Source of the DNA: Bradyrhizobium sp. CB1650
GTDB lineage: Bacteria > Pseudomonadota > Alphaproteobacteria > Rhizobiales > Xanthobacteraceae
Direction of reading: 5' to 3'
DNA: 64,000 bases
Assembly (NCBI RefSeq): GCF_029761915.1
Contig: NZ_CP121695.1
Coordinates: forward strand, 2,323,501-2,387,500
Both the position numbers and the translations under genes were made by a program. This document shows, piece after piece, positions 1-64,000 of the stretch. The notes beneath the pieces are model-generated. The model ran no database searches and had not been told where the DNA came from. It saw nothing but the letters and a program-made list of their open reading frames with translations. The first letter of the stretch is position 1. Each line of letters opens with the position of its first letter.

Positions 1-822
<822 letters not shown>

Positions 823-1313
823 TCAGGCGACTGCGCAAGTCGCCGAATTTGTCGAGAAAGGCGTGTGCGCGAGGCACTGCGTCGTGAAGGAACTGCTTTG
901 GCTCACGTAACCAAAGCCCTTCGATCTCACGCGAACGCTGCTCGGAGATCAGGACGTCGGCGCACAGATCGACCAGTGTCGCGTCCCAGCCTGGGTGGAA
1001 GCGGCGGGCGCGCTTGAAACACAGCGATAGCAGGCGCGGCTTCGTCGTCAGGCCATGATAGTCGAAGGTGTTTCGGCCGTCCGTGACGAAGATGTGGTTG
1101 CCGAAATGGCCTATAGCCGGCTTGATCCAGCAAGCCCGGAATCCGAAGTCAGGAAATTTTGCAAGAACGCGTAGGCCAGAACATGGCAAGCGCCGTTGGC
1201 GAAGAACTGGCGATCTGGGCGATGCCACCGGCGAACTGGATCATCCTTGACGTTGAGCTTCGGAAAGAACATCGCCGTCCATTCACATCGAATCGGTCGT
1301 GTGGTAGGCTGCC

Positions 1314-1517
1314 ATGATGGCTGAGACTGACAACATCATTCTTGAGCATTTGCGCCACATTCGTGGAGCGATCGACGACGTGCGCGACGATATCCGCGAA
1401 ATGAAGCAGCGTATTGGCAACCTCGAAAATCAATACGCCAACATGTCGAACAGGCTCGATCGCATGGACATCCGAATTGAGCGGATTGAGCGGCGCCTTG
1501 ATCTGGCCGATGCGTGA
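1314..1517 (+). CDS. Small coiled-coil protein
   Basis: A 67-residue acidic/basic protein that is almost entirely predicted coiled coil: heptad-like spacing of I, L, M and V runs from IILEHLRHIRGAIDDV through RIERIERRLDLA. There is no signal peptide or membrane segment. The start could be the first or second of two consecutive ATGs (1314 or 1317). The stop overlaps the GTG start of the downstream transglycosylase, so translational coupling is likely. Similar small proteins of unknown role are common in alphaproteobacteria; I assign no function. Confidence 0.7.
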   Translation: MMAETDNIILEHLRHIRGAIDDVRDDIREMKQRIGNLENQYANMSNRLDRMDIRIERIERRLDLADA

Positions 1518-2761
1518 GCAGGTCAGTTCGATTGGGGCTGCGCGCGCCGGCCTTTTGCCTCGTTCTTCTGACACTTATTTGCGATGCTCCCGCGCGCGCT
1601 GCTGACGCCGCCTTCACCCAATTCATCGCCTCGCTCTGGCCGGAGGCCCAAGCGGCTGGCGTGTCACGCGCGACGTTCGACGAACAGACGCGCGGGCTTG
1701 ACCCTGACTACAAGCTGCCCGACCTGATCCTGCCGGGACGGCCCGCGACCGGTGCGCCGTCGCAGGCCGAGTTCGTGCAGGTGCCTGCGGACTACATCAA
1801 GGACGCCTCGATCGCGCGGCTTGCGGGCGAGGGGCAGCGGTTGCTGCAAAAATATAGCTCCGCGCTGATGCAGATCGAGAAAAGCTCCGGCGTGCCCGCG
1901 ACCGTCATGCTCGCGATCTGGGGCCGCGAGACCGACTATGGCCGCTACACGCTGCCCTATGATCTTGTGCGCGTGCTGGCGACGCAGGCCTATGTCGGCC
2001 GGCGCAAGGACCAGTACCGCAACGAGTTCATTCTGGCGCTGAAGATTCTTGGCGAGGGCGTGGTGGCGCGCAAGGACATGCGCTCGTCCTGGGCCGGCGC
2101 CACCGGGCTGACGCAGTTCCTGCCATCGGAATATTACAAGCACGGCGTCGACTTCGACGGCGACGGCCGCATCGACATCTGGCATTCGGTGCCGGATGCG
2201 CTGGCCTCGGCCGCGCAGCAGCTCGTCAACAAGGGCTGGCAGAGCGGCGTGCGCTGGGCCTACGAGGTGCAGGCGCCGGCCAAGGTCGACTGCACCCTGG
2301 GAGTACCCGAGGTGACGAAGCCGATCGGCCAGTGGCTGCGCGAAGGTTTTGTGCCGGTGCGCGGGCAACGCTTGAGCGCCGCCGAGCAGGCGCAGCCGGC
2401 CTCGCTGCTGCAGCCCGAAGGCATCTACGGTCCGTCGTTCCTGACCACGAAGAACTACTTCGTCATCAAGGAATACAATTTCTCCGACCTCTACGTGCTG
2501 TTCGTCGGCCATCTCAGCGACCGCATGACGAGCCCGCTGTCGTTCGCCACACCGTGGTCGGCCTCGAAGCAGTTGCGCACCAAGGACGTCGAGACGATGC
2601 AGTATGGGCTGACGCGCGTCGGGCTCTACAAGGACAAGATCGACGGCAAGGCCGGCATGCAGACCCGCGCCGCGCTCGGTGCCTATCAGAAGTCGGCGGG
2701 ACTGAAAGTGGATTGCTGGCCGAGCGAAGAGGTGCTGCGCTCGATCCAGGCGGCGCGCTAG
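1514..2761 (+). CDS. MltB-type lytic murein transglycosylase with C-terminal peptidoglycan-binding domain
   Basis: This exported enzyme cleaves the MurNAc-GlcNAc bond to give 1,6-anhydro ends. Residues 1-30 form a signal peptide ending in ARA. The transglycosylase domain covers about residues 33-330, with the catalytic Glu at residue 139 in IWGRETDYGR, followed by ATGLTQFLPSEYY and a DFDGDGRIDIW segment. A PG_binding_1 fold (KDVETMQYGLTRVGLYKDK...) fills residues 355-412. The start is a GTG that overlaps the upstream stop. A strong stem-loop lies directly behind the stop. Length is normal for the family. Confidence 0.93.
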   Translation: MSRSVRLGLRAPAFCLVLLTLICDAPARAADAAFTQFIASLWPEAQAAGVSRATFDEQTRGLDPDYKLPDLILPGRPATGAPSQAEFVQVPADYIKDASIARLAGEGQRLLQKYSSALMQIEKSSGVPATVMLAIWGRETDYGRYTLPYDLVRVLATQAYVGRRKDQYRNEFILALKILGEGVVARKDMRSSWAGATGLTQFLPSEYYKHGVDFDGDGRIDIWHSVPDALASAAQQLVNKGWQSGVRWAYEVQAPAKVDCTLGVPEVTKPIGQWLREGFVPVRGQRLSAAEQAQPASLLQPEGIYGPSFLTTKNYFVIKEYNFSDLYVLFVGHLSDRMTSPLSFATPWSASKQLRTKDVETMQYGLTRVGLYKDKIDGKAGMQTRAALGAYQKSAGLKVDCWPSEEVLRSIQAAR

Positions 2762-2769
2762 CGAAGAAA

Positions 2770-2800
2770 AAAGCCCGGCCGATGTGTTCGGCCGGGCTTT
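2770..2800 (+). terminator. Rho-independent terminator of the transglycosylase gene
   Basis: A 13-bp perfect stem (2770-2782 with 2788-2800) flanks a 5-base loop, nine bases after the stop codon, and ends in TTT. An A-rich run on the other side means it may also serve the convergent minus-strand gene ending at 2833. Confidence 0.85.
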
Positions 2801-2832
2801 CGATCGTGGCGCGCTTGCGCCGTGCGATAAGA

Positions 2833-3114
2833 TCAGTAGCAGACGCGAACCGGGCGAACGACCCAGCCGTAGCCGTCCCAATACCGCTCACGGCGCCAGT
2901 AGCAAGGTGCGGGCGGCGGGGGCTCGGCCACGTAGACGGGGCCGCCATAGGCCGGGCGGCTCGATGCAATGGCGCCGCCGACGATGGCGCCGCCGATCAG
3001 GCCGGCCGCGATGCCGGCGCCGACGCCGTCACCGGCTTTCGCGGGCGGAGTGGCGGTCACCAGCGAACCGGCGACCGTCGCAACCGTAAGGGCGGCAACA
3101 AAAGTCTTCTTCAT
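2833..3114 (-). CDS. Small secreted glycine-zipper protein
   Basis: A 93-residue exported protein. Residues 1-27 form a signal peptide (MKKTFVAAL...AKA), followed by a glycine-zipper stretch GVGAGIAAGLIGGAIVGGA and a Tyr/Pro/Trp/Arg-rich tail ending WVVRPVRVCY. Glycine zippers of this type are often associated with outer-membrane or periplasmic assemblies. A paralogue with the same layout follows upstream on the same strand (3325-3645). An AGGAGAG ribosome-binding site precedes the ATG. Function unknown. Confidence 0.8.
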   Translation of the reverse strand: MKKTFVAALTVATVAGSLVTATPPAKAGDGVGAGIAAGLIGGAIVGGAIASSRPAYGGPVYVAEPPPPAPCYWRRERYWDGYGWVVRPVRVCY

Positions 3115-3324
3115 GCTCTTGGCTCTCCTGGGAGATGGACGCTCCTTGTTAGGAACGCCGGGGTTTCAAAGGTTCACGCACACTCTGATGGAACTGGCCG
3201 TTGGGCTAGCAAGCGCGCAAATGGTCAATCCACGGTAAACGCGCACGGAGCTGTGACCAGAAAAAGCGGTCTTTTTCAGGCCCTCAGATGAACGGCGCAT
3301 CCGTAATGAAACGGCCTTTCGCGC

Positions 3325-3645
3325 TCAGCCGCAGACCCGCACGCGACGAACGCGCCAGGCATAGCCGTCCCAGAAGCGCTGCTTCTGCCAGACGCAGCCG
3401 CCGTAATAATCGTCGGCGACATAGCCGGGGGCCGGCGCGTAGTAGCGAGGCGGGTAGTAGTCCGGTTCATAGTAGCCGGGGCCGGGTCCGTAATAATACG
3501 GAGAGGCCAGCGCGCCACCGACAATGGCGCCGCCGATGATCCCGGCCGCCACGCCCGCAGCGACGCCGCGCTGCGCATGGGCCGGTGTCCCGGCCGTCAG
3601 AACCAGGGTGGCGGCGGCAGCGATAGCCAGGAGCGACTTCTTCAT
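3325..3645 (-). CDS. Small secreted glycine-zipper protein, paralogue of the 2833-3114 gene
   Basis: A 106-residue protein with a signal peptide (cleavage likely after AHA), a glycine zipper GVAAGVAAGIIGGAIVGGAL, a Tyr/Pro-rich segment (YYYGPGPGYYEPDYYPPRYY) and a C-terminal module with one internal and one terminal Cys (CVWQKQRFWDGYAW, then VRRVRVCG). The zipper and the end module align with those of the neighbouring 93-residue protein, so the two are probably a tandem duplication. The WDGY-W-RxVRVC ending is shared. Function unknown. Confidence 0.8.
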   Translation of the reverse strand: MKKSLLAIAAAATLVLTAGTPAHAQRGVAAGVAAGIIGGAIVGGALASPYYYGPGPGYYEPDYYPPRYYAPAPGYVADDYYGGCVWQKQRFWDGYAWRVRRVRVCG

Positions 3646-3774
3646 AGGGACGACCTTTCACACGGACGGAGCTCTTTGGGAGCAAAGTTCCACACTTCGC
3701 TTGAATGATCAATGAACGGGACCCATGCGGGGGGCGACCCAATTGGTACCGATCGCAGGTCCGCCAGGGAGACG

Positions 3775-4056
3775 ATGATGGGCAGCGCGATGATGAATAC
3801 CCTGATCGTTGCCGGAATCATCTGCGCGATTGGCTACGGTTGGATCACCTACATCCAGAACCGCGGCCGGCCGCAGTCGCGGGCGGGCGCGGGTGCCGAC
3901 AGCGGTGGCGACGGCTATGCGGGGACCAGTGACGGCTTCTCGCTGGGAAGCTGGTTTTCGGGCAGTTCGGGTGATAGCGGGAGCTGCTCCAGCGGTGACA
4001 GCGGCGGTGGCGGAGATTGCGGCGGCGATAGTGGCGGAGGCGGGGGCGGCGATTAG
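3775..4056 (+). CDS. Small membrane-anchored protein with Gly/Ser/Asp/Cys-rich tail
   Basis: I start it at the ATG at 3775, because AGGGAGA lies just upstream; the frame is open further upstream but without such a site. The 93-residue product has one N-terminal membrane helix (NTLIVAGIICAIGYGWITYI), then a low-complexity tail rich in Gly, Ser and Asp with three Cys. Such tails can be flexible cell-envelope linkers or metal-binding, but nothing here proves it. No family recognised. Confidence 0.62.
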   Translation: MMGSAMMNTLIVAGIICAIGYGWITYIQNRGRPQSRAGAGADSGGDGYAGTSDGFSLGSWFSGSSGDSGSCSSGDSGGGGDCGGDSGGGGGGD

Positions 4057-4096
4057 GCCGCATCCGGCGCAATCTTGATCCAGCGCAACACCACGT

Positions 4097-4113
4097 TTTA
4101 GAGCCGTTCTAGG
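4097..4113 (+). promoter_or_regulatory. Imperfect Irr box (iron control element) upstream of bfd
   Basis: The sequence TTTAGAG-CCG-TTCTAGG resembles the iron control element TTTAGAA-N3-TTCTAAA bound by Irr in Bradyrhizobium and relatives (12 of 14 arm bases agree). It sits about 110 bases before the bfd start. Its position matches the perfect copy in front of bfr, so Irr control of both genes is inferred. Confidence 0.6.
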
Positions 4114-4223
4114 CTGGTTCCGGGCCAGTTTGGAATAGCTTCAAATACCGGTTTTTCCTTTTGCATCCGGCTGGCCCCTTAAATATCGATGATGGCGCAT
4201 CACCGAAGGGCCCGCCGCTTTCC

Positions 4224-4496
4224 ATGATCGTCTGTTCCTGTAACGTGCTGAGCGATGACGACATCCGCGCCGCCGTCGCCGATTCCGATGACGCCGTGCG
4301 CCACGCCAAGCAGGTTTACGGATGTCTCGGCTGCAGCGCCGAATGTGGCCGCTGCGCCCGCACCATCAAGACCATCATCGAGGAAGCGCTCGGGCCCTGC
4401 GCCAAGTCTTGCTGTGCCGGCTGCCCGCACAGCCATCAGGTGGCGGCCAACGACGAGACCGCCGAGCCGGCCGATTTCGCCCTCGCGGCCTGCTGA
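4224..4496 (+). CDS. bfd: Bacterioferritin-associated ferredoxin Bfd
   Basis: A 90-residue [2Fe-2S] protein. In other bacteria Bfd docks on bacterioferritin and passes electrons to the core so that stored Fe(III) is released as Fe(II). The start at 4224 gives the family N-terminus MIVCSCN; the frame is open 21 codons further upstream, but that extension looks non-native. Cluster ligands by family position are Cys4, Cys6, Cys41 and Cys44 (ECGRC). Two extra Cys (34 and 37) and a CCAGC stretch near the C-terminus are variable additions. The neighbour bfr lies 131 bases downstream with its own Irr box. Confidence 0.92.
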   Translation: MIVCSCNVLSDDDIRAAVADSDDAVRHAKQVYGCLGCSAECGRCARTIKTIIEEALGPCAKSCCAGCPHSHQVAANDETAEPADFALAAC

Positions 4497-4568
4497 AACC
4501 CTCACTTTCGCTGGCTGAGCTTATCCCGGCTGCGTCCTCGTACCCGGTTGCCCTTGTTCCGAAACTGC

Positions 4569-4585
4569 TTTAGAAGCATTCTAAA
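4569..4585 (+). promoter_or_regulatory. Perfect Irr box (iron control element) upstream of bfr
   Basis: TTTAGAA-GCA-TTCTAAA is a perfect 7+3+7 palindrome identical to the iron control element consensus. It ends 42 bases before the bfr start, so it probably overlaps the promoter. Irr represses bacterioferritin in Bradyrhizobium when iron is scarce (established knowledge of the system); binding here is inferred from sequence. Confidence 0.88.
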
Positions 4586-4627
4586 TTCGGTTTATAGCCG
4601 AGTTGGCCGCAAGAGCTGGAGTGAATC

Positions 4628-5116
4628 ATGCAGGGCGACGCAAAAGTCATCGAATATCTCAACAAGGCACTGCGTCACGAGCTGACTGCGATCAATCAGT
4701 ACTGGTTGCACTACCGCTTCCTCAACAATTGGGGCCTGCTGGACATGGCCAAGGTCTGGCGCAAGGAATCCATCGAGGAGATGGAGCACGCCGACAAGCT
4801 GACCGACCGGATCATTTTCTTTGACGGTTTCCCGAACATGCAGGTGCTCGATCCCCTGCGCATCGGCCAGAACGTCAAGGAGATCATCGAGTGCGATCTC
4901 GCCGCCGAGATGAGCGCGCGGGCGCTCTATCAGGAGGCGGCAACCTACTGCCACAGCGTGAAGGACTACGTCACGCGCGACCTGTTCGAGAAGCTGATGA
5001 GCGACGAGGAGCACCACATCGACTTCCTCGAAACTCAGCTCGATCTCATCGGCCGCATCGGCCTCGAGCTCTACACCCAGAAGCACGTCGGCGGGCTCGA
5101 GGGCGAGGGACATTAG
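4628..5116 (+). CDS. bfr: Bacterioferritin
   Basis: A 162-residue iron-storage protein of the 24-mer haem-containing ferritin class. It oxidises Fe(II) and stores ferric mineral in the cytosol. All family residues are in the standard numbering: ferroxidase ligands Glu18, Glu51, His54, Glu94, Glu127 and His130, and the haem-ligating Met52 in EEMEHADK. The length equals the usual 155-162 residues. The upstream perfect Irr box and the adjacent bfd form a coherent iron storage/release pair. Confidence 0.96.
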
Positions 5117-5142
5117 CCACTAAGGGCGCCACACACCCCAGT

Positions 5143-5285
5143 GTCGTCCCGGCGAAGGCCGGGACCGATGACCACAGGGAGAAGTTGTAGCGCGCGATCC
5201 GTAACCGCGAGTCTTCACCAAACCAAATCCTGTGGTTATGGATCCCGGATCTGCGCTCCGCTTCGCTGCGCTTGTCCGGGACGAC
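5143..5285. repeat. Palindromic intergenic repeat, GTCGTCCCGG family
   Basis: The ends are inverted (GTCGTCCCGG ... CCGGGACGAC) and flank about 120 bases. A related copy (GTCGTCCTGG ... CACGAC) lies at 15641-15767. It fills the gap between the convergent bfr and the PPOX-type gene. No ORF. Confidence 0.7.
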
Positions 5286-5305
5286 AGTTTGCCCAATTGC
5301 GCTGG

Positions 5306-5941
5306 CTACAACTGCGTCCTGTAGCGCGCCTCTACAACGTCCTGGCCTTCGGGCTCGCCCAGGCTGGTCTGATCGTGGATCACCTGGCTGATGCTCGGCA
5401 TCACCGAGCGTTGCACCTTGACCTCCGGCGACCACAGTTTTGAGCGCATCAGCGCCTTGCCGCAGTGGAAATAGACTTCGCTGACGGCGACGCTCAGCAC
5501 CGCCCGCGGCGGCTTGCCGAACTCCACCATCGAGGCGAGCAGATCCGGATCTGCGGACAGCGTGCCGCGGCCGCCGACGCGCAGCGTCTCGTCGATTCCG
5601 GGCACAAAGAACAACAGATGCACGAAGCCCGAGCCCTCGACCACATTTTTGAAGCTGTCGATGCGGTTGTTGCCGGAACGGTCGGGCATCAGCAACTGAT
5701 TGGGGCCGGCGACATGGACGAAGCCTGTACCGCCACCGCGCGGCGAGGCGTCGACGCTGCCGTCCGCGCCCGATGTCGCGAGCACGCAGAACGGGGACAT
5801 CTCGATGAATTTCCTGGCATGCGCATCGATCGCCGGGCGCGCTTTGGCGATCACGCGCGGAGACGGCTTCGGATAGATGGTGGCGAGGTCTTCGGCGCAA
5901 AGGTCGGTCAAGGGCGTGTCTCCGAAAGTGCTTTGCGTCAA
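5306..5941 (-). CDS. Pyridoxamine 5'-phosphate oxidase-type flavoprotein
   Basis: A 211-residue split-barrel FMN-binding protein. Recognisable segments are FIEMSPFCVLATSGADG (first strands and flavin pocket), SPRGGGTGFVHV, RSGNNRIDSF and the VSEVYFHCGKALMRSKLW C-terminal segment typical of the MSMEG_1061-like PPOX subfamily. The substrate is unknown. The only in-frame start near the family N-terminus is a TTG at 5941 without a strong ribosome-binding site, so the start is uncertain. Confidence 0.82.
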   Translation of the reverse strand: MTQSTFGDTPLTDLCAEDLATIYPKPSPRVIAKARPAIDAHARKFIEMSPFCVLATSGADGSVDASPRGGGTGFVHVAGPNQLLMPDRSGNNRIDSFKNVVEGSGFVHLLFFVPGIDETLRVGGRGTLSADPDLLASMVEFGKPPRAVLSVAVSEVYFHCGKALMRSKLWSPEVKVQRSVMPSISQVIHDQTSLGEPEGQDVVEARYRTQL

Positions 5942-5996
5942 GCTATCCGATTGGAACGCTCTCTGCTAACGGAATCCGCCGCGTGGGGTTGCGGGA

Positions 5997-6344
5997 TCAG
6001 GGTGCCGACGTGTCGCGCGAGCCGAGCAACGATTTGGGCGCGACGTTGCGCCACGCCATCTGGAGCGCGCTCCGCAGCGTCACCTGGTCGGCCTTCGCCA
6101 GTCTCACATTGGTGCAGCCGTTCTTGCCCCAGGCGCCGGGCACCGGACGAAACATCCCGGGTTCGGTCTCGACCAGCAAGGCCTGCTGTTCCGGCGTGAG
6201 CTTCACCATGCCCCATTGGTCATCGGGATAGCCGAGCGTCGCGAACACGCGTTTGCCGACTCGGAAGTCGGCATGGCCGTGATGCGCGCCCTCGACCACG
6301 CCGGGAAGCGCGAGCGCGGCCTGACGAAAGCGAGCGATGGACAT
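5997..6344 (-). CDS. MmcQ/YjbR family protein
   Basis: A 115-residue protein of the YjbR (double-wing, CyaY-like fold) family: LPGVVEGAHHGHADFRVGKRVFATL near the N-terminus, the KLTPEQQALLV segment, and GAWGKNGCTNVRL in the C-terminal half. Members are proposed to bind DNA, but their role is not established. It lies 18 bases downstream of the alpha/beta hydrolase stop on the same strand, so the two may be co-transcribed. Confidence 0.85.
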   Translation of the reverse strand: MSIARFRQAALALPGVVEGAHHGHADFRVGKRVFATLGYPDDQWGMVKLTPEQQALLVETEPGMFRPVPGAWGKNGCTNVRLAKADQVTLRSALQMAWRNVAPKSLLGSRDTSAP

Positions 6345-6362
6345 GCGCGTTCGCTGCTCGCC

Positions 6363-7424
6363 TCACATCGTCCGCTGCGGTGCAGTCTGCAGCAATTGCC
6401 GGACCTGCTCGGTGTAGAACTTTGCGCTGCCGGTGGTGCCGTGACCGCGCGTCTCGGTGCTCGCTGGGATGAGATGCAGGCGCGCGTTCTTGACCCGCTT
6501 CATCGCGGCATCGGTGACGCCGGTCTCCGGCGGATTGCGCTCGTCATCCGCGGAGTTGATCAGCAGCAGCGGCGCCTCGATCTGCTCCAGCTTTTCCGAG
6601 GCGTTGTAATCGTGCGAGGCCTCCCATTGATAGACAAAGTCGTTGGCATCCGCCGTCACTGGCGTTCCGAGCCGATCGTCGACGATCTTGTCGGCCTTGG
6701 CCGCCGTCGGCGCCTGTGACTGATAGGCCAGCGTTCCGCCGATGCTGGCGATGCCGTAGGCGACGATGGCATATTTCATCATCCGCGGCTGGCTCGTGTA
6801 GTTGCCGCCATTGTAGTCGGGATCGTTGCGGATGGTGTCGAGCATGATCCGCCGCAGCATCCAGTTGCGCGCCGCCATCTCCGTGGGCTGGCAGGCCATC
6901 GCCACCAGCGCATCCATCGCTTTCGGATATTTCTCGCCCCACAGCCAGGTGTGCATGCCGCCCATGGAATTGCCGATGACCAGCCGCAGATGCCTGACGC
7001 CGAGCCCTTCCGTCACCAGGCGGTACTGCGCATCGACCATGTCGGCGTAATCGTATTTCGGAAAGCTGGTCTTCATCCCGTCGGAGGGCTTTGACGATTT
7101 GCCGTGGCCAATGCCGTCGGGAATGATGATGTAGTATTTGGACGCGTCGAGCGGCTGACCGGGGCCGAACATCTCGCCGGCGAAGGCGGGCGTCAGCATG
7201 CTTGCGGCCGAGCCGCCCGAACCGTGCAGCACCAGCACGGGCTGGCCGGTCGGCTCGCCGACGGTGGTGTAGTGCAGCCGCAGCTCCGGCATGACGTCGC
7301 CGGTGTGGAACTTGAAACCCTTCGCGATCCAGTCGCCTTGTTTCGGTGCCGGATAATCGGCAGCCATCGCCGACGTCGAGATCGACAGCACTGCGGCCGC
7401 AAGCATCGCGCCCGAGATATTCAT
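6363..7424 (-). CDS. Exported alpha/beta hydrolase of the MetX-like (homoserine acetyltransferase) superfamily
   Basis: A 353-residue protein with a signal peptide (cut near AMA-AD). The fold is shown by the oxyanion segment LHGSGGS, the nucleophile elbow GNSMGG, an acidic residue in INSADDERNP and a C-terminal His in TRGHGTTG. The large insertion between strands and overall similarity match MetX-type hydrolases, but export argues against methionine synthesis, so I leave the substrate open. A GGGGAGAG site precedes the ATG. Confidence 0.85.
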   Translation of the reverse strand: MNISGAMLAAAVLSISTSAMAADYPAPKQGDWIAKGFKFHTGDVMPELRLHYTTVGEPTGQPVLVLHGSGGSAASMLTPAFAGEMFGPGQPLDASKYYIIIPDGIGHGKSSKPSDGMKTSFPKYDYADMVDAQYRLVTEGLGVRHLRLVIGNSMGGMHTWLWGEKYPKAMDALVAMACQPTEMAARNWMLRRIMLDTIRNDPDYNGGNYTSQPRMMKYAIVAYGIASIGGTLAYQSQAPTAAKADKIVDDRLGTPVTADANDFVYQWEASHDYNASEKLEQIEAPLLLINSADDERNPPETGVTDAAMKRVKNARLHLIPASTETRGHGTTGSAKFYTEQVRQLLQTAPQRTM

Positions 7425-7584
7425 GACTCTCTCCCCGCTGCGGCCGCTTTCATTCGGGCCGCTTCGCGCGCGATCTTATCAGCGTCGCCCGGAGGATCGA
7501 GAGCCGATGCGCTGCCGGCCGCCAAAACATTTTCGCAAATGGTGCGTCGCGCAAGCGGAATATTTCGGCGGCAGCAGAACATGC

Positions 7585-7992
7585 TCATTCGTGTTTGTGA
7601 AAGCCGAGCGCGTACCAGCCCCAGTAGACCCTGTGGCGCTGGATCAGCCCGTTGCCGATCTCCATGATCTCGACCAGCTCCATCTGGTCGCCATCCGGAG
7701 AGACCCGCGGATATTCCCAGGTGATGATGCGGCCGTTGGTGAAGAAGCCCTGCTTGAAGCGTTTTCGCTGGGGTGGATTGGTCTGGAAGACGCGCGCAAT
7801 GAAGGCGCGCAAATTCTCCTTGCCTTTGACGATGCCGGTCGGGGTCTTCATGAGGTGTTGGACCAGCGGGCTTTCGATGGATGCCTCGTCGGCGTAGAGT
7901 GCGAGGGAAGCTTCGAGGTCCTTGTTGCCGAGGGCTTCGTCCCACAGTTTGCAGATCCGTTCGGCCTCGCTTTGGTGCGCTTGGTTGATCAT
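7585..7992 (-). CDS. SnoaL/NTF2-like protein
   Basis: A 135-residue cone-shaped alpha+beta barrel protein of the nuclear transport factor 2-like superfamily: LWDEALGNKDLEASLALYADEA, followed by the long helix/strand pair and the C-terminal GLIQRHRVYWGWY strand. I prefer the ATG at 7992 because AGAGGA lies seven bases upstream; an ATG nine codons earlier lacks a site. Families of this fold include isomerases, hydrolases and ligand-binding proteins; function not predictable. Confidence 0.8.
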   Translation of the reverse strand: MINQAHQSEAERICKLWDEALGNKDLEASLALYADEASIESPLVQHLMKTPTGIVKGKENLRAFIARVFQTNPPQRKRFKQGFFTNGRIITWEYPRVSPDGDQMELVEIMEIGNGLIQRHRVYWGWYALGFHKHE

Positions 7993-8134
7993 GATGTAAT
8001 CCTCTGGAGTCGGGGGCATGTCTTAGGGATCGCAGAGGACGCGCCGCCAAAGTTTCACCGAATTCTGAAATGACCGGTTTTGAGAGGATTGCGATGACTC
8101 GGTGGCAGGCCCACATCAGGAGCGGGAGCATCTG

Positions 8135-8825
8135 ATGGTGGTTGCACGACGGTCAGTTCAGTCGGGGTTTTCGCGGCTCACGGACGCCCTGAGCGATCCC
8201 GCGCGCGAAGCGATGGTGAGTGCCCTGTTCGGCGGCAAGGCGCTGCCAGCGGGCGAACTGGCGTCGCTTGCCGGTGTGTCGCCGCAGAGCGCCAGCGCAT
8301 CTGCAGAAGCTGACGGAGGCGCGGCTGCTCTCGGTGTGGCAGCAAGGCCGGTTCCGGTATTACCGGATCGCCGACGATGAGGTCGCGGGCCTGATCGAGA
8401 ACCTCGTCAATGTCGCCGCGAGGACCGATCACGCCAGATGCGCGCAAGGCGTGCCGACACCGCTCCGGCAGTCGCGGGCCTGCTATTGCCATCTCGCCGG
8501 CCAGCTCGGCGTGGCGCTGCTAGACGGTCTGGTGCGCCGGGAACTGATTGCACTGCGCGGTCGGGAGGGCTCTCTCACGCAAGAAGGCCAGGGTTGGTGT
8601 CGTGTCGAGGCGATCAACTTCAAGCCTGGGCGTGAGCCTCACATGCGCCTCTGCAACGATTGGACCGAGCGTGTTCCGCATCTGGCAGGCCCGTTTGCTA
8701 ATGCGATCCTGACGCGGCTGGTCCAAACGCATGCGCTCATGCCGCATCGCGTTCCACGCGCGCTTCGTCTCACGCCGAAAGGCCGTGCCTTCTTCGAGCG
8801 CCTTGGTGTCTCCATTCCGTTCTGA
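8135..8825 (+). pseudogene. ArsR-family winged-helix regulator split by a frameshift
   Basis: The first frame (ATG at 8135, preceded by AGGAGCGGGAG) encodes the start of an ArsR wHTH: LTDALSDPAREAMVSALFGG ... LAGVSPQSASA. It then goes out of frame. The recognition helix and wing (HLQKLTEARLL, QGRFRYYRIADDEV) and the whole C-terminal half continue in another frame to 8825. The break is in the GCGC-rich stretch at 8290-8299; restoring two bases, one GC unit, yields SASAHLQKL. The repaired protein of about 230 residues would be an intact repressor with Cys-containing effector segments (RACYCHL). As read, the regulator is broken. Confidence 0.8.
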
Positions 8826-8942
8826 CGTTACCGCATCGGGATGCCGCACGCCGATGACAGCGGCGAAGGCGACATGTAGCATCGGCTTGACGCCGATCGT
8901 CCTTGAACAGGAGCGCCTTTCAGCAGGAGCAAGGAGGAATTT

Positions 8943-9209
8943 ATGTGCCGTAACATCAAGACGCTGTTCAACTTCGAGCCACCGGCGACCGAGGACGAGA
9001 TCCATGCCAGTGCGCTGCAGTTCGTACGCAAGCTCTCCGGCTTCAACAAGCCGTCGCAAGTCAATGAGGAGGCCTTCAACCGCGCGGTGGCGGAGGTGTC
9101 GGACGCCGCGCGCCGCCTCCTGACGTCGCTTCATACCCACGCGCCGGCGCGGGATCGCGAGGTCGAGGCGGAGCGGGCGAGGGAGCGTTCGCGCTTGCGC
9201 TTCGGCTAG
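8943..9209 (+). CDS. DUF2277 family protein
   Basis: An 88-residue cytosolic protein beginning MCRNIKTLFNFEPPATEDEI, the signature of DUF2277, with the central FVRKLSGFNKPSQVNEEAF. An AAGGAGG site lies just upstream of the ATG. It follows the ArsR-type gene on the same strand after a gap of about 120 bases. Biochemical role unknown. Confidence 0.9.
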   Translation: MCRNIKTLFNFEPPATEDEIHASALQFVRKLSGFNKPSQVNEEAFNRAVAEVSDAARRLLTSLHTHAPARDREVEAERARERSRLRFG

Positions 9210-9306
9210 CGGTTCGCGGACCGCCGCTGCGTGATCCGGCTCACGGTCCGAAACCTCCCGATACGCGATGGTGTCCGCCGGGGTTTTGACAGCCCGGAGC
9301 CAGACC

Positions 9307-9519
9307 ATGAGCCGCCCCCTACTTCCTCTGAAAGCAGGTGCCATCGCCTTCACGCTGCTGTGGATCGCGTGGATGATGTGGTGGAGCGGCTCGTTCAGCA
9401 GCGTCAACCTGATCATCCTGATGCTGTGCGGCGCAGCGGTCGGCTATTTCTGGTACCGCGCCGTACGCTGGCAGTTCGAGCGCATGGGCATGCTGCCGAA
9501 GGACGACTCATCCTCCTGA
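9307..9519 (+). CDS. Small two-helix membrane protein
   Basis: A 70-residue hydrophobic protein started at the ATG at 9307 (MSRPLLPLKAG); the frame is open upstream but the extension is not hydrophobic. Two membrane segments are evident: residues about 9-27 (FTLLWIAWMMWW) and 32-52 (NLIILMLCGAAVGYFWY), with a short charged C-terminus. No family or function recognised. Confidence 0.65.
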   Translation: MSRPLLPLKAGAIAFTLLWIAWMMWWSGSFSSVNLIILMLCGAAVGYFWYRAVRWQFERMGMLPKDDSSS

Positions 9520-9673
9520 ACGCGGCGTGTGTCCCGGACGCGGTGCAGCGCTTCTTAGTGGTGCACCACTGCGCCGGGATTCAGAAATCGTGAGTGCAAG
9601 TCCGGGTGACACGGTCCCAGCTCAGCAGCGCAGTACTGCGCGCCGCGCTGCGTCCGGGGCACGGGCGTGCCTG

Positions 9674-10174
9674 CTAGTCCTTCTTCTTCTTTTTCTTCTT
9701 TTTCTTGCGATCATCGTTTTCGCTGTCGTCATCGCCATCGTCGACGATGGGGTCGCCTTCGTCCTGCACGGCGGCTTTCAGCGCCGCGTGCTCGATGGCC
9801 TCCTGCTCGCGCTGGCGGCGGCGTTCGTCCCAGGCGTCGAAGAGCTGCTCCAGCCATGGCAGCACCTGCTCGATCGAGGGCAACTGGCCGGGCGGACCCG
9901 CTTCGCCGCGCGGGCCTTGCGGCCCGACCGGTCCCTGCGGTCCGGCTGGCCCGCGTGGCCCGGCCTCGCCCTGCTTGCCCTGCGGACCGGCCTTGCCCTG
10001 CGGCCCGGCCTTTCCGAGTGGCCCGGGCTTGCCCTGCGGACCAGGCTTGCCGCGCCCGCCGTCCGGCCCGCGCCGGCCAGGATGTCCCTGCGGTCCCGGC
10101 CGACCCGGCTCGCCCGGCCGCCCGCGCGGCCCCTGAAGTCCCTGCCGTCCTTGCCGGTTCTGATCCTCTGCCAC
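9674..10174 (-). CDS. Collagen-like triple-helix protein with acidic segment and poly-Lys tail
   Basis: A 166-residue protein without signal peptide. Residues 9-96 contain 30 Gly at exact three-residue spacing (G-X-Y, many P and Q, motifs such as [11 protein letters not shown]), an uninterrupted collagen-like domain. Residues 100-125 ([21 protein letters not shown]) look like an amphipathic helix that could trimerise. An acidic stretch ([18 protein letters not shown]) follows, then a run of nine to ten Lys before the final Asp. The start is GTG with AGGGAG upstream. Bacterial collagen-like proteins are often surface or spore structures; this one looks cytosolic or non-classically located. Confidence 0.8.
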
Positions 10175-10332
10175 GCCGCTGCTCCCTCTGACGGAAGCAA
10201 GCTACTTAGCGGTGTTTGACGACAGCAGCAATTCCGCCCGCGCAGCTCGTCGACCTTGATCAACATCAATCGGCGGCGCGAGGCGCCGTGGCATGGCATG
10301 ACGCGTCACGCAGCTTCACGAAGGAATGGTCG

Positions 10333-10590
10333 ATGAGCGCGGGATGGAAGATCTTCTGGCTGTCGGCCGTCGTCTTGGCCGTTGCACTCGGACTGGCGCA
10401 TCTTCTCGTGCCGGACATCGTGCCGATCGGCTACGCCGACGCGCCGCAGCCATCATGGGCGGTGATGACGGCCTTCGTGCTGCGTGCGATCGAGCTGACC
10501 GCGGCCTTTGTCGCGATCACCGCATTGTCGATCCTGACCGGCGTGCGGCTGCGTCGAACGTTTCGCCGCGCGGTGGCGCGAGCAAAATGA
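10333..10590 (+). CDS. Small two-helix membrane protein
   Basis: An 85-residue protein from the ATG at 10333 (AAGGA lies just upstream). Two membrane helices are visible: IFWLSAVVLAVALGLAHLLV and the segment around VMTAFVLRAIELTAAFVAI, then a basic C-terminus (RLRRTFRRAVARAK) that should face the cytosol. No family recognised. It is convergent with the Fis-type gene. Confidence 0.7.
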   Translation: MSAGWKIFWLSAVVLAVALGLAHLLVPDIVPIGYADAPQPSWAVMTAFVLRAIELTAAFVAITALSILTGVRLRRTFRRAVARAK

Positions 10591-10605
10591 TCGCGGCGTC
10601 ACGCG

Positions 10606-10851
10606 CTAGTCGTGATATGCGGGCACGTCGATGCCGGAGGCCGCATAGAGCCTGATCTTGTTGCGCAGCGTGCGCACCGACAGCCCGAGCACGCGCGCCG
10701 CGCGCGTGCGATTTCCGTCGCAGCGGGCGAGCGTCTGCAGCACGAGCTCGCGCTCGACCTCGTCGACGGTCGCGCCGATCAGCAGCGGAACGATCTGATT
10801 TGGGGCAAGGAATTGCGCGCCCTGCGGCGCCGCGACATGAACAGTGGTCAT
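10606..10851 (-). CDS. Fis-type helix-turn-helix mini-regulator
   Basis: An 81-residue protein from the ATG at 10851 with a good GGGAGG site. The C-terminal half is a Fis/NtrC-type DNA-binding helix bundle: VERELVLQTLARCDGNRTRAA, then RVLGLSVRTLRNKIRLY. The N-terminal 30 residues are non-conserved and there is no AAA+ or receiver domain, so it resembles FlbD/NtrC output domains standing alone. It may be an architectural or sigma-54-related regulator; targets unknown. Confidence 0.85.
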   Translation of the reverse strand: MTTVHVAAPQGAQFLAPNQIVPLLIGATVDEVERELVLQTLARCDGNRTRAARVLGLSVRTLRNKIRLYAASGIDVPAYHD

Positions 10852-11061
10852 CAACACACCTCCCGACCAACGCCCGCTTCCATCATTGGAAGCGGATCGA
10901 GAACAAACGACCCCCAAGCCGTAGATCTACGGTGGGCTGGTTTGGTTAACGAATGGTTAATTGCCGGGGCAGCGCACCACTTCACCCCAGGAATACCGCG
11001 AAGCCGCCGCGATTGGCACAGGGTGCATAGCGATGCGGGCCGATCTCGCGCCACAGATTCA

Positions 11062-11184
11062 CTGTCATGCCCCGCGGAGGCGGGGCATCCAGTACGCCGC
11101 GGCTTCTCCGTATCCCAACGCTGCCTCCGGAATACTGGATCGCCCGCCCCAGTGCGCAATTGCGCACAAGGCGGGCGATGACAG
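11062..11184. repeat. Palindromic intergenic repeat, CTGTCATGCCCCGC family, copy 1
   Basis: The ends form an inverted repeat (CTGTCAT ... ATGACAG), and an inner GGGGCATCCAGTACGCCGC block recurs at 48511-48676 in the opposite order. The preceding 140 bases, up to the Fis-type gene, show nothing I can name. Confidence 0.72.
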
Positions 11185-11212
11185 CGAGAACGGGGAAAAG
11201 AGCGTCGCTCCG

Positions 11213-11980
11213 TCACACCGTCCGATACCCGCCATCCACCATCACGATCGTGCCGGTGACGTAGGCCGACAGATCCGACGCGAGGAAGATCGCGGGGCCG
11301 ACGATGTCGTCGGGCTTGCCGGTGCGTCCGAGCGGGGTGTGATCGACGAAGGCCTGCACCAGCGCCGGATTGGTGGCGCGCACATTGGCGTTGATGTTGG
11401 TCTCGATGAAGCCAGGGCCGATCGCGTTGACGCGCACGCCTTCCTTGCCGAGCTCGACCGCGAGCGCCTTGGTGAAGCCGAGCACGCCGTGCTTGGAGGT
11501 CGTGTAGGCCGCCGAACTCGGCGTGCGCAGATGCACGAAGGATTGGATCGAGCCGATATTGACGATGCGGCCCTTGCTCGCGCGCAAGGGGCTGAGGAAC
11601 GCCTGCGTCATGTTGAAGACGCCGTTGAGGTTGAGCGAGATGATGTCGTTCCAGTCCTTCGCCACCGTCTCCGTCTCCGCGGTGAAGGCGTTGCGGCGGG
11701 TGATCCCGGCATTGTTGACGAGGATCGACACCCGTCCGACCTTGTCGGCGACCTGCTTGGCCAGCGCGAAGCAGTCCTCGCGCCTGGTGACGTCGAGCGC
11801 AAAGCTCTCGGCCTTGCCGCCTGCTTTTCGGATCTCCGTTGCGGCCTCCGCCACAGTGTCGGCGTTGACGTCGAGCAGCACGACCTCTGCGCCTTCGCGC
11901 GCGTAGCCCGCCGCGATCGCCCGGCCGATGCCGGATCCTGCGCCCGTGACGACGGCGATGTGGCTTGCGAGCAATGCCAT
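11213..11980 (-). CDS. Short-chain dehydrogenase/reductase
   Basis: A 255-residue classical SDR. The N-terminal Rossmann motif is TGAGSGIG, the structural motif NNAG (VNNAGITRRNAF), the catalytic Ser lies in the NIGSIQS region and the catalytic pair is Y-x3-K in AYTTSKHG. The C-terminus ends in VDGGYRTV, the usual SDR tail. D37 in LLDVNA, after the second strand, suggests NAD preference. Substrate unknown; annotated relatives are often called glucose/sugar or 2-deoxy-gluconate dehydrogenases. A GGGAGGA site precedes the ATG. Confidence 0.9.
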   Translation of the reverse strand: MALLASHIAVVTGAGSGIGRAIAAGYAREGAEVVLLDVNADTVAEAATEIRKAGGKAESFALDVTRREDCFALAKQVADKVGRVSILVNNAGITRRNAFTAETETVAKDWNDIISLNLNGVFNMTQAFLSPLRASKGRIVNIGSIQSFVHLRTPSSAAYTTSKHGVLGFTKALAVELGKEGVRVNAIGPGFIETNINANVRATNPALVQAFVDHTPLGRTGKPDDIVGPAIFLASDLSAYVTGTIVMVDGGYRTV

Positions 11981-12091
11981 GACATTTTCCTCCCGGATTC
12001 GTTTCGAAGTTTCATGAAAGGCTAACTCGAAATTAAGGGGTCGGAAACGGCGGCCTTGGCATACTGATCTCCGTTGCTAAACGTTGCGCGC

Positions 12092-12577
12092 ATGATGGAA
12101 CGACTTGAATCCTGGAAAATCGCCCTCGAGCGCCTGCGATCGGTGGACGCTGCCGACTGGGCCGAGGCGGGTCGGCTCGTGGCCGAGATCGTGCGGATGA
12201 GCACCGACACGATGCTGCGCCAGGCGGCCGAGCAGGCGCTTCCGGTGCTGCGCCAAGCGGCGGACAACGACGATCACAGCGTCACGCTGGCAGCCCAGCG
12301 CCGCGTCGGCGTGATCCTCGAGGTCATCCATGATCTGACCGCGCCGCGCTTCGGCCGCCGCAACGCGCTGCCGAAAAAGCTCTCCAAGGAGGAGCGCGCC
12401 CGCAGGACGCTCGGCCTGCCGCTCGCGGTGCAGCTCACCTGCGAGGACATCAACCAGGCCTATCGCCGCGCCGCCAAGGGCATGCATCCCGACCAGGGCG
12501 GCAACGCGCAGGCCTTCATCGACCTCGCCGCCGCGCGGGACATCCTGATCCATCCCGGCGCGCACAAGGACGCGTGA
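12092..12577 (+). CDS. J-domain protein (DnaJ-like) with C-terminal J domain
   Basis: A 161-residue protein whose last 45 residues form a J domain: EDINQAYRRAAKGMHPDQGG, with the diagnostic HPD motif, then AFIDLAAARDIL. J domains stimulate the ATPase of Hsp70/DnaK. The N-terminal 110 residues are helical, have no zinc-finger or G/F region, and probably bind a specific client. The start is uncertain: ATGs at 12092 and 12095 and a TTG at 12074 are in frame. Confidence 0.85.
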   Translation: MMERLESWKIALERLRSVDAADWAEAGRLVAEIVRMSTDTMLRQAAEQALPVLRQAADNDDHSVTLAAQRRVGVILEVIHDLTAPRFGRRNALPKKLSKEERARRTLGLPLAVQLTCEDINQAYRRAAKGMHPDQGGNAQAFIDLAAARDILIHPGAHKDA

Positions 12578-12654
12578 GAGCAACAACTGAAATCTTGTAG
12601 TTCTCGCAGAGCAAAGCGGCTGGTCCGCCGGAGCTCTGAGAGCGAAGGCGGAAG

Positions 12655-12731
12655 TGTGCCCACCGCTTTGCTCGCGATCACGCAGAGGCGGTGGGCACGG
12701 GTGCAAGTGCGCCTTTGCCCACCCTACACGT
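12655..12731. repeat. Intergenic repeat, GTGGGCAAAGGCGC family, copy 1
   Basis: Two GTGCCCACCGC / GCGGTGGGCAC arms are followed by CGCCTTTGCCCACCCTAC. The same blocks occur at 14673-14769. The rest of the gap 12578-12813 shows nothing else. Confidence 0.7.
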
Positions 12732-12813
12732 AGGACGCGGCTTCGCCTGCGATCGATATTTTACCTGGGCGCGCGGACCCGCCTTTCCAATTCGATCCGC
12801 TTGTTCGGAAAGG

Positions 12814-13074
12814 TCAGAGCGTGCAGCGGCGCTCCGCGCGCAGCTTGATCTGAACGTCAGAGGCGGCGGCGAAAGTCGGGAGCGGCTTGCTGACGACCTT
12901 GTAGGTCGAAGGTCCCCACTGGAACGGCTTGTACTTCAGGTCCTCGTTCCAGACCTGGCAGATGCCGGTGTTTTCCCAGCGGATCACGTAATAGCCGACC
13001 GCCGCCGAGGCCGGCGCGGCAAAGACGGACGTGGCGATGCCGGCAGCGGCACAGAGGGCGAGAACGCGACGCAT
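12814..13074 (-). CDS. Small secreted protein
   Basis: An 86-residue exported protein from the ATG at 13074 (AAGGAGA upstream). The signal peptide is MRRVLALCAAAGIATSVFAA, with cleavage near ASA. The mature part GYYVIRWENTGICQVWNEDL ... VQIKLRAERRCTL has two Cys that could form a disulphide. Related small proteins are found in many Bradyrhizobium/Rhodopseudomonas genomes as hypotheticals; no function known to me. Confidence 0.75.
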   Translation of the reverse strand: MRRVLALCAAAGIATSVFAAPASAAVGYYVIRWENTGICQVWNEDLKYKPFQWGPSTYKVVSKPLPTFAAASDVQIKLRAERRCTL

Positions 13075-13229
13075 GAAGTATCTCCTTGTGGGGAAGGTGT
13101 GAGCCGAAATCTCGTGTGGCAAAAGCGGGCCCGTTGCAAGCCGAGGAGCAGCCGTTTCACGGATATGTCAGATGCAGCCGGGCACTTGGTTTGGCCGAGT
13201 GCCCCGCAAGCCACACAGGCAAGCGCGGC

Positions 13230-13614
13230 TCACTTCGCCAGCGACGCCACCGCCTCGATCTCGATCAGCATCTTCGGGTTCGGCAGCGCGTGCACCACGC
13301 ACGTGGTGCGCGCCGGGTAGGGCGGCGGGCCGAACGCGCCGGCATAGAGCGCGTTCATCGTCGCGACATCGGAGGCGCGCGTCAGCAGCACGTTGACCTT
13401 GACGAGGTCGTGGAACGTCGCGCCGGCCTCGGTCAGCACCCGCCGGATGTTGATGACGACGTTGCCAAACTGCGCCTCGAAGCCGTCGGGCAGCGCGCCG
13501 TCGGCATCGAAGCCGGGAATGCCTGAAATGAACAGGAGATCACTGATGCGCGTGGCGAAGGACAATGGCGGTGCCTTGACATGCGGGGGGGGGCGCAAAA
13601 TGCTGGATCGGCAT
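13230..13614 (-). pseudogene. RidA/YjgF family protein with a homopolymer frameshift near its start
   Basis: From about residue 9 the sequence is a typical RidA-type enamine/imine deaminase: DLLFISGIPGFDADG, NVVINIRRVLTEAGATFHDLVKVNVLLT, YPARTTCVVHALPNPKMLIEIEAVA. The natural start is the ATG at 13614 with GAGGTGAG just upstream (MPIQHFAPP...). A run of nine G on the plus strand (13585-13593) is one base too long to keep that ATG in frame. A TTG at 13598 would give an uninterrupted 122-residue protein but has no site. So it is either frameshifted or initiated from the TTG. Confidence 0.72.
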
Positions 13615-14232
13615 GGCTCACCTCGGATCGGGACGGTCGCGTAGGGCGCCGTCAGCGTAGCGACATGCGGGACGGTTGCAACCGCATTCGCTCCTGGCGT
13701 CGCACGCAAACCTCGCGTCCAACAAAAATATCGAAAACAACCCCATGCAAAGTAGAAATGCCGTCGGATGCTCGCTGCCGGTGACGCCGGGTAGACATTT
13801 GATGCGTCGGGCAAAATAGCAGCAGAACGTATCATGATGCCGATGTTCGGCTTGCTTCGCCTCTTCCCGCGCCTCGCCGCCGAAGCTTCAGCCCAGGAGA
13901 TGCGGGCAAAGATGTTTGACACGTCGGGCAAAACACCGGCACGATACCATGATGGCGTCGGCGTATCTAATGCGGCACCAAGCCTCCGCGGCGTCATGGC
14001 CGGGCTTGTCCCGGCCATCCACGCCTTAACCCACGGCACAAAGAACGTGGATGCCCGGGACAAGCCCGGGCATGACGAGTTCTGCGGATGCGCAGATGCG
14101 ATCATTCTACCGAAAGGAGGAGAGGGAACGTCACCGCACGTGCCCCCATCATTTTGCCGCCGCGATCGATCGGATAGATTCGCCTCGTCTGATTCGATCC
14201 CTGCCTTGATGAAATAGCCCCCGGAGCCCTCC
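13615..14232. other. 618-base gene-free stretch containing one full palindromic repeat and repeat debris
   Basis: No convincing gene on either strand. Around 13796-13825 and 13918-13945 two short blocks repeat (CGTCGGGCAAAA followed by an AC/CA-rich stretch), which look like decayed intergenic repeat ends. A full-length palindromic element occupies 13992-14077. The last 20 bases before 14233 hold the weak GGAG site of the next gene. Confidence 0.6.
13992..14077. repeat. Palindromic intergenic repeat, CGTCATGCCCGGG family, copy 1
   Basis: Near-perfect inverted ends (CGTCATGGCCGGGCTTGTCC ... GGACAAGCCCGGGCATGACG) with a second inner inverted pair CCATCCACG/CGTGGATG. Homologous full copy at 21392-21477 and a half copy at 36089-36125. 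Confidence 0.85.
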
Positions 14233-14667
14233 ATGAAGATCGCATCCACCTTTCGCGCCGCGCTCGTCGCCATCATCGCCCTCGCCGGCCTCTCCACCGC
14301 GGCCCAGGCCGACAGTGGCACGGTGGTGCTGACGATCTACAAGGCGGGCTGGATCATCGGCGGCTCCGGCGGCTCGGGCGTCCTCAACTTCCGCGGCCGC
14401 TCCTACGCGCTCTCGACCGGCGGCCTCGACTACGGCCTCGTCTTCGGCGGCTCCAGGACCGTGCTGCGCGGCCGCGTCTCCAACATCAACCGCCCCTCCG
14501 ACGTCGCCGGCGTCTACGGCGCTGCCGGTGCCGGCCTCGCGGTGGGTGCCGGCGCGCGCGCCATCGTGCTGACCAACCAGAAGGGCGCCGTGCTCGAGCT
14601 CGCCGGCACGCAAGTCGGCCTGATGGCGAATGCGGACCTCAGCGGCCTTGCGATCACGATGCGGTAG
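14233..14667 (+). CDS. Secreted hypothetical protein, Gly-rich beta-type
   Basis: A 144-residue exported protein with a signal peptide (MKIASTFRAALVAIIALAGL, cut near AQA). The mature region VLTIYKAGWIIGGSGGSGVLNF ... GLVFGGSRTVLRGRVSNI ... AIVLTNQKGAVLELAGTQVG has alternating strands and Gly clusters. It may be distantly related to the DUF1134 or SYLF-type periplasmic proteins, but I cannot show that. Flanked by repeats on both sides. Confidence 0.65.
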   Translation: MKIASTFRAALVAIIALAGLSTAAQADSGTVVLTIYKAGWIIGGSGGSGVLNFRGRSYALSTGGLDYGLVFGGSRTVLRGRVSNINRPSDVAGVYGAAGAGLAVGAGARAIVLTNQKGAVLELAGTQVGLMANADLSGLAITMR

Positions 14668-14672
14668 GGCTG

Positions 14673-14769
14673 CGTAGGGTGGGCAAAGGCGCGCTTGCGC
14701 CGCGCCCACCATTGATGCCGGCACGATGCGAAACGGTGGTGGGCACGCTTCGCTTTGCCCACCCTACGA
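14673..14769. repeat. Intergenic repeat, GTGGGCAAAGGCGC family, copy 2
   Basis: CGTAGGGTGGGCAAAGGCGC at the left and GCTTTGCCCACCCTACG at the right form an inverted pair around GCGCCCACC/GGTGGGC. Homologous blocks lie at 12655-12731. It directly follows the stop of the secreted hypothetical gene. Confidence 0.8.
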
Positions 14770-14788
14770 CGCTGACCCACCCTGCGAT

Positions 14789-15484
14789 TTACGATCCGCT
14801 CACTGCCGCATGGATCCTCTCGCAATGCGCGACGAGATTTTCGTGCGCATCGACGAATGTCTTCAGCGGCGTCGGGATCGGAAAGAAATAGATGTTGGCG
14901 ATAAAGCCGTAGATGCCGGCATCGACGCTGGTCGGCGCCTCGCCATGGACGAAGCCTTGCGCAGGCACGATCTCGGCCAGCACTTTCAGGTCTGCGAGCC
15001 CGCGCGCATAGGCCTGCTCGGGCGTGTAGCGGCCGATCCCCTGGTAGTAATAGCGCTGCGCGTTGTAGGCCTTGGCCTTCTCGAACCCGGCCGCATCGAT
15101 CTGCGGATGCTGCGCGATGAAGGCGTCGCGAAACGCCGGATAATAGCGGTCGTCCTTCCAGCGCGAATACGACATCACCCAGTAGAGATCGTCGAGCATG
15201 CGCGTCATGAGGTGATTGGTCCGGCGCTCGCTCGGCAAAAGCGCGGCATCGATGGTCAGGTGATATTTTGCGACTGCGTGCGCGATGATCGTCTCGCTAT
15301 CGCCGATCGTCTCGCCGTCGTCGACGACATAAGGAAGCTGCCCGCGCGGCGCGGCCGAGGCGTCGAACAGGTGCTCGTGCACGAACGGCACGCCCGCGAG
15401 CTTGAGGAAGGCGTAGACCTTGAGGCCGTAGCCGTTGTTGTCGGCGACACCGAAGAGTTTTGGGTAGGAGTAGAGGGTCAGCAT
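14789..15484 (-). CDS. Glutathione S-transferase family protein
   Basis: A 231-residue cytosolic protein with an N-terminal thioredoxin-like GST domain (MLTLYSYPKLFGVADNNGYG, KVYAFLKLAGVPF, the cis-Pro GQLPYVVDDGETIGDSETII) and an all-helical C-terminal domain from about residue 85. The cis-Pro and the following DSE glutathione-binding triplet are present. Substrate unknown. Confidence 0.85.
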   Translation of the reverse strand: MLTLYSYPKLFGVADNNGYGLKVYAFLKLAGVPFVHEHLFDASAAPRGQLPYVVDDGETIGDSETIIAHAVAKYHLTIDAALLPSERRTNHLMTRMLDDLYWVMSYSRWKDDRYYPAFRDAFIAQHPQIDAAGFEKAKAYNAQRYYYQGIGRYTPEQAYARGLADLKVLAEIVPAQGFVHGEAPTSVDAGIYGFIANIYFFPIPTPLKTFVDAHENLVAHCERIHAAVSGS

Positions 15485-15640
15485 GCGGCGGCGCTCCCCT
15501 TGATCTGTGGAGGCAGCATGCAGGGGCTTCGAGGCGGAAGCAATGGGCGACCCGGCGTGTAGGGTGAGTTAGCCGCTCACAAGTGCGGTCGTTCGGCAAG
15601 CGACGGTGCACGTCAGCCACCGTGTTGCCAAATCCACGGT

Positions 15641-15767
15641 GTCGTCCTGGCGAAGGCCAGGACCCATACCGCGGAATCCATCAGTTGCGGACGGTCGCAG
15701 GACCGGGCCACGAGTCTTCGCCAAACTGCTTCCTGGGGCAATGGGTCCGGACTTTCGCCAGCACGAC
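15641..15767. repeat. Palindromic intergenic repeat related to 5143-5285
   Basis: GTCGTCCTGGCGAAGGCCAG at the left and CTTTCGCCAGCACGAC at the right are partly inverted. The whole gap 15485-15799 (315 bases) contains this repeat and no gene. Confidence 0.65.
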
Positions 15768-15799
15768 GGCTGAGTTTGGGGTGCCGTCACTAGCTCACG

Positions 15800-16312
15800 T
15801 TACGTAGCGATCCAAGCCGCAAGATCGCGCCACGGCTCAAGCGTCCAGTGCCCGGAAGCGGCACCGGACGGTGACGGAAGCACGAACACGTCGGCCGGAC
15901 ATTCATCGCGCTCTTGCCGCCCCAGCGAGATCACGCTGGACGGCCTGCCATAGAACAGGCTCGCGGCCTTCTTGCTCGTGAACGCGATCGTCTTCGGGCG
16001 ACACGTCTCGATCTTCGCCCTGATGCCCGGCACGTCGATCGATGCTGCCTCGATCTGGTGATCCATCCCGGCGCCCGACTTGGACAGATCGGTGAAGCCG
16101 ATCCCGAGTTCGAGCAGCACGGCGAACTCGCTCGGCTGATAGCGTCGCGGCGTGATGCCGGCTTCATGGATCGCGCGCCAGAAGCGGTTGCCGGGATGGG
16201 CGTAGTAATGCCCATCCCGCGCTGATCGTGCGCTTGCGGCGGTGCCGACGAAGACCAGCCGAAGATTTTCTTGAAGCTGGTCCGGGAGTCGCTGAAGCGT
16301 CGTGTCAGGCAC
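15800..16312 (-). CDS. Mismatch-specific (G:U/T) DNA glycosylase, MUG family
   Basis: A 170-residue UDG-superfamily enzyme that excises U or T opposite G in base excision repair. Active-site segments are LRLVFVGTAASARSA with GHYYAHPGNRFWRAIHEAG (MUG motif 1 region) and VFVLPSPSGAA (motif 2; the canonical form is NPSG, so SPSG is a variant). The GTG start follows the thiC stop after one base (TGA-G-GTG), so it is probably the last gene of the thiamine operon. Confidence 0.9.
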   Translation of the reverse strand: MPDTTLQRLPDQLQENLRLVFVGTAASARSARDGHYYAHPGNRFWRAIHEAGITPRRYQPSEFAVLLELGIGFTDLSKSGAGMDHQIEAASIDVPGIRAKIETCRPKTIAFTSKKAASLFYGRPSSVISLGRQERDECPADVFVLPSPSGAASGHWTLEPWRDLAAWIAT

Positions 16313-16313
16313 C

Positions 16314-19039
<2,726 letters not shown>

Positions 19040-19053
<14 letters not shown>

Positions 19054-19822
19054 GCCAGAACGGGGTCCCAACGACAGGGGTGGAGGGGGAGGCGAAATCG
19101 CGGGCGTCCATCAGGCCGGCCTCGTAGGCGGTGCGGCCGGCCTCGACGCCGAGACGGAAGGCATTGGCCATCGCGACGGGGTCGGCGGCTTTCGCGATCG
19201 CGGTGTTGAGCAGCACGGCGTCGTAGCCGACCTCCAGCGCCTGCGCCGCGTGGCTCGGAGCGCCGATGCCGGCGTCGACCACCAGCGTGATGTCCGGCAG
19301 CCGCTCGCGCAGAAGCTTCAGCGCATCGCGGTTGGTGATGCCCTTGGCGCTGCCGATGGGAGCTGCCCACGGCATCACCACCTTGCAGCCGGCATCGACG
19401 AGACGGTTTGCGACCGAGAGATCCTCGGTGCAATAGGGGAACACCTCAAAGCCGTCCTTGATCAGGATGGCGGCGGCTTCGACGAGGCCGACGACATCGG
19501 GCTGGAGCGTGTCGTTGTCGGCGATCACCTCGAGCTTGATCCAGCTCGTGCCGAACAATTCGCGCGCGAGTCTTGCGGTCGTCACCGCCTCGCGCACGCT
19601 GCGGCAGCCGGCGGTATTCGGCAGCACGGTGACGTCGAGCTCGCGGATCAGATTCCAGAACGCATCGCCGGTCTTGCCGCCTGCCGCCTCGCGCCGCAGC
19701 GACACCGTGACGATGCCGGCGCCAGATGCGCGGATCGCCGCCTGCATGATCGCCGGCGAGGGATACAGCGCGCTGCCGATCAGCAGACGGGATGAGAATT
19801 GCTTGCCGTAGAAGGTCACCAT
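19040..19822 (-). CDS. thiG: Thiazole synthase ThiG
   Basis: A 260-residue TIM-barrel enzyme. With ThiS-thiocarboxylate, DXP and dehydroglycine it makes thiazole phosphate. Seen: [33 protein letters not shown], the Schiff-base Lys region [42 protein letters not shown] and [22 protein letters not shown] precedes the ATG. Downstream overlap with thiE shows tight coupling. Confidence 0.97.
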
Positions 19823-19850
19823 GTTGGCGTTTCCTCAAATTCGGTCGGCT

Positions 19851-19990
19851 CCCTCGCCCCGCTTGCGGGGAGAGGGTTGGGGTGAGGGGGAGTCTCCGCG
19901 AGGACGGTGAGAGTTGGACCCGCGGAGGGGCCCTCACCCGAAATTCGCGCTCACGCGAATTTCGACCTCTCCCCGCAAGCGGGGCGAGGT
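19851..19990. repeat. Intergenic repeat, CCTCGCCCCGCTTGCGGGG family, copy 1
   Basis: The ends are inverted (CCTCGCCCCGCTTGCGGGGA ... TCCCCGCAAGCGGGGCGAGG), with inner CTCACCC/GGGTGAG blocks. Related composites lie at 36149-36322 and 39569-39818. It separates thiS and thiG. Confidence 0.85.
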
Positions 19991-20016
19991 GAAGAGAAGC
20001 AACGCCCGTCCTCACC

Positions 20017-20214
20017 TCACCCTCCCTGCCGCGGCGTGATGATCTCGATCTCGTCGCCGGCCTTGAGCTCTGTCTCGGCCCAGCGGCTTTTCGGGACCAC
20101 GTCGTAGTTCAGCGCGATCGCGAAATGCGTGCCTTCGTAGTCGAGCTCAGCCAGCAGCGCGCCGACGCTTGCCGAATTCACCTCGCGTTGCTCGCCGTTG
20201 ATGATCAAACGCAT
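20017..20214 (-). CDS. thiS: Sulfur carrier protein ThiS
   Basis: A 65-residue ubiquitin-like carrier ending in GG, the C-terminus that is adenylated and thiocarboxylated to donate sulfur to ThiG. Seen: MRLIINGEQREVNSASVGAL, IALNYDVVPKSRW, GDEIEIITPRQGG. It starts seven bases after the thiO stop. ThiF is not in the window. Confidence 0.95.
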   Translation of the reverse strand: MRLIINGEQREVNSASVGALLAELDYEGTHFAIALNYDVVPKSRWAETELKAGDEIEIITPRQGG

Positions 20215-20221
20215 TGGACGA

Positions 20222-21232
20222 TCACGCGCATTGCATCACCTCATTGTCGATCTGGCCGCGCTCGACATATTGCAGCGTCAGCTCGGCGAGCGCCGGCGCG
20301 ATCAGGAAGCCGTGGCGGTAGAGCCCGTTGACGGCGATCCGGTCGCCGCGAACGCCGATACGCGGCAAATTGTCAGGGTAGGCGGGGCGAAGGCCCGAGC
20401 CGAATTCGACGATCCGTGCCTCTCCAAAGGCCGGATGCACGGCATAGGCCGCGCCCAGGAGCTCCAGCGCGGAACGCACGCTGACGCCGGTGTCCTCGGC
20501 CTCGATCGAGGTCGCACCCAGCATGAACAGGTTGTCCTCGCGCGGAATGACGTAGAGCGGCCAGCGCGGATGGATGAGGCGCACGGGACGCGCAAGCTGC
20601 ACCTCGCTGGTCTCGATCAGGATCATCTCGCCCTTGACGCCGCGCAATTCGGGTTGCGTCTCGCGCGCGGCAAGGCCGCGGCAGTCGATCACGATGCCGT
20701 CGAGATCTTTGCTGCTGACGTCGCTGGAAAACTTGATGGTGCCGCCTGCGGCGCGGATGCGCTCGTGGAGCTTCGGCAGCACGCGGCGCGGCTCGACATG
20801 GCCCTCGGTCGGGAAGAACAGCGCCTCGCGGAAGCGACCTTCGAGCGACGGCTCGAGCTCGGCAAGGCTGGCGGCATCGAGCCGCCGATGGCCCCCGGTC
20901 ATGCGCGCAAAGCGCTCGAAATCGTTGCGCTCGCGCGGATGGGCCACGACCAGCGACCCGTTGAACGGGGTATCAGGCAGTTCGCGCCGCCAGATGTCGA
21001 GGGAGCGCAGGCCGAGCCGGCTGATGATGGGTTCGGCGACCTCGGCCTCGCAGTAGGGCGCGAGCATGCCGCCGGCCCAGTGGCTGGTGGAGTCCGTCAT
21101 CCCAGCGTGACCGCGCTCGTGCAGGATCACGGCATGGCCGGCCTGCGCGAACAACAGCGCATGCCAGGCCCCTGCAATGCCTGCGCCGATGATGGATACC
21201 GGGGAATCCGGTCGCTTGGTGGTCTGGTACAT
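20222..21232 (-). CDS. thiO: Glycine oxidase ThiO
   Basis: A 336-residue FAD-dependent D-amino-acid-oxidase-fold protein that oxidises glycine to the imine needed by ThiG. The N-terminal dinucleotide motif GAGIAGAWHALLFAQAG, the SHWAGGMLAPYCE flavin segment, and the C-terminal GLYRHGFLIAPALAEL are typical. It is the first gene of the thiO-S-G-E-C operon and lies directly behind the TPP riboswitch. Confidence 0.94.
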   Translation of the reverse strand: MYQTTKRPDSPVSIIGAGIAGAWHALLFAQAGHAVILHERGHAGMTDSTSHWAGGMLAPYCEAEVAEPIISRLGLRSLDIWRRELPDTPFNGSLVVAHPRERNDFERFARMTGGHRRLDAASLAELEPSLEGRFREALFFPTEGHVEPRRVLPKLHERIRAAGGTIKFSSDVSSKDLDGIVIDCRGLAARETQPELRGVKGEMILIETSEVQLARPVRLIHPRWPLYVIPREDNLFMLGATSIEAEDTGVSVRSALELLGAAYAVHPAFGEARIVEFGSGLRPAYPDNLPRIGVRGDRIAVNGLYRHGFLIAPALAELTLQYVERGQIDNEVMQCA

Positions 21233-21236
21233 CCCT

Positions 21237-21345
21237 GTCCCTTCGCCGGCATGACCCGGATCAGGTTCAAAGGGTCACCGCGGTCCTGGGCGGACTTGCC
21301 CATTTAGCGGTATCTCAGCTCCTCCTCGGAGCACCCCTCGGAACG
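21237..21345 (-). promoter_or_regulatory. TPP riboswitch (THI element) controlling the thi operon
   Basis: On the minus strand the conserved parts occur in order: GGGGTGC, then CTGAGA (plus-strand 21313-21318), then ACCCTTTGAACCTGATC (21259-21275) and CCGGGTCATGCCGGCGAAGGGA. The closing P1 3' strand contains AAGGGA, which is also the ribosome-binding site five bases from the thiO ATG, so TPP binding is predicted to block translation initiation. Confidence 0.96.
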
Positions 21346-21391
21346 GCGCTAATGTATGCGAGTGACGGCCTGTGTCAACGCACTTGGCGCT

Positions 21392-21477
21392 CGTCATGCC
21401 CGGGCTCGTCCCGGGCATCCACGTTCTTGGGCGCCGCGCGAAGGTCGTGGATGGCCGGGACAAGCCCGGCCATGACG
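21392..21477. repeat. Palindromic intergenic repeat, CGTCATGCCCGGG family, copy 2
   Basis: CGTCATGCCCGGGCTCGTCC ... GGACAAGCCCGGCCATGACG, the same length and inner structure as 13992-14077. Confidence 0.85.
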
Positions 21478-21481
21478 GCGA

Positions 21482-22015
21482 CTATTGATTGGGAACCTGC
21501 GCCCGCGCATTGCGCAGGCTCTGGGCCAGCTTTCTCTGCGGCTTTGTGCCGAACATGGGCTGCGGATTGCCGTTCGGCTCGAGCCAGGTTTCGCTACTTG
21601 CCTGTTGCACCACCTCATGCCGCTGCCGCTTTGCGGCGTAGTAATAGCCGCCTGCATAATAACGAATGGCTCGTGCGTGATCGCCATTGGCGGCGTGATA
21701 GGCTCCGGCGAGGTATTTTACGGCGTAGGTGAGGTTGGTGTTGGGATCGCGCAGGCCTGCGGCATCGCCGGTGTAGCCGACCCCGCGGGCGGTCGCGAGC
21801 TTGATCTGCATCAGTCCGATCGTGCCGCCGCGGCCGACCAGATGCGGCTGATAACGGCTCTCGCGCATGATGACGCGGTGCACCAGCGCTTCCGGCACGC
21901 CGTTGGCGCGGGCATGCGCCGCGACCATCTCGGCATATTCGCTTTCACCGGCGTGCGCCCCGTGCGCAATCATCAATCCGGCTGCAACGAAAGCGGCAAT
22001 ACGAAAAATTTTCAT
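21482..22015 (-). CDS. Exported SLT-domain lytic transglycosylase
   Basis: A 177-residue protein with signal peptide (MKIFRIAAFVAAGLMIAHGA, cut after AHA) and a single SLT/lysozyme-like domain: VHRVIMRESRYQPHLVG with the catalytic Glu, GTIGLMQIKLATARGVGY, and NLTYAVKYLAGAYHAANGD. The C-terminal 60 residues are Gln/Asn-rich and non-conserved. The ATG at 22015 follows GAGGAG. It should cut glycan strands in the periplasm. Confidence 0.92.
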   Translation of the reverse strand: MKIFRIAAFVAAGLMIAHGAHAGESEYAEMVAAHARANGVPEALVHRVIMRESRYQPHLVGRGGTIGLMQIKLATARGVGYTGDAAGLRDPNTNLTYAVKYLAGAYHAANGDHARAIRYYAGGYYYAAKRQRHEVVQQASSETWLEPNGNPQPMFGTKPQRKLAQSLRNARAQVPNQ

Positions 22016-22250
22016 CGAAATGCTCCTCGGCAGAACGGACCTGCGCCCATGCGCGTTAGGCCGTGGGAACACGGCGATGATGTGGCGAAACGCCGCCATC
22101 GGCGATTTTGGCCGGTTCGTCGCTTTTACGACTCAAACATAAGTTAACAGCAGGGCCGGCGGAGCGCGTTACGCGACAGACAATAGGCCTGTCCATTCGC
22201 GCGCTCGCCCAAAAACGGCAAGTCAAAATCAGCAATTCGGGAGGACGTCC

Positions 22251-22451
22251 ATGACTAGAGCAGACATCGGCGACATCCCCAAGCAGAACCCCTGTGCCCA
22301 ATGCGGCATGCCGATCCCGTTCCCGGACTGGATCGAGCCGGGCGAAGGGCGCGTTTCCTATCTCTGGAAATGCAGCGCCTGCGGCTACCGCTTCGAGGCG
22401 GTGGCGATCTTCGAACATCCCGCCGTCGAGCATCCGCCGCTCGCTGCTTGA
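22251..22451 (+). CDS. Small zinc-ribbon-like protein
   Basis: A 66-residue protein with two C-x2-C pairs (CAQCGM and CSACGY) spaced 27 residues apart, compatible with one structural zinc site. No signal peptide. GGGAGG stands seven bases before the ATG. No known function. Confidence 0.72.
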   Translation: MTRADIGDIPKQNPCAQCGMPIPFPDWIEPGEGRVSYLWKCSACGYRFEAVAIFEHPAVEHPPLAA

Positions 22452-22459
22452 GCCGCCGC

Positions 22460-23785
22460 TCACGCCGCGAGACGCGGCTGCTGCCAGATCGGCAATTGCA
22501 TCCGCACGATCAGCCCGTGCGGCGTGCGGTCGTGCAGCGACAGCTCGCCGCCATGCGCGATCGCGATCGCGCGCGCAATCGACAGGCCAAGTCCGAACCC
22601 CGTCGAGTCATCCATGGTGCGCGCGTCATCGCCGCGCACGAACGGCTCCAGCATCTCCTGCTTGCGCGCATCCGAAATGCCGGGGCCGTCGTCCTCGACG
22701 TCGATCGTGATACGGGTGCCGTCGACGTCGAGCCGGATCGTCACTTCGGCGCCGAAGCGCACGGCGTTCTCGACGAGGTTGGTGATGCCGCGGTGGAGGT
22801 CGTCGGGCCGTAGCGCGGCGGTCGCCGACGCCGGCCCGTCATAATGCACGACGTGGCCGATGTCGCCGAACTGGTCGGCGATGAGCTGCAGCGTGCTCGC
22901 AACGTCGACCAGCGTCACCGCCTCGAGCTTGCGGTCGTTGCGCAGCAGCGACAGCACGGACTCCAGCATCGAGCGCATCTGGTCGAGATCGATCAGCATG
23001 CGCTTGCGGTTGCCTTCGTCCTCGATGAACTCTGCGCGCAGCCTCAAGCGCGTGATCGGAGTGCGCAGATCGTGGCTGATCGCCGCCAGCATCCTGGTGC
23101 GATCGGACATCAGCCGCGCGATCCGTTCATGCATGCGGTTGAGCGCGCGCGCGGCCTGGCGGATTTCCTCCGGGCCGCGCTCGGGCAGCGGCTCGGCCGT
23201 CCCGTCCAGGCTGAAATTCTCGGCGGCCTTGGCGAAGGACGACAGCGGGCTCGCCAGTGCACGCGCCGCCCACAGGCCGAGCACGGTGACGCAGATGAAG
23301 GCGGTCATCAGCGTCATCAACCACGGCCCGCCCCAGAACCACGGCCGCGGACCGTTGTCGACACGGCCTGCGATCATGGTGCCGTCGGGCAGCTCCACGC
23401 CGATGCGACGCATGCCGCCGTCCGGGGCGAGCTGCACCACCCTGTAGCCGCGGCCGAGATGCCGGCGCATTCCGTACAGGTGCCCGCCTTCGCTCTCCTC
23501 GACGATCCTCGCCGTGCCGGGCGCGACCGTCTCGATGCCGAGCCTGGGGAATGCGCGCGCGAGATCGCTCATCAGGCGCGACCGCTCGCTCCCGCCTGCG
23601 GACGCGAGCAGCAGCGCGGCATCCGCAAGCTGATGGCCGCCGTCCGGCGGGGTGTCGGGGCGGTCGGGCCGGCCGATCAGGAAGGCGGCGGTGACGACGA
23701 GATGGAGCGCAACGGTCGAGGCGAGGACGAGCGCGGCGATCTGTCCGCCGATGCCCTTGAGGTGGAAGAACCCGAACGGCTTCAT
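22460..23785 (-). CDS. Two-component sensor histidine kinase
   Basis: A 441-residue inner-membrane kinase: TM1 about residues 14-37, a periplasmic domain to about 150, TM2 about 154-175, HAMP, then HisKA with phospho-acceptor His238 in AISHDLRTPITR. The ATPase domain has N box ITNLVENAVRF, G1 VEDDGPGIS and G2 GFGLGLSIARAIA. The order places it in the EnvZ/OmpR-type group. It is encoded 14 bases downstream of its response regulator, so they form one operon. Signal unknown. Confidence 0.93.
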   Translation of the reverse strand: MKPFGFFHLKGIGGQIAALVLASTVALHLVVTAAFLIGRPDRPDTPPDGGHQLADAALLLASAGGSERSRLMSDLARAFPRLGIETVAPGTARIVEESEGGHLYGMRRHLGRGYRVVQLAPDGGMRRIGVELPDGTMIAGRVDNGPRPWFWGGPWLMTLMTAFICVTVLGLWAARALASPLSSFAKAAENFSLDGTAEPLPERGPEEIRQAARALNRMHERIARLMSDRTRMLAAISHDLRTPITRLRLRAEFIEDEGNRKRMLIDLDQMRSMLESVLSLLRNDRKLEAVTLVDVASTLQLIADQFGDIGHVVHYDGPASATAALRPDDLHRGITNLVENAVRFGAEVTIRLDVDGTRITIDVEDDGPGISDARKQEMLEPFVRGDDARTMDDSTGFGLGLSIARAIAIAHGGELSLHDRTPHGLIVRMQLPIWQQPRLAA

Positions 23786-23799
23786 GGCCGACGTCCCCC

Positions 23800-24570
23800 T
23801 TAGTTGCTCAGGGGCGTCGTGACCGCTTCGGTTCTCACTGCTTCAGGTCTTATTGCTTCAGTTCTCGGCGTGAACAGGTAGCCGCCGGAGCGGACCGTCT
23901 TGATGATGGTCGGATCCTGCGGATTGGGTTCGATCTTGCGGCGGATGCGGCTGACCAGCACGTCGATGGAGCGCTCGAACGAACCGGTGTTGCGCCCCTG
24001 CGTGAGGTCGAGCAGGCTGTCGCGCGACAGCACGCGGCCGGGCCGCTCGCAGAATGTCCTGAGCAGATCGAACTCGGCGCTGGTCACCGCGACGCGCGCG
24101 CCTTCCGGATTGCGCAATTCGCGCAGGCGCAGGTCGATGCGCCAGCCCTCGAAAGTCAGCGTGCTCACGCCTTCGATCGCGCTTGCGGCCTGTGCCGCCG
24201 CTTGGCGGCGCAGCACCGCGTTGATGCGCGCGAGCAGCTCGCGCGGATTGAACGGCTTCGGCAAATAGTCGTCGGCGCCCATCTCGAGGCCGACGATGCG
24301 ATCGACGTCCTCGCCGCGCGCGGTCAGCATGATGATCGGCGTCTGCGCTTCCGCGCGCACCTTGCGGCACAGGCTCAGCCCGTCCTCGCCGGGCAGCATG
24401 ACGTCGAGGATGATGAGGTCGACGCGGTGGTCGGCCATGGCGCGCGACATCTCGCGGCCGTCGCTGACGGCGGTGACGTTGCAGGCGTTGTTGCGCAGGT
24501 ACTTCGCAATCAACGTCCGGGTTTCGCGGTCGTCCTCGACGACCAGGATGTTGGGCGAGGGAATAGCCAT
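23800..24570 (-). CDS. OmpR/PhoB-family response regulator
   Basis: A 256-residue regulator: receiver domain with acidic pocket VEDD, phospho-acceptor Asp56 in LIILDVMLPGEDG, Thr in MLTARG and Lys105 in LPKPF; then a winged helix with SAEFDLLRTFCERPGRVLSRD and RSIDVLVSRIRRKIEPNPQDP, ending IIKTVRSGGYLF. The C-terminal tail has short EA(V/I)R repeats. The ATG at 24570 is preceded by AGAGGAC; the longer upstream frame is not native. Confidence 0.94.
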   Translation of the reverse strand: MAIPSPNILVVEDDRETRTLIAKYLRNNACNVTAVSDGREMSRAMADHRVDLIILDVMLPGEDGLSLCRKVRAEAQTPIIMLTARGEDVDRIVGLEMGADDYLPKPFNPRELLARINAVLRRQAAAQAASAIEGVSTLTFEGWRIDLRLRELRNPEGARVAVTSAEFDLLRTFCERPGRVLSRDSLLDLTQGRNTGSFERSIDVLVSRIRRKIEPNPQDPTIIKTVRSGGYLFTPRTEAIRPEAVRTEAVTTPLSN

Positions 24571-24749
24571 GTCCTCTGTTTGTCCAAGATTCGGGCCGAA
24601 CGGCGAAGATTTTTGTTTCAATTTGTTTCCGGCTGGCCTGCTCGCAACACCCGGCAACAGCCTGGCCGGTGAACGGCAAGGTCTCGTTAAGATCGTTAAC
24701 CATACCGTCAAGCCGTCGCGCAAGATACCGTAGAAACCCTGGAGCCATC

Positions 24750-25319
24750 ATGAGCACGATCTCGTCGCTCGCAAGCGGCAGCTACCAGTCGCCGCTACAG
24801 CGGCTACAGCAGGAATTGCAATCGGAAGTCTCCGCCGGCACGATCTCCTCGTCGGATCAGTCCGCGCTCTCGACGGCGCTCAACGACATCGACACGGCGC
24901 TGCAGCAGAGCCGCGCCAGCGACGAGTCCGGCGGCACGCGGACGTCGAAGGACGACATGAAGTCGAAGATCGACGACCTCATCTCCAATGAGGTGTCGAA
25001 CGGGACGCTGACCTCGGACCAGGCCGACGAGCTCAAGGGCGTGTTCGAGGCGGCGTTCTCCAAGGGCCCGCAGGGCGCGGGCGGTCCGCCGCCCGGCCCG
25101 CCGCCGTCGGATGACGGCTCCTCCGATCAGTCGTCCTCGTCCACGGACTCGACGAGCAGTACGTCGAGCGACCAGGCCGCGGCCGAGATCCTCCAGCAGT
25201 TTCTCCGGGCGCTGCAGCAGGCGCAGTCATCGACGTCGTCCTACGGCGCCTCCGGCGCCGCGACCAACGCGTCGAGCGGCTCGCAATTCTCCGCACTGCT
25301 GATCGACTACAAGAGCTGA
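24750..25319 (+). CDS. Hypothetical Ser/Gln-rich protein with central helical domain
   Basis: A 189-residue protein from the ATG at 24750 (GGAG upstream). No signal peptide. The N-terminal half (LQRLQQELQSEVSAGTISSSDQSAL ... DDLISNEVSNGTLTSDQADEL) contains two similar helix-loop units that look like an internal duplication with EF-hand-like loop spacing but no canonical calcium ligands. It is followed by a Gly/Pro stretch (GGPPPGPPPSDD) and a Ser/Thr/Asp run. Function unknown. Confidence 0.7.
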   Translation: MSTISSLASGSYQSPLQRLQQELQSEVSAGTISSSDQSALSTALNDIDTALQQSRASDESGGTRTSKDDMKSKIDDLISNEVSNGTLTSDQADELKGVFEAAFSKGPQGAGGPPPGPPPSDDGSSDQSSSSTDSTSSTSSDQAAAEILQQFLRALQQAQSSTSSYGASGAATNASSGSQFSALLIDYKS

Positions 25320-25484
25320 CCTGAGCGACGCAGGTCGGCGCGTTCCTCGCCGCGATCTTGCTTCTTCCCAGGGCGCATGATCGTCGGCGGGGAACCGTGC
25401 CTCGCAGGTGTTCCTGCGTGACTTGCGGAACATTCGTCGCAATGCAGCGGCACGCGAAAGTAGCAACGAAATTGCCGCACCTTC

Positions 25485-25509
25485 GGAACTGCGACTGATC
25501 AAGTCTGTT
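25485..25509 (+). promoter_or_regulatory. Possible EcfG (general stress sigma) promoter
   Basis: GGAAC at 25485-25489 and TGTT at 25506-25509 are separated by 16 bases, matching the GGAAC-N16/17-(C)GTT pattern of alphaproteobacterial EcfG promoters except for T in place of C at the first -10 position. It lies 37 bases before the PRC-barrel gene. Confidence 0.45.
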
Positions 25510-25545
25510 TTCTTCGCACAAGGTTTCTTGTTGAAGGAGAGGACA

Positions 25546-26094
25546 ATGTTGATCAAATCGATCGCGGCCGGCCTCGCCGGGACCGCGCTGCTGGCGACTG
25601 TAGCGTTTGCACAATCGCCGCCTGCACAATCGCCGACCGCGACCACCGACAAGGCTCCGACCGCGGCAGCGACGACCACCACCTCGGCGTCGAACGAGTG
25701 GCGTGCATCGAAGATGTCGGGCCTGAAGGTCTACAATGACGCCAACGAGAACATCGGCTCGATCAACGATCTGCTGATGGACAAGAGCGGTGCCATCAAG
25801 ATCGCCGTGATCGGCGTCGGCGGCTTCCTCGGCATGGGCGAGCATCTCGTCGCCGTGCCCTACGAGAAGCTGAAGTTCGCCGACGAGGCCGTCGCCTACA
25901 GCGGCACCGGCACCGGTATGAGCCCGGGTGGTGCCAAGCCCCCGGCATCGACGACGACGGGCGCTGCGACCGGCACCGACAAGACCGCGACGACCCCGAC
26001 CAAGCCGTCGAAAACGTGGTATCCGGACCACGCCGTGTTCAACGCGTCCAAGGACGAGCTGAAGAACATGCCCGAGTTCAAGTACTCGGAGTGA
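25546..26094 (+). CDS. Exported PRC-barrel domain protein
   Basis: A 182-residue protein with a signal peptide (MLIKSIAAGLAGTALLATVAFA) and an Ala/Thr/Pro-rich linker. The PRC-barrel core has ASKMSGLKVYNDANENIG, INDLLMDKSGAIKIAVIGVG and FLGMGEHLVAVPYEKL. The PRC barrel is a photosynthetic-reaction-centre-like beta domain used as a structural module. AAGGAGAGG precedes the ATG. A possible EcfG promoter lies upstream, in line with the stress role of many such proteins. Confidence 0.85.
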   Translation: MLIKSIAAGLAGTALLATVAFAQSPPAQSPTATTDKAPTAAATTTTSASNEWRASKMSGLKVYNDANENIGSINDLLMDKSGAIKIAVIGVGGFLGMGEHLVAVPYEKLKFADEAVAYSGTGTGMSPGGAKPPASTTTGAATGTDKTATTPTKPSKTWYPDHAVFNASKDELKNMPEFKYSE

Positions 26095-26161
26095 TGCGGC
26101 CAGGCTGACCGTCAAGACGAAGCGCGCCTGGTTTTCACCGGGCGCGCTGCCGTGTCTTTTT

Positions 26162-26191
26162 CGTCATTGCGAGGAGCGAAGCGACGAAGCA
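26162..26191. repeat. Half copy of the CGTCATTGCGAGC repeat
   Basis: CGTCATTGCGAGGAGCGAAG matches the left end of the repeat at 18344-18430 without the right arm. Confidence 0.55.
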
Positions 26192-26211
26192 AAAGGGGAG
26201 AACGAACGCGA

Positions 26212-27774
26212 CTATTGCAGCTTCGTCACGGACACGTTGAGCGAGCCGCCGGCTTCCGCGATCACGCGCAGCGTGTTGGAATCGAACGCGATGTCGGCGA
26301 GCGTCAGGCTGTCGATCTTGGCCTCGACGCGCACGCCGTCATCGGTCTTCTGGTAGTCGGCGATCGCGGCGGCGATCTTCTCGCGCGCGTTGGCGGCGAT
26401 CGGCTTCAGGTCGAGCGTCGCCTTCTGCATGAGCGCCTGCTGCATTTGCGGCACCACCGCGCGCGCGGCCGTTCCCAACAGGCCGAATGCCGCCTCGGAC
26501 TCCACCGCGAGCTGGATATCGGCAAGCCGCAGCGTCTGCTGTGCCTGGTCGAGCATCGGCCGGCCCCAGATGTGCACGGTCGCCTCCGCGCCGAGGCCGA
26601 GCCAGCTCTTCTTCTCCTTGGCGCGCACCAGAAGCGAGATCAGGAGCCGGTCGCCCGACGGGACAACGTTGACGCTCTTCACGGTGACGTCGACCGGGCC
26701 GGAGCCGTCCTCGGGATAGGTGTGCCCGACCATTTGCGCGGCGACGAGCTTGTTGATCTCGGTGAAAGGCACGTCGATCGGCACGCCGATGTTCACGCCG
26801 GTGCCGGTCGGCGGCACGATCGAGATCTTGTCGGGGAAGGGGCAATTGGGCTTGGTTTGTGTTGCGGTGACGCGCGTCTCGGCTTCGAGGCCGAGCAGGA
26901 GCGTCACGGCCTTTGCATCGACGCGCGGCTGGGCCGCGATCGCGCGGATCGGCTTCATCTCGAGCCAGAGTTGCGGGAGCGCGGCGGAGGAGCCCGAGCC
27001 TTGCAGCGGGATCGAGCGGCAGGCCTTGGTCCATTGCGCCTTCGCGCTCTCGCGCAGGCTCGGATCGTTGCGGATACGTTCAGCGGCGGCGTTGAGCTGG
27101 TCGTCGACTGTCTTGTCGATCAGCGGCTTCACCTGCGCCGGCACGTTGACCCTGGCGCCGGCGACCGAGAGATTGGTGTCGCCGAGATTGACCTGGGCGC
27201 CGAGATTGGGCTCGAGATACCAGGCCGCCGCGAGCTTCGGGCGCGAGGTGATGACCACGTTGCCCTTGATCTCGGCGCTGGCATTCAGGTTCTTGATGTT
27301 GACCGCGCCGATCTGCTTTGCGGCATTGCCGCCGAGCACGCTGCCGAGCGCCTCGCCGAGCGCGCCGGTGGCCTTCGACGACAGCGATCCCGTCACGTTC
27401 AGCTTGCCGCTGAGCGGCGTCGACAGCGTCAGCACGTCCTTGTCGCCGACGGCCGAGATCGGCCCGCGCATCGCCGACCAGCCGATATCGGCGTTCTCCA
27501 GGATCTGCGAGATCGGATTGTCGGCCTTGCCGGCGAAATTGCGCGGCGCGGCTTTCTCGGCCTGTTCCCGGATCGCCGACAGCGCGATGGCCACCGGCGC
27601 CACCACGATCGAGCTCTTCGAGACCGGCGGCAGCGGCGGCAGTTGCGCCACCGCGGGCGCCGGCCCGGTGGCGGGGGATGACAGCCAGTCCATCGTCTTC
27701 AGGCTGATGAAAAACGACGCCGCGATCACGGCGACGGCGATCAGCACGGTCTTCAAGTTCAACGTTAGTCGCAT
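26212..27774 (-). CDS. DUF4403 family protein, membrane-anchored
   Basis: A 520-residue protein with an N-terminal signal anchor (NLKTVLIAVAVIAASFFISL) and a long extracytoplasmic part containing repeated SSIVVAPVAIAL / beta-rich segments of DUF4403, with the DNPISQILENADIGW, MVGHTYPEDGSGPVDVTVKSV and LGLGAEATVHIWGRPMLD blocks. The fold resembles lipid-transfer (SMP/BPI-like) tubes, but that is inference. I use the ATG at 27774, since a preceding TTG is weak. It ends in a non-coding stretch. Confidence 0.85.
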   Translation of the reverse strand: MRLTLNLKTVLIAVAVIAASFFISLKTMDWLSSPATGPAPAVAQLPPLPPVSKSSIVVAPVAIALSAIREQAEKAAPRNFAGKADNPISQILENADIGWSAMRGPISAVGDKDVLTLSTPLSGKLNVTGSLSSKATGALGEALGSVLGGNAAKQIGAVNIKNLNASAEIKGNVVITSRPKLAAAWYLEPNLGAQVNLGDTNLSVAGARVNVPAQVKPLIDKTVDDQLNAAAERIRNDPSLRESAKAQWTKACRSIPLQGSGSSAALPQLWLEMKPIRAIAAQPRVDAKAVTLLLGLEAETRVTATQTKPNCPFPDKISIVPPTGTGVNIGVPIDVPFTEINKLVAAQMVGHTYPEDGSGPVDVTVKSVNVVPSGDRLLISLLVRAKEKKSWLGLGAEATVHIWGRPMLDQAQQTLRLADIQLAVESEAAFGLLGTAARAVVPQMQQALMQKATLDLKPIAANAREKIAAAIADYQKTDDGVRVEAKIDSLTLADIAFDSNTLRVIAEAGGSLNVSVTKLQ

Positions 27775-27901
27775 CAATCCCCCAAGCGGCCTCGGAGCGG
27801 GAGTCTACAGGGCAGGAGAGGGAGGCGCTAGAGCGCATGGATGGGGTGGAATTGGGGCGAATGATCAACGACCGCGGACGTCGTGGTGCAGATTGGCGCC
27901 G

Positions 27902-28549
27902 TCATCGCCGGGTGCCCCGCCTGGGACGGCGGATCGCTTTCACATTGCCGTGGCTTCCGCCCCCGCAGAAGAAGCGGTCGCCGCCATCGGATTCCAGTCC
28001 CGTGACGACCGTCCCGGCAGGCAGGTCGAGCTGCTCCAGCACCTTTCCCGTTTCGGGATCGATCCGCCGCACGTCACTTTCATCGTTTTCCAAAGTGCCG
28101 TGCCAGAGCTCACCGTCGACCCAGGTGACTCCCGTCACGAAGCGCTTGCTCTCGATGGTGCGGAGAACCGTCCCTGTTTCCGGATCGACCTGATGGATCT
28201 TCCGCTCCCGATATTGCCCGACCCAAAGCGAACCCTCGGCCCAGGCAAGTCCGGAATCGCCACCGCCGCCGGGCGCCGGAATGGTGGTGAGCACCTGGCC
28301 CGTCGCAGCATCGATCTTCTGGATACGATCCTCGGCGATCTGGAACAGGTGCCGACCGTCGAATGCCGTTCCCGCATGTGCGGCGACATTGATGGAGCGT
28401 GCGACCTTGCCGCTTGTCGGATCGACCGCATTCAACTTGTCGCCGGACGCGAACCAGACATGCGTGCCGTCATAGGTGACGCCGTGCACGCTCTCGACGC
28501 CCGCAAAAGGTCCGTACTCGCTGATGATTTCGGCGGCTGAACGTTTCAT
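27902..28549 (-). CDS. Glutamine-cyclotransferase-like/beta-propeller protein
   Basis: A 215-residue protein made of repeated short blade motifs such as GVTYDGTHVWFASGDKLNAVDP, AGTAFDGRHLFQIAEDRIQKID and LAWAEGSLWVGQYRERKIHQVDP, typical of the WD40-like/glutaminyl-cyclase-like beta propeller. No signal peptide. I start at the ATG at 28549 (MKRSAAEII...), which has an AGGGA site; an ATG at 28576 is possible. It is probably co-transcribed with the upstream regulator. Confidence 0.75.
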   Translation of the reverse strand: MKRSAAEIISEYGPFAGVESVHGVTYDGTHVWFASGDKLNAVDPTSGKVARSINVAAHAGTAFDGRHLFQIAEDRIQKIDAATGQVLTTIPAPGGGGDSGLAWAEGSLWVGQYRERKIHQVDPETGTVLRTIESKRFVTGVTWVDGELWHGTLENDESDVRRIDPETGKVLEQLDLPAGTVVTGLESDGGDRFFCGGGSHGNVKAIRRPRRGTRR

Positions 28550-28577
28550 GTGCTTGATCCCTGTGAGCTGATCCATC

Positions 28578-29798
28578 CTATGTCTTCAGGAGCGGCCCCG
28601 GGAGTAACAAGCCTGTCGGGAAACCCGGTACAGGCGGGGTCATCCAGCGGCGCGCGCGCCCGTGTCCGAAGGACTGCACCTTGTTCGATTTCGCGAGCTC
28701 GTCGAGGGCCCGCTGCACCGTGCGCGGGCTCATTCCAAGCGCCAGCGCGAGCGCCGAACTCGACCACGGCTCGCCATCGGAGAGAAAGGCGAGCAGGGCC
28801 GCGTGCTTTTCCTCGACGGGCCGTGCCAGCACGAGGACGTCGCGCGTCTTTCGTGGTGCCAGCACAAAGCCCTGCTTCGTCGCGCTCACGTCAGCCAGAG
28901 TCTTGAGCTGCGTGCGGAGCCGCCCAATCTCCACCCGCAACCGCGCGCGGTGCGATTCATCGGCATGTCTGGCTCGAAACGCACCAGCGATCAGCGCGTG
29001 TCGCGAGACATCCGCGGGCCACGCCTGCGCCAGGATGCGGGCAAGCGCGAACAGCACCGGCCGCGTTCCGAGCGACACGACCACGCCTTGCCTGCGCACG
29101 GAATGATGGAACGTGTCCACGACGAGCGCCGCCGAGGTCGCCAGCTTTTCGACCTCCCCGAGCAGCAACGGGTGTTCACTGCCGCGCGCGATCAGGCGTG
29201 CGGTCGGTGTGTCGAGGATGAGACTAGCGCTGTCGACCTCGGCCGAGAGTGCCGGGATTCCCGCCAGACGCGCTGCCTTCGCCGCGCGGTCGAGCGCGGT
29301 GCGCGCGTCTTTCGTTCTGAGCCGCCTGATTGCGATGCCCGCGACCACGAGCTCGCGGACGACCTGCGATGCAGGTGGGAGTGGTGCGGTACCGAGCCCG
29401 GCCAGCGTGAGCTCGGCCTCGTCGAGGCGCCCGACCAGGAGAAGGCGGCGCGCCTCGATGTGCCCTGCATGGGCGGCATTGACGAGATCGCCATGTCTTT
29501 CGAGCGTAGCCCGCGCGGCCGCGAGCGTCTTCGGCGGCCAATTCAGGTCGCGAGAGACGAGCGCGATCTCGGCCTCGGCAACCACGCATCTTGCGCGCGC
29601 GACGGCCTCTTTCGGACCGAAGGCGCGTGCGGCGCTCCGCAGCAGCGTCTTGGCCCGGGCGAGATCGCCGAGCTGCGCCATCGCGATCCCGCGCAGCGCG
29701 AGCGAAGGGGCATCGTTGCGAAGCGCCACCCGGTTCAAGGCGCCGAGCGGATCGCCGGCGTCGAGCGCCCGCGCCGCGGCCGTAATCAGCGACTCCAT
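28578..29798 (-). CDS. Helix-turn-helix regulator with TPR-like N-terminal domain
   Basis: A 406-residue protein. The N-terminal 210 residues are helical repeats (AARALDAGDPLGALNRVALR, LRGIAMAQLGDLARAKTLL) resembling TPRs. A middle segment (VLFALARILAQAWPADVSRH) resembles a transcriptional-activator domain. The C-terminal part (WSSSALALALGMSPRTVQRAL) is an HTH. It probably regulates the propeller gene one base beyond its stop (TAG-G-ATG) or itself. Effector unknown. Confidence 0.78.
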   Translation of the reverse strand: MESLITAAARALDAGDPLGALNRVALRNDAPSLALRGIAMAQLGDLARAKTLLRSAARAFGPKEAVARARCVVAEAEIALVSRDLNWPPKTLAAARATLERHGDLVNAAHAGHIEARRLLLVGRLDEAELTLAGLGTAPLPPASQVVRELVVAGIAIRRLRTKDARTALDRAAKAARLAGIPALSAEVDSASLILDTPTARLIARGSEHPLLLGEVEKLATSAALVVDTFHHSVRRQGVVVSLGTRPVLFALARILAQAWPADVSRHALIAGAFRARHADESHRARLRVEIGRLRTQLKTLADVSATKQGFVLAPRKTRDVLVLARPVEEKHAALLAFLSDGEPWSSSALALALGMSPRTVQRALDELAKSNKVQSFGHGRARRWMTPPVPGFPTGLLLPGPLLKT

Positions 29799-29948
29799 GA
29801 CAATCCCGCCATACTTGTTACTCCCACCCCGCGACTGTCCGGTGCCAGAAATGGCTCACGACCGACAATGTGCGGTGAAGGGCGAGCGGACTTGCGCCTG
29901 TCATAGCGAGGCGCGGAACCATCGCCCAAGCAAGAGGTTTGGAGAGCC

Positions 29949-30743
29949 ATGACGACATCAGTTGAAAACGGACCGAACGACGGACAGCTTGTCATGCACA
30001 CACCACCGGTGGTGTCGCCGCAAGACTGGGAGGCAGCCCGTCAGCAACTGCTCGTAAAAGAAAAGGCACATACCCGCGCCCGCGACGCCCTGGCCGCAGA
30101 GCGCCGGCGAATGCCGTGGATGGCCGTGGACAAGACCTATGCATTCGACGCGCCCGCGGGCAAGGTCAGTTTGCTCGATCTGTTCCAGGGCCGGCGGCAG
30201 CTCATCGTCTACCGCGCCTTCTTCGAGCCCGGGGTGTTCGGCTGGCCCGATCACGCGTGCCGGGGCTGCTCGATGGTCGCCGACCAGGTCGCCCATGTCT
30301 CGCACCTGAACGCCCGCGACACCACCCTTGTCTTCGCCTCGCGTGCATCCCAGGCGGATATCGCGCGGCTGAAGAAGCAAATGGGCTGGACGATGCCGTG
30401 GGTCACCATCACCGACAGTTTCGACGCCGACTTCGGTGTGGACGAATGGCATGGAACGAACGTGTTCTACCGTGACGGCGACCGCGTCTTCCGCACCTAT
30501 TTCATCAAGAGCCGCGGCGACGAGCAGATGGGCGGCACCTGGAATTACCTCGACATCACGCCGCTCGGCCGGCAGGAAGTGTGGGAGGACTCGCCGCAAG
30601 GTTATCCTCAGACACCGACCTACAAGTGGTGGAACTGGCACGATAGCTACGTCGAAGGCGCCGCGCCCGACAAGAGGTGGGTCGAGGTGTCGGATGCTGG
30701 CGAGAAGGCGTTCCGCGACGAAGCCGCGGGCACGAAGACGTGA
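29949..30743 (+). CDS. DUF899 (thioredoxin-like) family protein
   Basis: A 264-residue protein of DUF899: MPWMAVDKTYAFDAPAGKVS, LIVYRAFFEPGVFGWPDHAC, CRGCSMVADQVAHVSHLNA, GWTMPWVTITDSFDADFG, and the C-terminal WNYLDITPLGRQEVWEDSPQ. The Cys pair CRGC matches a thioredoxin-like active site, though redox activity is not shown. GGAGAG stands before the ATG. The stop overlaps the GTG of a small membrane protein, so they are coupled. Confidence 0.9.
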   Translation: MTTSVENGPNDGQLVMHTPPVVSPQDWEAARQQLLVKEKAHTRARDALAAERRRMPWMAVDKTYAFDAPAGKVSLLDLFQGRRQLIVYRAFFEPGVFGWPDHACRGCSMVADQVAHVSHLNARDTTLVFASRASQADIARLKKQMGWTMPWVTITDSFDADFGVDEWHGTNVFYRDGDRVFRTYFIKSRGDEQMGGTWNYLDITPLGRQEVWEDSPQGYPQTPTYKWWNWHDSYVEGAAPDKRWVEVSDAGEKAFRDEAAGTKT

Positions 30744-31027
30744 CCGAGACCTATCCCGTCAGCCCGGCCGCCGGCGGCAGCCGTGATGGCAAAAACGCCG
30801 CGGCCGCGCACGACCTCGCCAGATGGCTGGGTCTTGCGGCCACGCCGACCTTCGCCATCATGGCCTTGCTGACGGCCGTTCTCGGCGGCGGCCCGACGGA
30901 CATGCTCTGCGCCGCCGGACACGCGTTTCCGCTCGGTGGGATGATTCCGATGTATCTTCTGATGAGCGCGTTTCATTCATCGGCGTGGCTGAAGCTGATC
31001 TCGGACCGACGCGTCAGCCGCAGGTAG
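30740..31027 (+). CDS. Small membrane protein coupled to DUF899 gene
   Basis: A 95-residue protein started at the GTG at 30740, which overlaps the DUF899 stop (GTGA). Two membrane segments: WLGLAATPTFAIMALLTAVLG and FPLGGMIPMYLLMSAFHSSA, with charged ends. The pairing of a DUF899 protein with such a small membrane protein suggests a shared process. Unknown function. Confidence 0.75.
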   Translation: MTETYPVSPAAGGSRDGKNAAAAHDLARWLGLAATPTFAIMALLTAVLGGGPTDMLCAAGHAFPLGGMIPMYLLMSAFHSSAWLKLISDRRVSRR

Positions 31028-31092
31028 GCGCTTGGTGGCTACGATCATCGGCGCAAAACGAAAATGGCCCCGGTGTCGCGGGGGCATTCGCA

Positions 31093-31821
31093 TTAGCGCA
31101 GCTTCAACCCGAAGACCTCCTCGAACACGCCGAGCATAGCGGCCCATGAGCGGCGGTCGGCCGCCTCATGATAGGCGTGGTTGGGCACGTCCTGATCGAT
31201 GAGCTCGGGGTTGGTGAAGCCATGCGCCGCGCCGCCATAGACATGGGCCTGCCAGTCGACGCTGGTCGCGCGCATGTCACGCTCAAAATTGGCAAGCTGC
31301 GTGAGGGATACGAGCGTGTCGGCGGCACCGTGACACACCAACACCCTGGCCCTGATCTTCGCCGAATCCTCCGGCCGTTCGTTTGGGAAGCCGCCATGGA
31401 AGCTGACGACCGCCGCAAGATCTGCGCCGGTCCGTGCCAGCTCCAGCGCTGTGGTGCCGCCGAAGCAATAGCCGATGGCTGCGAGCTTCGTCGCGTCGAC
31501 CGCTTCCTGTCGCGCGAGGGCCAGGCGGGCCGCTTCGGCGCGCTCGCGCCAGCGCGCGGCGTCAGCGCGCAAGGCATTCATCAGCTCGATCGCCTGCGGC
31601 ACGTCGGGCGCCGTCTTGCCACCGCCATAGAGATCGGCCACCAGCACGACGAAGCCAAGCCCGGCCAGCCGCTCCGCGCAGGCGATCGCATGCGTGCCGA
31701 TGCCGCGCGCGTCGGGGAAGAGGACTATGCCGGGGCGCTTTGCGGCAGCCGAGTCATCGGTGACCAGAATGCCCCGAAGCTCGGCGGCGCCGTCGCGGTA
31801 TTCGAGGCTAGTCTTGTTCAT
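31093..31821 (-). CDS. Dienelactone hydrolase family protein
   Basis: A 242-residue alpha/beta hydrolase: nucleophile Cys in GYCFGGT, acid in CHGAADTLVS and the His in YGGAAHGFTN. Dienelactone hydrolases open lactone rings in aromatic degradation, but many paralogues serve other ester hydrolyses and no degradation genes are near. I chose the ATG at 31821, seven bases after GAGGAG (an adjacent ATG at 31824 is also possible). Confidence 0.88.
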   Translation of the reverse strand: MNKTSLEYRDGAAELRGILVTDDSAAAKRPGIVLFPDARGIGTHAIACAERLAGLGFVVLVADLYGGGKTAPDVPQAIELMNALRADAARWRERAEAARLALARQEAVDATKLAAIGYCFGGTTALELARTGADLAAVVSFHGGFPNERPEDSAKIRARVLVCHGAADTLVSLTQLANFERDMRATSVDWQAHVYGGAAHGFTNPELIDQDVPNHAYHEAADRRSWAAMLGVFEEVFGLKLR

Positions 31822-31898
31822 CATGATGCTCCTCGCCGACCCAGCAGATCACGAAGATCATGGCGAGACAATCACCGGTTGTTTCTGCGAGGAGACGG

Positions 31899-32324
31899 CT
31901 ATTGCGTGCCGGACGCCGATTGCAGATAGGCAACCACTTTGGCCGCTTCCTCCGGGGAGACGCCGCCATAAGGCTGCATCTTGTTGCCCGACACGACCTC
32001 GTCCGGCTTGACGATGAAGCGCGTGAGCTTGTCCTTGTCCCAGACGAAGCCTGCATCCTTCATCGCGGGGGAGTAGTTGTAGTTCGGCAGCGAGCCTGCC
32101 TTCCTTCCGACGATCTTGTTGAGGTTGGGACCCAGGCGGTTGTCGCCCTCCTTCACGGAGTGACAGGTGCGGCATGAATTGTTGAAGGCCTGCTGAGCCG
32201 CCTCATCGCCGGCCGCCTTTGATTGCTGCGCGAGGGACGCAGGCGCTGACAGCAGCCATGTCAATGAGACGGCGGCGATCAAGCGCATCCATCTGTTCAG
32301 CGCCGCTTGCCGATCCGGTTGCAT
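31899..32324 (-). CDS. Class I cytochrome c (periplasmic)
   Basis: A 141-residue protein with signal peptide (LIAAVSLTWLLSAPASLAQ) and one haem site CRTCH. The distal axial ligand is probably the Met in GNKMQPYGG. The sequence NRLGPNLNKIVGRKAGSLPNYNYSP is typical of cytochrome c2/c550-type carriers. The ATG at 32324 has GGAGG five bases upstream; several ATGs earlier in frame lack that. It may shuttle electrons in respiration. Confidence 0.88.
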   Translation of the reverse strand: MQPDRQAALNRWMRLIAAVSLTWLLSAPASLAQQSKAAGDEAAQQAFNNSCRTCHSVKEGDNRLGPNLNKIVGRKAGSLPNYNYSPAMKDAGFVWDKDKLTRFIVKPDEVVSGNKMQPYGGVSPEEAAKVVAYLQSASGTQ

Positions 32325-32393
32325 CTGCGCCTCCATGAGGGTCGCGCTCATGCTTCCCAGCGCGCGAGAGCTCGAAGAGCATCGTGCCAACGA

Positions 32394-32423
32394 AAACGGC
32401 CCCGGCGGGTTCCGGGGCCGTTT
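32394..32423 (-). terminator. Terminator of the L,D-transpeptidase gene
   Basis: A 12-bp perfect stem (32394-32405 with 32412-32423) with a 6-base loop and a TTTT tail on the minus strand, 20 bases after the stop of the transpeptidase gene. Confidence 0.85.
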
Positions 32424-32443
32424 GCGTCACAATGTCCTGGCGC

Positions 32444-33157
32444 TCACCGCGTTGCGCTGCCGAGCTCCGCGCGGCGTTCCGTCATCGGCCGCACCACGAC
32501 CTTGGCGCCGACGCTGACGCGGGAGTAGAGGTCGGTGACGTCCTGATTGGTCAGGCGGATGCAGCCGGAGGAGACGTGCTTGCCGATCGTCTCGGGCGCG
32601 TTGGTGCCGTGGATGCGATAGATGGTGCCGCCGAGATACATGGCGCGGGCCCCGAGCGGATTGCCGGGACCGCCTGCCATGTGGCGCGGCAGATAGGGCT
32701 GGCGGGCGATCATTTCCGGCGGCGGGGTCCAATCCGGCCACTCAGCCTTCCTGGTCACCGACTGGACGCCGGACCAGGTGAAGCCGTCGCGGCCGACGCC
32801 GATGCCGTAGCGAATGGCCTGGCCGCCTCCGAGCACGTAATAGAGATAGGTGTTGGGCGTATCGATGATGATGGTGCCCGGCGCCTCGCGCGTCGCGTAA
32901 GTGACGGTCTGGCGGCGGAAGCGCGCCGGTATCTCGACGCTGTCCTGATCCTCGGACGGCGCGGCCTGATAGGGCGTCGCCTGGTAGGGCTGATAGGGCT
33001 GCACCGGCTGTGGCGCGGTCATCGGCAGCGGCTGGAAGAAGGGGAAGAGCTGCACGGGCGCCGCCTTGGCGGGGCCGGCGAACGCGATCGCGGAGATCGC
33101 GACTGCGCCAACGGCAACGGCGCGCGAATACGTCTTGAACGTGTCCAGATTGAACAT
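32444..33157 (-). CDS. Exported L,D-transpeptidase (YkuD/ErfK family)
   Basis: A 237-residue protein with a signal peptide (VAVGAVAISAIAFAGPAKA), a Pro/Gln-rich segment, and a YkuD domain ending in the motif HGTN (IYRIHGTNAPETIG) and SSGCIRL with the catalytic Cys. It forms 3-3 peptidoglycan cross-links or attaches lipoprotein in the periplasm. An AGGGGCG site is upstream of the ATG. It is part of a window rich in wall enzymes. Confidence 0.95.
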   Translation of the reverse strand: MFNLDTFKTYSRAVAVGAVAISAIAFAGPAKAAPVQLFPFFQPLPMTAPQPVQPYQPYQATPYQAAPSEDQDSVEIPARFRRQTVTYATREAPGTIIIDTPNTYLYYVLGGGQAIRYGIGVGRDGFTWSGVQSVTRKAEWPDWTPPPEMIARQPYLPRHMAGGPGNPLGARAMYLGGTIYRIHGTNAPETIGKHVSSGCIRLTNQDVTDLYSRVSVGAKVVVRPMTERRAELGSATR

Positions 33158-33356
33158 TGATCGCCCCTGTTTGCTCGGTGTTTTTGGTCACCGCGGCACC
33201 GCTACCGGTGCTCCGTTGCCCAAATCACTAACGGCGAAAAGTTTCGGGACGTTTGCGCGGAAAACCGAAAACGGTTTCGTCGCGGCAAGGATTGTTTCAT
33301 GACAGTTTCGTGGCCCCTCGAGCCCGTTAACAAACAAAACAGCCCGTCGACATTTA

Positions 33357-33368
33357 TGTGACGTCACA
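33357..33368 (+). promoter_or_regulatory. Perfect 12-bp palindrome upstream of the glycosyltransferase gene
   Basis: TGTGACGTCACA is a perfect palindrome 63 bases before the glycosyltransferase start. A GTCACACG half-site with the same ending recurs before the gene at 35389 (35328-35335). It may be an operator, but no regulator is identifiable. Confidence 0.35.
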
Positions 33369-33431
33369 CGCCTGAAATATCCATGGTTGAAGGTCGAAAG
33401 CCGAGAATCATCAAACTCTCGGGATTTCCCC

Positions 33432-34484
33432 ATGCGGGTATTAATCGCGACTGACGCTTGGCATCCGCAGGTCAACGGCGTGGTCCGGACGTTGACCTCG
33501 CTGGCGCACGCAGCCAAAGCGCTCGACGCCGACATCGAATTCCTCACCCCCGACGGCTTCCCGTCGTGGCCGCTGCCGACCTATCCGGGCCTGCGCATCG
33601 CGCTGCCGAGGGCCAAGGAGATCGCGCGGCGGATCGAGAAGGCAGCGCCGGAAGCCCTGCACATTGCGACCGAAGGCCCGATCGGCTGGGCCGCGCGCGC
33701 CTATTGCCGCCGCAACCGACTCGCCTTCACCACCTCCTACACCACGCGCTTTCCGGAATATGTCTCGGTGCGAACCGGCATCCCCGCTAGCGTCGGCTAT
33801 GCCGCGCTGCGCCACTTCCACGACGCCGCCGCCATGACCATGGTGGCGACGCCGTCGCTGCGTCAGGAGCTTGCCGAGCGCGGCTTCAAGCGGCTCGGCT
33901 TCTGGACGCGCGGCGTCGATACCAACCTGTTCAATCCCGACAATCCGGCAAAGCTCGATTTGCCGCGGCCGATCTTCATGACTATGGGCCGCGTGGCGGT
34001 GGAGAAGAATCTCGAAGCCTTCCTCTCGCTCGATCTGCCCGGCACCAAGGTCGTCGTCGGCGACGGACCGCAGCGGGCGCAGCTCGAAAAGAGGTATCCC
34101 GACGCCGTCTTCCTCGGCGAGAAGAAGGGCGCGGATCTCACCTCGCATCTCGCCGCCGCCGACGTCTTCGTGTTCCCGAGCCTCACCGACACCTTTGGCG
34201 TGGTGCAACTCGAGGCACTCGCCTGCGGCACGCCGGTTGCGGCCTTTCCGGTCACGGGACCCAAGGACGTCATCGCCGACCATCCGATCGGCGCGATCGA
34301 CCACGACCTGCGCGCCGCTTGCTTGCGTGCGCTCACCATGTCGCGCGAGAGCTGCCGCAATTTCGCGCTCGAGCGTTCCTGGGAGAACAGTGCGCGTCAG
34401 TTCGTCGGCAATCTCACCTCACTTCAGCCCAGCCGCATCCTGCGCGCCTCGCCGGTCATGGCGCGGCGGCCGGTGCGCGGTTGA
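33432..34484 (+). CDS. Family 4 glycosyltransferase
   Basis: A 350-residue GT-B enzyme from the ATG at 33432 (MRVLIATDAWHPQVNG). Typical segments: VNGVVRTLTSLAHAAKALD, IATEGPIGWAARAYCRRNRL, GRVAVEKNLEAFL, VVVGDGPQRAQLEKRYPDAVFLG and the EX7E-like donor motif FPSLTDTFGVVQLEALACGTP. It probably uses a nucleotide sugar to build a glycolipid or polysaccharide. The neighbours pmtA and psd suggest a membrane-lipid context. Donor and acceptor unknown. Confidence 0.88.
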   Translation: MRVLIATDAWHPQVNGVVRTLTSLAHAAKALDADIEFLTPDGFPSWPLPTYPGLRIALPRAKEIARRIEKAAPEALHIATEGPIGWAARAYCRRNRLAFTTSYTTRFPEYVSVRTGIPASVGYAALRHFHDAAAMTMVATPSLRQELAERGFKRLGFWTRGVDTNLFNPDNPAKLDLPRPIFMTMGRVAVEKNLEAFLSLDLPGTKVVVGDGPQRAQLEKRYPDAVFLGEKKGADLTSHLAAADVFVFPSLTDTFGVVQLEALACGTPVAAFPVTGPKDVIADHPIGAIDHDLRAACLRALTMSRESCRNFALERSWENSARQFVGNLTSLQPSRILRASPVMARRPVRG

Positions 34485-34519
34485 TTCCCACCGTTTGAAC
34501 CACAGCGAGAACCACATCG

Positions 34520-35209
34520 ATGGCTAAGATCATGAACCTCGACGACACCCAGCAGCTTGACCTCGACCGCGGCACGGTCGAGCAGGCCTATGACCGCTGG
34601 GCGCCCGTCTACGACCTCGTGTTCGGCGGCGTGTTCGCCAAGGGCCGGCAGGCCGCGATCGCGGCGACCAACAAGATCGGCGGTCGCGTGCTCGAGGTCG
34701 GCGTCGGTACCGGCATCTCGCTGCCGCTCTACGCGCCGCACGTTCGCATCTTCGGCACCGACATTTCGGAAGCGATGCTCGACAAGGCGCGCCGCCGCGT
34801 GAGGGACCAGAGGCTGAAGAACGTCGAGGGGCTCGCGGTGATGGACGCCGAGAAGCTCGAATTCCCGGACAATTCCTTCGACGTCGTGATGGCGCAATAC
34901 GTCGTCACCGCCGTGCCGAACCCGGAGAAGGCGCTGGACGAGTTCGCCCGCGTGCTGCGCCCCGGCGGCGAGCTGATCATCCTCACCCGCGTCAGCGCTG
35001 ATGCCGGCATGCGCCGCTTCATCGAGCAGAAGCTGCAGCCGGTGGTGCGTCCGCTCGGCTTCCGCACCGCCGAGTTCGCCTGGTCGCGCTACGCGAAATG
35101 GCTCGCCGGCGCCCATGGCGTCGAGCTCGCGGAGCGCCGCCTGATCCCGCCGCTCGGCCATTTCTCGCTGGTGCGCTTCCGCAAGGTCGAGGTCGCCAAG
35201 GCGGCATGA
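34520..35209 (+). CDS. pmtA: Phosphatidylethanolamine N-methyltransferase PmtA-type
   Basis: A 229-residue SAM methyltransferase: motif I VLEVGVGTGISLPLY, AYDRWAPVYDLVFGGVFAKGR at the N-terminus, and FDVVMAQYVVTAVPNPEKALDEF. The overall layout matches the rhizobial/Rhodobacter PmtA that converts phosphatidylethanolamine to phosphatidylcholine in three methylations. psd, which makes the PE substrate, lies 2.9 kb downstream. Paralogues with fewer methylations exist, so the exact product is not certain. It follows the glycosyltransferase by 35 bases. Confidence 0.82.
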   Translation: MAKIMNLDDTQQLDLDRGTVEQAYDRWAPVYDLVFGGVFAKGRQAAIAATNKIGGRVLEVGVGTGISLPLYAPHVRIFGTDISEAMLDKARRRVRDQRLKNVEGLAVMDAEKLEFPDNSFDVVMAQYVVTAVPNPEKALDEFARVLRPGGELIILTRVSADAGMRRFIEQKLQPVVRPLGFRTAEFAWSRYAKWLAGAHGVELAERRLIPPLGHFSLVRFRKVEVAKAA

Positions 35210-35217
35210 TCTGCTGT

Positions 35218-35272
35218 TGCTCCTCATTCCTCGAGACGCTCGCTGGCGCAAGCTCCTCAGGATGAGGGGACA
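35218..35272. repeat. Intergenic repeat, CTCCTCATCCTGAGGAG family, part copy
   Basis: CTCCTCATTCCTCGAGACGC ... GCTCCTCAGGATGAGG. Related to 56391-56492. Confidence 0.55.
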
Positions 35273-35388
35273 GTGTAACGCGTGCGTCATCGCGCCGCTG
35301 CACATCGTCATATGACAAAATGATGATGTCACACGGCCTACATCGAATCTCTGTAAATCCTGTACCCGAAAGCATTTTGGGGGAGAGC

Positions 35389-36048
35389 ATGATCAAGAAC
35401 TATCTCGACCAGCTACGGATCCAGCGCTGGGACGATCACCGCTACTATCACCACAGCCGCATCAACCAGAGCCTGCACTTCGTCAGCGCGCTGAGCTTCC
35501 TCTTCGCCTATGTCTGGGTCTTCATCGATCCGGTGGTGTCGGCGCTGGTCGGCTGGCTGGTCTCGATGACCTCGCGCCAGGCCGGACACTTCTTCTTCGA
35601 GCCGCACGGTTATGACCACATCAATCAGGCGACGCACGAGCACAAGGAAGAGATCAAGGTCGGCTACAACCTGCAGCGCAAGGTGGTGCTGATGTCGATC
35701 TGGGCGCTGTCGCCGCTGGTGCTGTTGCTCGATCCGACGCTGTTCGGCCTGTTCAAGCCGTGGGCCGGCGCCACCGACTTCATGCGGCAGGTCGCCAAGA
35801 TCTGGCTCGCGGTCGGCATCGGCGGTCTTCTGTTCCGCACCGTGCATCTGTTCTTCATCCGCGACGTCGAGACCGGCCTCGTCTGGATGACCAAGATCCT
35901 GACCGACCCCTTCCACGACCTGATGCTCTATCGCAAGGCTCCGCTCGCCTTGATGCGCGGCGAGCTGATGGACCCCGGCCTGCACCTCAACCCTGAGCAC
36001 ACGCTGGGTCTCATCTCCGAGCCCACGCTCGAAGAGCAGCACGCCTGA
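35389..36048 (+). CDS. Mpo1/DUF962-like multi-pass membrane protein
   Basis: A 219-residue protein from the ATG at 35389 (GGGGGAGAG upstream). The N-terminal half has the pattern HRYYHHSRINQSLHFVSALS, then a helix and SRQAGHFFFEPHGYDHINQ, which resembles Mpo1/YGL010w (DUF962) proteins, where histidines bind Fe(II) and alpha-oxidise 2-hydroxy fatty acids. Four to five membrane segments follow (LLLDPTLFGLF, IWLAVGIGGLLF). The conserved HHxxxN/H and GHxxxE positions are present; the activity is inference. Confidence 0.65.
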   Translation: MIKNYLDQLRIQRWDDHRYYHHSRINQSLHFVSALSFLFAYVWVFIDPVVSALVGWLVSMTSRQAGHFFFEPHGYDHINQATHEHKEEIKVGYNLQRKVVLMSIWALSPLVLLLDPTLFGLFKPWAGATDFMRQVAKIWLAVGIGGLLFRTVHLFFIRDVETGLVWMTKILTDPFHDLMLYRKAPLALMRGELMDPGLHLNPEHTLGLISEPTLEEQHA

Positions 36049-36088
36049 GCGCGCTGGTCTCATCCACAGCTCCGATGTCGATAGGTTG

Positions 36089-36322
36089 CGTCATGCCCGG
36101 CCTCGTGCCGGGCATCCACGTCTTGGCGGCTGCGAACGCTGTGGCTCCTCCACCTCGCCCCGCTTGCGGGGAGAGGTCGAATTTGCGCGCAGCGCAAATT
36201 CGGGTGAGGGGGAGTCTCCGCGAATCTCTCTGTTACCGTCCTCGCGGAGAGTCCCCCTCACGCCAACCCTCTCAGCGCGAGCGCAGCTCGTCGCGGCCCC
36301 GCAGGCGGGGAGAGGGAGTGGC
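36089..36322. repeat. Composite of two repeat families
   Basis: 36089-36125 is a half copy of the CGTCATGCCCGG family. 36149-36322 is the CCTCGCCCCGCTTGCGGGGA family (compare 19851-19990), with an additional AACCCTCTCAGCGCGAGCG block shared with 39780-39812. Confidence 0.8.
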
Positions 36323-36356
36323 GCGGCCGGTTCTGGCGGCGAAGGATAAAGTGACC

Positions 36357-38021
36357 TTAGCGGCCGAATCGCTTGGCCAGCATCTCCTTCAGGATCTGCC
36401 GCTTGATGCGCTTGTTGCTGAGGCTGGGATCGCGCCACCAGAAGCCGTCCGCCTTCATCTTCTCTGCCGCGCGGACGAAGCGCTCGGCAACCTCGGTGAA
36501 GTCGGCGTCGGTGTAGTTGAGGCTGAAGATCAGCCGGCCGGTGCCGATCCAGCTCAGCGACAGGCCCTCGGCGCGCAAATAATATTGCAGCATCCAGTTG
36601 TAGCGGGACGGTTCGGTATATTTCACCGTCCAGATCGACGACAGGTTGGCGAACCGCACCGGCAGGCCGGCGTCCTCCATCATCTGGTTGAGCCTTTGCG
36701 CGCGGCCGTTCCAGGTCTCTTCCAGCCCCTCATAGATGGCGCGGAAGTTCGGGCTGGCGAGCCGGCTCAAAAACTCATCCATCGCCGTCATGACGTAGGG
36801 GTGGGAGTTGAAGGTGCCGCGGGCGAAGCAGATGTCGGCGGGACGGTCGTCGCGGAAGCGACGCATCAGCTCCTTCGTGCCGCAGACCACGCCGACCGGC
36901 AGGCCGCCGGCGAGGCTCTTGCCGTAGGTCACCATGTCGGCGCGCACGCCGAAATATTCCTGGGCGCCGCCGGCGGCGAGGCGGAAGCCGACGAACACCT
37001 CGTCGAAGATCAGCACGATGCCGCGCTCGGTGCAGACCTCGCGCAGCTTCGTGAGCCACTCGGCATAGGCCTGGCGGTCGAAGTTGCCGCCGCGGGACGA
37101 GTCGACCAGCGAGGAATCGCCGGGCGCATTGGCATTCGGATGCAGCCCCTGCAGCGGATTGACCAGCACGCAGGCGATGTCGCCTCGCGTGCGCAGCACG
37201 TGCAGCGTCTTCTCCGACATCTCGGCGAGCGTGTAGGTCTCGTGCGCGGGAAGCGGGTTGCCGACGCCGGGCTGCACGTCGCCCCACCAGCCGTGATAGG
37301 CCCCCGCAAAGCGGACGAGATGCGTCCGCTTGGTGTGATAGCGCGCGAGCCGCACCGCCTGCATCACGGCTTCCGTGCCGGACATGTGGAAGGAGACTTC
37401 GTCGAGGCCGGATATCTGGCAGAGCCGCGCGACGTTCTCGAGGATGACGGGATGGTAGGGGCCGAGCACCGGTCCGAGCGCATGCGCCCGCTTCTCGGAG
37501 CCCTCGATGCACTCTTTGTAGAAGTCGTTGCCGAAGATGTTGACGCCGTACGAGCCGGTGAGATCGTAAGAGACGTTGCCGTCGACATCGGTGACGGTGA
37601 CGCCGCTGGACGACTGCACAAAGGTCGAGGTGCCGAGGTGCTCGCGGACGAGGCGCGAGAACTGGAACGGCACGCGATAGCTCTCGGTGAAGTTCAGGTC
37701 GGAGATCTTCTCTGCCGCCTCCTTCGTCATCGCGCGGCCCTGGGGATAGCGCTCGGCGTAGAGAGCGGCGAGGCGGAAGAAGCCGTCCTTGCGCTGGGTC
37801 GCGATGTTCGCCGGCGCCCCGTCGCAGGCGAAGTAGTCGTTGATGTCGAACTCGTAGAACGGGATCAGCCGCGCCACCCGGCGCGACATCTTGGAATGCC
37901 CGGAGAGCGACCGGTGCTTGGCGCGGGAGAGTTCTATGCGCGCCTTGAGCTTCGGGAAGGCGGCGGCAGCGGACGCTGCGGCGGCCACGGACAAGGAGAG
38001 AATCGGGAGTGTCGTTTCCAT
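36357..38021 (-). CDS. Class III aminotransferase, GSA-aminomutase-like, with N-terminal hydrophobic segment
   Basis: A 554-residue PLP enzyme. The catalytic Lys lies in VTYGKSLAGGLPVGV, the phosphate-binding SGTEAVMQAVRLAR and the IFDEVFVGFR Asp region are present, and YHGWWGD matches the GSA-aminomutase-type subgroup. Residues 1-25 (METTLPILSLSVAAAASAAA) are hydrophobic, unusual for a soluble class III enzyme and about 100 residues longer than HemL. It diverges from psd (35-base gap), so a lipid or envelope amine role is possible but unproven. Confidence 0.85.
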   Translation of the reverse strand: METTLPILSLSVAAAASAAAAFPKLKARIELSRAKHRSLSGHSKMSRRVARLIPFYEFDINDYFACDGAPANIATQRKDGFFRLAALYAERYPQGRAMTKEAAEKISDLNFTESYRVPFQFSRLVREHLGTSTFVQSSSGVTVTDVDGNVSYDLTGSYGVNIFGNDFYKECIEGSEKRAHALGPVLGPYHPVILENVARLCQISGLDEVSFHMSGTEAVMQAVRLARYHTKRTHLVRFAGAYHGWWGDVQPGVGNPLPAHETYTLAEMSEKTLHVLRTRGDIACVLVNPLQGLHPNANAPGDSSLVDSSRGGNFDRQAYAEWLTKLREVCTERGIVLIFDEVFVGFRLAAGGAQEYFGVRADMVTYGKSLAGGLPVGVVCGTKELMRRFRDDRPADICFARGTFNSHPYVMTAMDEFLSRLASPNFRAIYEGLEETWNGRAQRLNQMMEDAGLPVRFANLSSIWTVKYTEPSRYNWMLQYYLRAEGLSLSWIGTGRLIFSLNYTDADFTEVAERFVRAAEKMKADGFWWRDPSLSNKRIKRQILKEMLAKRFGR

Positions 38022-38056
38022 GACAACAAGCGCTAACCCTGCGAGCTGACAGATTC

Positions 38057-38920
38057 ATGACAGTCAAAGCCCTCATTGCCTCTTTCACCCAGCAGGAAGA
38101 CCTCAACTTCCTGCTGACCAACCGTATCCCGCGCGCCGCGCTGACCCGTTTCATGGGCTGGTTCTCCAAGATCGAGAACCCGTTGGTGCGGGATGGCTCG
38201 ATCGCCCTGTGGAAGCTGTTCTCCGACCTCGATCTGTCGGAGGCGCGGAAAGACCGTTTCAAGAGCCTGCACGACTGTTTCACCCGCGAGTTGAAACCGG
38301 GCTTGCGGCCGTTCGATCCCGATCCTGCAGTCGTCGCAAGCCCGTCCGACGGCATCGTCGGCGCCCACGGCAAGATCGCCGATACCGAGCTGTTCCAGGT
38401 CAAGGGCGCACCCTATTCGCTGCTCGACCTCGTCGGCGACTCCGCGCTGGTCGATCAGCACCGCAACGGCTCCTTCGTCACGCTGCGGCTCACCTCGAGC
38501 ATGTATCACCGCTTCCACGCGCCCCATGACGCGCATATCGAACGCGTCACGCTGATCCATGGCGATGTCTGGAACGTCAACCCGATCGCCTTGAAGCGGG
38601 TCGAGCGCCTGTTCTGCAAGAACGAGCGCGCCGTGATCCGCACGCATCTCAGCTCCGGTGAGGCCGTGACGCTGGTGCCGGTCGCCGCGATCCTGGTCGC
38701 GAGCATCCGCCTGCACTTCCTCGACATGGTGCTGAACGCGCAGACCAAGGGGCCAATAAATTTCCCCTGCAATGTCAACGTGACGAAGGGCGAGGAGCTC
38801 GGCTGGTTCGAGCACGGCTCGACCATCATCATCCTCGCGCCCGGCGATTTTACCTTCTGCGACGGCATCGCCGAGGGCACGCGCATCCGCGCAGGCCAAG
38901 CGCTGCTCAGGAGAAACTAG
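38057..38920 (+). CDS. psd: Phosphatidylserine decarboxylase
   Basis: A 287-residue enzyme that converts phosphatidylserine to phosphatidylethanolamine on the membrane. Seen: SLHDCFTRELKPGLRPFDPD, SPSDGIVGAHGKI (Asp of the triad), SSMYHRFHAPHDA (His) and, near the C-terminus, WFEHGSTIIILAP with the G-S self-cleavage site that generates the pyruvoyl group. The usual L of LGST is H here. It supplies PE for pmtA. Confidence 0.93.
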   Translation: MTVKALIASFTQQEDLNFLLTNRIPRAALTRFMGWFSKIENPLVRDGSIALWKLFSDLDLSEARKDRFKSLHDCFTRELKPGLRPFDPDPAVVASPSDGIVGAHGKIADTELFQVKGAPYSLLDLVGDSALVDQHRNGSFVTLRLTSSMYHRFHAPHDAHIERVTLIHGDVWNVNPIALKRVERLFCKNERAVIRTHLSSGEAVTLVPVAAILVASIRLHFLDMVLNAQTKGPINFPCNVNVTKGEELGWFEHGSTIIILAPGDFTFCDGIAEGTRIRAGQALLRRN

Positions 38921-38991
38921 CCTTCAATCCGCCGTGTCGGCCGCCTATATCGTCCGCGGGGACGATTCGACGACACGACAGGTAACGAGTG

Positions 38992-39558
38992 ATGGCGCGG
39001 GCGCCGGTGCTGGCGGCGGGTGGTATTGCGCTGCGGCGTGGCGAGACGCCGCTGGTTGCGGTCGTGCGCCAGCGCAAGCGCAATGAATGGGTCTTGCCCA
39101 AGGGCAAGCTCGACGACGGCGAGACGCCGAAAGAGGCCGCGCGCCGCGAGGTGCTGGAGGAGACCGGCCACGACGTCGCCATCCATGAATTCCTCGGCAC
39201 GCTCGTCTACCAATCGGGCGGACGCCACAAGGTCGTGCATTTCTGGCGGATGGAGGCCGAGGGCGGTCCCGTCCGCAAGCTGACGAACGACATCAAGGCG
39301 ATCGACTGGCTGCCGCTGGAGGATGCGATCGCGCGCCTGTCGCGCGAATATGAGCGTGCTTTCCTGACGCAGACCGGCCCGATCGCGCTTGCCGCCGCCG
39401 GCCTTGCGCCGGCCGACACAGAGGTCACCCCGCCGCTTGCCGCCGACGATGTCGACGCCGCCATGCAGACGCTGACGGCCGCGGAAGCGGCGTCCGTCGA
39501 GGAGCTGCGTCATGGCCTGTTGCAAAAGGTGAGGGCGTGGCTGCGCGGCGAGGCGTGA
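38992..39558 (+). CDS. Nudix hydrolase
   Basis: A 188-residue protein with a full Nudix box spread over GKLDDGETPKEAA-RREVLEETG (G-x5-E-x7-REUxEExGU). The C-terminal 90 residues (FLGTLVYQSGGRHKVVHFW ... MQTLTAAEAASVEELRHG) are a helix-rich extension. It may act on a nucleotide-linked or oxidised substrate; none can be assigned. The ATG at 38992 follows a GTG at 38989 that is also possible. Confidence 0.88.
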   Translation: MARAPVLAAGGIALRRGETPLVAVVRQRKRNEWVLPKGKLDDGETPKEAARREVLEETGHDVAIHEFLGTLVYQSGGRHKVVHFWRMEAEGGPVRKLTNDIKAIDWLPLEDAIARLSREYERAFLTQTGPIALAAAGLAPADTEVTPPLAADDVDAAMQTLTAAEAASVEELRHGLLQKVRAWLRGEA

Positions 39559-39568
39559 GCTCTCCTCT

Positions 39569-39818
39569 TCGCGTTGCCCCGCTTGTGGGTAAGGGGGTTT
39601 CCGCGAGTTAGTACGGATGGGTAGCGCCAGCTCCTTCCAAGTCGTCATTGCGAGCAGCGAAGCAATCCAGTCCCTCCACGGAAAGATTCTGGATTGCTTC
39701 GCTGCGCTCGCAATGACGGAGAGGGGGAGGCGGAGCGACCTTCTTTGCCACTATGTCGCCGCGGAGGCAGTCCCTCACCCAACCCTCTCAGCGCGAGCGA
39801 AGCTCGTCGCGGCCCCGT
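39569..39818. repeat. Repeat-filled gap between Nudix and FecR genes
   Basis: The gap 39559-39863 (305 bases) is mostly repeats: a short GCCCCGCTTGTGGG fragment (about 39577-39606), a full CGTCATTGCGAGC palindromic element (39643-39719), and a CAACCCTCTCAGCGCGAGCG fragment (about 39778-39818) as at 36270. No gene. Confidence 0.75.
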
Positions 39819-39863
39819 AAGAACGTGGAGAGAGAGCGCACCGACAGAGGCGCGCTCTGCGTT

Positions 39864-41225
39864 CTATCGCCGCTCCTTCTTCTCCCTCGGCGCAGGCGCC
39901 GGCTTGCGCGGCGCGCCGGGGAAGCGCTGCTGGAATCCGCCCTGGCGCTGGAGGCCGCCTGGTTGCTGAGCCGCGGGCGGTTGTGCCGGTTGGCCGGGCT
40001 GCAATCCGGTGCGCGGCGTTTGCGGCGGCGGTGCCGTACCGGGCTGCGACTGCGTCGGTCCACGGCGCGGCGGCTGCAGTTGCGGCGCGCCGCCCGGCTG
40101 CGTGCCCTGACCGGTGCGCGCGCCCGGGTGCACCGCGCCGCCTTGTCCTTGCCGCTGCTGTGACGGCTGCGCGCCTTGCCGTTGCGGCTGCTGCGTGCCT
40201 TGCCGGTTTGGCGCGCCCGGCTGCTGCTGACCCGGGCGGTTCTGACCCGGCAGGCCGTTCGGCCGCTGCGGCTGTTGTCCGGGCACTGTGGCCGGACGCT
40301 GTTGCCGCAGCGGCCGCGGGATGCGCGGGGCCGCAGTCGGATTGGCGCGGCGGAAGTCGCGCTGTTCGGTGACGATCTGTCGGCCTGTGGTCTGCGCCAG
40401 ATGCACCTGGCTCACAAAAGCGCGGTCGCGCGCAACCTGTTGCGGCGCGATCGTGATCGGCACGGCGGCAAAGCGCATGCCGCCGGGACCGCCCGCGCCT
40501 GGCCGGATCGCAAATCCGCTCGATCCTTGCGTCAGCGCACCGAGCCGTGTGCCGTTGGTGCGGTCGTTGACGTCGATGTGGCCGACCCGGCCGTCGGCGT
40601 CCGGATAGAGCTTGATGTTGACGTTATTCGCAGCCGCTCCCGCAGCGCTCGCGTTAGCCGGCACGTCGACGACGCCGGTGGTGCCGCGAATGCCGAGCGT
40701 CGCCGTCGGCGTCGTGATCTTCATGTCGCCGGTCTTGGCCACCGCCGCTGCGACGAAGGCGACCGTACCCTTGCCGATGTCGAAGATCGCGGCGTTCTGC
40801 TTGCCGCCGTCCTCATAGACGTAGTTGTCGATCGTGATCTTGGCGCTAGACGAGAGATTGAACGTGGTGGAATCGTTGAAGGTGATGCCGAGCGAGGAAT
40901 TGGATGCCGTCTGCACGATGTCGTTGAGATAGATGTCGTCGCGGACCCGCAACGGATAGGAATTCTTGTCCCGGATCACGGTGGCGATCCCCGTCACCGT
41001 CGCGACGTTGCCGATCGGCTCTTCAGCAGGCTGCGCATCAGCCGCAGGTGTCGGCGAAGCGGCCGGGGTCGGAGAGGGCTCGGGTGCCGGCTGCGCCTGC
41101 GGCTGGGTTTGAGCCTGGGCAACCTCGATAGTATCGGATGCGAACGCACCACTCGCGCCGGCCAGCGGCGACGCCAGCAGCGCAAGCGCGAACACGAAGC
41201 GGCGCCAAGCCACCAAAAATTCCAC
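39864..41225 (-). CDS. Exported FecR-domain protein with long Pro/Gln/Gly-rich tail
   Basis: A 453-residue protein (GTG start at 41225) with a signal peptide (FALALLASPLAGASGAFA) and a Pro/Ala/Glu-rich stretch. A FecR-like beta domain follows: VATVTGIATVIRDKNSYPLRV, IVQTASNSSLGITFNDSTTFN, KITTPTATLGIRGTTGVV. Residues 290-453 are low-complexity (Q-R-P-G rich, for example GQQQPGAPNRQGTQQ). It has no anti-sigma helix. Likely periplasmic. Confidence 0.83.
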   Translation of the reverse strand: MEFLVAWRRFVFALALLASPLAGASGAFASDTIEVAQAQTQPQAQPAPEPSPTPAASPTPAADAQPAEEPIGNVATVTGIATVIRDKNSYPLRVRDDIYLNDIVQTASNSSLGITFNDSTTFNLSSSAKITIDNYVYEDGGKQNAAIFDIGKGTVAFVAAAVAKTGDMKITTPTATLGIRGTTGVVDVPANASAAGAAANNVNIKLYPDADGRVGHIDVNDRTNGTRLGALTQGSSGFAIRPGAGGPGGMRFAAVPITIAPQQVARDRAFVSQVHLAQTTGRQIVTEQRDFRRANPTAAPRIPRPLRQQRPATVPGQQPQRPNGLPGQNRPGQQQPGAPNRQGTQQPQRQGAQPSQQRQGQGGAVHPGARTGQGTQPGGAPQLQPPRRGPTQSQPGTAPPPQTPRTGLQPGQPAQPPAAQQPGGLQRQGGFQQRFPGAPRKPAPAPREKKERR

Positions 41226-41447
41226 GATGAAGTCCCGGTGAGAAACGCGAGGCGAGATCGACCGATTTCAGCCGGAGCCGGCTGAATGGCGGATGAACAT
41301 CCGTCGCACGGGATTATCGAACGTTCAAACCCACGCTCACTTCTCATGGTGAGGAGCACGCGCTTGCGCGCCCCTCGAACCACGCAGGCCCCGTTCTCGA
41401 TGCGGGGTTCTCGTCGGGCAGTCTGCGATGGGGTCGGTTAAAGGCCT

Positions 41448-41531
41448 TTAGATCATGCCAAGCACGATGGCGGCGACAAAGGCCATGGCAAGGTACGCAG
41501 TAACAACGCTCAGTCTTCCGACGAACGTCAT
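41448..41531 (-). CDS. 27-residue single-pass membrane peptide
   Basis: ATG at 41531 preceded by AGGGAGC, stop TAA at 41448-41450. The predicted peptide is MTFVGRLSVV, then TAYLAMAFVAAIVLGMI, a single hydrophobic helix with a positively charged start. It lies in the 484-base gap between the FecR and extensin-like genes, where no larger ORF fits. Short size makes it uncertain, but the site, ATG and hydrophobicity agree. Confidence 0.5.
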   Translation of the reverse strand: MTFVGRLSVVTAYLAMAFVAAIVLGMI

Positions 41532-41709
41532 GACGTTGCTCCCTGGGATCTCCCGCTTTGCGCCTAAGCAACATGGTTAACAGAGGGCCTGTCCTTGAAA
41601 AAGTAAGCCGTGCTGCCGCTGATCTGACCTGAGCCCGCCCAGCATGGTTAAAGAAGGCTGAAATCAGCACGTTGAGGAGTCTTTAAGTAAATTCACCGAA
41701 CGTGCGTGG

Positions 41710-42918
41710 ATGACGCGCGGAGTTCGTTTGTATCTCGTCGGCTCCATCGTCCTTGTTTCGCTCGCGGGTTGCGGACGCGGCTTGTTCCAGGCCGAACGCG
41801 AACCGTGGCGGGCCGAGGCGGAGGCCGCGTGCCTGAAGTCGGGAGCGGTGAAGGAAAGTGCGGATATCGTCCGCATCGAGCCGATCTCCGGTCCCGGCGC
41901 CTGCGGCGCAGAATTTCCGCTGAAGGTCGCCGCCATCGGCGAAGCCTCGAGCAGCTATGGCTTTGCCGACGAGGAATTGCGCCCGCCTGCGAGCATCGGC
42001 AATCAGCCGCGCTGGCCGGTGACGCAGCCGCAATCGAACTATCCGCAAAGCCAGCCTTATCCGGCGCAGTCCGGCTATCCGCAGCGTTCGAACTATCCCG
42101 AGAGCGCCGCGCGCCAGCCCTCCGGCTATGGCGCGTCCTCCGGCCCGGTCTCGCTCAGTGCGCCCGGCATGGCGCCGCAGGAGGACGAGATCGACCTGCC
42201 GCCCGACGGCACCGATGCGGCGGGCGCTGCGCGCTACATGAATGCGCCGAGCTATCCGGCGCGGCCGGCGGCGCCTTATTCGCAGGCTCCCGCGCAACAG
42301 CCGTTGCCACGTCTCGGTCCCGCGCAAGGCAATCCCGTCACCGCCGTCGGACCGGTCGCAGTGAAGCCGACCGCGACGCTCGCCTGTCCGATCGTCTCCG
42401 AGCTCGACCGCTGGTTTGCCGATACCGTGCAGCCGTCGGCGACGCGCTGGTTCGGCCAGCGCGTGGTCGAGATCAAGCAGATCTCCGCCTATTCCTGCCG
42501 CGGCATGAACGGCAATCCGCATTCCCATATTTCCGAGCACGCTTTCGGCAACGCGCTCGACATCGCCGCCTTCGTGCTCGCCGACGGGCGCCGCATCTCG
42601 GTGAAGGACGGCTGGCGCGGCCTACCCGAAGAGCAGGGCTTCTTGCGCGACGTGCAATCAGGCGCGTGCGCGCATTTCACCACCGTGCTCGCGCCCGGCT
42701 CCAACGTCTATCATTACGATCACATCCACGTCGACCTGATGCGCCGCGCCAGCCGCCGACTGATCTGCCAGCCGACCGCGGTCTCCGGCGACGAGGTCGC
42801 CGCCCGTGCGCAGCAGCGCAATCCTTACGCGAGCACGCGCGATCCCTATGTGACGGGCTCGCTCGGCCGCAAGAGCAGGCACAAGGTCAACGAGGAAGAC
42901 GAGTTCGCGGACGAGTAG
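41710..42918 (+). CDS. Extensin-like (DUF882/peptidase M15-like) lipoprotein
   Basis: A 402-residue protein with a lipobox (LVSLAGCGRG) that should be anchored at a membrane. It has a Pro/Gln/Tyr-rich linker and a C-terminal domain with zinc-binding-like motifs SEHAFGNALDIAAFVLADG (H and D) and SNVYHYDHIHVDLMRR (H-x-H). This is the extensin-like C-terminal family related to metallopeptidases/DacL-type enzymes, so it may trim peptidoglycan. The C-terminus is acidic. Confidence 0.86.
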   Translation: MTRGVRLYLVGSIVLVSLAGCGRGLFQAEREPWRAEAEAACLKSGAVKESADIVRIEPISGPGACGAEFPLKVAAIGEASSSYGFADEELRPPASIGNQPRWPVTQPQSNYPQSQPYPAQSGYPQRSNYPESAARQPSGYGASSGPVSLSAPGMAPQEDEIDLPPDGTDAAGAARYMNAPSYPARPAAPYSQAPAQQPLPRLGPAQGNPVTAVGPVAVKPTATLACPIVSELDRWFADTVQPSATRWFGQRVVEIKQISAYSCRGMNGNPHSHISEHAFGNALDIAAFVLADGRRISVKDGWRGLPEEQGFLRDVQSGACAHFTTVLAPGSNVYHYDHIHVDLMRRASRRLICQPTAVSGDEVAARAQQRNPYASTRDPYVTGSLGRKSRHKVNEEDEFADE

Positions 42919-42948
42919 GGCACGCACGACCGAAGCGATGTTAGCAAC

Positions 42949-43073
42949 TCACTTCGCGGTCCACATCGATGTTGCGGCGACCAGCCCCATGCAGCGCTGC
43001 ACCTCGCCCGGCATGTTGTACTCGCGCACGACGTAGAGTCGCGCATGCAGCACGCCTCCCGCTGCACCACGAA
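42949..43073 (-). pseudogene. Decayed duplicate of the 3' half of the gene at 44279-44638
   Basis: The two frames read FVVQREACCMRDS and then VVREYNMPGEVQRCMGLV, matching residues FVVQREASGLRDS and RTYNVPGEVQRCMGLV of the intact small protein. A frameshift separates them and there is no start or N-terminal part. The 93-base block 42981-43073 is a direct repeat of 44320-44416, and the LanC-like gene sits between the copies. Confidence 0.82.
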
Positions 43074-43088
43074 CCGCGACACCGCGGA

Positions 43089-44282
43089 TCAGAACACGTC
43101 GATCGTCGGGAAACGCGGCTCGCCGGTGATGCAGTCCCAAAGGTATATCGCGAGGCCAACGTCGCCGGTCCAAAGCGAATAGCGTCCGCGGTCGACGACG
43201 GCCTTGGCGCCGCGATACTGGACGATGGCCGTCATGGCGAATTGGCGTGCACGGTCGAGCCAGACCGGATCGCTTGTGCGGCGGTAAAGTTTGAGGAACG
43301 CGTAGCCGTTCCCGCCGGTGCCGTGGCATAGGTTCGAACCCTTGGTCAGCGGTCCGGCGGCCCAGGTGAACCGGCCGGCATCCAAGAGAAGTTCGTCAAA
43401 GTCAGGTGTCGCGAACGGCGCGTCGGCAAATGTCGTTACCATGCCGGGTGCGCCGTGGCAGTGCTGACACAAGGTCGGCGGCGTCTCGCGCTTGCTTTTT
43501 GCGCCCCAGGTTGCTCCGACTTCAGAGCGCCACGCATTCGCTGCGAGAGTCTTCGGCACAAAATGGGCCACTTGCGCCTGCTGCGCTGGCGTCAACCAAT
43601 CCCATCCGCGCAACAATGGAATGACGTTGCCGGCGAAGCCGTGTACGGGCCCGAGCCAGCTGTCTTTGCTGCCGTAAAGATCTTGGGTCCAGAGCGAGCC
43701 GTGTGGCGTCTCGTCCAGATCGGCCAACAGCCTGGCCGCCTGCGTTTCGAAGAGCCTGCGCCATCGCGGCTCTTGTGTCATCTCGGCCATGTGGATCGCG
43801 GCCAGCATCGATCCGGGCATGCCCCACATCAGTTCACGGATCGGGAGCCCGATATTTGCTTCTGCGCGCACATGCACGAGATCGGCCAGGCTCGGCGTTG
43901 GAGCAAGACGCATGGTGAGAAGTCCGGCCCCCATGTCGCCAAAAAGCAGCGAGCCATGTTTGGCATAACCGGCTGGCGAACTACTCTCGAACTTGGCGAT
44001 CGTCCGTTCCAGGAGCTTAGGCAGCACCGGGCGAAAGTCTTTTGCGACAAGGCTCGCGCCGATACGATGCAAATAGTCGAGCGCCCAGATGACACCTGCC
44101 GCGCCATAGTAGAAACTGGGGTTGCCGTCTCCCACCCAATCGTCGCCGGGGTGACCGGGCCAAAACGTTTCGGGATCGAAATCGGCGATGGCATCGGCAA
44201 CGATGTCTTCAATCGCGGCACGGACCGCCAACTCACTCCAGGCGTCGTGCACCAGCGCGCGATGACGACCGAGGGTGATCAT
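43089..44282 (-). CDS. LanC-like protein (lanthionine-synthetase C fold), stand-alone
   Basis: A 397-residue alpha/alpha-toroid protein. Zinc-site residues fit the LanC pattern: Cys275 in CQHCHGAPGM, and Cys319-His320 in NLCHGTGGNG; the further His-Gly motif SWLGPVHGFAGN (His214) matches the catalytic His region, and WGMPGSMLAA another core motif. In lantibiotic systems LanC cyclises Cys onto dehydroalanine; eukaryotic LANCL proteins add glutathione to dehydrated Ser/Thr. No LanB/LanM dehydratase or precursor is in the window. It overlaps the upstream small gene by four bases (ATGA). Confidence 0.88.
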   Translation of the reverse strand: MITLGRHRALVHDAWSELAVRAAIEDIVADAIADFDPETFWPGHPGDDWVGDGNPSFYYGAAGVIWALDYLHRIGASLVAKDFRPVLPKLLERTIAKFESSSPAGYAKHGSLLFGDMGAGLLTMRLAPTPSLADLVHVRAEANIGLPIRELMWGMPGSMLAAIHMAEMTQEPRWRRLFETQAARLLADLDETPHGSLWTQDLYGSKDSWLGPVHGFAGNVIPLLRGWDWLTPAQQAQVAHFVPKTLAANAWRSEVGATWGAKSKRETPPTLCQHCHGAPGMVTTFADAPFATPDFDELLLDAGRFTWAAGPLTKGSNLCHGTGGNGYAFLKLYRRTSDPVWLDRARQFAMTAIVQYRGAKAVVDRGRYSLWTGDVGLAIYLWDCITGEPRFPTIDVF

Positions 44283-44638
44283 GACTTGAGCTTTGCGGCG
44301 TGTGTTGATGGCGGTGGGACCAGCCCCATGCAGCGCTGCACCTCGCCCGGCACGTTATAGGTGCGCATGATCTGGCGGCTGTCGCGCAGGCCGGACGCCT
44401 CCCGCTGTACCACGAACATCCAGAGCGCATGGCCCGCCTCCGTCACCAGCTTGCGCCGTGCCGGCTGCGCCGATGCCGGGGCGTCCGAGGTTGGATGAGC
44501 GGCGTCGAACTCATGCAAGCGAGCGAGGGCTTCTTCCAGCGCTCGCCCCATTCGTCCCAACGCAGAGGCCTGCTCCTGGACGATCTCATAGTTGAGAACA
44601 TCGACGGGTGTGCGATGGAGGTGAAGATCGCGGGACAT
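44279..44638 (-). CDS. Small conserved protein coupled to the LanC-like gene (possibly DUF6665)
   Basis: A 119-residue helical cytosolic protein. N-terminal DVLNYEIVQEQASALGRM, the central RRKLVTEAGHALWMFVVQREAS and RTYNVPGEVQRCMGLVPPP are conserved between this copy and the decayed copy downstream. One Cys in the whole protein. I think it belongs to the DUF6665 group, but that is from memory. Its stop overlaps the LanC start, so the pair is one translational unit. It could be partner or substrate of the LanC-like protein. Confidence 0.7.
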   Translation of the reverse strand: MSRDLHLHRTPVDVLNYEIVQEQASALGRMGRALEEALARLHEFDAAHPTSDAPASAQPARRKLVTEAGHALWMFVVQREASGLRDSRQIMRTYNVPGEVQRCMGLVPPPSTHAAKLKS

Positions 44639-44691
44639 GGCTCACGTATAGCGCCACGCGGGACGCAGGCGCAACGAGGCGACACGCCGTC

Positions 44692-45327
44692 TCACTTCCC
44701 GCGGTACGCCGCCAGAAACATCCGCGTTGCGCTGTCGATGACTTTAGCCATGCGTTCCTCCGACGGCGCGGGCGCGGCCTGGAAGATGAAGGGCAGGAAC
44801 AGCGAGGCCTTGCACAACTCCATGAATTGCGAGGCGGCGAGGTCGCAATCGTCGATCCTGAGATCGCCGGAGGCGACATGGGCCCTGAGATATTCGGCGA
44901 GCCGGTTGATGGTCTTGTCCAGCACGCGTGCGTAGTAGCGGCGGCCGACGTCGGGCATGCGCTCGGCGATCGCCATCACGGTCCGGATCGCCGATCCGCC
45001 GCCGGGTCGGCAGAGCAGGTGGATGTAGGCCGAGCCGAACTCCTTCAGCGTGGTCTCGACATCGCGGGCGGGATCGAAATTGAACACGACCTGACCGTGC
45101 TGCAGCGCCTCCTGTTCGAGGATTGCCTCGAACAACGCGCATTTGTCGGCGAAATAGACGTAGAGTGTGCCTTTGGAGACGGCGGCCGCCCGCGCAATCT
45201 CGCCCATGCTGGCGCCGTCGAAACCGAGATCCATGAACACCTTGCGGGCGCCATCCAGGATCTGGCGGCGCTTGGAGTTGTCCTCTTCGGAGACAAGACG
45301 CAGATGTTCGTGATCGATTGCAACCAT
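44692..45327 (-). CDS. TetR-family repressor of the EmrAB pump
   Basis: A 211-residue regulator from the ATG at 45327. N-terminal HTH: RRQILDGARKVFMDLGFDGA and SMGEIARAAAVSKGTLYVYF. The ligand-binding part (residues 70-211) is helical. The gene is divergent from the emrA/emrB pair and a palindromic operator lies between. An orthologous arrangement in Bradyrhizobium japonicum is the flavonoid-responsive FrrA system, so an isoflavonoid inducer is possible but not shown. Confidence 0.88.
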   Translation of the reverse strand: MVAIDHEHLRLVSEEDNSKRRQILDGARKVFMDLGFDGASMGEIARAAAVSKGTLYVYFADKCALFEAILEQEALQHGQVVFNFDPARDVETTLKEFGSAYIHLLCRPGGGSAIRTVMAIAERMPDVGRRYYARVLDKTINRLAEYLRAHVASGDLRIDDCDLAASQFMELCKASLFLPFIFQAAPAPSEERMAKVIDSATRMFLAAYRGK

Positions 45328-45426
45328 TGGTTTAGGGTCTCGAAAGGTTTGTCTCGGGGTCGTGGACCATGGATGCCCAAGCAAAGGATTCGCTAGTAGG
45401 ATCCCCTCCAGAGGGAACAATCTAGA

Positions 45427-45447
45427 TTGACCGAACGGTTCAGTCAA
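45427..45447 (+). promoter_or_regulatory. Palindromic TetR operator between tetR and emrA
   Basis: Arms TTGACCGAAC and GTTCAGTCAA flank a central G; one position per arm and the centre deviate from perfect symmetry. The left arm coincides with a -35-like TTGACC 16 bases before GATAGT (45449-45454), so binding would block the pump promoter. The spacing suits a TetR dimer. Confidence 0.8.
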
Positions 45448-45526
45448 TGATAGTGAGAATGGGCGAGAGGAGGCGGGCTGCCCGACGGCGCCATCCGGCT
45501 CGCGATTTGTTCATTGGGAGGCCTTT

Positions 45527-46864
45527 ATGGCCGCATCGAGAGACCAGGCTGCCCGTATCCTTCGCCAGGAACCGGCGGACCGATCGTCGGACCAAGCGCC
45601 GGAACTCGGTGGCGGGGAGGTCGCGACGGAGAAGTCGGCTGCGCTGGCCGAGCAGTTGCGCTCTCATGTGGCTGAGGAAGGCAAGCGCCACACCGTCGAG
45701 GTGCCGGAGACGCCCGTAACCGACAAGCCGGCTCCCAACGCACCCGCGCCGCAGGCCACGGGCAGCGCTCCCAAATCCGGCAAGCGCAAATTCGTCCTGA
45801 TGGGCGTCGGCATGCTGCTGGCGCTCGCGGCGGCGAGCTATGCGGGCTACTACACGCTGATCGGCCGCTTCTACGTCTCCACCGACGACGCCTATGTCCG
45901 CGCCAACAACACCATGCTGGGCGCGCGCGTCGCCGGTCACATCTCCTCGATCCTCGCCGGCGACAACACGCTGGTGCATGCGGGCGACACCGTCTTCCGC
46001 ATCGACGACGGCGACTACAAGATCGCGGTCGATGCCGCCGCCACCAAGATCGCGACCCAGCAGGCCACCATCGATCGCATCGGCCGCCAGGTCGCCGCGC
46101 TCGACAGCCAGGTCACGCAGGCCAAGGCACAGCTTGTCTCCGCCGAAGCCGGCCTCAAGCGCGCCGATCTCGATTATGAGCGCCAGCAGGCGCTGAGCAG
46201 CAAGGGCTTTGCCTCGCGCGCCACGTTCGAGACCTCCGAAGCCGGACGTGACCAGGGCGCCGCCGCGGTCAAGGCAGCGCAAGCCGCTTACGATGTGGCG
46301 ATCAGCAATGTCGACGTCGCCAAGGCCCAGCAGGCCGAGGCGCAGGCACAGCTCGCCGAGCTCAAGACCATGCTCGCCAAGGCCGAGCGTGACCTCGGCT
46401 TCACCTCGGTGCGTGCGCCGGTCGACGGCATCTTCTCCAACCGTCTCGTCAACATCGGCGACTTCGTCGCGGTCGGCCAGCGTCTCGGAAACATCGTGCC
46501 GCTCGACGACGTCTATATCGATGCCAATTTCAAGGAAACGCAGCTCAAGCGCATCCGTCCCGGCCAGCCGGTGACGATCAAGGTCGATGCCTACGGCATG
46601 CGTAAATTCAGCGGCGTCGTCGATAGCATCGCGGCGGGCGCGGGCTCGGTGTTCACGCTGCTGCCGCCGGACAACGCCACCGGCAACTTCACCAAGATCG
46701 TGCAGCGCGTGCCGGTCCGCATTCGCGTGCCGAAGTCGGTTGCCAGGCAGAACCTGCTTCGCGCCGGCATGTCGGTCTACGCGACCGTCGATACCAACAA
46801 GGGCGCGGCCGACGCCGACAGCGAGATCGATCTCGACGATCCCACCATGGTCCATCCGCAGTAG
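45527..46864 (+). CDS. emrA: EmrA-type membrane fusion protein
   Basis: A 445-residue periplasmic adaptor: a long N-terminal cytosolic stretch, one TM (GKRKFVLMGVGMLLALAAAS), the YVSTDDAYVRANNTMLGARVAGHIS start, a coiled coil (VAALDSQVTQAKAQLVSAEA ... AQAQLAELKTMLAKAERDL) and the barrel GFTSVRAPVDGIFSNRLVNI. It links the inner-membrane pump to an outer-membrane channel, which is not in the window. GGGAGG upstream of the ATG. Confidence 0.95.
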   Translation: MAASRDQAARILRQEPADRSSDQAPELGGGEVATEKSAALAEQLRSHVAEEGKRHTVEVPETPVTDKPAPNAPAPQATGSAPKSGKRKFVLMGVGMLLALAAASYAGYYTLIGRFYVSTDDAYVRANNTMLGARVAGHISSILAGDNTLVHAGDTVFRIDDGDYKIAVDAAATKIATQQATIDRIGRQVAALDSQVTQAKAQLVSAEAGLKRADLDYERQQALSSKGFASRATFETSEAGRDQGAAAVKAAQAAYDVAISNVDVAKAQQAEAQAQLAELKTMLAKAERDLGFTSVRAPVDGIFSNRLVNIGDFVAVGQRLGNIVPLDDVYIDANFKETQLKRIRPGQPVTIKVDAYGMRKFSGVVDSIAAGAGSVFTLLPPDNATGNFTKIVQRVPVRIRVPKSVARQNLLRAGMSVYATVDTNKGAADADSEIDLDDPTMVHPQ

Positions 46865-46889
46865 CGCATCAGGCTAGCGAGGCTCGACC

Positions 46890-48479
46890 ATGGCCAACGC
46901 CGCGACCGCATCACCTGCCACGATGACGAACCCCGCTTCGGAGCGCATCGCGCCGAAGCGGCTGTTCGCCTTCATCATCATGGTGTTCGGGATGTTCATG
47001 TCGATCCTGGACATCCAGATCGTCTCGGCGTCCCTCAGCGAGATCCAGGCCGGACTGTCGGCGAGCTCGAGCGAGGTCTCCTGGGTCCAGACCGCCTATC
47101 TGATCGCCGAAGTGATCGCGATCCCGCTGTCGGGATTCTTGTCGCGCGCGTTCGGCACGCGGCTGTTGTTTGCGATCTCGGCCGCCGGCTTCACCTTCTC
47201 GAGCCTGCTCTGCGGTTTCGCCAGCACGATCGAGGAGATGATCCTCTGGCGCGCGCTGCAGGGTTTTCTCGGCGCCGGCATGATCCCGACGGTGTTCGCT
47301 TCGGCCTACACCGTCTTCCCGCGATCCAAATTCCACATCGTCGGTCCCATCATCGGTCTGGTCGCGACACTGGCCCCCACCGTCGGACCGACGGTCGGCG
47401 GCGTCATCACCGACGCGATGTCGTGGCACTGGCTGTTCTTCATCAACGTCATTCCCGGCATCGGCATCACCATCGGCGTGCTGGCGCTGGTCGATTTCGA
47501 CGAGCCGCATTTCGAGCTGCTCGATCGCTTCGACTGGTGGGGCCTGATCTTCATGGCAGGCTTCCTCGGCACGCTGGAATATGTGCTGGAGGAAGGCCCG
47601 CAATACGAATGGCTCCAGGACACTTCGGTCGCGATCTGCGCCTGGATCTGTGCCATCTCGGCGATTGCCTTCTTCTGCCGTGTCTTCACGGCGGCCGAGC
47701 CGATCGTCAATCTGCGCACCTTCACCGACCGCAATTTCGCCGTCGGTTGCACGCTGCAATTCTGCATCGGCATCGGGCTCTACGGCCTGACCTACATCTA
47801 TCCGCGCTATCTCGCCGAGGTCCGCGGCTACAGCGCACTGATGATCGGTGAGACCATGTTCGTTTCCGGCATCACCATGTTCCTGGTGGCGCCGCTGGTC
47901 GGCCGGCTGATGGCGTCGCTCGACATGCGCTACATGGTCGCGTTCGGCCTGATCGTGTTCGCGATCGGCTCCTACCAGATGACCTGGATCACGCGCGAGT
48001 TCGACTTCTACGAGCTCCTGATACCGCAGATCCTGCGCGGCATCGGCATGATGTTCGCGATGGTGCCGACCAACAACATCGCGCTCGGCACACTGCCGCC
48101 GGACCGGGTGAAGAACGCCTCCGGACTGTTCAACCTGATGCGCAATCTCGGCGGCGCGGTCGGGCTCGCCGTCATCAACACCGTTCTCAACGACCGCACC
48201 GACCTGCACATCATGCGCCTGCAGGAGCGGGTGACCTGGGGCAACGCCACCGCGACCGAAACCCTGAACATGTTCATGCAGAAGTTTCAGGGGCTCGGGG
48301 ATTCCACCCTGATGGCGATGAAGCAGCTCAGCCAGCTCGTGCACCGCCAGGCCGTGGTGATGAGCTTTGGCGATGCCTTCTTCATCCTGACGCTGTTCTA
48401 TCTCGGCCTCAGCCTGCTGGTCACGCTGCTGAACAGGCCGGCTGCGCCGTTTGGCAGCGGCGGCGGCGACGCGCATTAG
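46890..48479 (+). CDS. emrB: DHA2-family (EmrB/QacA) 14-TM drug:proton antiporter
   Basis: A 529-residue MFS pump. Motif C-like segment LAPTVGPTVGG and the motif-A-like SGFLSRAFGTRLLF are present, together with LDIQIVSASLSEIQ in TM1, and 14 membrane segments can be counted. It follows emrA by 25 bases, so the two form one operon. Likely exports hydrophobic or phenolic compounds. Confidence 0.94.
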   Translation: MANAATASPATMTNPASERIAPKRLFAFIIMVFGMFMSILDIQIVSASLSEIQAGLSASSSEVSWVQTAYLIAEVIAIPLSGFLSRAFGTRLLFAISAAGFTFSSLLCGFASTIEEMILWRALQGFLGAGMIPTVFASAYTVFPRSKFHIVGPIIGLVATLAPTVGPTVGGVITDAMSWHWLFFINVIPGIGITIGVLALVDFDEPHFELLDRFDWWGLIFMAGFLGTLEYVLEEGPQYEWLQDTSVAICAWICAISAIAFFCRVFTAAEPIVNLRTFTDRNFAVGCTLQFCIGIGLYGLTYIYPRYLAEVRGYSALMIGETMFVSGITMFLVAPLVGRLMASLDMRYMVAFGLIVFAIGSYQMTWITREFDFYELLIPQILRGIGMMFAMVPTNNIALGTLPPDRVKNASGLFNLMRNLGGAVGLAVINTVLNDRTDLHIMRLQERVTWGNATATETLNMFMQKFQGLGDSTLMAMKQLSQLVHRQAVVMSFGDAFFILTLFYLGLSLLVTLLNRPAAPFGSGGGDAH

Positions 48480-48510
48480 CCTCGCATTGCTCTTACAACG
48501 CTCTCGGTGC

Positions 48511-48676
48511 CATCGCCCGAATTGATCGGGCGATCCAGTACGCCGCGGCAGATCGAGGGACGTCGGGCGTCTCTGGAATACTGGATGCCCCGCCTGCCGC
48601 CTACGCTCAAGCTTCGGCGCCCCCTAGACCGAAGCCCCGGCGAAGCCTTGGCGTAGCCCGGTCGCGGGGCATGACA
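48511..48676. repeat. Palindromic intergenic repeat, CTGTCATGCCCCGC family, copy 2
   Basis: CATCGCCCGAATTGATCGGG ... GATCCAGTACGCCGCGG at the left, and GGAATACTGGATGCCCCGCC ... GCGGGGCATGACA at the right. Homologous to 11062-11184 in reverse order. Confidence 0.78.
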
Positions 48677-48745
48677 ATGGAAATCAGGTCGGCGGCGAGG
48701 CGCATTAAATTTGCAACACTCGCGCGTGATCTCGCGCGAGCCGTG

Positions 48746-48774
48746 TTGCAAACCGAAAGCGACGCATCTATAAA
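48746..48774 (+). promoter_or_regulatory. Strong housekeeping-type promoter
   Basis: TTGCAA (48746-48751) and TATAAA (48769-48774) at exactly 17 bases, closer to the sigma-70 consensus than most promoters in this window. It lies 36 bases before the small ORF at 48810. Confidence 0.7.
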
Positions 48775-48809
48775 GTGCGCCTCATCAATCGAACCAGGGA
48801 GAGATTTGC

Positions 48810-48884
48810 ATGATTTCGTCGCATTCGCAGATCGCACGCCCGCGCTCGATGATGTTCTGGCTCGGTGTGTGTTCGGCCGCTTAG
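48810..48884 (+). CDS. 24-residue ORF behind a strong promoter
   Basis: ATG at 48810 after AGGGAGAG, reading MISSHSQIARPRSMMFWLGV then CSAA, stop TAG at 48882. In another frame, from about 48886, the sequence LEAISASFDWAKVSTK runs on for about 35 residues to a stop at 48988, so the ORF may be a frameshifted small gene. Good expression signals but unknown product. The flanks 48480-48745 and 48989-49063 hold repeats and nothing else. Confidence 0.45.
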   Translation: MISSHSQIARPRSMMFWLGVCSAA

Positions 48885-49063
48885 AGGCCATTTCCGCCAG
48901 CTTCGATTGGGCCAAGGTTTCGACCAAGCGTCCCGATCGCTCCGCTTCCCAAATCCTGACTTTCCAAGTCAAAGCCAAACTTGAGTGACGCCGTTTCGGC
49001 CTTCGTGGCCGGCATGCGTCCATCGATGGAGCCGGCCCGCGGTACGAGCGGCCGGATGATGCC

Positions 49064-50866
49064 ATGACTGCTCTGTCAAGAAAGCCTGCGGCCATTCGCG
49101 TGGTGCTGCCCTTCGTGTTCCGGCACTGGCTGAAGCAGCCGGGACGCGGCCTCGTCGTGGCCGGTGGACTGTTGGGTGCGACCATCGCCGACCTGTTCAT
49201 GCCGGTATTCTCGGGGCATCTGGTCGATGCGTTGACGCGCGGCCCGTCCGATCCCGACGCGCGCCATGCGGCACTCGTCGCGTTCGGCGCGATCGTGGCA
49301 CTCGGTGCGGCCTCGATGGTGCTGCGACTGACCGGCCTGCGGGCGATCGTGCCGTTCACGCTCAAGATCATGTCCGATGTCGCGCAGGACACCTTCATGC
49401 GCGTGCAGCGCTTCTCGACCGATTGGCACGCCAACTCCTTTGCCGGCTCCACGGTGCGCAAGATCACCCGCGGCATGTGGGCGCTCGACCTGTTGAACGA
49501 CACCATCCTGTTGGCGCTGGCGCCCTCGCTGCTGGTGCTGATCGGATCGATGATCCTGCTCGGGGTGCATTGGACCTCGCTCGGCGCGGTGATCGCGCTG
49601 GGCGCGGCGCTCTATGTCGCGATGACAGTGCTGTTCTCGACGCGCTACATCGCGCCGGCCGCGCGCGTCTCGAACGCCTGGGACACCAAGGTCGGCGGCA
49701 CGCTGGCCGACGCACTGACATGCAATGCGGTGGTGAAGTCCTTCGGCGCCGAGGCGCGCGAGGATGCGCGGCTCGCCCGCGTCATCAACCGCTGGCGCGT
49801 GCGCGTACGGCGGACCTGGCTGCGTTACAACTACACCGCGCTGTCGCAGCTTTCGCTGCTGCTATGCCTGCGCGGGTCGGTGATCGGCGGTTCGGTGCTG
49901 CTGTGGATGGCGGGGCGCGCTTCGCCCGGTGACGTCACCTATGTGCTGACGAGCTACTACGTCATCCACGCCTATTTGCGCGACGTCGGCATGCATATCA
50001 ACAACCTCCAGCGTTCGGTCAACGACATGGAGGAGCTGGTCGCCATTCACGACGAGCCGGTCGGCATCGCGGATGCCACTAGCGCGCGGCCGATTGTGAT
50101 CGAGGGCGGCGAGATCGTGTTCGACGACGTCACGTTCCACTATGGCGGTCATCGCGCGCCGCTGTACGACGGCTTGTCGGTGACGATCCGCGCCGGCGAA
50201 CGGGTCGGCCTCGTCGGCCGCTCCGGCTCCGGCAAGACGACCTTCGTCAAGCTGGTGCAGCGGCTCTACGACGTCACCGGTGGGAGCGTGCTGATCGACG
50301 GCCAGGACATCGCGCTCGCCACGCAGCAATCGCTGCGCAGCCAGATCGCGATCGTGCAGCAGGACCCGATCCTGTTTCATCGCTCGCTCGCCGAGAACAT
50401 TGCCTATGGCCGGCCCGGCGCCAGCATGGAGGCGATCGAGCAGGCGGCGCGGCTTGCGAACGCGCACGACTTCATCCTGCGCCTGCCCAAGGGTTACGGC
50501 ACGCTGGTCGGCGAGCGCGGCGTGAAACTGTCGGGCGGCGAACGGCAGCGCGTGGCGCTGGCGCGTGCCTTCCTGGCCGACGCGCCGGTGCTGATCCTGG
50601 ACGAGGCGACCTCCAGCCTCGATTCGGAATCGGAGGGGCTGATCCAGCAGGCGATGGAGCGGCTGATGAAGGGCCGCACCTCGATCGTGATCGCGCACCG
50701 CCTGTCGACGGTGCGCGGCCTCGATCGCATCCTGGTGTTCGACCGCGGCGACATCGTCGAGCAGGGCACGCATGCGCTGCTCGCAGGCAAGCCGGGCGGC
50801 ATCTATCGCGGGCTGTTCGAGCGCCAGGTGACCGAGTTCGGCCGCATGATCTCGGCGGCGGAGTAA
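49064..50866 (+). CDS. ABC exporter, fused membrane and ATPase domains
   Basis: A 600-residue half transporter: six TM segments in residues 1-330 and a nucleotide-binding domain with Walker A GRSGSGKTTF, signature LSGGERQRV, Walker B VLILDEATSSLD and switch IAHRLS. Like MsbA-type exporters it should work as a homodimer. The substrate is unknown. A 12-bp stem-loop stands just after the stop. Confidence 0.93.
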   Translation: MTALSRKPAAIRVVLPFVFRHWLKQPGRGLVVAGGLLGATIADLFMPVFSGHLVDALTRGPSDPDARHAALVAFGAIVALGAASMVLRLTGLRAIVPFTLKIMSDVAQDTFMRVQRFSTDWHANSFAGSTVRKITRGMWALDLLNDTILLALAPSLLVLIGSMILLGVHWTSLGAVIALGAALYVAMTVLFSTRYIAPAARVSNAWDTKVGGTLADALTCNAVVKSFGAEAREDARLARVINRWRVRVRRTWLRYNYTALSQLSLLLCLRGSVIGGSVLLWMAGRASPGDVTYVLTSYYVIHAYLRDVGMHINNLQRSVNDMEELVAIHDEPVGIADATSARPIVIEGGEIVFDDVTFHYGGHRAPLYDGLSVTIRAGERVGLVGRSGSGKTTFVKLVQRLYDVTGGSVLIDGQDIALATQQSLRSQIAIVQQDPILFHRSLAENIAYGRPGASMEAIEQAARLANAHDFILRLPKGYGTLVGERGVKLSGGERQRVALARAFLADAPVLILDEATSSLDSESEGLIQQAMERLMKGRTSIVIAHRLSTVRGLDRILVFDRGDIVEQGTHALLAGKPGGIYRGLFERQVTEFGRMISAAE

Positions 50867-50876
50867 GCCCTGCGTC

Positions 50877-50907
50877 CACCCACGGCTCTGGTGCGGAGCC
50901 GTGGGTG
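50877..50907. terminator. Stem-loop between convergent ABC exporter and TauE genes
   Basis: Perfect 12-bp stem (50877-50888 with 50896-50907), 7-base loop, no clear U tract on either strand. It could stop transcription of both converging genes. Confidence 0.6.
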
Positions 50908-50935
50908 TCGTGACAGTCGCAATGCGAAGGCAAAG

Positions 50936-51682
50936 CTAATGGGCACCAACGCTGTTCCAGACGAGAGCGACGCCGGACAGGAACAGCAGGGCGAGCACGA
51001 CATCGCCAAAATGCTTGTCGCTGAGCGCGTGATAGACGCGTGCGCCGGCCCATGCGCCGACGAGCGTGCCGGGAAACGCGATCAGCGCGAGCCAGATCAC
51101 CTTCAGCGCGACGAGGCCCGAGGCCGTCTGCACCGCCAGCGCGGTTGCAAGCACCGTGAAATTGAAGAGCTGGAAGATGCCGCGCCGCTCGTGCTTGTTC
51201 CAGCCGCGCAAATTGGCCCACAGGATCGGCAGCGGTCCCGACAGGCCGGCGAGGCCGCCCAGGATGCCGCCGGCAAAGCCGATCGCGCCGTCGGCGATGC
51301 GGCCGCCGAACTTGATGGCGAGCGGCGTCTTGTTCAGATACAGCGCGGTTGGAAAGATCAGGAGCAGGATGCCGACGCTCAGCTTGAACACTTTGGGATC
51401 GGCGGAGGCGACCATCATCGTCCCCAGCGGCACGCCGGCGAGCCCGCCGATCAGGAACGGCCAGACCAGCGAGAGATCAAAACTCTTCCACATCGACGGC
51501 AGCGTCGAGGTCTGCGCAATCACCGAGCAGATCAGGACCAGCGGCACGGCGAGCGAAGGCGGCAGGACGTAGAGCCAGATGCCGAGCGCCATCAGCGCCG
51601 TGCCGAATCCGGCCAGTCCCGAGACGAAGCCGCCGGCCAGCGCGCCGAACAGCAGCAGCGCATAGGTGAGCGTTTCCAACAC
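50936..51682 (-). CDS. TauE/SafE-family sulfite/anion exporter
   Basis: A 248-residue inner-membrane protein with about eight membrane segments. The TauE repeat is seen as GALAGGFVSGLAGFGTALM in the first half and GAIGFAGGILGGLAGLSGPL in the second. Family members export sulfite or organic acids; no sulfonate genes are next to it. Confidence 0.9.
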   Translation of the reverse strand: MLETLTYALLLFGALAGGFVSGLAGFGTALMALGIWLYVLPPSLAVPLVLICSVIAQTSTLPSMWKSFDLSLVWPFLIGGLAGVPLGTMMVASADPKVFKLSVGILLLIFPTALYLNKTPLAIKFGGRIADGAIGFAGGILGGLAGLSGPLPILWANLRGWNKHERRGIFQLFNFTVLATALAVQTASGLVALKVIWLALIAFPGTLVGAWAGARVYHALSDKHFGDVVLALLFLSGVALVWNSVGAH

Positions 51683-51910
51683 ATTTTCCTTGTCGCAACG
51701 GGCGATCCCGAACTCTTGATCGCCATCCCCCGCATAGCACGGGTGCGGCCGTAGAGGTCAATTCCATACCGCACGCAAGCGTGATCCCCGACGGCCGGGC
51801 TTTCGCGACAGACCTGCCTACATGATGGCCGTACTTCAATTCGGCGGACCCGCCCGACGCCACCGTGCGCTCCGATTGGCCAGTCCCGAACGAGATGATG
51901 GAGAATGACC

Positions 51911-52174
51911 ATGACTCGCACGAAAATTGCCGTCGCGGCCGCGCTGTTATCGGCAGCGGCGCTGATGCCGACATTGGCGCAGGCCCAGTTCTCGGAGCCC
52001 GCGGCCTATCAGGCCGCCCATCCCGATCGCGACGTGCTCAATGGCGGGCAGCTCACGCCCGCTGGCAGAGCGGCGCGCGGCGAGCCCGGCATACCGGCCG
52101 ATGCCTACGCATCGCAGGTCTATCCGCCGGCGGGCGCTCCAGTCGTCCATCCCCGCCATCGTCGTCACCATTGA
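51911..52174 (+). CDS. Small secreted His-tailed protein
   Basis: An 87-residue exported protein started at the ATG at 51911 (GGAGA at proper spacing; an ATG two codons earlier is also in frame). Signal peptide KIAVAAALLSAAALMPTLAQA; the mature part is short, Pro/Ala-rich and ends in HPRHRRHH, which might bind metal. No function recognised. It is convergent with the MocR gene. Confidence 0.65.
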   Translation: MTRTKIAVAAALLSAAALMPTLAQAQFSEPAAYQAAHPDRDVLNGGQLTPAGRAARGEPGIPADAYASQVYPPAGAPVVHPRHRRHH

Positions 52175-52181
52175 TCGCTTA

Positions 52182-53558
52182 CTAGACGATCTGTCTGATC
52201 TCGGCGGGCTTGTGCAGCGCGCCGATCAGGATGCGCAGCGCTTCCGTCAATTCCGATCTGTTGCGCGCGGCGCCGAGCGAGACGCGTGCCGCGTGCGGCG
52301 GCGTTCCGCCAACGACGAAAGCGTCGCTGGCGATGACGGCGAGCCCGTTGCGCAGCAGATGGGCGGTGACGTCGAGCCGATCGCGGCCCTCAGGCAATCG
52401 CAGCCAGAGATGGTGAGCGGCGGGCTTGGCCAGGAACTGAAAGCCTTTCAGCGCGCGCTGCGCGAGCTGTTGCCGGCCGATCGCCTCGTTGCGGATGGCG
52501 GTAATGATGCGGTCGGCGATGCCGCTCTCGAGCCAGTGCGTCACCAGCGCGACCATCAGCGGCGCCGGCATCTGCACGGTCGCCTGCAAACGGCTGCGCA
52601 TCGCCTGCTGTGCTCCGCTGCCGGGCGTCATCAGAAAGGCCACGCGCAGCGCCGGTGCGATGCATTTCGACAGCGTGGTTGCGAGATACGTCCGCTCCGG
52701 AATGAGGTTCGCGATCGGCGATGCTGATCGATCCAGCAGCCCGTAGGCATCGTCCTCGATCAGGACCGTGTCGGCATCGCGAATGATCCTGGCGATCGCA
52801 TTGCGCCGCTCATCGCTGAGCGTTGCAGTGGTTGGATTGTGCAGCGTCGGAATGAGGTAGACGGCCTTCGGCTTGTGTGCGCGACAGGCTTTTGCAAGAG
52901 CATCAGGAAGAATGCCGCCTTCATCCATCGTCACGCCGACCAGCCTCACGCCGAGTTGGGCCGCGGCCGCCTTGATGCCGGGGAAAGTGAGCGCCTCCGT
53001 CAGCACCACGTCGCCGGGCCGCGCGAGATGAGCGAGCAGATTGAACAGAACGGTCTGCGCGCCCGGAAAGATCACGAGCCGGTCGGCATGCGCATGCGGA
53101 ACACGAGCGCGCATCCATCTCGCGGCGACCTCGCGTTCGTGCGCACTGCCGCCGGGCGGCTGGTAGTTCAGGAATGCGGTCAGCCCCGATTGCTGGCGAA
53201 TCGCCTCCAGGCCTGCGATGATGCGCTCGTCGAGCTGCGCTTCCAGCGGGTGCGGCGGCACGTTCATCGACAGGTCGATGGCGACCGGATGCGGCAGATC
53301 GATCGCGCGGCGCGCGCTGGTCTCCGACACGAACGAGCCCTGTCCGACCCGGGCTTCGAGAATTCCGCGGCGCCGCGCCTCGGTATAGGCGCGCGTCACC
53401 GTGGTGAGATCGATGTCGAGCGCCTTGGCGAGCGCGCGCTGCGTCGGCAGTTGCTGGCCGCGGACCAGCCGCCCCGCGGCGATGTCGGCCTCCATGGCAT
53501 CGACGATGCGCTGGTAACGCGGCCCGCTCAGCTCCGCGATTGTAGGGATCCAATCCAT
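52182..53558 (-). CDS. MocR/PdxR-type regulator (GntR HTH fused to aminotransferase)
   Basis: A 458-residue protein. A GntR winged helix (residues 1-80; GRLVRGQQLPTQRALAKALD and TTVTRAYTEARRRGILEARV) is joined to a type I aminotransferase-like domain (NYQPPGGSAHEREVAARWM, LIPTLHNPTTATLSDERR, IEDDAYGLLDR, PLP-Lys in TTLSKCIAPALR). Such regulators sense PLP or an amino compound. It is divergent from the DUF983 gene and the intergenic region holds a direct repeat. Confidence 0.92.
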   Translation of the reverse strand: MDWIPTIAELSGPRYQRIVDAMEADIAAGRLVRGQQLPTQRALAKALDIDLTTVTRAYTEARRRGILEARVGQGSFVSETSARRAIDLPHPVAIDLSMNVPPHPLEAQLDERIIAGLEAIRQQSGLTAFLNYQPPGGSAHEREVAARWMRARVPHAHADRLVIFPGAQTVLFNLLAHLARPGDVVLTEALTFPGIKAAAAQLGVRLVGVTMDEGGILPDALAKACRAHKPKAVYLIPTLHNPTTATLSDERRNAIARIIRDADTVLIEDDAYGLLDRSASPIANLIPERTYLATTLSKCIAPALRVAFLMTPGSGAQQAMRSRLQATVQMPAPLMVALVTHWLESGIADRIITAIRNEAIGRQQLAQRALKGFQFLAKPAAHHLWLRLPEGRDRLDVTAHLLRNGLAVIASDAFVVGGTPPHAARVSLGAARNRSELTEALRILIGALHKPAEIRQIV

Positions 53559-53582
53559 GCAAATTCGCCCATATTCTTTGGA

Positions 53583-53612
53583 TGTATGGATGCAAGATAC
53601 TATTGTATGGAT
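53583..53612 (+). promoter_or_regulatory. Direct-repeat operator between MocR and DUF983 genes
   Basis: TGTATGGAT occurs at 53583-53591 and again at 53604-53612, start-to-start 21 bases, two helical turns. MocR regulators typically bind direct repeats. A near inverse copy, ATCCATGCA, overlaps the MocR start codon (53553-53561). Confidence 0.7.
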
Positions 53613-53636
53613 CGTCAGATCAAAAGAGGTGCGGTC

Positions 53637-54068
53637 ATGGCGACGGGTTCGGTCTCACTGGCAAAGGCGATGTGGCGGGGCTTTCTCGGCAAGTGCCCGA
53701 ACTGCGGCGAAGGGCACGTGTTCGGCCGCTTCCTGAAGGTGGCGGATAGCTGCGACCATTGCGGCGAGGAATTGTTCCATCACCGCGCCGATGACTTTCC
53801 CGCCTATCTCGTCATCGTCGTGGTCGGCCATCTCGTGGTGCCGGCGATCCTTGCGGTCGAGACCGCCTATGCGCCGCCGGTCTGGCTGCAGCTTGTGGTG
53901 TGGCTCCCGGTGACGCTGTTTGCCTCGCTCGCGCTGCTGCAGCCGACCAAGGGCGCGATCGTCGGCCTGCAATGGCAGATCGGCATGCACGGCTTCGAGG
54001 AAGCCAAGCGCCGGCGCGACGCCGCGCAGCTCGCGCCGGTGCTGGTGAAGGCGGCGCGCACCAACTGA
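53637..54068 (+). CDS. DUF983 family membrane protein
   Basis: A 143-residue protein started at the ATG at 53637 (AAAAGAGG upstream). It has an N-terminal zinc-ribbon-like GKCPNCGEGHVF ... CDHCGEELFHH and two membrane segments (PAYLVIVVVGHLVVPAILAV and LQLVVWLPVTLFASLALLQ), the DUF983 layout. Function unknown; the divergent MocR regulator may control it. The gene is well conserved among alphaproteobacteria. Confidence 0.88.
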   Translation: MATGSVSLAKAMWRGFLGKCPNCGEGHVFGRFLKVADSCDHCGEELFHHRADDFPAYLVIVVVGHLVVPAILAVETAYAPPVWLQLVVWLPVTLFASLALLQPTKGAIVGLQWQIGMHGFEEAKRRRDAAQLAPVLVKAARTN

Positions 54069-54072
54069 CGTC

Positions 54073-54174
54073 GTCATTCCGGGGCTCGCGAAGCGAGAAC
54101 CCGGACTCCATTCATCCACCGACTTTGCGTCTCGACGGATTCCGGGTTCGTGCTGCGCACGCCCCGGAATGACG
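54073..54174. repeat. Palindromic intergenic repeat, GTCATTCCGGGGC family
   Basis: Inverted ends CGTCATTCCGGGGCTCGCG ... CGCACGCCCCGGAATGACG. Related to 18279-18328. It directly follows the DUF983 gene. Confidence 0.78.
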
Positions 54175-54189
54175 GCGGTGCAAATGGTG

Positions 54190-54220
54190 AGGGGTCCGAT
54201 GCGTTCAGCATCGAACCCCT
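54190..54220 (-). terminator. Stem-loop terminator of the RNase P RNA gene
   Basis: 13-base arms (54190-54202 with 54208-54220), paired except for one mismatch, around a 5-base loop, located at the 3' end of the RNA on the minus strand. The U tract is weak. Confidence 0.6.
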
Positions 54221-54228
54221 CGTTGCAC

Positions 54229-54663
54229 ATCAGCCGGCCTGTAAGCCGGGTTCTGTAGGGCACCGCCGGCTTGCGCAGGCGATACGTGACGGCCATTCCT
54301 CTGGGACAATGTTTGCACATTGCCTCGAGCAACCTACCCGGACGGCGGGCCTGACATCGCCCCGCGGCGTTATCGCTCAAAGCGAACAGCCCGCTTAAGC
54401 CATCCCTATTCGGTTTTGCTCCCGGTGGGGTTTGCCATGCCGGCTCCGTTGCCGGAACCGCGGTGCGCTCTTACCGCACCTTTTCACCCTTACCCACCAT
54501 AGCCCCGAAGGGGCGACGGCGGGCGGTTCGTTCTCTGTGGCACTTTCCCTGGGGTTGCCCCCGCCGGACGTTATCCGGCACCGCATGTCAAGGGAGCCCG
54601 GACTTTCCTCCCCGGCGGCCTTTCGACCCTTGCCGGAGCGGCCGTCCGGCCGACTGACGCCCT
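54229..54663 (-). ncRNA. rnpB: RNase P RNA (bacterial type A)
   Basis: Read on the minus strand, the RNA has the conserved GAGGAAAGTCCGGGCTCC near the 5' end (around 54592-54610), the AGGGTGAAAAGGTGCGGTAA segment and adjacent AGAGCGCACCG (54461-54490), and ends with ACAGAACCCGGCTTACAGG. About 430 bases is the usual length. It is the catalytic RNA that matures tRNA 5' ends. Exact ends are approximate. Confidence 0.95.
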
Positions 54664-54805
54664 ACGCATGGGCATTTGTGACGGTTTCGTCAAGGCGATA
54701 TCGCCGGGTACCCACGGGCGAAAATAATTTATCCTGAAGATGTCGTTGGACGTTGGCCCCGTTCGACTGGATGTCGGCGATCCAGCCGAACAACAGGAGT
54801 GAGCG

Positions 54806-55156
54806 ATGCAGTATCTGCTGCTGATCTACCGGAGCGAAGCGGAATTGAACAAGATGGACCCCGCCGACCGTCAGAAGCTGTCGGCGGAGTACGGCGCCTA
54901 TACCCAGTCCATCGTCCAGAGCGGCCATTTCAAGGCCGGCGATGGACTGCAGCCGAGTACGACGGCGACCACGGTGCGTGTGCGCGATGGCAAGACCTTG
55001 ACGACCGACGGTCCGTTCGCGGAAACCCGCGAGCAGCTCGGCGGCTACTACCTGGTCGAGGCCAAAGATCTCGACGCCGCAATTGCATTGGCCGCACGGA
55101 TTCCCAACGCCAGGGACGGCTCGATCGAGGTCAGGCCGATCATGATCTACAAGTGA
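54806..55156 (+). CDS. YCII-related DGPF-domain protein
   Basis: A 116-residue protein of the DGPF/YciI-like family ([19 protein letters not shown], the [20 protein letters not shown] motif). Genes of this type are linked in operons with ECF42 sigma factors; here the stop overlaps the GTG of the sigma gene. The dimeric ferredoxin-like fold has an unknown ligand. ACAGGAGTGAGCG precedes the ATG. Confidence 0.92.
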
Positions 55157-56388
55157 TCTCTCCTGCTCACATTGATCAAATTTTCCGCGACGAGGCGGGG
55201 CGGGCGCTGGCCACGCTGATCCGCCTCGTCGGCGATTTTGATCTCGCCGAGGACGCGCTTCAGGACGCCTTTGCGGTCGCGCTGGAGCGCTGGTCGGCGT
55301 GCGAGGCGCCCGACAATCCGCGCGCCTGGCTCGTCAATGTCGGACGCAACAAGGCGATCGATCGTATCCGCCGCCGAGCCGCCTTTCGCGGCAAGGAGCA
55401 GGCGCTGATGCACGAGCTGGAGCAGAACGCAGAGGCGCCCGACGAGCCGCCGGCGATGCTCGATGACGACATGCTGCGGCTGATCTTCACCTGCTGCCAC
55501 CCGGCCTTCGCGATCGAGGTCCAGGTCGCGTTGACGCTCCGCACCGTCTGCGGCCTCTCCACCGTGCAGGTCGCGCGCGCCTTCCTCGCCAGCGAGGAGG
55601 CGATGGCGCAGCGCCTCGTTCGCGCCAAGCAGAAAATCAGGCTCGCCGGCATTCCCTATGAGGTGCCGGAGCGCGAGGCGCTGGAGCCGCGGCTCGGCGG
55701 CGTGCTCGCCGTGATCTATCTCGTCTTCACCGAAGGCTACGTCGCGACGTCAGGCGCAGACCTGATGCGGCCCGATCTCGCGGTCGAGGCGATCAGGCTC
55801 GGCCGGTTGCTCGATCGGCTGATGCCGGATCGTAGCGAGATCAAGGGCCTCTTGGCCCTGATGCTGCTCCATGACGCGCGGCGCGCGGGGCGCGAAACCG
55901 CGGCCGGCGACATCGTGCTGCTCGAAGAGCAGGATCGCAGGCTGTGGCATCGCGACCAGATCGCGGAAGGCCTGCATCTTGTGGACCAGGCGCTGCGCGT
56001 GCCGGGCCGGCCGCAACCCTATGCGGTACAGGCCGCGATTGCCGCGCTGCATGCCCGCGCGCCGAGTTACGCGGAGACCGACTGGCCACAGATCGCCGGC
56101 CTTTACGAGGTCCTGCTGCGCATCAGTCCCTCGCCGGTGATCGAACTCAACCATGCGGCCGTGGTCTCGATGGTCGACGGCCCGGCGCGTGCGCTCGATC
56201 TCGTCAACGCGATCGTGGCGCGCGGCGGTCTTCATGGCTACGAGCTGCTGCCGGCGGTGCGGGCGGATTTGTTGCGACGACTTGGCCGCAAGGATGAGGC
56301 GCGCGAGGCGTATGTTGCTGCGACAAAGGCGACGCAGCTCGAGCCGTTGCGGCGGCTGTATGCGCGGCGAATGAAGGAGCTGGGGTAA
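55153..56388 (+). CDS. ECF42-type RNA polymerase sigma factor
   Basis: A 411-residue sigma factor. Region 2 has [20 protein letters not shown] and [18 protein letters not shown]; region 4 has [20 protein letters not shown] and [12 protein letters not shown]. The 240-residue C-terminal extension ([23 protein letters not shown]-like [10 protein letters not shown]) is the ECF42 hallmark and replaces an anti-sigma factor as the regulatory part. The GTG start overlaps the DGPF stop (GTGA). It probably controls the DGPF gene and itself. Confidence 0.93.
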
Positions 56389-56390
56389 TC

Positions 56391-56492
56391 CTCATCCTGA
56401 GGAGCGCGGAACGCGCGTCTCGAAGGATGAAGGCCCGGCTGGTGGCCTCGCCCTTCGAGACGCCGCGCAAGCGCGGCTCCTCAGGGTGAGGG
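56391..56492. repeat. Intergenic repeat, CTCATCCTGAGGAG family
   Basis: TCCTCATCCTGAGGAGCGCG ... TCTCGAAGGATG and the mirror CCTTCGAGACGCCGCG ... GGCTCCTCAGGGTGAGG. Part copy at 35218-35272. Confidence 0.75.
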
Positions 56493-56540
56493 TCTACCAA
56501 GTTGCTGCGCTCGCGATGACGAAGTGTGTGGCTTTCGCCG

Positions 56541-57404
56541 TCACATCGACGCGACCGCCGTCCCCTCCGGCGGCAAGCTTGCCAGCAGCGCCTGCAATGT
56601 CGACAGCGTCGAGTGATCAGCGACGCCGTCGAGCCGCGCCGGGCGGAAGTGACGCTGGAAGGCGGTGACGACTTCCATGGTCGCGGCGTCGTATTTGCCG
56701 CTGAGGGGGATGCCGTAGCCGTATTTTGCCAGCGCCTGCTGCAGGCTCAGCACCTCGTCGCTGATGGTGCCGAGCATCAGGCTCTCGCCGCGCACGACCG
56801 GGGCCGGCGTGACCCAGTGACCGACGCCGGAATTGGCCAGCGAATGCCAGGGAAACTTTTCGCCCGGATCCTTCTTCCGCGCCGGTGCCACGTCGGAATG
56901 GCCGAGCACCCGCTGCGCCGGCACCTTGCGGCGGAGCATGATGCCGCGGCAGAGCGCGATCACCGCTGCGATCTGCCGCAGCGGAAACTCGGGATAACCC
57001 CAATCGTGTCCGCGGTTGACGATCTCGATGCCGATCGAACAGGAGTTGACGTCGTCCTCGCCGGCCCAGGATGAGACGCCGGCGTGCCAGGCGCGCTTGG
57101 CCTCGGGTACGCATTGCACGATGCGGCCGTCCTCGAGGACGACATAATGTGCCGAGACCTCAGTGCCTGCCGTGCACAGCCGCGCCAGTGCGCCCTCGAC
57201 ATCGGGCATGCCGGTATAATGCAGCAGGATCATATCCGGCTCCCGGCCCATATTGCGCTCGCCATAGTTGGGGGAGGGGATGATGTCCGAGACGGTCGAG
57301 GAATCCGGGTCGAACGTCCTCACGCTCGCCGCGGCCTTTGGAACCGGGAGAACGCGTTGACGCTTCGAATCAGATCCAGATGACGCGGACGAACCGGATG
57401 CCAT
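56541..57404 (-). CDS. AmpD-like N-acetylmuramoyl-L-alanine amidase with peptidoglycan-binding domain
   Basis: A 287-residue protein. The amidase_2 domain (MILLHYTGMPDVEGALARLC, SAHYVVLEDGRIVQCVPEAKRAWHAG, SIGIEIVNRGHDWG, GHSDVAPARKKDPGEKFPW) contains the zinc-binding His residues. A PG_binding_1 domain (LSLQQALAKYGYGIPLSGKYDA) follows. No signal peptide, as in cytosolic AmpD, which removes anhydroMurNAc from recycled peptides. The ATG at 57404 lacks a strong site. It faces away from the dcw cluster. Confidence 0.88.
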   Translation of the reverse strand: MASGSSASSGSDSKRQRVLPVPKAAASVRTFDPDSSTVSDIIPSPNYGERNMGREPDMILLHYTGMPDVEGALARLCTAGTEVSAHYVVLEDGRIVQCVPEAKRAWHAGVSSWAGEDDVNSCSIGIEIVNRGHDWGYPEFPLRQIAAVIALCRGIMLRRKVPAQRVLGHSDVAPARKKDPGEKFPWHSLANSGVGHWVTPAPVVRGESLMLGTISDEVLSLQQALAKYGYGIPLSGKYDAATMEVVTAFQRHFRPARLDGVADHSTLSTLQALLASLPPEGTAVASM

Positions 57405-57832
57405 GAACAACTCAGGTCGGACAGGAACGTGGGGCAAGCCCTTCTCTTTACTATTCCTTTACCCAACGCCGCACGCAATCGCGCGGCGCGGTTAACGGTC
57501 GCATTTTGCGCCGTATGTGTGGATGAAGCATCACAAGATGACCTTGTCGACTTCTAAGGGATCGATCAACGCTTTCTTAACGCTAAGGGCCGTTACTGAG
57601 TGGTGAAGAGCCGACCCGCGTCCGGAGGCGGCCAAAGCGTTTTTTGGCTCGAAATCCCATGGTTGCCCGACAAATTCCACAGGGGACACAGGGTTTGCAG
57701 CCCTGGGCGGCCGGGGCTGGCAAGCGTGCTGCACGAGGGTTTGGCCGTGGAACCGCCGCGACGGGGAACAATTCGAGACGTCATGGGCTCGCGCGCCTCC
57801 GATGTCGTACGGACGCCCGGCAGGTCTGGCGC
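57405..57832. other. 428-base gene-free leader of the rsmH-ftsL-ftsI-murE-murF cluster
   Basis: No mraZ gene is seen in front of rsmH, where most bacteria carry it; the longest frame into rsmH (from 57644) has no conserved N-terminus. The stretch is moderately AT-rich around 57440-57600 and probably holds the cluster promoter, but I cannot name a clean -35/-10 pair. Confidence 0.5.
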
Positions 57833-58822
57833 ATGACTTCGGCTGCTCATATTCCCGTGCTTGGCCGCGAGGCAGTCCAATACCTCGCGCCGCGCGCGGG
57901 CGGGATCTATGTTGACGCTACCTTCGGCGGCGGCGGCTACAGCCGCGCCATTCTCGACGTCGCGGGAACCCGCCTGATCGCCATCGACCGCGACCGCACG
58001 GCGATTGCCGGGGGAGCTGAACTGGTCAGCCGCGCCGCGGGCCGGCTCACGCTGGTCGAAGACCGCTTCTCGAATCTCGCCGAGGTCTGCGCCGCGCAAG
58101 GTATCGATGCCGTCGACGGCGTCGTGATGGACGTCGGCGTATCCTCGATGCAGCTCGACCAGGCGGGCCGCGGCTTTTCCTTTCGCCTCGATGGTCCGCT
58201 CGACATGCGGATGGGGCAGGCCGGGCCGACGGCCGCCGACGTCGTCGCGCGTGCCTCGGAAGGCGATCTCGCCGACATCATCTATCTCTTCGGCGAAGAG
58301 CGGCATTCACGCAAAGTGGCGCGCGCCATCGTCGCGGCGCGGCAGGAGACGCCGATCACCACCACGCGGGCGCTTGCCGATATCGTCGCCAGGGTCGTGC
58401 GCTCGAAGCCCGGCGACATTCACCCGGCGACGCGGACGTTCCAGGCCTTACGCATCTTCGTCAATGAAGAGCTCGACGAGCTAAAGACCGCGCTGGCCGC
58501 GGCCGAGCGCATACTCAGGCCCGGCGGACGGCTGGTGGTCGTCTCGTTCCATTCGCTGGAAGATCGCATCGTGAAGACGTTCCTGTCCGAGCGCGCCAAG
58601 ACCGGCGGCGGCTCGCGGCATCTGCCGGAGATCGTGCAATTCCCGCCGAGCTTCCAGCTTGTGACGCGGCGGCCGGTCGTGGCCGGCGAACAGGAGGTCG
58701 CGGACAATCCGCGTGCGCGCTCCGCCAAGCTGCGCGCTGCGGAGCGCACCTCTGCGCCCGCGCATGATGACGCCGAGCCGTCGTCCTGGCCAGGCCTCGC
58801 CGACGTGATGAGGGGTGGCTAG
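57833..58822 (+). CDS. rsmH: 16S rRNA m4C1402 methyltransferase RsmH (MraW)
   Basis: A 329-residue SAM-dependent enzyme that N4-methylates C1402 of 16S rRNA. Motifs: [29 protein letters not shown] (SAM site), [58 protein letters not shown], with a standard C-terminus. The ATG at 57833 gives the native N-terminus ([11 protein letters not shown]). It is the first gene of a five-gene cluster. Confidence 0.96.
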
Positions 58823-58825
58823 CGC

Positions 58826-59218
58826 ATGCGCCTCATCCACCTCCTCGTCATCGGCGCGCTGATCTTCGCGGCGGCCTATGTCTACCGGATCAAGATGGAC
58901 TCGACCGCCCGCACCGAGAAGGTGCTGCGATTGCATGCGGAGATCCGCGAGCAGCGCGATGCGATCGCGGCGCTGCGGTCCGAATGGGCCAAGCTCGATG
59001 CGCCGCTGCGCCTGCAGGGCCTGACTGAGCGCCATCTGCCGCTCAAGCCGGTCAACGCCACGCAATACGACTCGCTGAAGAATCTGCCGGAGCGTCCGCC
59101 GCGCCTGTTCAGGCCGGGCGAGCCCGATCCGATCGGGTCCATGATCAACACCATCGAAGCCGCCGGCGATCCCGACGCGGTGACGGGCTCCGTGCCTCAG
59201 GGCGAGGACAAGCAATGA
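58826..59218 (+). CDS. ftsL: Cell division protein FtsL-like
   Basis: A 130-residue bitopic protein: a TM helix (HLLVIGALIFAAAYVYRI), then a leucine-zipper-like periplasmic helix (TEKVLRLHAEIREQRDAIAALRSEW) and an acidic Pro-rich tail. Position between rsmH and ftsI and length match FtsL, which recruits FtsI/FtsW to the divisome with FtsB. It ends in a four-base overlap with ftsI (ATGA). Confidence 0.9.
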   Translation: MRLIHLLVIGALIFAAAYVYRIKMDSTARTEKVLRLHAEIREQRDAIAALRSEWAKLDAPLRLQGLTERHLPLKPVNATQYDSLKNLPERPPRLFRPGEPDPIGSMINTIEAAGDPDAVTGSVPQGEDKQ

Positions 59219-60957
59219 GCCCGGCGACGCCTGCAAAACGGACCGAGCCCTGGCGGCAGCGGCTGATCCGCAGCCTGCTGTACGGGCGCAACGTCGATCG
59301 CGCGGCGAAGGCGCGCGCGCGTGTCGGGCTCGCCATCCTCGCCTTCGCCTCGATCTACGCCCTGATCGGCGGGCGGCTCGTGATGTTCGCGATCGGTGCC
59401 GATGCCCACGGCGCGCGGCGTGCCGCGGCGCAGGACGTGGTCGCGACCGCGCGGCCCGACATCGTCGATCGCAACGGTGCGATCCTCGCAACCGACGTCA
59501 AGGCGGCGAGCCTGTTCGGCGAGCCGCGCCGCATTATCGACAAGGACGAGGCGATCGAACTCCTGACGGCCACCGTGCCGGATCTCGACGAGGCCGAGGT
59601 GCGCGAGCGCCTGTCGTCGCGCAAGGGCTTCGTCTGGCTCAAGCGCGAGATCACGCCGAAGCAGCAGCAGGACATCCACAAGCTGGGCATTCCCGGCATC
59701 GGCTTCCTGCGCGAGAACAAGCGCGTCTATCCGACCGGCAACGAGGTCGCCCACCTCATCGGTCTCGTCAACATCGACAACCAGGGCATTGCCGGCATGG
59801 AGAAGTGGCTCGACAATAACGGGCTCGCCGATCTGCACCGCGCCGGCTTCGCCACCGACCGCCTGCAGAAGCCGATCGAGCTGTCGGTCGACCTGCGCGT
59901 CGAGCATGCGCTGCGCGACGAGCTCTTGAGGGCCAAGGAGAAGTTCCACGCCAAGGCCGCTTCCGGCATCGTCTCCAACGTCAAGACCGGCGAGATCGTG
60001 GCGATGGTCTCGCTGCCGGACTTCGATCCCAACAATCCGAAGGAAGCGCACGACCCCGACCGCATCAACCGCCTGACCACCGGCGTCTACGAGATGGGCT
60101 CGACCTTCAAGGCGTTCACGCTGGCGATGGCGCTCGATTCCGGCAAGATCAACCTGAACTCGTCATGGGATGCACGCGGAAACCTGCACTACGGCAAGTT
60201 CACCATCCACGACAGCCACCCGCTCGGACGTTTCATCAACACCAAGGAAGTGTTCACCTACTCGTCCAACATCGGCGCCGCGCGGATCGCGCTCGGCCAG
60301 GGCGTTGAGGCGCACAAGGCGTTCCTCGCCAAGATGGGCCAGTTGACCCGGCTGCGCACCGAGTTGCCGGAGAGCGCGGCTCCGCTGGTGCCGCGCCGCT
60401 GGAGCGAGCTGAATACAGTCACCGCCGCGTTTGGCCAGGGCCTCTCCGTGGCGCCGCTGCAAGCGGTTATGGGCATCAACGCCCTGGTGAACGGCGGCTA
60501 TTTGATTCCGCCGACCTTCATGAAGCGCAGCGAAGCGGAAGCGGCGGCGATGGCCAAGCGCGTGATCAGGCAGGAGACCAGTGACAAGATGCGGTATCTG
60601 ATGCGGCTCAATGCCGAAGTTGGTACCGCCAAGACCGCAGACATCAAGGGTTACTACGTCGGCGGCAAGACCGGCACGTCCGAGAAGGTCATCAACGGCC
60701 GCTATGCCAAGAAGCGGGTGCTCAACTCCTTCACCGCGATCATGCCCTGCGACGATCCGAAATATCAGATACTGATCATGCTGGACGAGCCACAGGCGCT
60801 GCCTGAAACGCATGGTTTCATCACCTCGGGCTGGAACGCGGTGCCGACCGGCGGCAAGGTGATCGAGCGGATCGCGCCGCTCCTGGGCGTCGAGCCGCGG
60901 TTTGACCTGCCGCCGTCCGACCGCCTTATTCTTGCAGCATCCAGGACAACCCAGTAA
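59215..60957 (+). CDS. ftsI: Division-specific penicillin-binding protein FtsI (PBP3)
   Basis: A 580-residue septal transpeptidase: one N-terminal TM, the PBP dimerisation domain ([14 protein letters not shown]), and a transpeptidase domain with active-site Ser296 in GSTFK, S350-S-N in YSSNIG, and K485-T-G in GGKTGTSEK. Length and order are normal for FtsI. It lies in the operon after ftsL and before murE. Confidence 0.97.
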
Positions 60958-61038
60958 TCAACCGGGTGGGCCGTTGCTGGTGCTGAGTCGGCTTTTTGAA
61001 GATTCGGCGTTCCGACAAGGCATCTCGACTGGAACACG

Positions 61039-62496
61039 ATGAAGCTGCGTGACGTCTTAGGCAATGGTGCCGCAATCGAGCCCGCCCACGGAGGCCTCGA
61101 TGTGACGGGGCTTGCGCTCGACAGCCGCGTGGTCAGGCACGGTGACCTTTTTTTCGCGCTGGCCGGCAGCAAGACCGACGGCGCGCGCTTCATCGATGCC
61201 GCGGTTGCCGCAGGCGCGGTGGCAGTCGTCGGCGATCAGGCGCCTGCCGCCTGCAAGGTGCCGTTCATTGCAGTCGCCAATCCGCGCCGCGCGCTGGCAC
61301 TCGCCGCGGCGAGATTCTTCCCCATGCAGCCCGCGACCATCGCTGCGGTGACCGGTACCAGCGGCAAGACCTCGGTCGCGGCGTTCACGCGGCAGATCTG
61401 GGAGCGGCTGGGGCATGCCTCCGCCAGCATCGGAACCATAGGTCTCGTCTCGCCGAAGCGCACGGTCTATGGCTCATTGACCACGCCCGATCCGATCGCG
61501 CTGCATCGGCAGTTGGATGAGATCGCGCGCGAGGGCGTCACGCATCTCGCCTTCGAGGCGTCCTCGCATGGGCTTGACCAATATCGCCTCGACGGCGTGC
61601 GCGTCTCCGCCGGCGGCTTCACCAATCTGTCGCGCGACCACATGGATTATCATCCGACCGTCGCGCATTACCTCGCGGCCAAGCTCAGGCTGTTCCGCGA
61701 ACTGGTCCCGCCGGATGGCGCGGCGGTAGTCTCGGCCGACCACGACTGTTCGGCGGAAGCGATCGAGGCGGCGAAGACCCGGGGATTGCGCGTGATGGCG
61801 GTCGGCCGCAATGGCGACGGTGCGGGCGAGGACATTCGCCTCGCTGAGGCCGAGGTCGAAGGATTTTCGCAGAAGCTTGTGCTCGAGCATCGCGGCAAGC
61901 GGTATTCGGTCCGGCTGCCCTTGGTCGGCGCATTCCAGATCGAGAATGCGCTGGTCTCCGCCGGTCTCGCGATCGGCACCGGCAGCGATGCGGCGAACGT
62001 GTTCGCAAGCCTCGAACATCTCGAAGGCGCCAAGGGGCGGCTCGAGCGCGTCGGTGAGCGCAACGGTGCGCCGATCTTCGTCGACTATGCGCACAAGCCG
62101 GACGCGCTGGCGAAGGCGTTGCAGGCGCTGCGTCCTTATGCGAAGCGACGTTTGATCGTCGTGTTCGGCGCCGGCGGCGACCGTGATGCCGGCAAGCGGG
62201 CGATCATGGGCGAGATCGCGGCGGAGAATGCCGACGGCGTCATCGTCACCGACGACAATCCGCGCAGCGAGAAGCCGGAAGCCATTCGCGCCGCGATCCT
62301 CGCCACCGCGAAAGGCGCCAGGGAAATCGGTGATCGCGCCGCCGCGATCCGCACCGCGATCGACGAGCTCCAGGCCGGCGATGCGCTGCTGATCGCCGGC
62401 AAGGGACATGAGACCGGCCAGATCGTCGGCGGCGCGGTGCTGCCGTTCAGTGATCACGAGGCGGTTGCCGCCGCACTAGCGTCGAGGATTGCATGA
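61039..62496 (+). CDS. murE: UDP-MurNAc-tripeptide synthetase MurE
   Basis: A 485-residue cytosolic ligase: N-terminal [16 protein letters not shown]-binding [23 protein letters not shown] and [13 protein letters not shown], and TDDNPRSE. The DNPR motif shows preference for meso-diaminopimelate, as expected for a Gram-negative. The last four bases overlap murF (ATGA). Confidence 0.97.
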
Positions 62497-63872
62497 GCGC
62501 GCCACTATGGACGGTTGCAGAAGTAGCGCGTGCGCTCGGCGTTGCCGGATCGTTTCCCGATACGCCAATCGATTTCGTCACCCAGGACAGCCGTCTGGTG
62601 AAGCCCGGCAGCCTGTTCGTCGCGCTGAGCGGCACCCCGAGCGGCGGCTTCATCTCGAGCTTCGCCAGCGCGCGCGACGGTTGGGAGTTTGCCGACCAGG
62701 CGGAGGCCGCCGGCGCGGCCGCGATGATCGTGCCGCATGAGATCGCCGGCATCCGCATTCCGCAGATCATCGTGAAGGACACGCTGATCGACGGCCTCTG
62801 GGGACTGGCACGCGCCGCACGCGGGCGCTTTGCAGGGCCCGTGATCGGGCTGACCGGCAGCGCGGGCAAGACCAGCACCAAGGAATTCCTCGCAGCCTAT
62901 CCGAACGCCTATGCGAGTCCGTCGAGCTTCAACAATTTCTGGGGCGTGCCGCTGACGCTGTGCAATGCGCGGCCGGACGCCAGCCTCTGGGTCGTCGAGA
63001 TGGGCATGAACCAGACCGGCGAGATCGCGCGGCTCAGCGAATTGACGCGGCCGACGGTGGCGCTCGTTGTCAACGTCCAGCCCGTGCATCTGGAGAAGCT
63101 CGGCTCGCTAGAGGCGATCGGGCGGGAGAAAGTGTCGATCGCTTCGGGCTTGCCGGAGGACGGCGTGCTGGTGCTGCCGGCCGGAATCGCCGCGCCCGAA
63201 TGGAAGGGAAAGGTGGTGCGCTTCGGCGAGGGCACCGAAATGCGCGAGCTCGCGCACGCTCCGCATGGCGAAAGCTGGCAGGTCGTGGCCGAGATCGGCA
63301 AGAGGCAGATCTCGTTCAGCCTGACGCCGGGCGCACCGCACCGCGTCTACAATGCGCTGGCCGCGCTCACCTCGGTCCATGCCGCGCACCTCGACGCCGC
63401 GACGCTCGCCACGAAGCTCGATCGCGTCGGCATCATGACCGGCCGCGGGGTCGAGCAGGCGATCGGTGGCGTCACCGTGATCGACGATAGCTTCAACGGC
63501 AATCCGGCCAGCGTGGCCGCGGCGCTGCAAAGTCTCGAGGCGCGGCATATGAGCGGCGGCCGCCGCATTGCCGTGCTCGGCGACATGCTGGAACTGGGTG
63601 GCGACGCGCCGACCTATCACACCGGCCTTGCCGAATATCTCGACGGCATCGACGGCGTTTATTGCGTCGGACCCTTGATGCGCAACCTCTACGAGGTGCT
63701 CCCGCCCGGCAAGGGTCTCGGCTGGCACGATGATCCCGCGACGCTCCGGCCCAGCGATGTTGCGGCGCTCCTGAAGGCAGGCGACGTCGTTGTTGTCAAG
63801 GGCAGCAAGAAGATGTTCTGGGTCAACAAGTTTGTGCCAGCCCTAGTGGCCGCCTTGCAGGCAAAGGCGTAA
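62493..63872 (+). CDS. murF: UDP-MurNAc-pentapeptide synthetase MurF
   Basis: A 459-residue ligase that adds D-Ala-D-Ala to the UDP-MurNAc-tripeptide: N-terminal LWTVAEVARALG, FVTQDSRLVKPGSLFVAL, ATP site GLTGSAGKTSTKEF, VVEMGMNQTGEIARLS, and VIDDSFNGNPASV. The start overlaps murE by four bases. mraY should follow beyond the window. Confidence 0.97.
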   Translation: MSAPLWTVAEVARALGVAGSFPDTPIDFVTQDSRLVKPGSLFVALSGTPSGGFISSFASARDGWEFADQAEAAGAAAMIVPHEIAGIRIPQIIVKDTLIDGLWGLARAARGRFAGPVIGLTGSAGKTSTKEFLAAYPNAYASPSSFNNFWGVPLTLCNARPDASLWVVEMGMNQTGEIARLSELTRPTVALVVNVQPVHLEKLGSLEAIGREKVSIASGLPEDGVLVLPAGIAAPEWKGKVVRFGEGTEMRELAHAPHGESWQVVAEIGKRQISFSLTPGAPHRVYNALAALTSVHAAHLDAATLATKLDRVGIMTGRGVEQAIGGVTVIDDSFNGNPASVAAALQSLEARHMSGGRRIAVLGDMLELGGDAPTYHTGLAEYLDGIDGVYCVGPLMRNLYEVLPPGKGLGWHDDPATLRPSDVAALLKAGDVVVVKGSKKMFWVNKFVPALVAALQAKA

Positions 63873-64000
63873 ACTGCTTGGAAGGCGCTGCTCCCGATCC
63901 CAACCACCCGACGCGATGCCGTCCGGTTTCTTAGAGGTCGCCCGACCCCATGATGAAGACCCGCGAATGCGCGTGAGGCAAGGCCGCGTGCAAAGGCGCC
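63873..64000. other. Intergenic start toward mraY
   Basis: 128 bases without a convincing gene. A nine-codon frame, 63950-63976, has no ribosome-binding site. No mraY start is seen before the window ends. Confidence 0.5.

Follow-up and report, generated by a model that had tools for sequence, protein, structure and literature searches.

The window, that is, the whole stretch of 64,000 nucleotides that was analysed (C1:2323501-2387500), lies in a host genome of one contig of 9.43 Mb, and the nearest named relatives of this genome are Bradyrhizobium. The features around the LanC-like gene are listed in Table 1. The first-pass annotation had described a LanC-like protein of 397 residues whose gene overlaps that of a 119-residue small protein by four bases, as well as a copy of the 3' half of the small gene on the far side of the LanC-like gene. 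Both open reading frames and the ATGA overlap were confirmed. The copy was recovered in a local alignment with 82 of 100 positions identical and 4 gap positions; since the E-value of this search of the two short stretches was ~1e-25, the repeat is not due to chance. Positions 42968-43031 were 83% identical to 44307-44370, and positions 43038-43085 were 81% identical to 44381-44428. The decayed copy starts a few bases beyond the LanC stop and comprises the 3' half only. On the same side, synteny showed the extensin-like flank gene to be present in LanC-less genomes as well (L118 and L124).

Table 1. Features of the LanC-like locus, with positions numbered from the first base of the window.
Feature	Position	Strand	Evidence
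Stand-alone LanC-like gene, 397 aa	43089..44282	-	PF05147 (E=2.9e-19); family and LANCL1/LANCL2 profile alignments
A-type DUF6665 gene (119 aa) preceding LanC	44279..44638	-	PF20370 (E=4e-9)
ATGA overlap of DUF6665 stop and LanC start	44279..44282	-	Sequence; no Shine-Dalgarno string before LanC
Decayed, frameshifted DUF6665 3' half beyond LanC stop	42953..43085	-	Repeat comparison; two trees
3' part of intact DUF6665 gene, second direct-repeat copy	44307..44428	-	Repeat comparison
Flanking gene for a protein with an extensin-like C-terminal domain	41710..42918	+	PF06904 (E=8.4e-51); synteny
Gene on the opposite flank, TetR regulator with AefR-like C-terminus	44692..45447	-	PF14246 (E=2.4e-41); synteny
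Putative HlyD and putative MFS genes, beyond TetR	45527-46864, 46890-48479	+	Names read from sequence

Family and active site of the LanC-like protein

The LanC-like protein matched the LANC_like model PF05147 with 69.3 bits (cut-off 23.2). In NCBIfam, the matches of weight were to the LanL, LanM, and LanKC models, all far under the cut-offs, with LanL (1.3e-23) and LanM (4.9e-18) reaching only 83 of 650 and 64 of 304 bits, respectively. A family profile was built from 42 sequences, namely the window protein and 41 of the best 80 loci from a scan of species. Compared with solved structures, this profile matched LANCL2 (1.7e-33), LANCL1 (2.8e-31), and chain 3t33 (3.1e-29); the latter is listed as a G protein coupled receptor, and we take it to be plant GCL2. 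LicM2, a LanM protein, was matched at 0.0044 only, and NisC was absent among the matches up to E=10. With the window protein alone as query, the LANCL2, LANCL1, and 3t33 kinds were the sole matches up to E=1. In a control, the class I LanC encoded beside LanB in Nannocystis matched LanC (8byk) and NisC among the solved structures and gave no LANCL match up to 0.01. The maximum-likelihood tree, in which the outgroup branches were very long, separated 43 family members from a class I LanC and a kinase-LanC (one sequence each) with support of 96/97. The structure model of the protein was confident and mainly helical (pLDDT 94.4, pTM 0.94).

The residues His214, Gln273, Cys275, Lys314, Cys319, His320, Arg367, and Thr372 were present in all 42 aligned sequences, and His276 in 41 of them. 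The zinc ligands Cys275, Cys319, and His320 were thus kept across very distant relatives together with the catalytic His214, and no loss in relatives was seen, so that the intact site read earlier from the window alone was borne out. Residues were mapped by sequence alignment, counted from Cys276 and Cys322 of LANCL1. The profile alignments equated His214 with His219, Gln273 with His274, Cys275 with Cys276, His276 with His277, Lys314 with Lys317, Cys319 with Cys322, His320 with His323, and Thr372 with Glu374. For residue 277, PMC9934072 gives His in the eukaryotic LANCL proteins and mostly Tyr in bacterial LanC. At position 276, the family follows the LANCL type with His, as against Tyr in class I LanC; in the Nannocystis class I LanC, the Tyr was located by eye.

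The pocket for the thiol was kept only in part. In LANCL1, His323, Arg364, Asp367, and Glu374 hold the Glu end of glutathione, as described in PMC9934072, and one of these four, His323, is retained in the family. In the sequence alignment, Arg364 corresponds to a variable residue, Asp367 to Arg or Gln, and Glu374 to an invariant Thr; in addition, His274 is replaced by Gln. At the Gly end of glutathione, Lys317 is kept as Lys314 in 42 of 42 sequences, while the profile alignments stop short of the N-terminus, where Arg6 is a candidate counterpart of LANCL1 Arg4. An N-terminal Arg-His was present in 40 of the 42 rows, the other two being gaps, and Arg367, Leu370, Trp371, Thr372, and Gly373 form an invariant C-terminal motif. 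Thr372 is better seen as a hallmark of the family than as evidence against glutathione, because Arg364 is likewise missing from 3t33 as aligned and a Glu, located by eye, stands at the place of Glu374 in the Nannocystis class I LanC; NisC, according to PMC9934072, does not bind glutathione. To judge from these residues, the way in which the thiol is bound probably differs somewhat from that of glutathione in LANCL1.

Comparison with the known systems showed that the family shares with LANCL1, LANCL2, and GCL2 the best solved-structure profile matches, the zinc ligands, the equivalents of His219, His277, and Lys317, and the stand-alone form. It differs from them in being bacterial, in the replacement of Arg364, Asp367, Glu374, and His274 of LANCL1, and in its own C-terminal motif and N-terminal Arg-His. 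The LANC_like domain, zinc ligands, and catalytic His are common to class I LanC proteins such as NisC; however, no LanB was found in the genome, His stands for Tyr, and NisC was missed by the profile. The LanM, LanKC, and LanL synthetases also carry the LANC_like domain, whereas the 397 residues of the window protein contain the LanC domain only, with no fused dehydratase or kinase. On sequence grounds, the protein is a member of a stand-alone bacterial family, a single LANCL-type clade recognisable by a set of residues of its own.

Distribution of the family and search for lanthipeptide machinery

A scan of one genome each of 84,980 species gave 388 pattern matches, 245 of which encode relatives, and the best 80 were kept. 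These best 80 of 245 include Alpha- and Betaproteobacteria, a gammaproteobacterial MAG, Cyanobacteria, and Myxococcota; the family was found in Pseudomonadota, Cyanobacteriota, and Myxococcota. Within the order, it was detected in 5 of 347 genomes, one of them weakly. LanC was matched in 49 of 265 Bradyrhizobium genomes, and these matches were sorted into 38 near full-length genes (one with a stop at codon 15), two divergent ones, one kinase-LanC, two broken or cut genes, and six fragments. A genome of this genus encodes a 794-residue protein with kinase and LanC-like parts, a class III/IV-type lanthipeptide synthetase (L110:4179-6563, G029).

Stubs or broken copies of LanC occurred in G083, G091, G141, G166, G213, and G240. 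They lay beside DUF6665 in L107 (G091), L109 (G141), L104 (G166), and L105 (G213), and away from it in G083 (L106). Because of the decayed copies in these last five genomes, the loss of LanC is frequent, and the gene, being patchy and often decayed, is dispensable. The dN/dS values of the LanC-like genes were 0.08-0.30 (13 pairs computed, of 14), which shows an enzyme under selection where present, though often lost. A phage origin of LanC was rejected, as there was no phage match, and so was a plasmid origin, with only two plasmid records matched, the match from Microvirga reaching 43.5% across 91% of the query and that from Paenibacillus being weak. PADLOC and PHROGs gave no match, and assignment to a defence or phage family was discarded.

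The absence of a visible dehydratase, first noted in the window, extended to the whole genome in the searches made. The genome encodes one LANC_like protein only, and profile searches with three models, DUF4135, Lant_dehydr_N (PF04738), and the HopA1-type lyase, gave no match in it. The HopA1 model matched in one control genome; no control genome was matched by DUF4135 or Lant_dehydr_N, although both models matched in other genomes of the family survey. This survey covered 30 named genomes with the family, taken from the 80 loci with a preference for isolates. A single LANC_like protein was found in 28 of them, DUF4135 in one, and Lant_dehydr_N in two (G284 and G292), and in those three genomes the dehydratase was on another contig (G284, G293) or ~6 Mb away (G292). 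In G293, the match to DUF4135 (LanM dehydratase-type) lies in a 538-codon open frame (C187:114454-115533, L236), and the sole LANC_like match is on another contig. G292 carries the LanB-LanC class I locus of Nannocystis poenicansa (C1:2774507-2777763; L206, L237) at that distance from its lone family LanC, and the two LanC proteins form a natural pair for comparison.

The LANCL-like role suggested in the first-pass annotation, for example thiol addition to dehydrated residues, was supported by the sequence: the profile matches, His276, and the lack of a dehydratase in the searches speak for it, although the glutathione residues of LANCL1 are only partly kept. Intermolecular thiol addition is the role that we favour from the sequence data. 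Also counted against this LANCL-type reading were the NCBIfam matches to the LanL, LanM, and LanKC models, the dispensability of the gene, and the fact that the genome has no known source of dehydrated residues.

The protein might instead be a cyclase that forms rings in an unrecognised precursor peptide dehydrated by an unknown enzyme encoded elsewhere. Such a role would suit the three Glu-end glutathione residues of LANCL1 that are not kept and the presumed efflux genes (HlyD, MFS) near the window's site, and some unclassified LanC-like proteins are encoded among transporters and proteases and are suspected of a new RiPP class in PMC7268733. However, no gene family except DUF6665 was common to different sites in the genus (60 loci), nor was any other small ORF among the called genes, ORFs below 40-50 aa not being called. 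The 63 far loci L142-L204 comprise five Bradyrhizobium records, one unplaced close relative, and 57 records from elsewhere; in similarity clusters, with the same lower bound on called ORFs, the LanC cluster itself covered 62 of the 63 loci and no neighbour family occurred in more than 10. Together with the negative dehydratase and lyase searches and with His rather than Tyr at position 276, this makes the cyclase unlikely.

The DUF6665 neighbour and the history of the site

The small protein matched PF20370 with 37.1 bits (cut-off 27). Its structure model (pLDDT 80.5) consists of two long and two short helices, with low confidence at residues 112-119; comparison with solved structures gave no match up to E=1, and a literature search on DUF6665 found no paper. 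In the window, the gene stands beside presumed TetR-HlyD-MFS genes, and HlyD and MFS matches were near it in three of the five plasmid loci fetched (L255, L278, and L279; Rhizobium and Neorhizobium). DUF6665 as an efflux gene was rejected, since an HlyD match was near none of 20 loci of other genera, which gave one weak MFS match. About 22 Bradyrhizobium genomes, sorted by score, carry a divergent B-type DUF6665, 37-49% identical to that of the window where aligned; in 21 of these no further DUF6665 was seen, as though B had taken the place of A.

DUF6665 was found in 194 of the 265 Bradyrhizobium genomes, and thus the small gene occurs mostly without LanC. It was present in 29 of the 38 genomes with near full-length LanC and in 165 of the 227 others, which include 11 genomes with LanC fragments or a broken or distant LanC (Fisher p=0.70). 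The two genes were adjacent in 22 of the 38 genomes, at three separate chromosomal sites: DUF6665-A precedes LanC at one site (11 genomes), and DUF6665-B follows it at two others (11 genomes, one of the copies being broken). The other 16 loci had no adjacent DUF6665 within flanks of 700 and 1000 bases, one of them having DUF6665-B ~1 kb off. Moreover, DUF6665 was absent from the fetched flanks (up to 6 kb per side) of the 63 LanC loci L142-L204. The earlier proposal that the small protein is a partner or target of the LanC-like protein is not supported, since occurrence of the small gene mostly without LanC was the outcome named there as refuting it.

A functional pair, with DUF6665 as substrate, leader-binding partner, or regulator, would account for the adjacency at three sites in 22 genomes and for the overlap of the LanC start with DUF6665 at the window's site; in addition, LanC and DUF6665-B seem to travel together, 518 nt beyond LanC being alike between two sites. 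We nevertheless regard it as distinctly improbable, given the 16 loci without an adjacent DUF6665, a co-occurrence by genome that is as expected by chance, and an order of the two genes that is not fixed. Furthermore, among the 347 genomes of the order, DUF6665 is present in 95, against strong matches to the LanC family in four. Of the 84 DUF6665 loci from other genera, 20 were fetched, and LanC was near none of these. That the genes adjoin at three sites probably exceeds chance; because their order varies and the pairing is not conserved, we read it as a history of moving and landing together and not as shared function. DUF6665 is thus probably no dedicated partner of the LanC-like protein and is a neighbour where LanC happened to land.

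LanC sits at several chromosomal sites in Bradyrhizobium, many of them with a leader that is shared across unrelated sites (loci L074-L099). The stretch before LanC was alike over ~100-165 bases between two sites and with the single sites L090, L091, L093, L096, and L099; the likeness was weaker with L076 and one further site, and no leader match was found at L075 and L089. Beyond the LanC stop, little was shared (29-39 bases, two pairs) except for the 518 bases between the two DUF6665-B sites. L098 may be the same site as another, because a downstream stretch is common to both. At the window's site, the LanC leader was not found, and a Shine-Dalgarno string preceded LanC in 0 of 11 loci, against 20 of 25 loci elsewhere, in a count of related, not independent, sequences from which 5 of 41 rows were dropped because the start was not set. 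A string like that of the LanC leader (CTCAGG before ATG) was present at the joint in some loci of this site.

Phylogenetic analysis placed the LanC genes of the window's site in one clade (support 1.00). The LanC-joined 3' halves of DUF6665 grouped together with low support (0.625), and in the tree of the 5' halves four LanC-less genomes fell among the LanC-joined ones (0.947). The old 3' half is still visible only in the window and in L065. These two displaced copies paired together and were outside the LanC-joined 3' group in both trees, which supports the earlier view of the repeats as a sign of insertion at the small gene. Their placement differed: in the first tree they were among LanC-less genomes, and in the second they were beside the group formed by the four LanC-less and all LanC-joined genomes.

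Three DUF6665 matches were found in the host genome, namely the gene, the copy beyond LanC, and a further 3' fragment. This third fragment (L205:8198-8314; G000 C1:2866197-2866313) lies ~500 kb away, adjoins a putative IS5-like transposase frame, and looks like another broken copy. The idea that a known element has its attachment site in the repeats was rejected; the third copy looks broken, and the identified flank genes include no integrase or transposase.

These data suggest that LanC, a gene found at several sites, probably entered a resident DUF6665 gene at its 3' end, bringing a new 3' end for that gene but neither the LanC leader nor a Shine-Dalgarno string. The old 3' half would have been left downstream as the repeat, and LanC would now probably be translated by coupling to DUF6665. 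As the sequences compared are so short, an early duplication may be the origin of the repeat instead of insertion.

Proposed function and significance

On balance, we lean towards a joint explanation in which the gene encodes a stand-alone LANCL-type zinc enzyme, DUF6665 is no dedicated partner, and LanC was inserted at a resident DUF6665 gene. In the proposed mechanism, zinc held by Cys275, Cys319, and His320 would bind and activate a thiol, which would then add to proteins or peptides at dehydroalanine or dehydrobutyrine residues, while His276 would steady the enolate and His214 would protonate it. From such thiol addition to dehydrated residues we propose that the enzyme quenches these reactive residues (damage control); alternatively, it may run the reaction backwards, LANCL1 and LANCL2 having been reported to take glutathione off adducts (PMC9993889). 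No lanthipeptide would be made in either case. That the protein no longer adds thiols, or never did, and has a binding or regulatory role would fit the patchy, often decayed LanC genes of Bradyrhizobium and is very unlikely in view of the zinc and catalytic residues kept in very distant relatives and of the purifying selection.

Walker (2020) counted 3052 LanC-like genes without a dehydratase, of which 1392 were unclassified after sorting (PMC7268733). The family described here likewise has a LANC_like domain without a nearby dehydratase and presumably falls among these unclassified proteins. A literature search for a stand-alone bacterial LANCL-type family found no account of one, which is not proof of absence. 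With its LANCL-type residues, changed thiol pocket, and no dehydratase found, the family is a defined, testable part of the unclassified remainder.

The site itself suggests, base by base, how a wandering gene comes to overlap an unrelated resident gene, and it is a warning that gene overlap need not mean partnership. As for the role of the family, we put forward as a tentative, rather doubtful possibility that it is a LANCL-type enzyme with which bacteria from at least three phyla repair or tag dehydrated Ser, Thr, or Cys residues of the proteins they make; the thiol would be one other than glutathione, or else glutathione bound in a novel manner. If this is true, bacteria would have their own equivalent of the LANCL protein-quality system, one that was missed because LanC genes lacking a dehydratase were put aside in genome mining. 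If the enzyme is active, thiol quenching of dehydrated residues would not be only eukaryotic, and the changed pocket might point to a different thiol.
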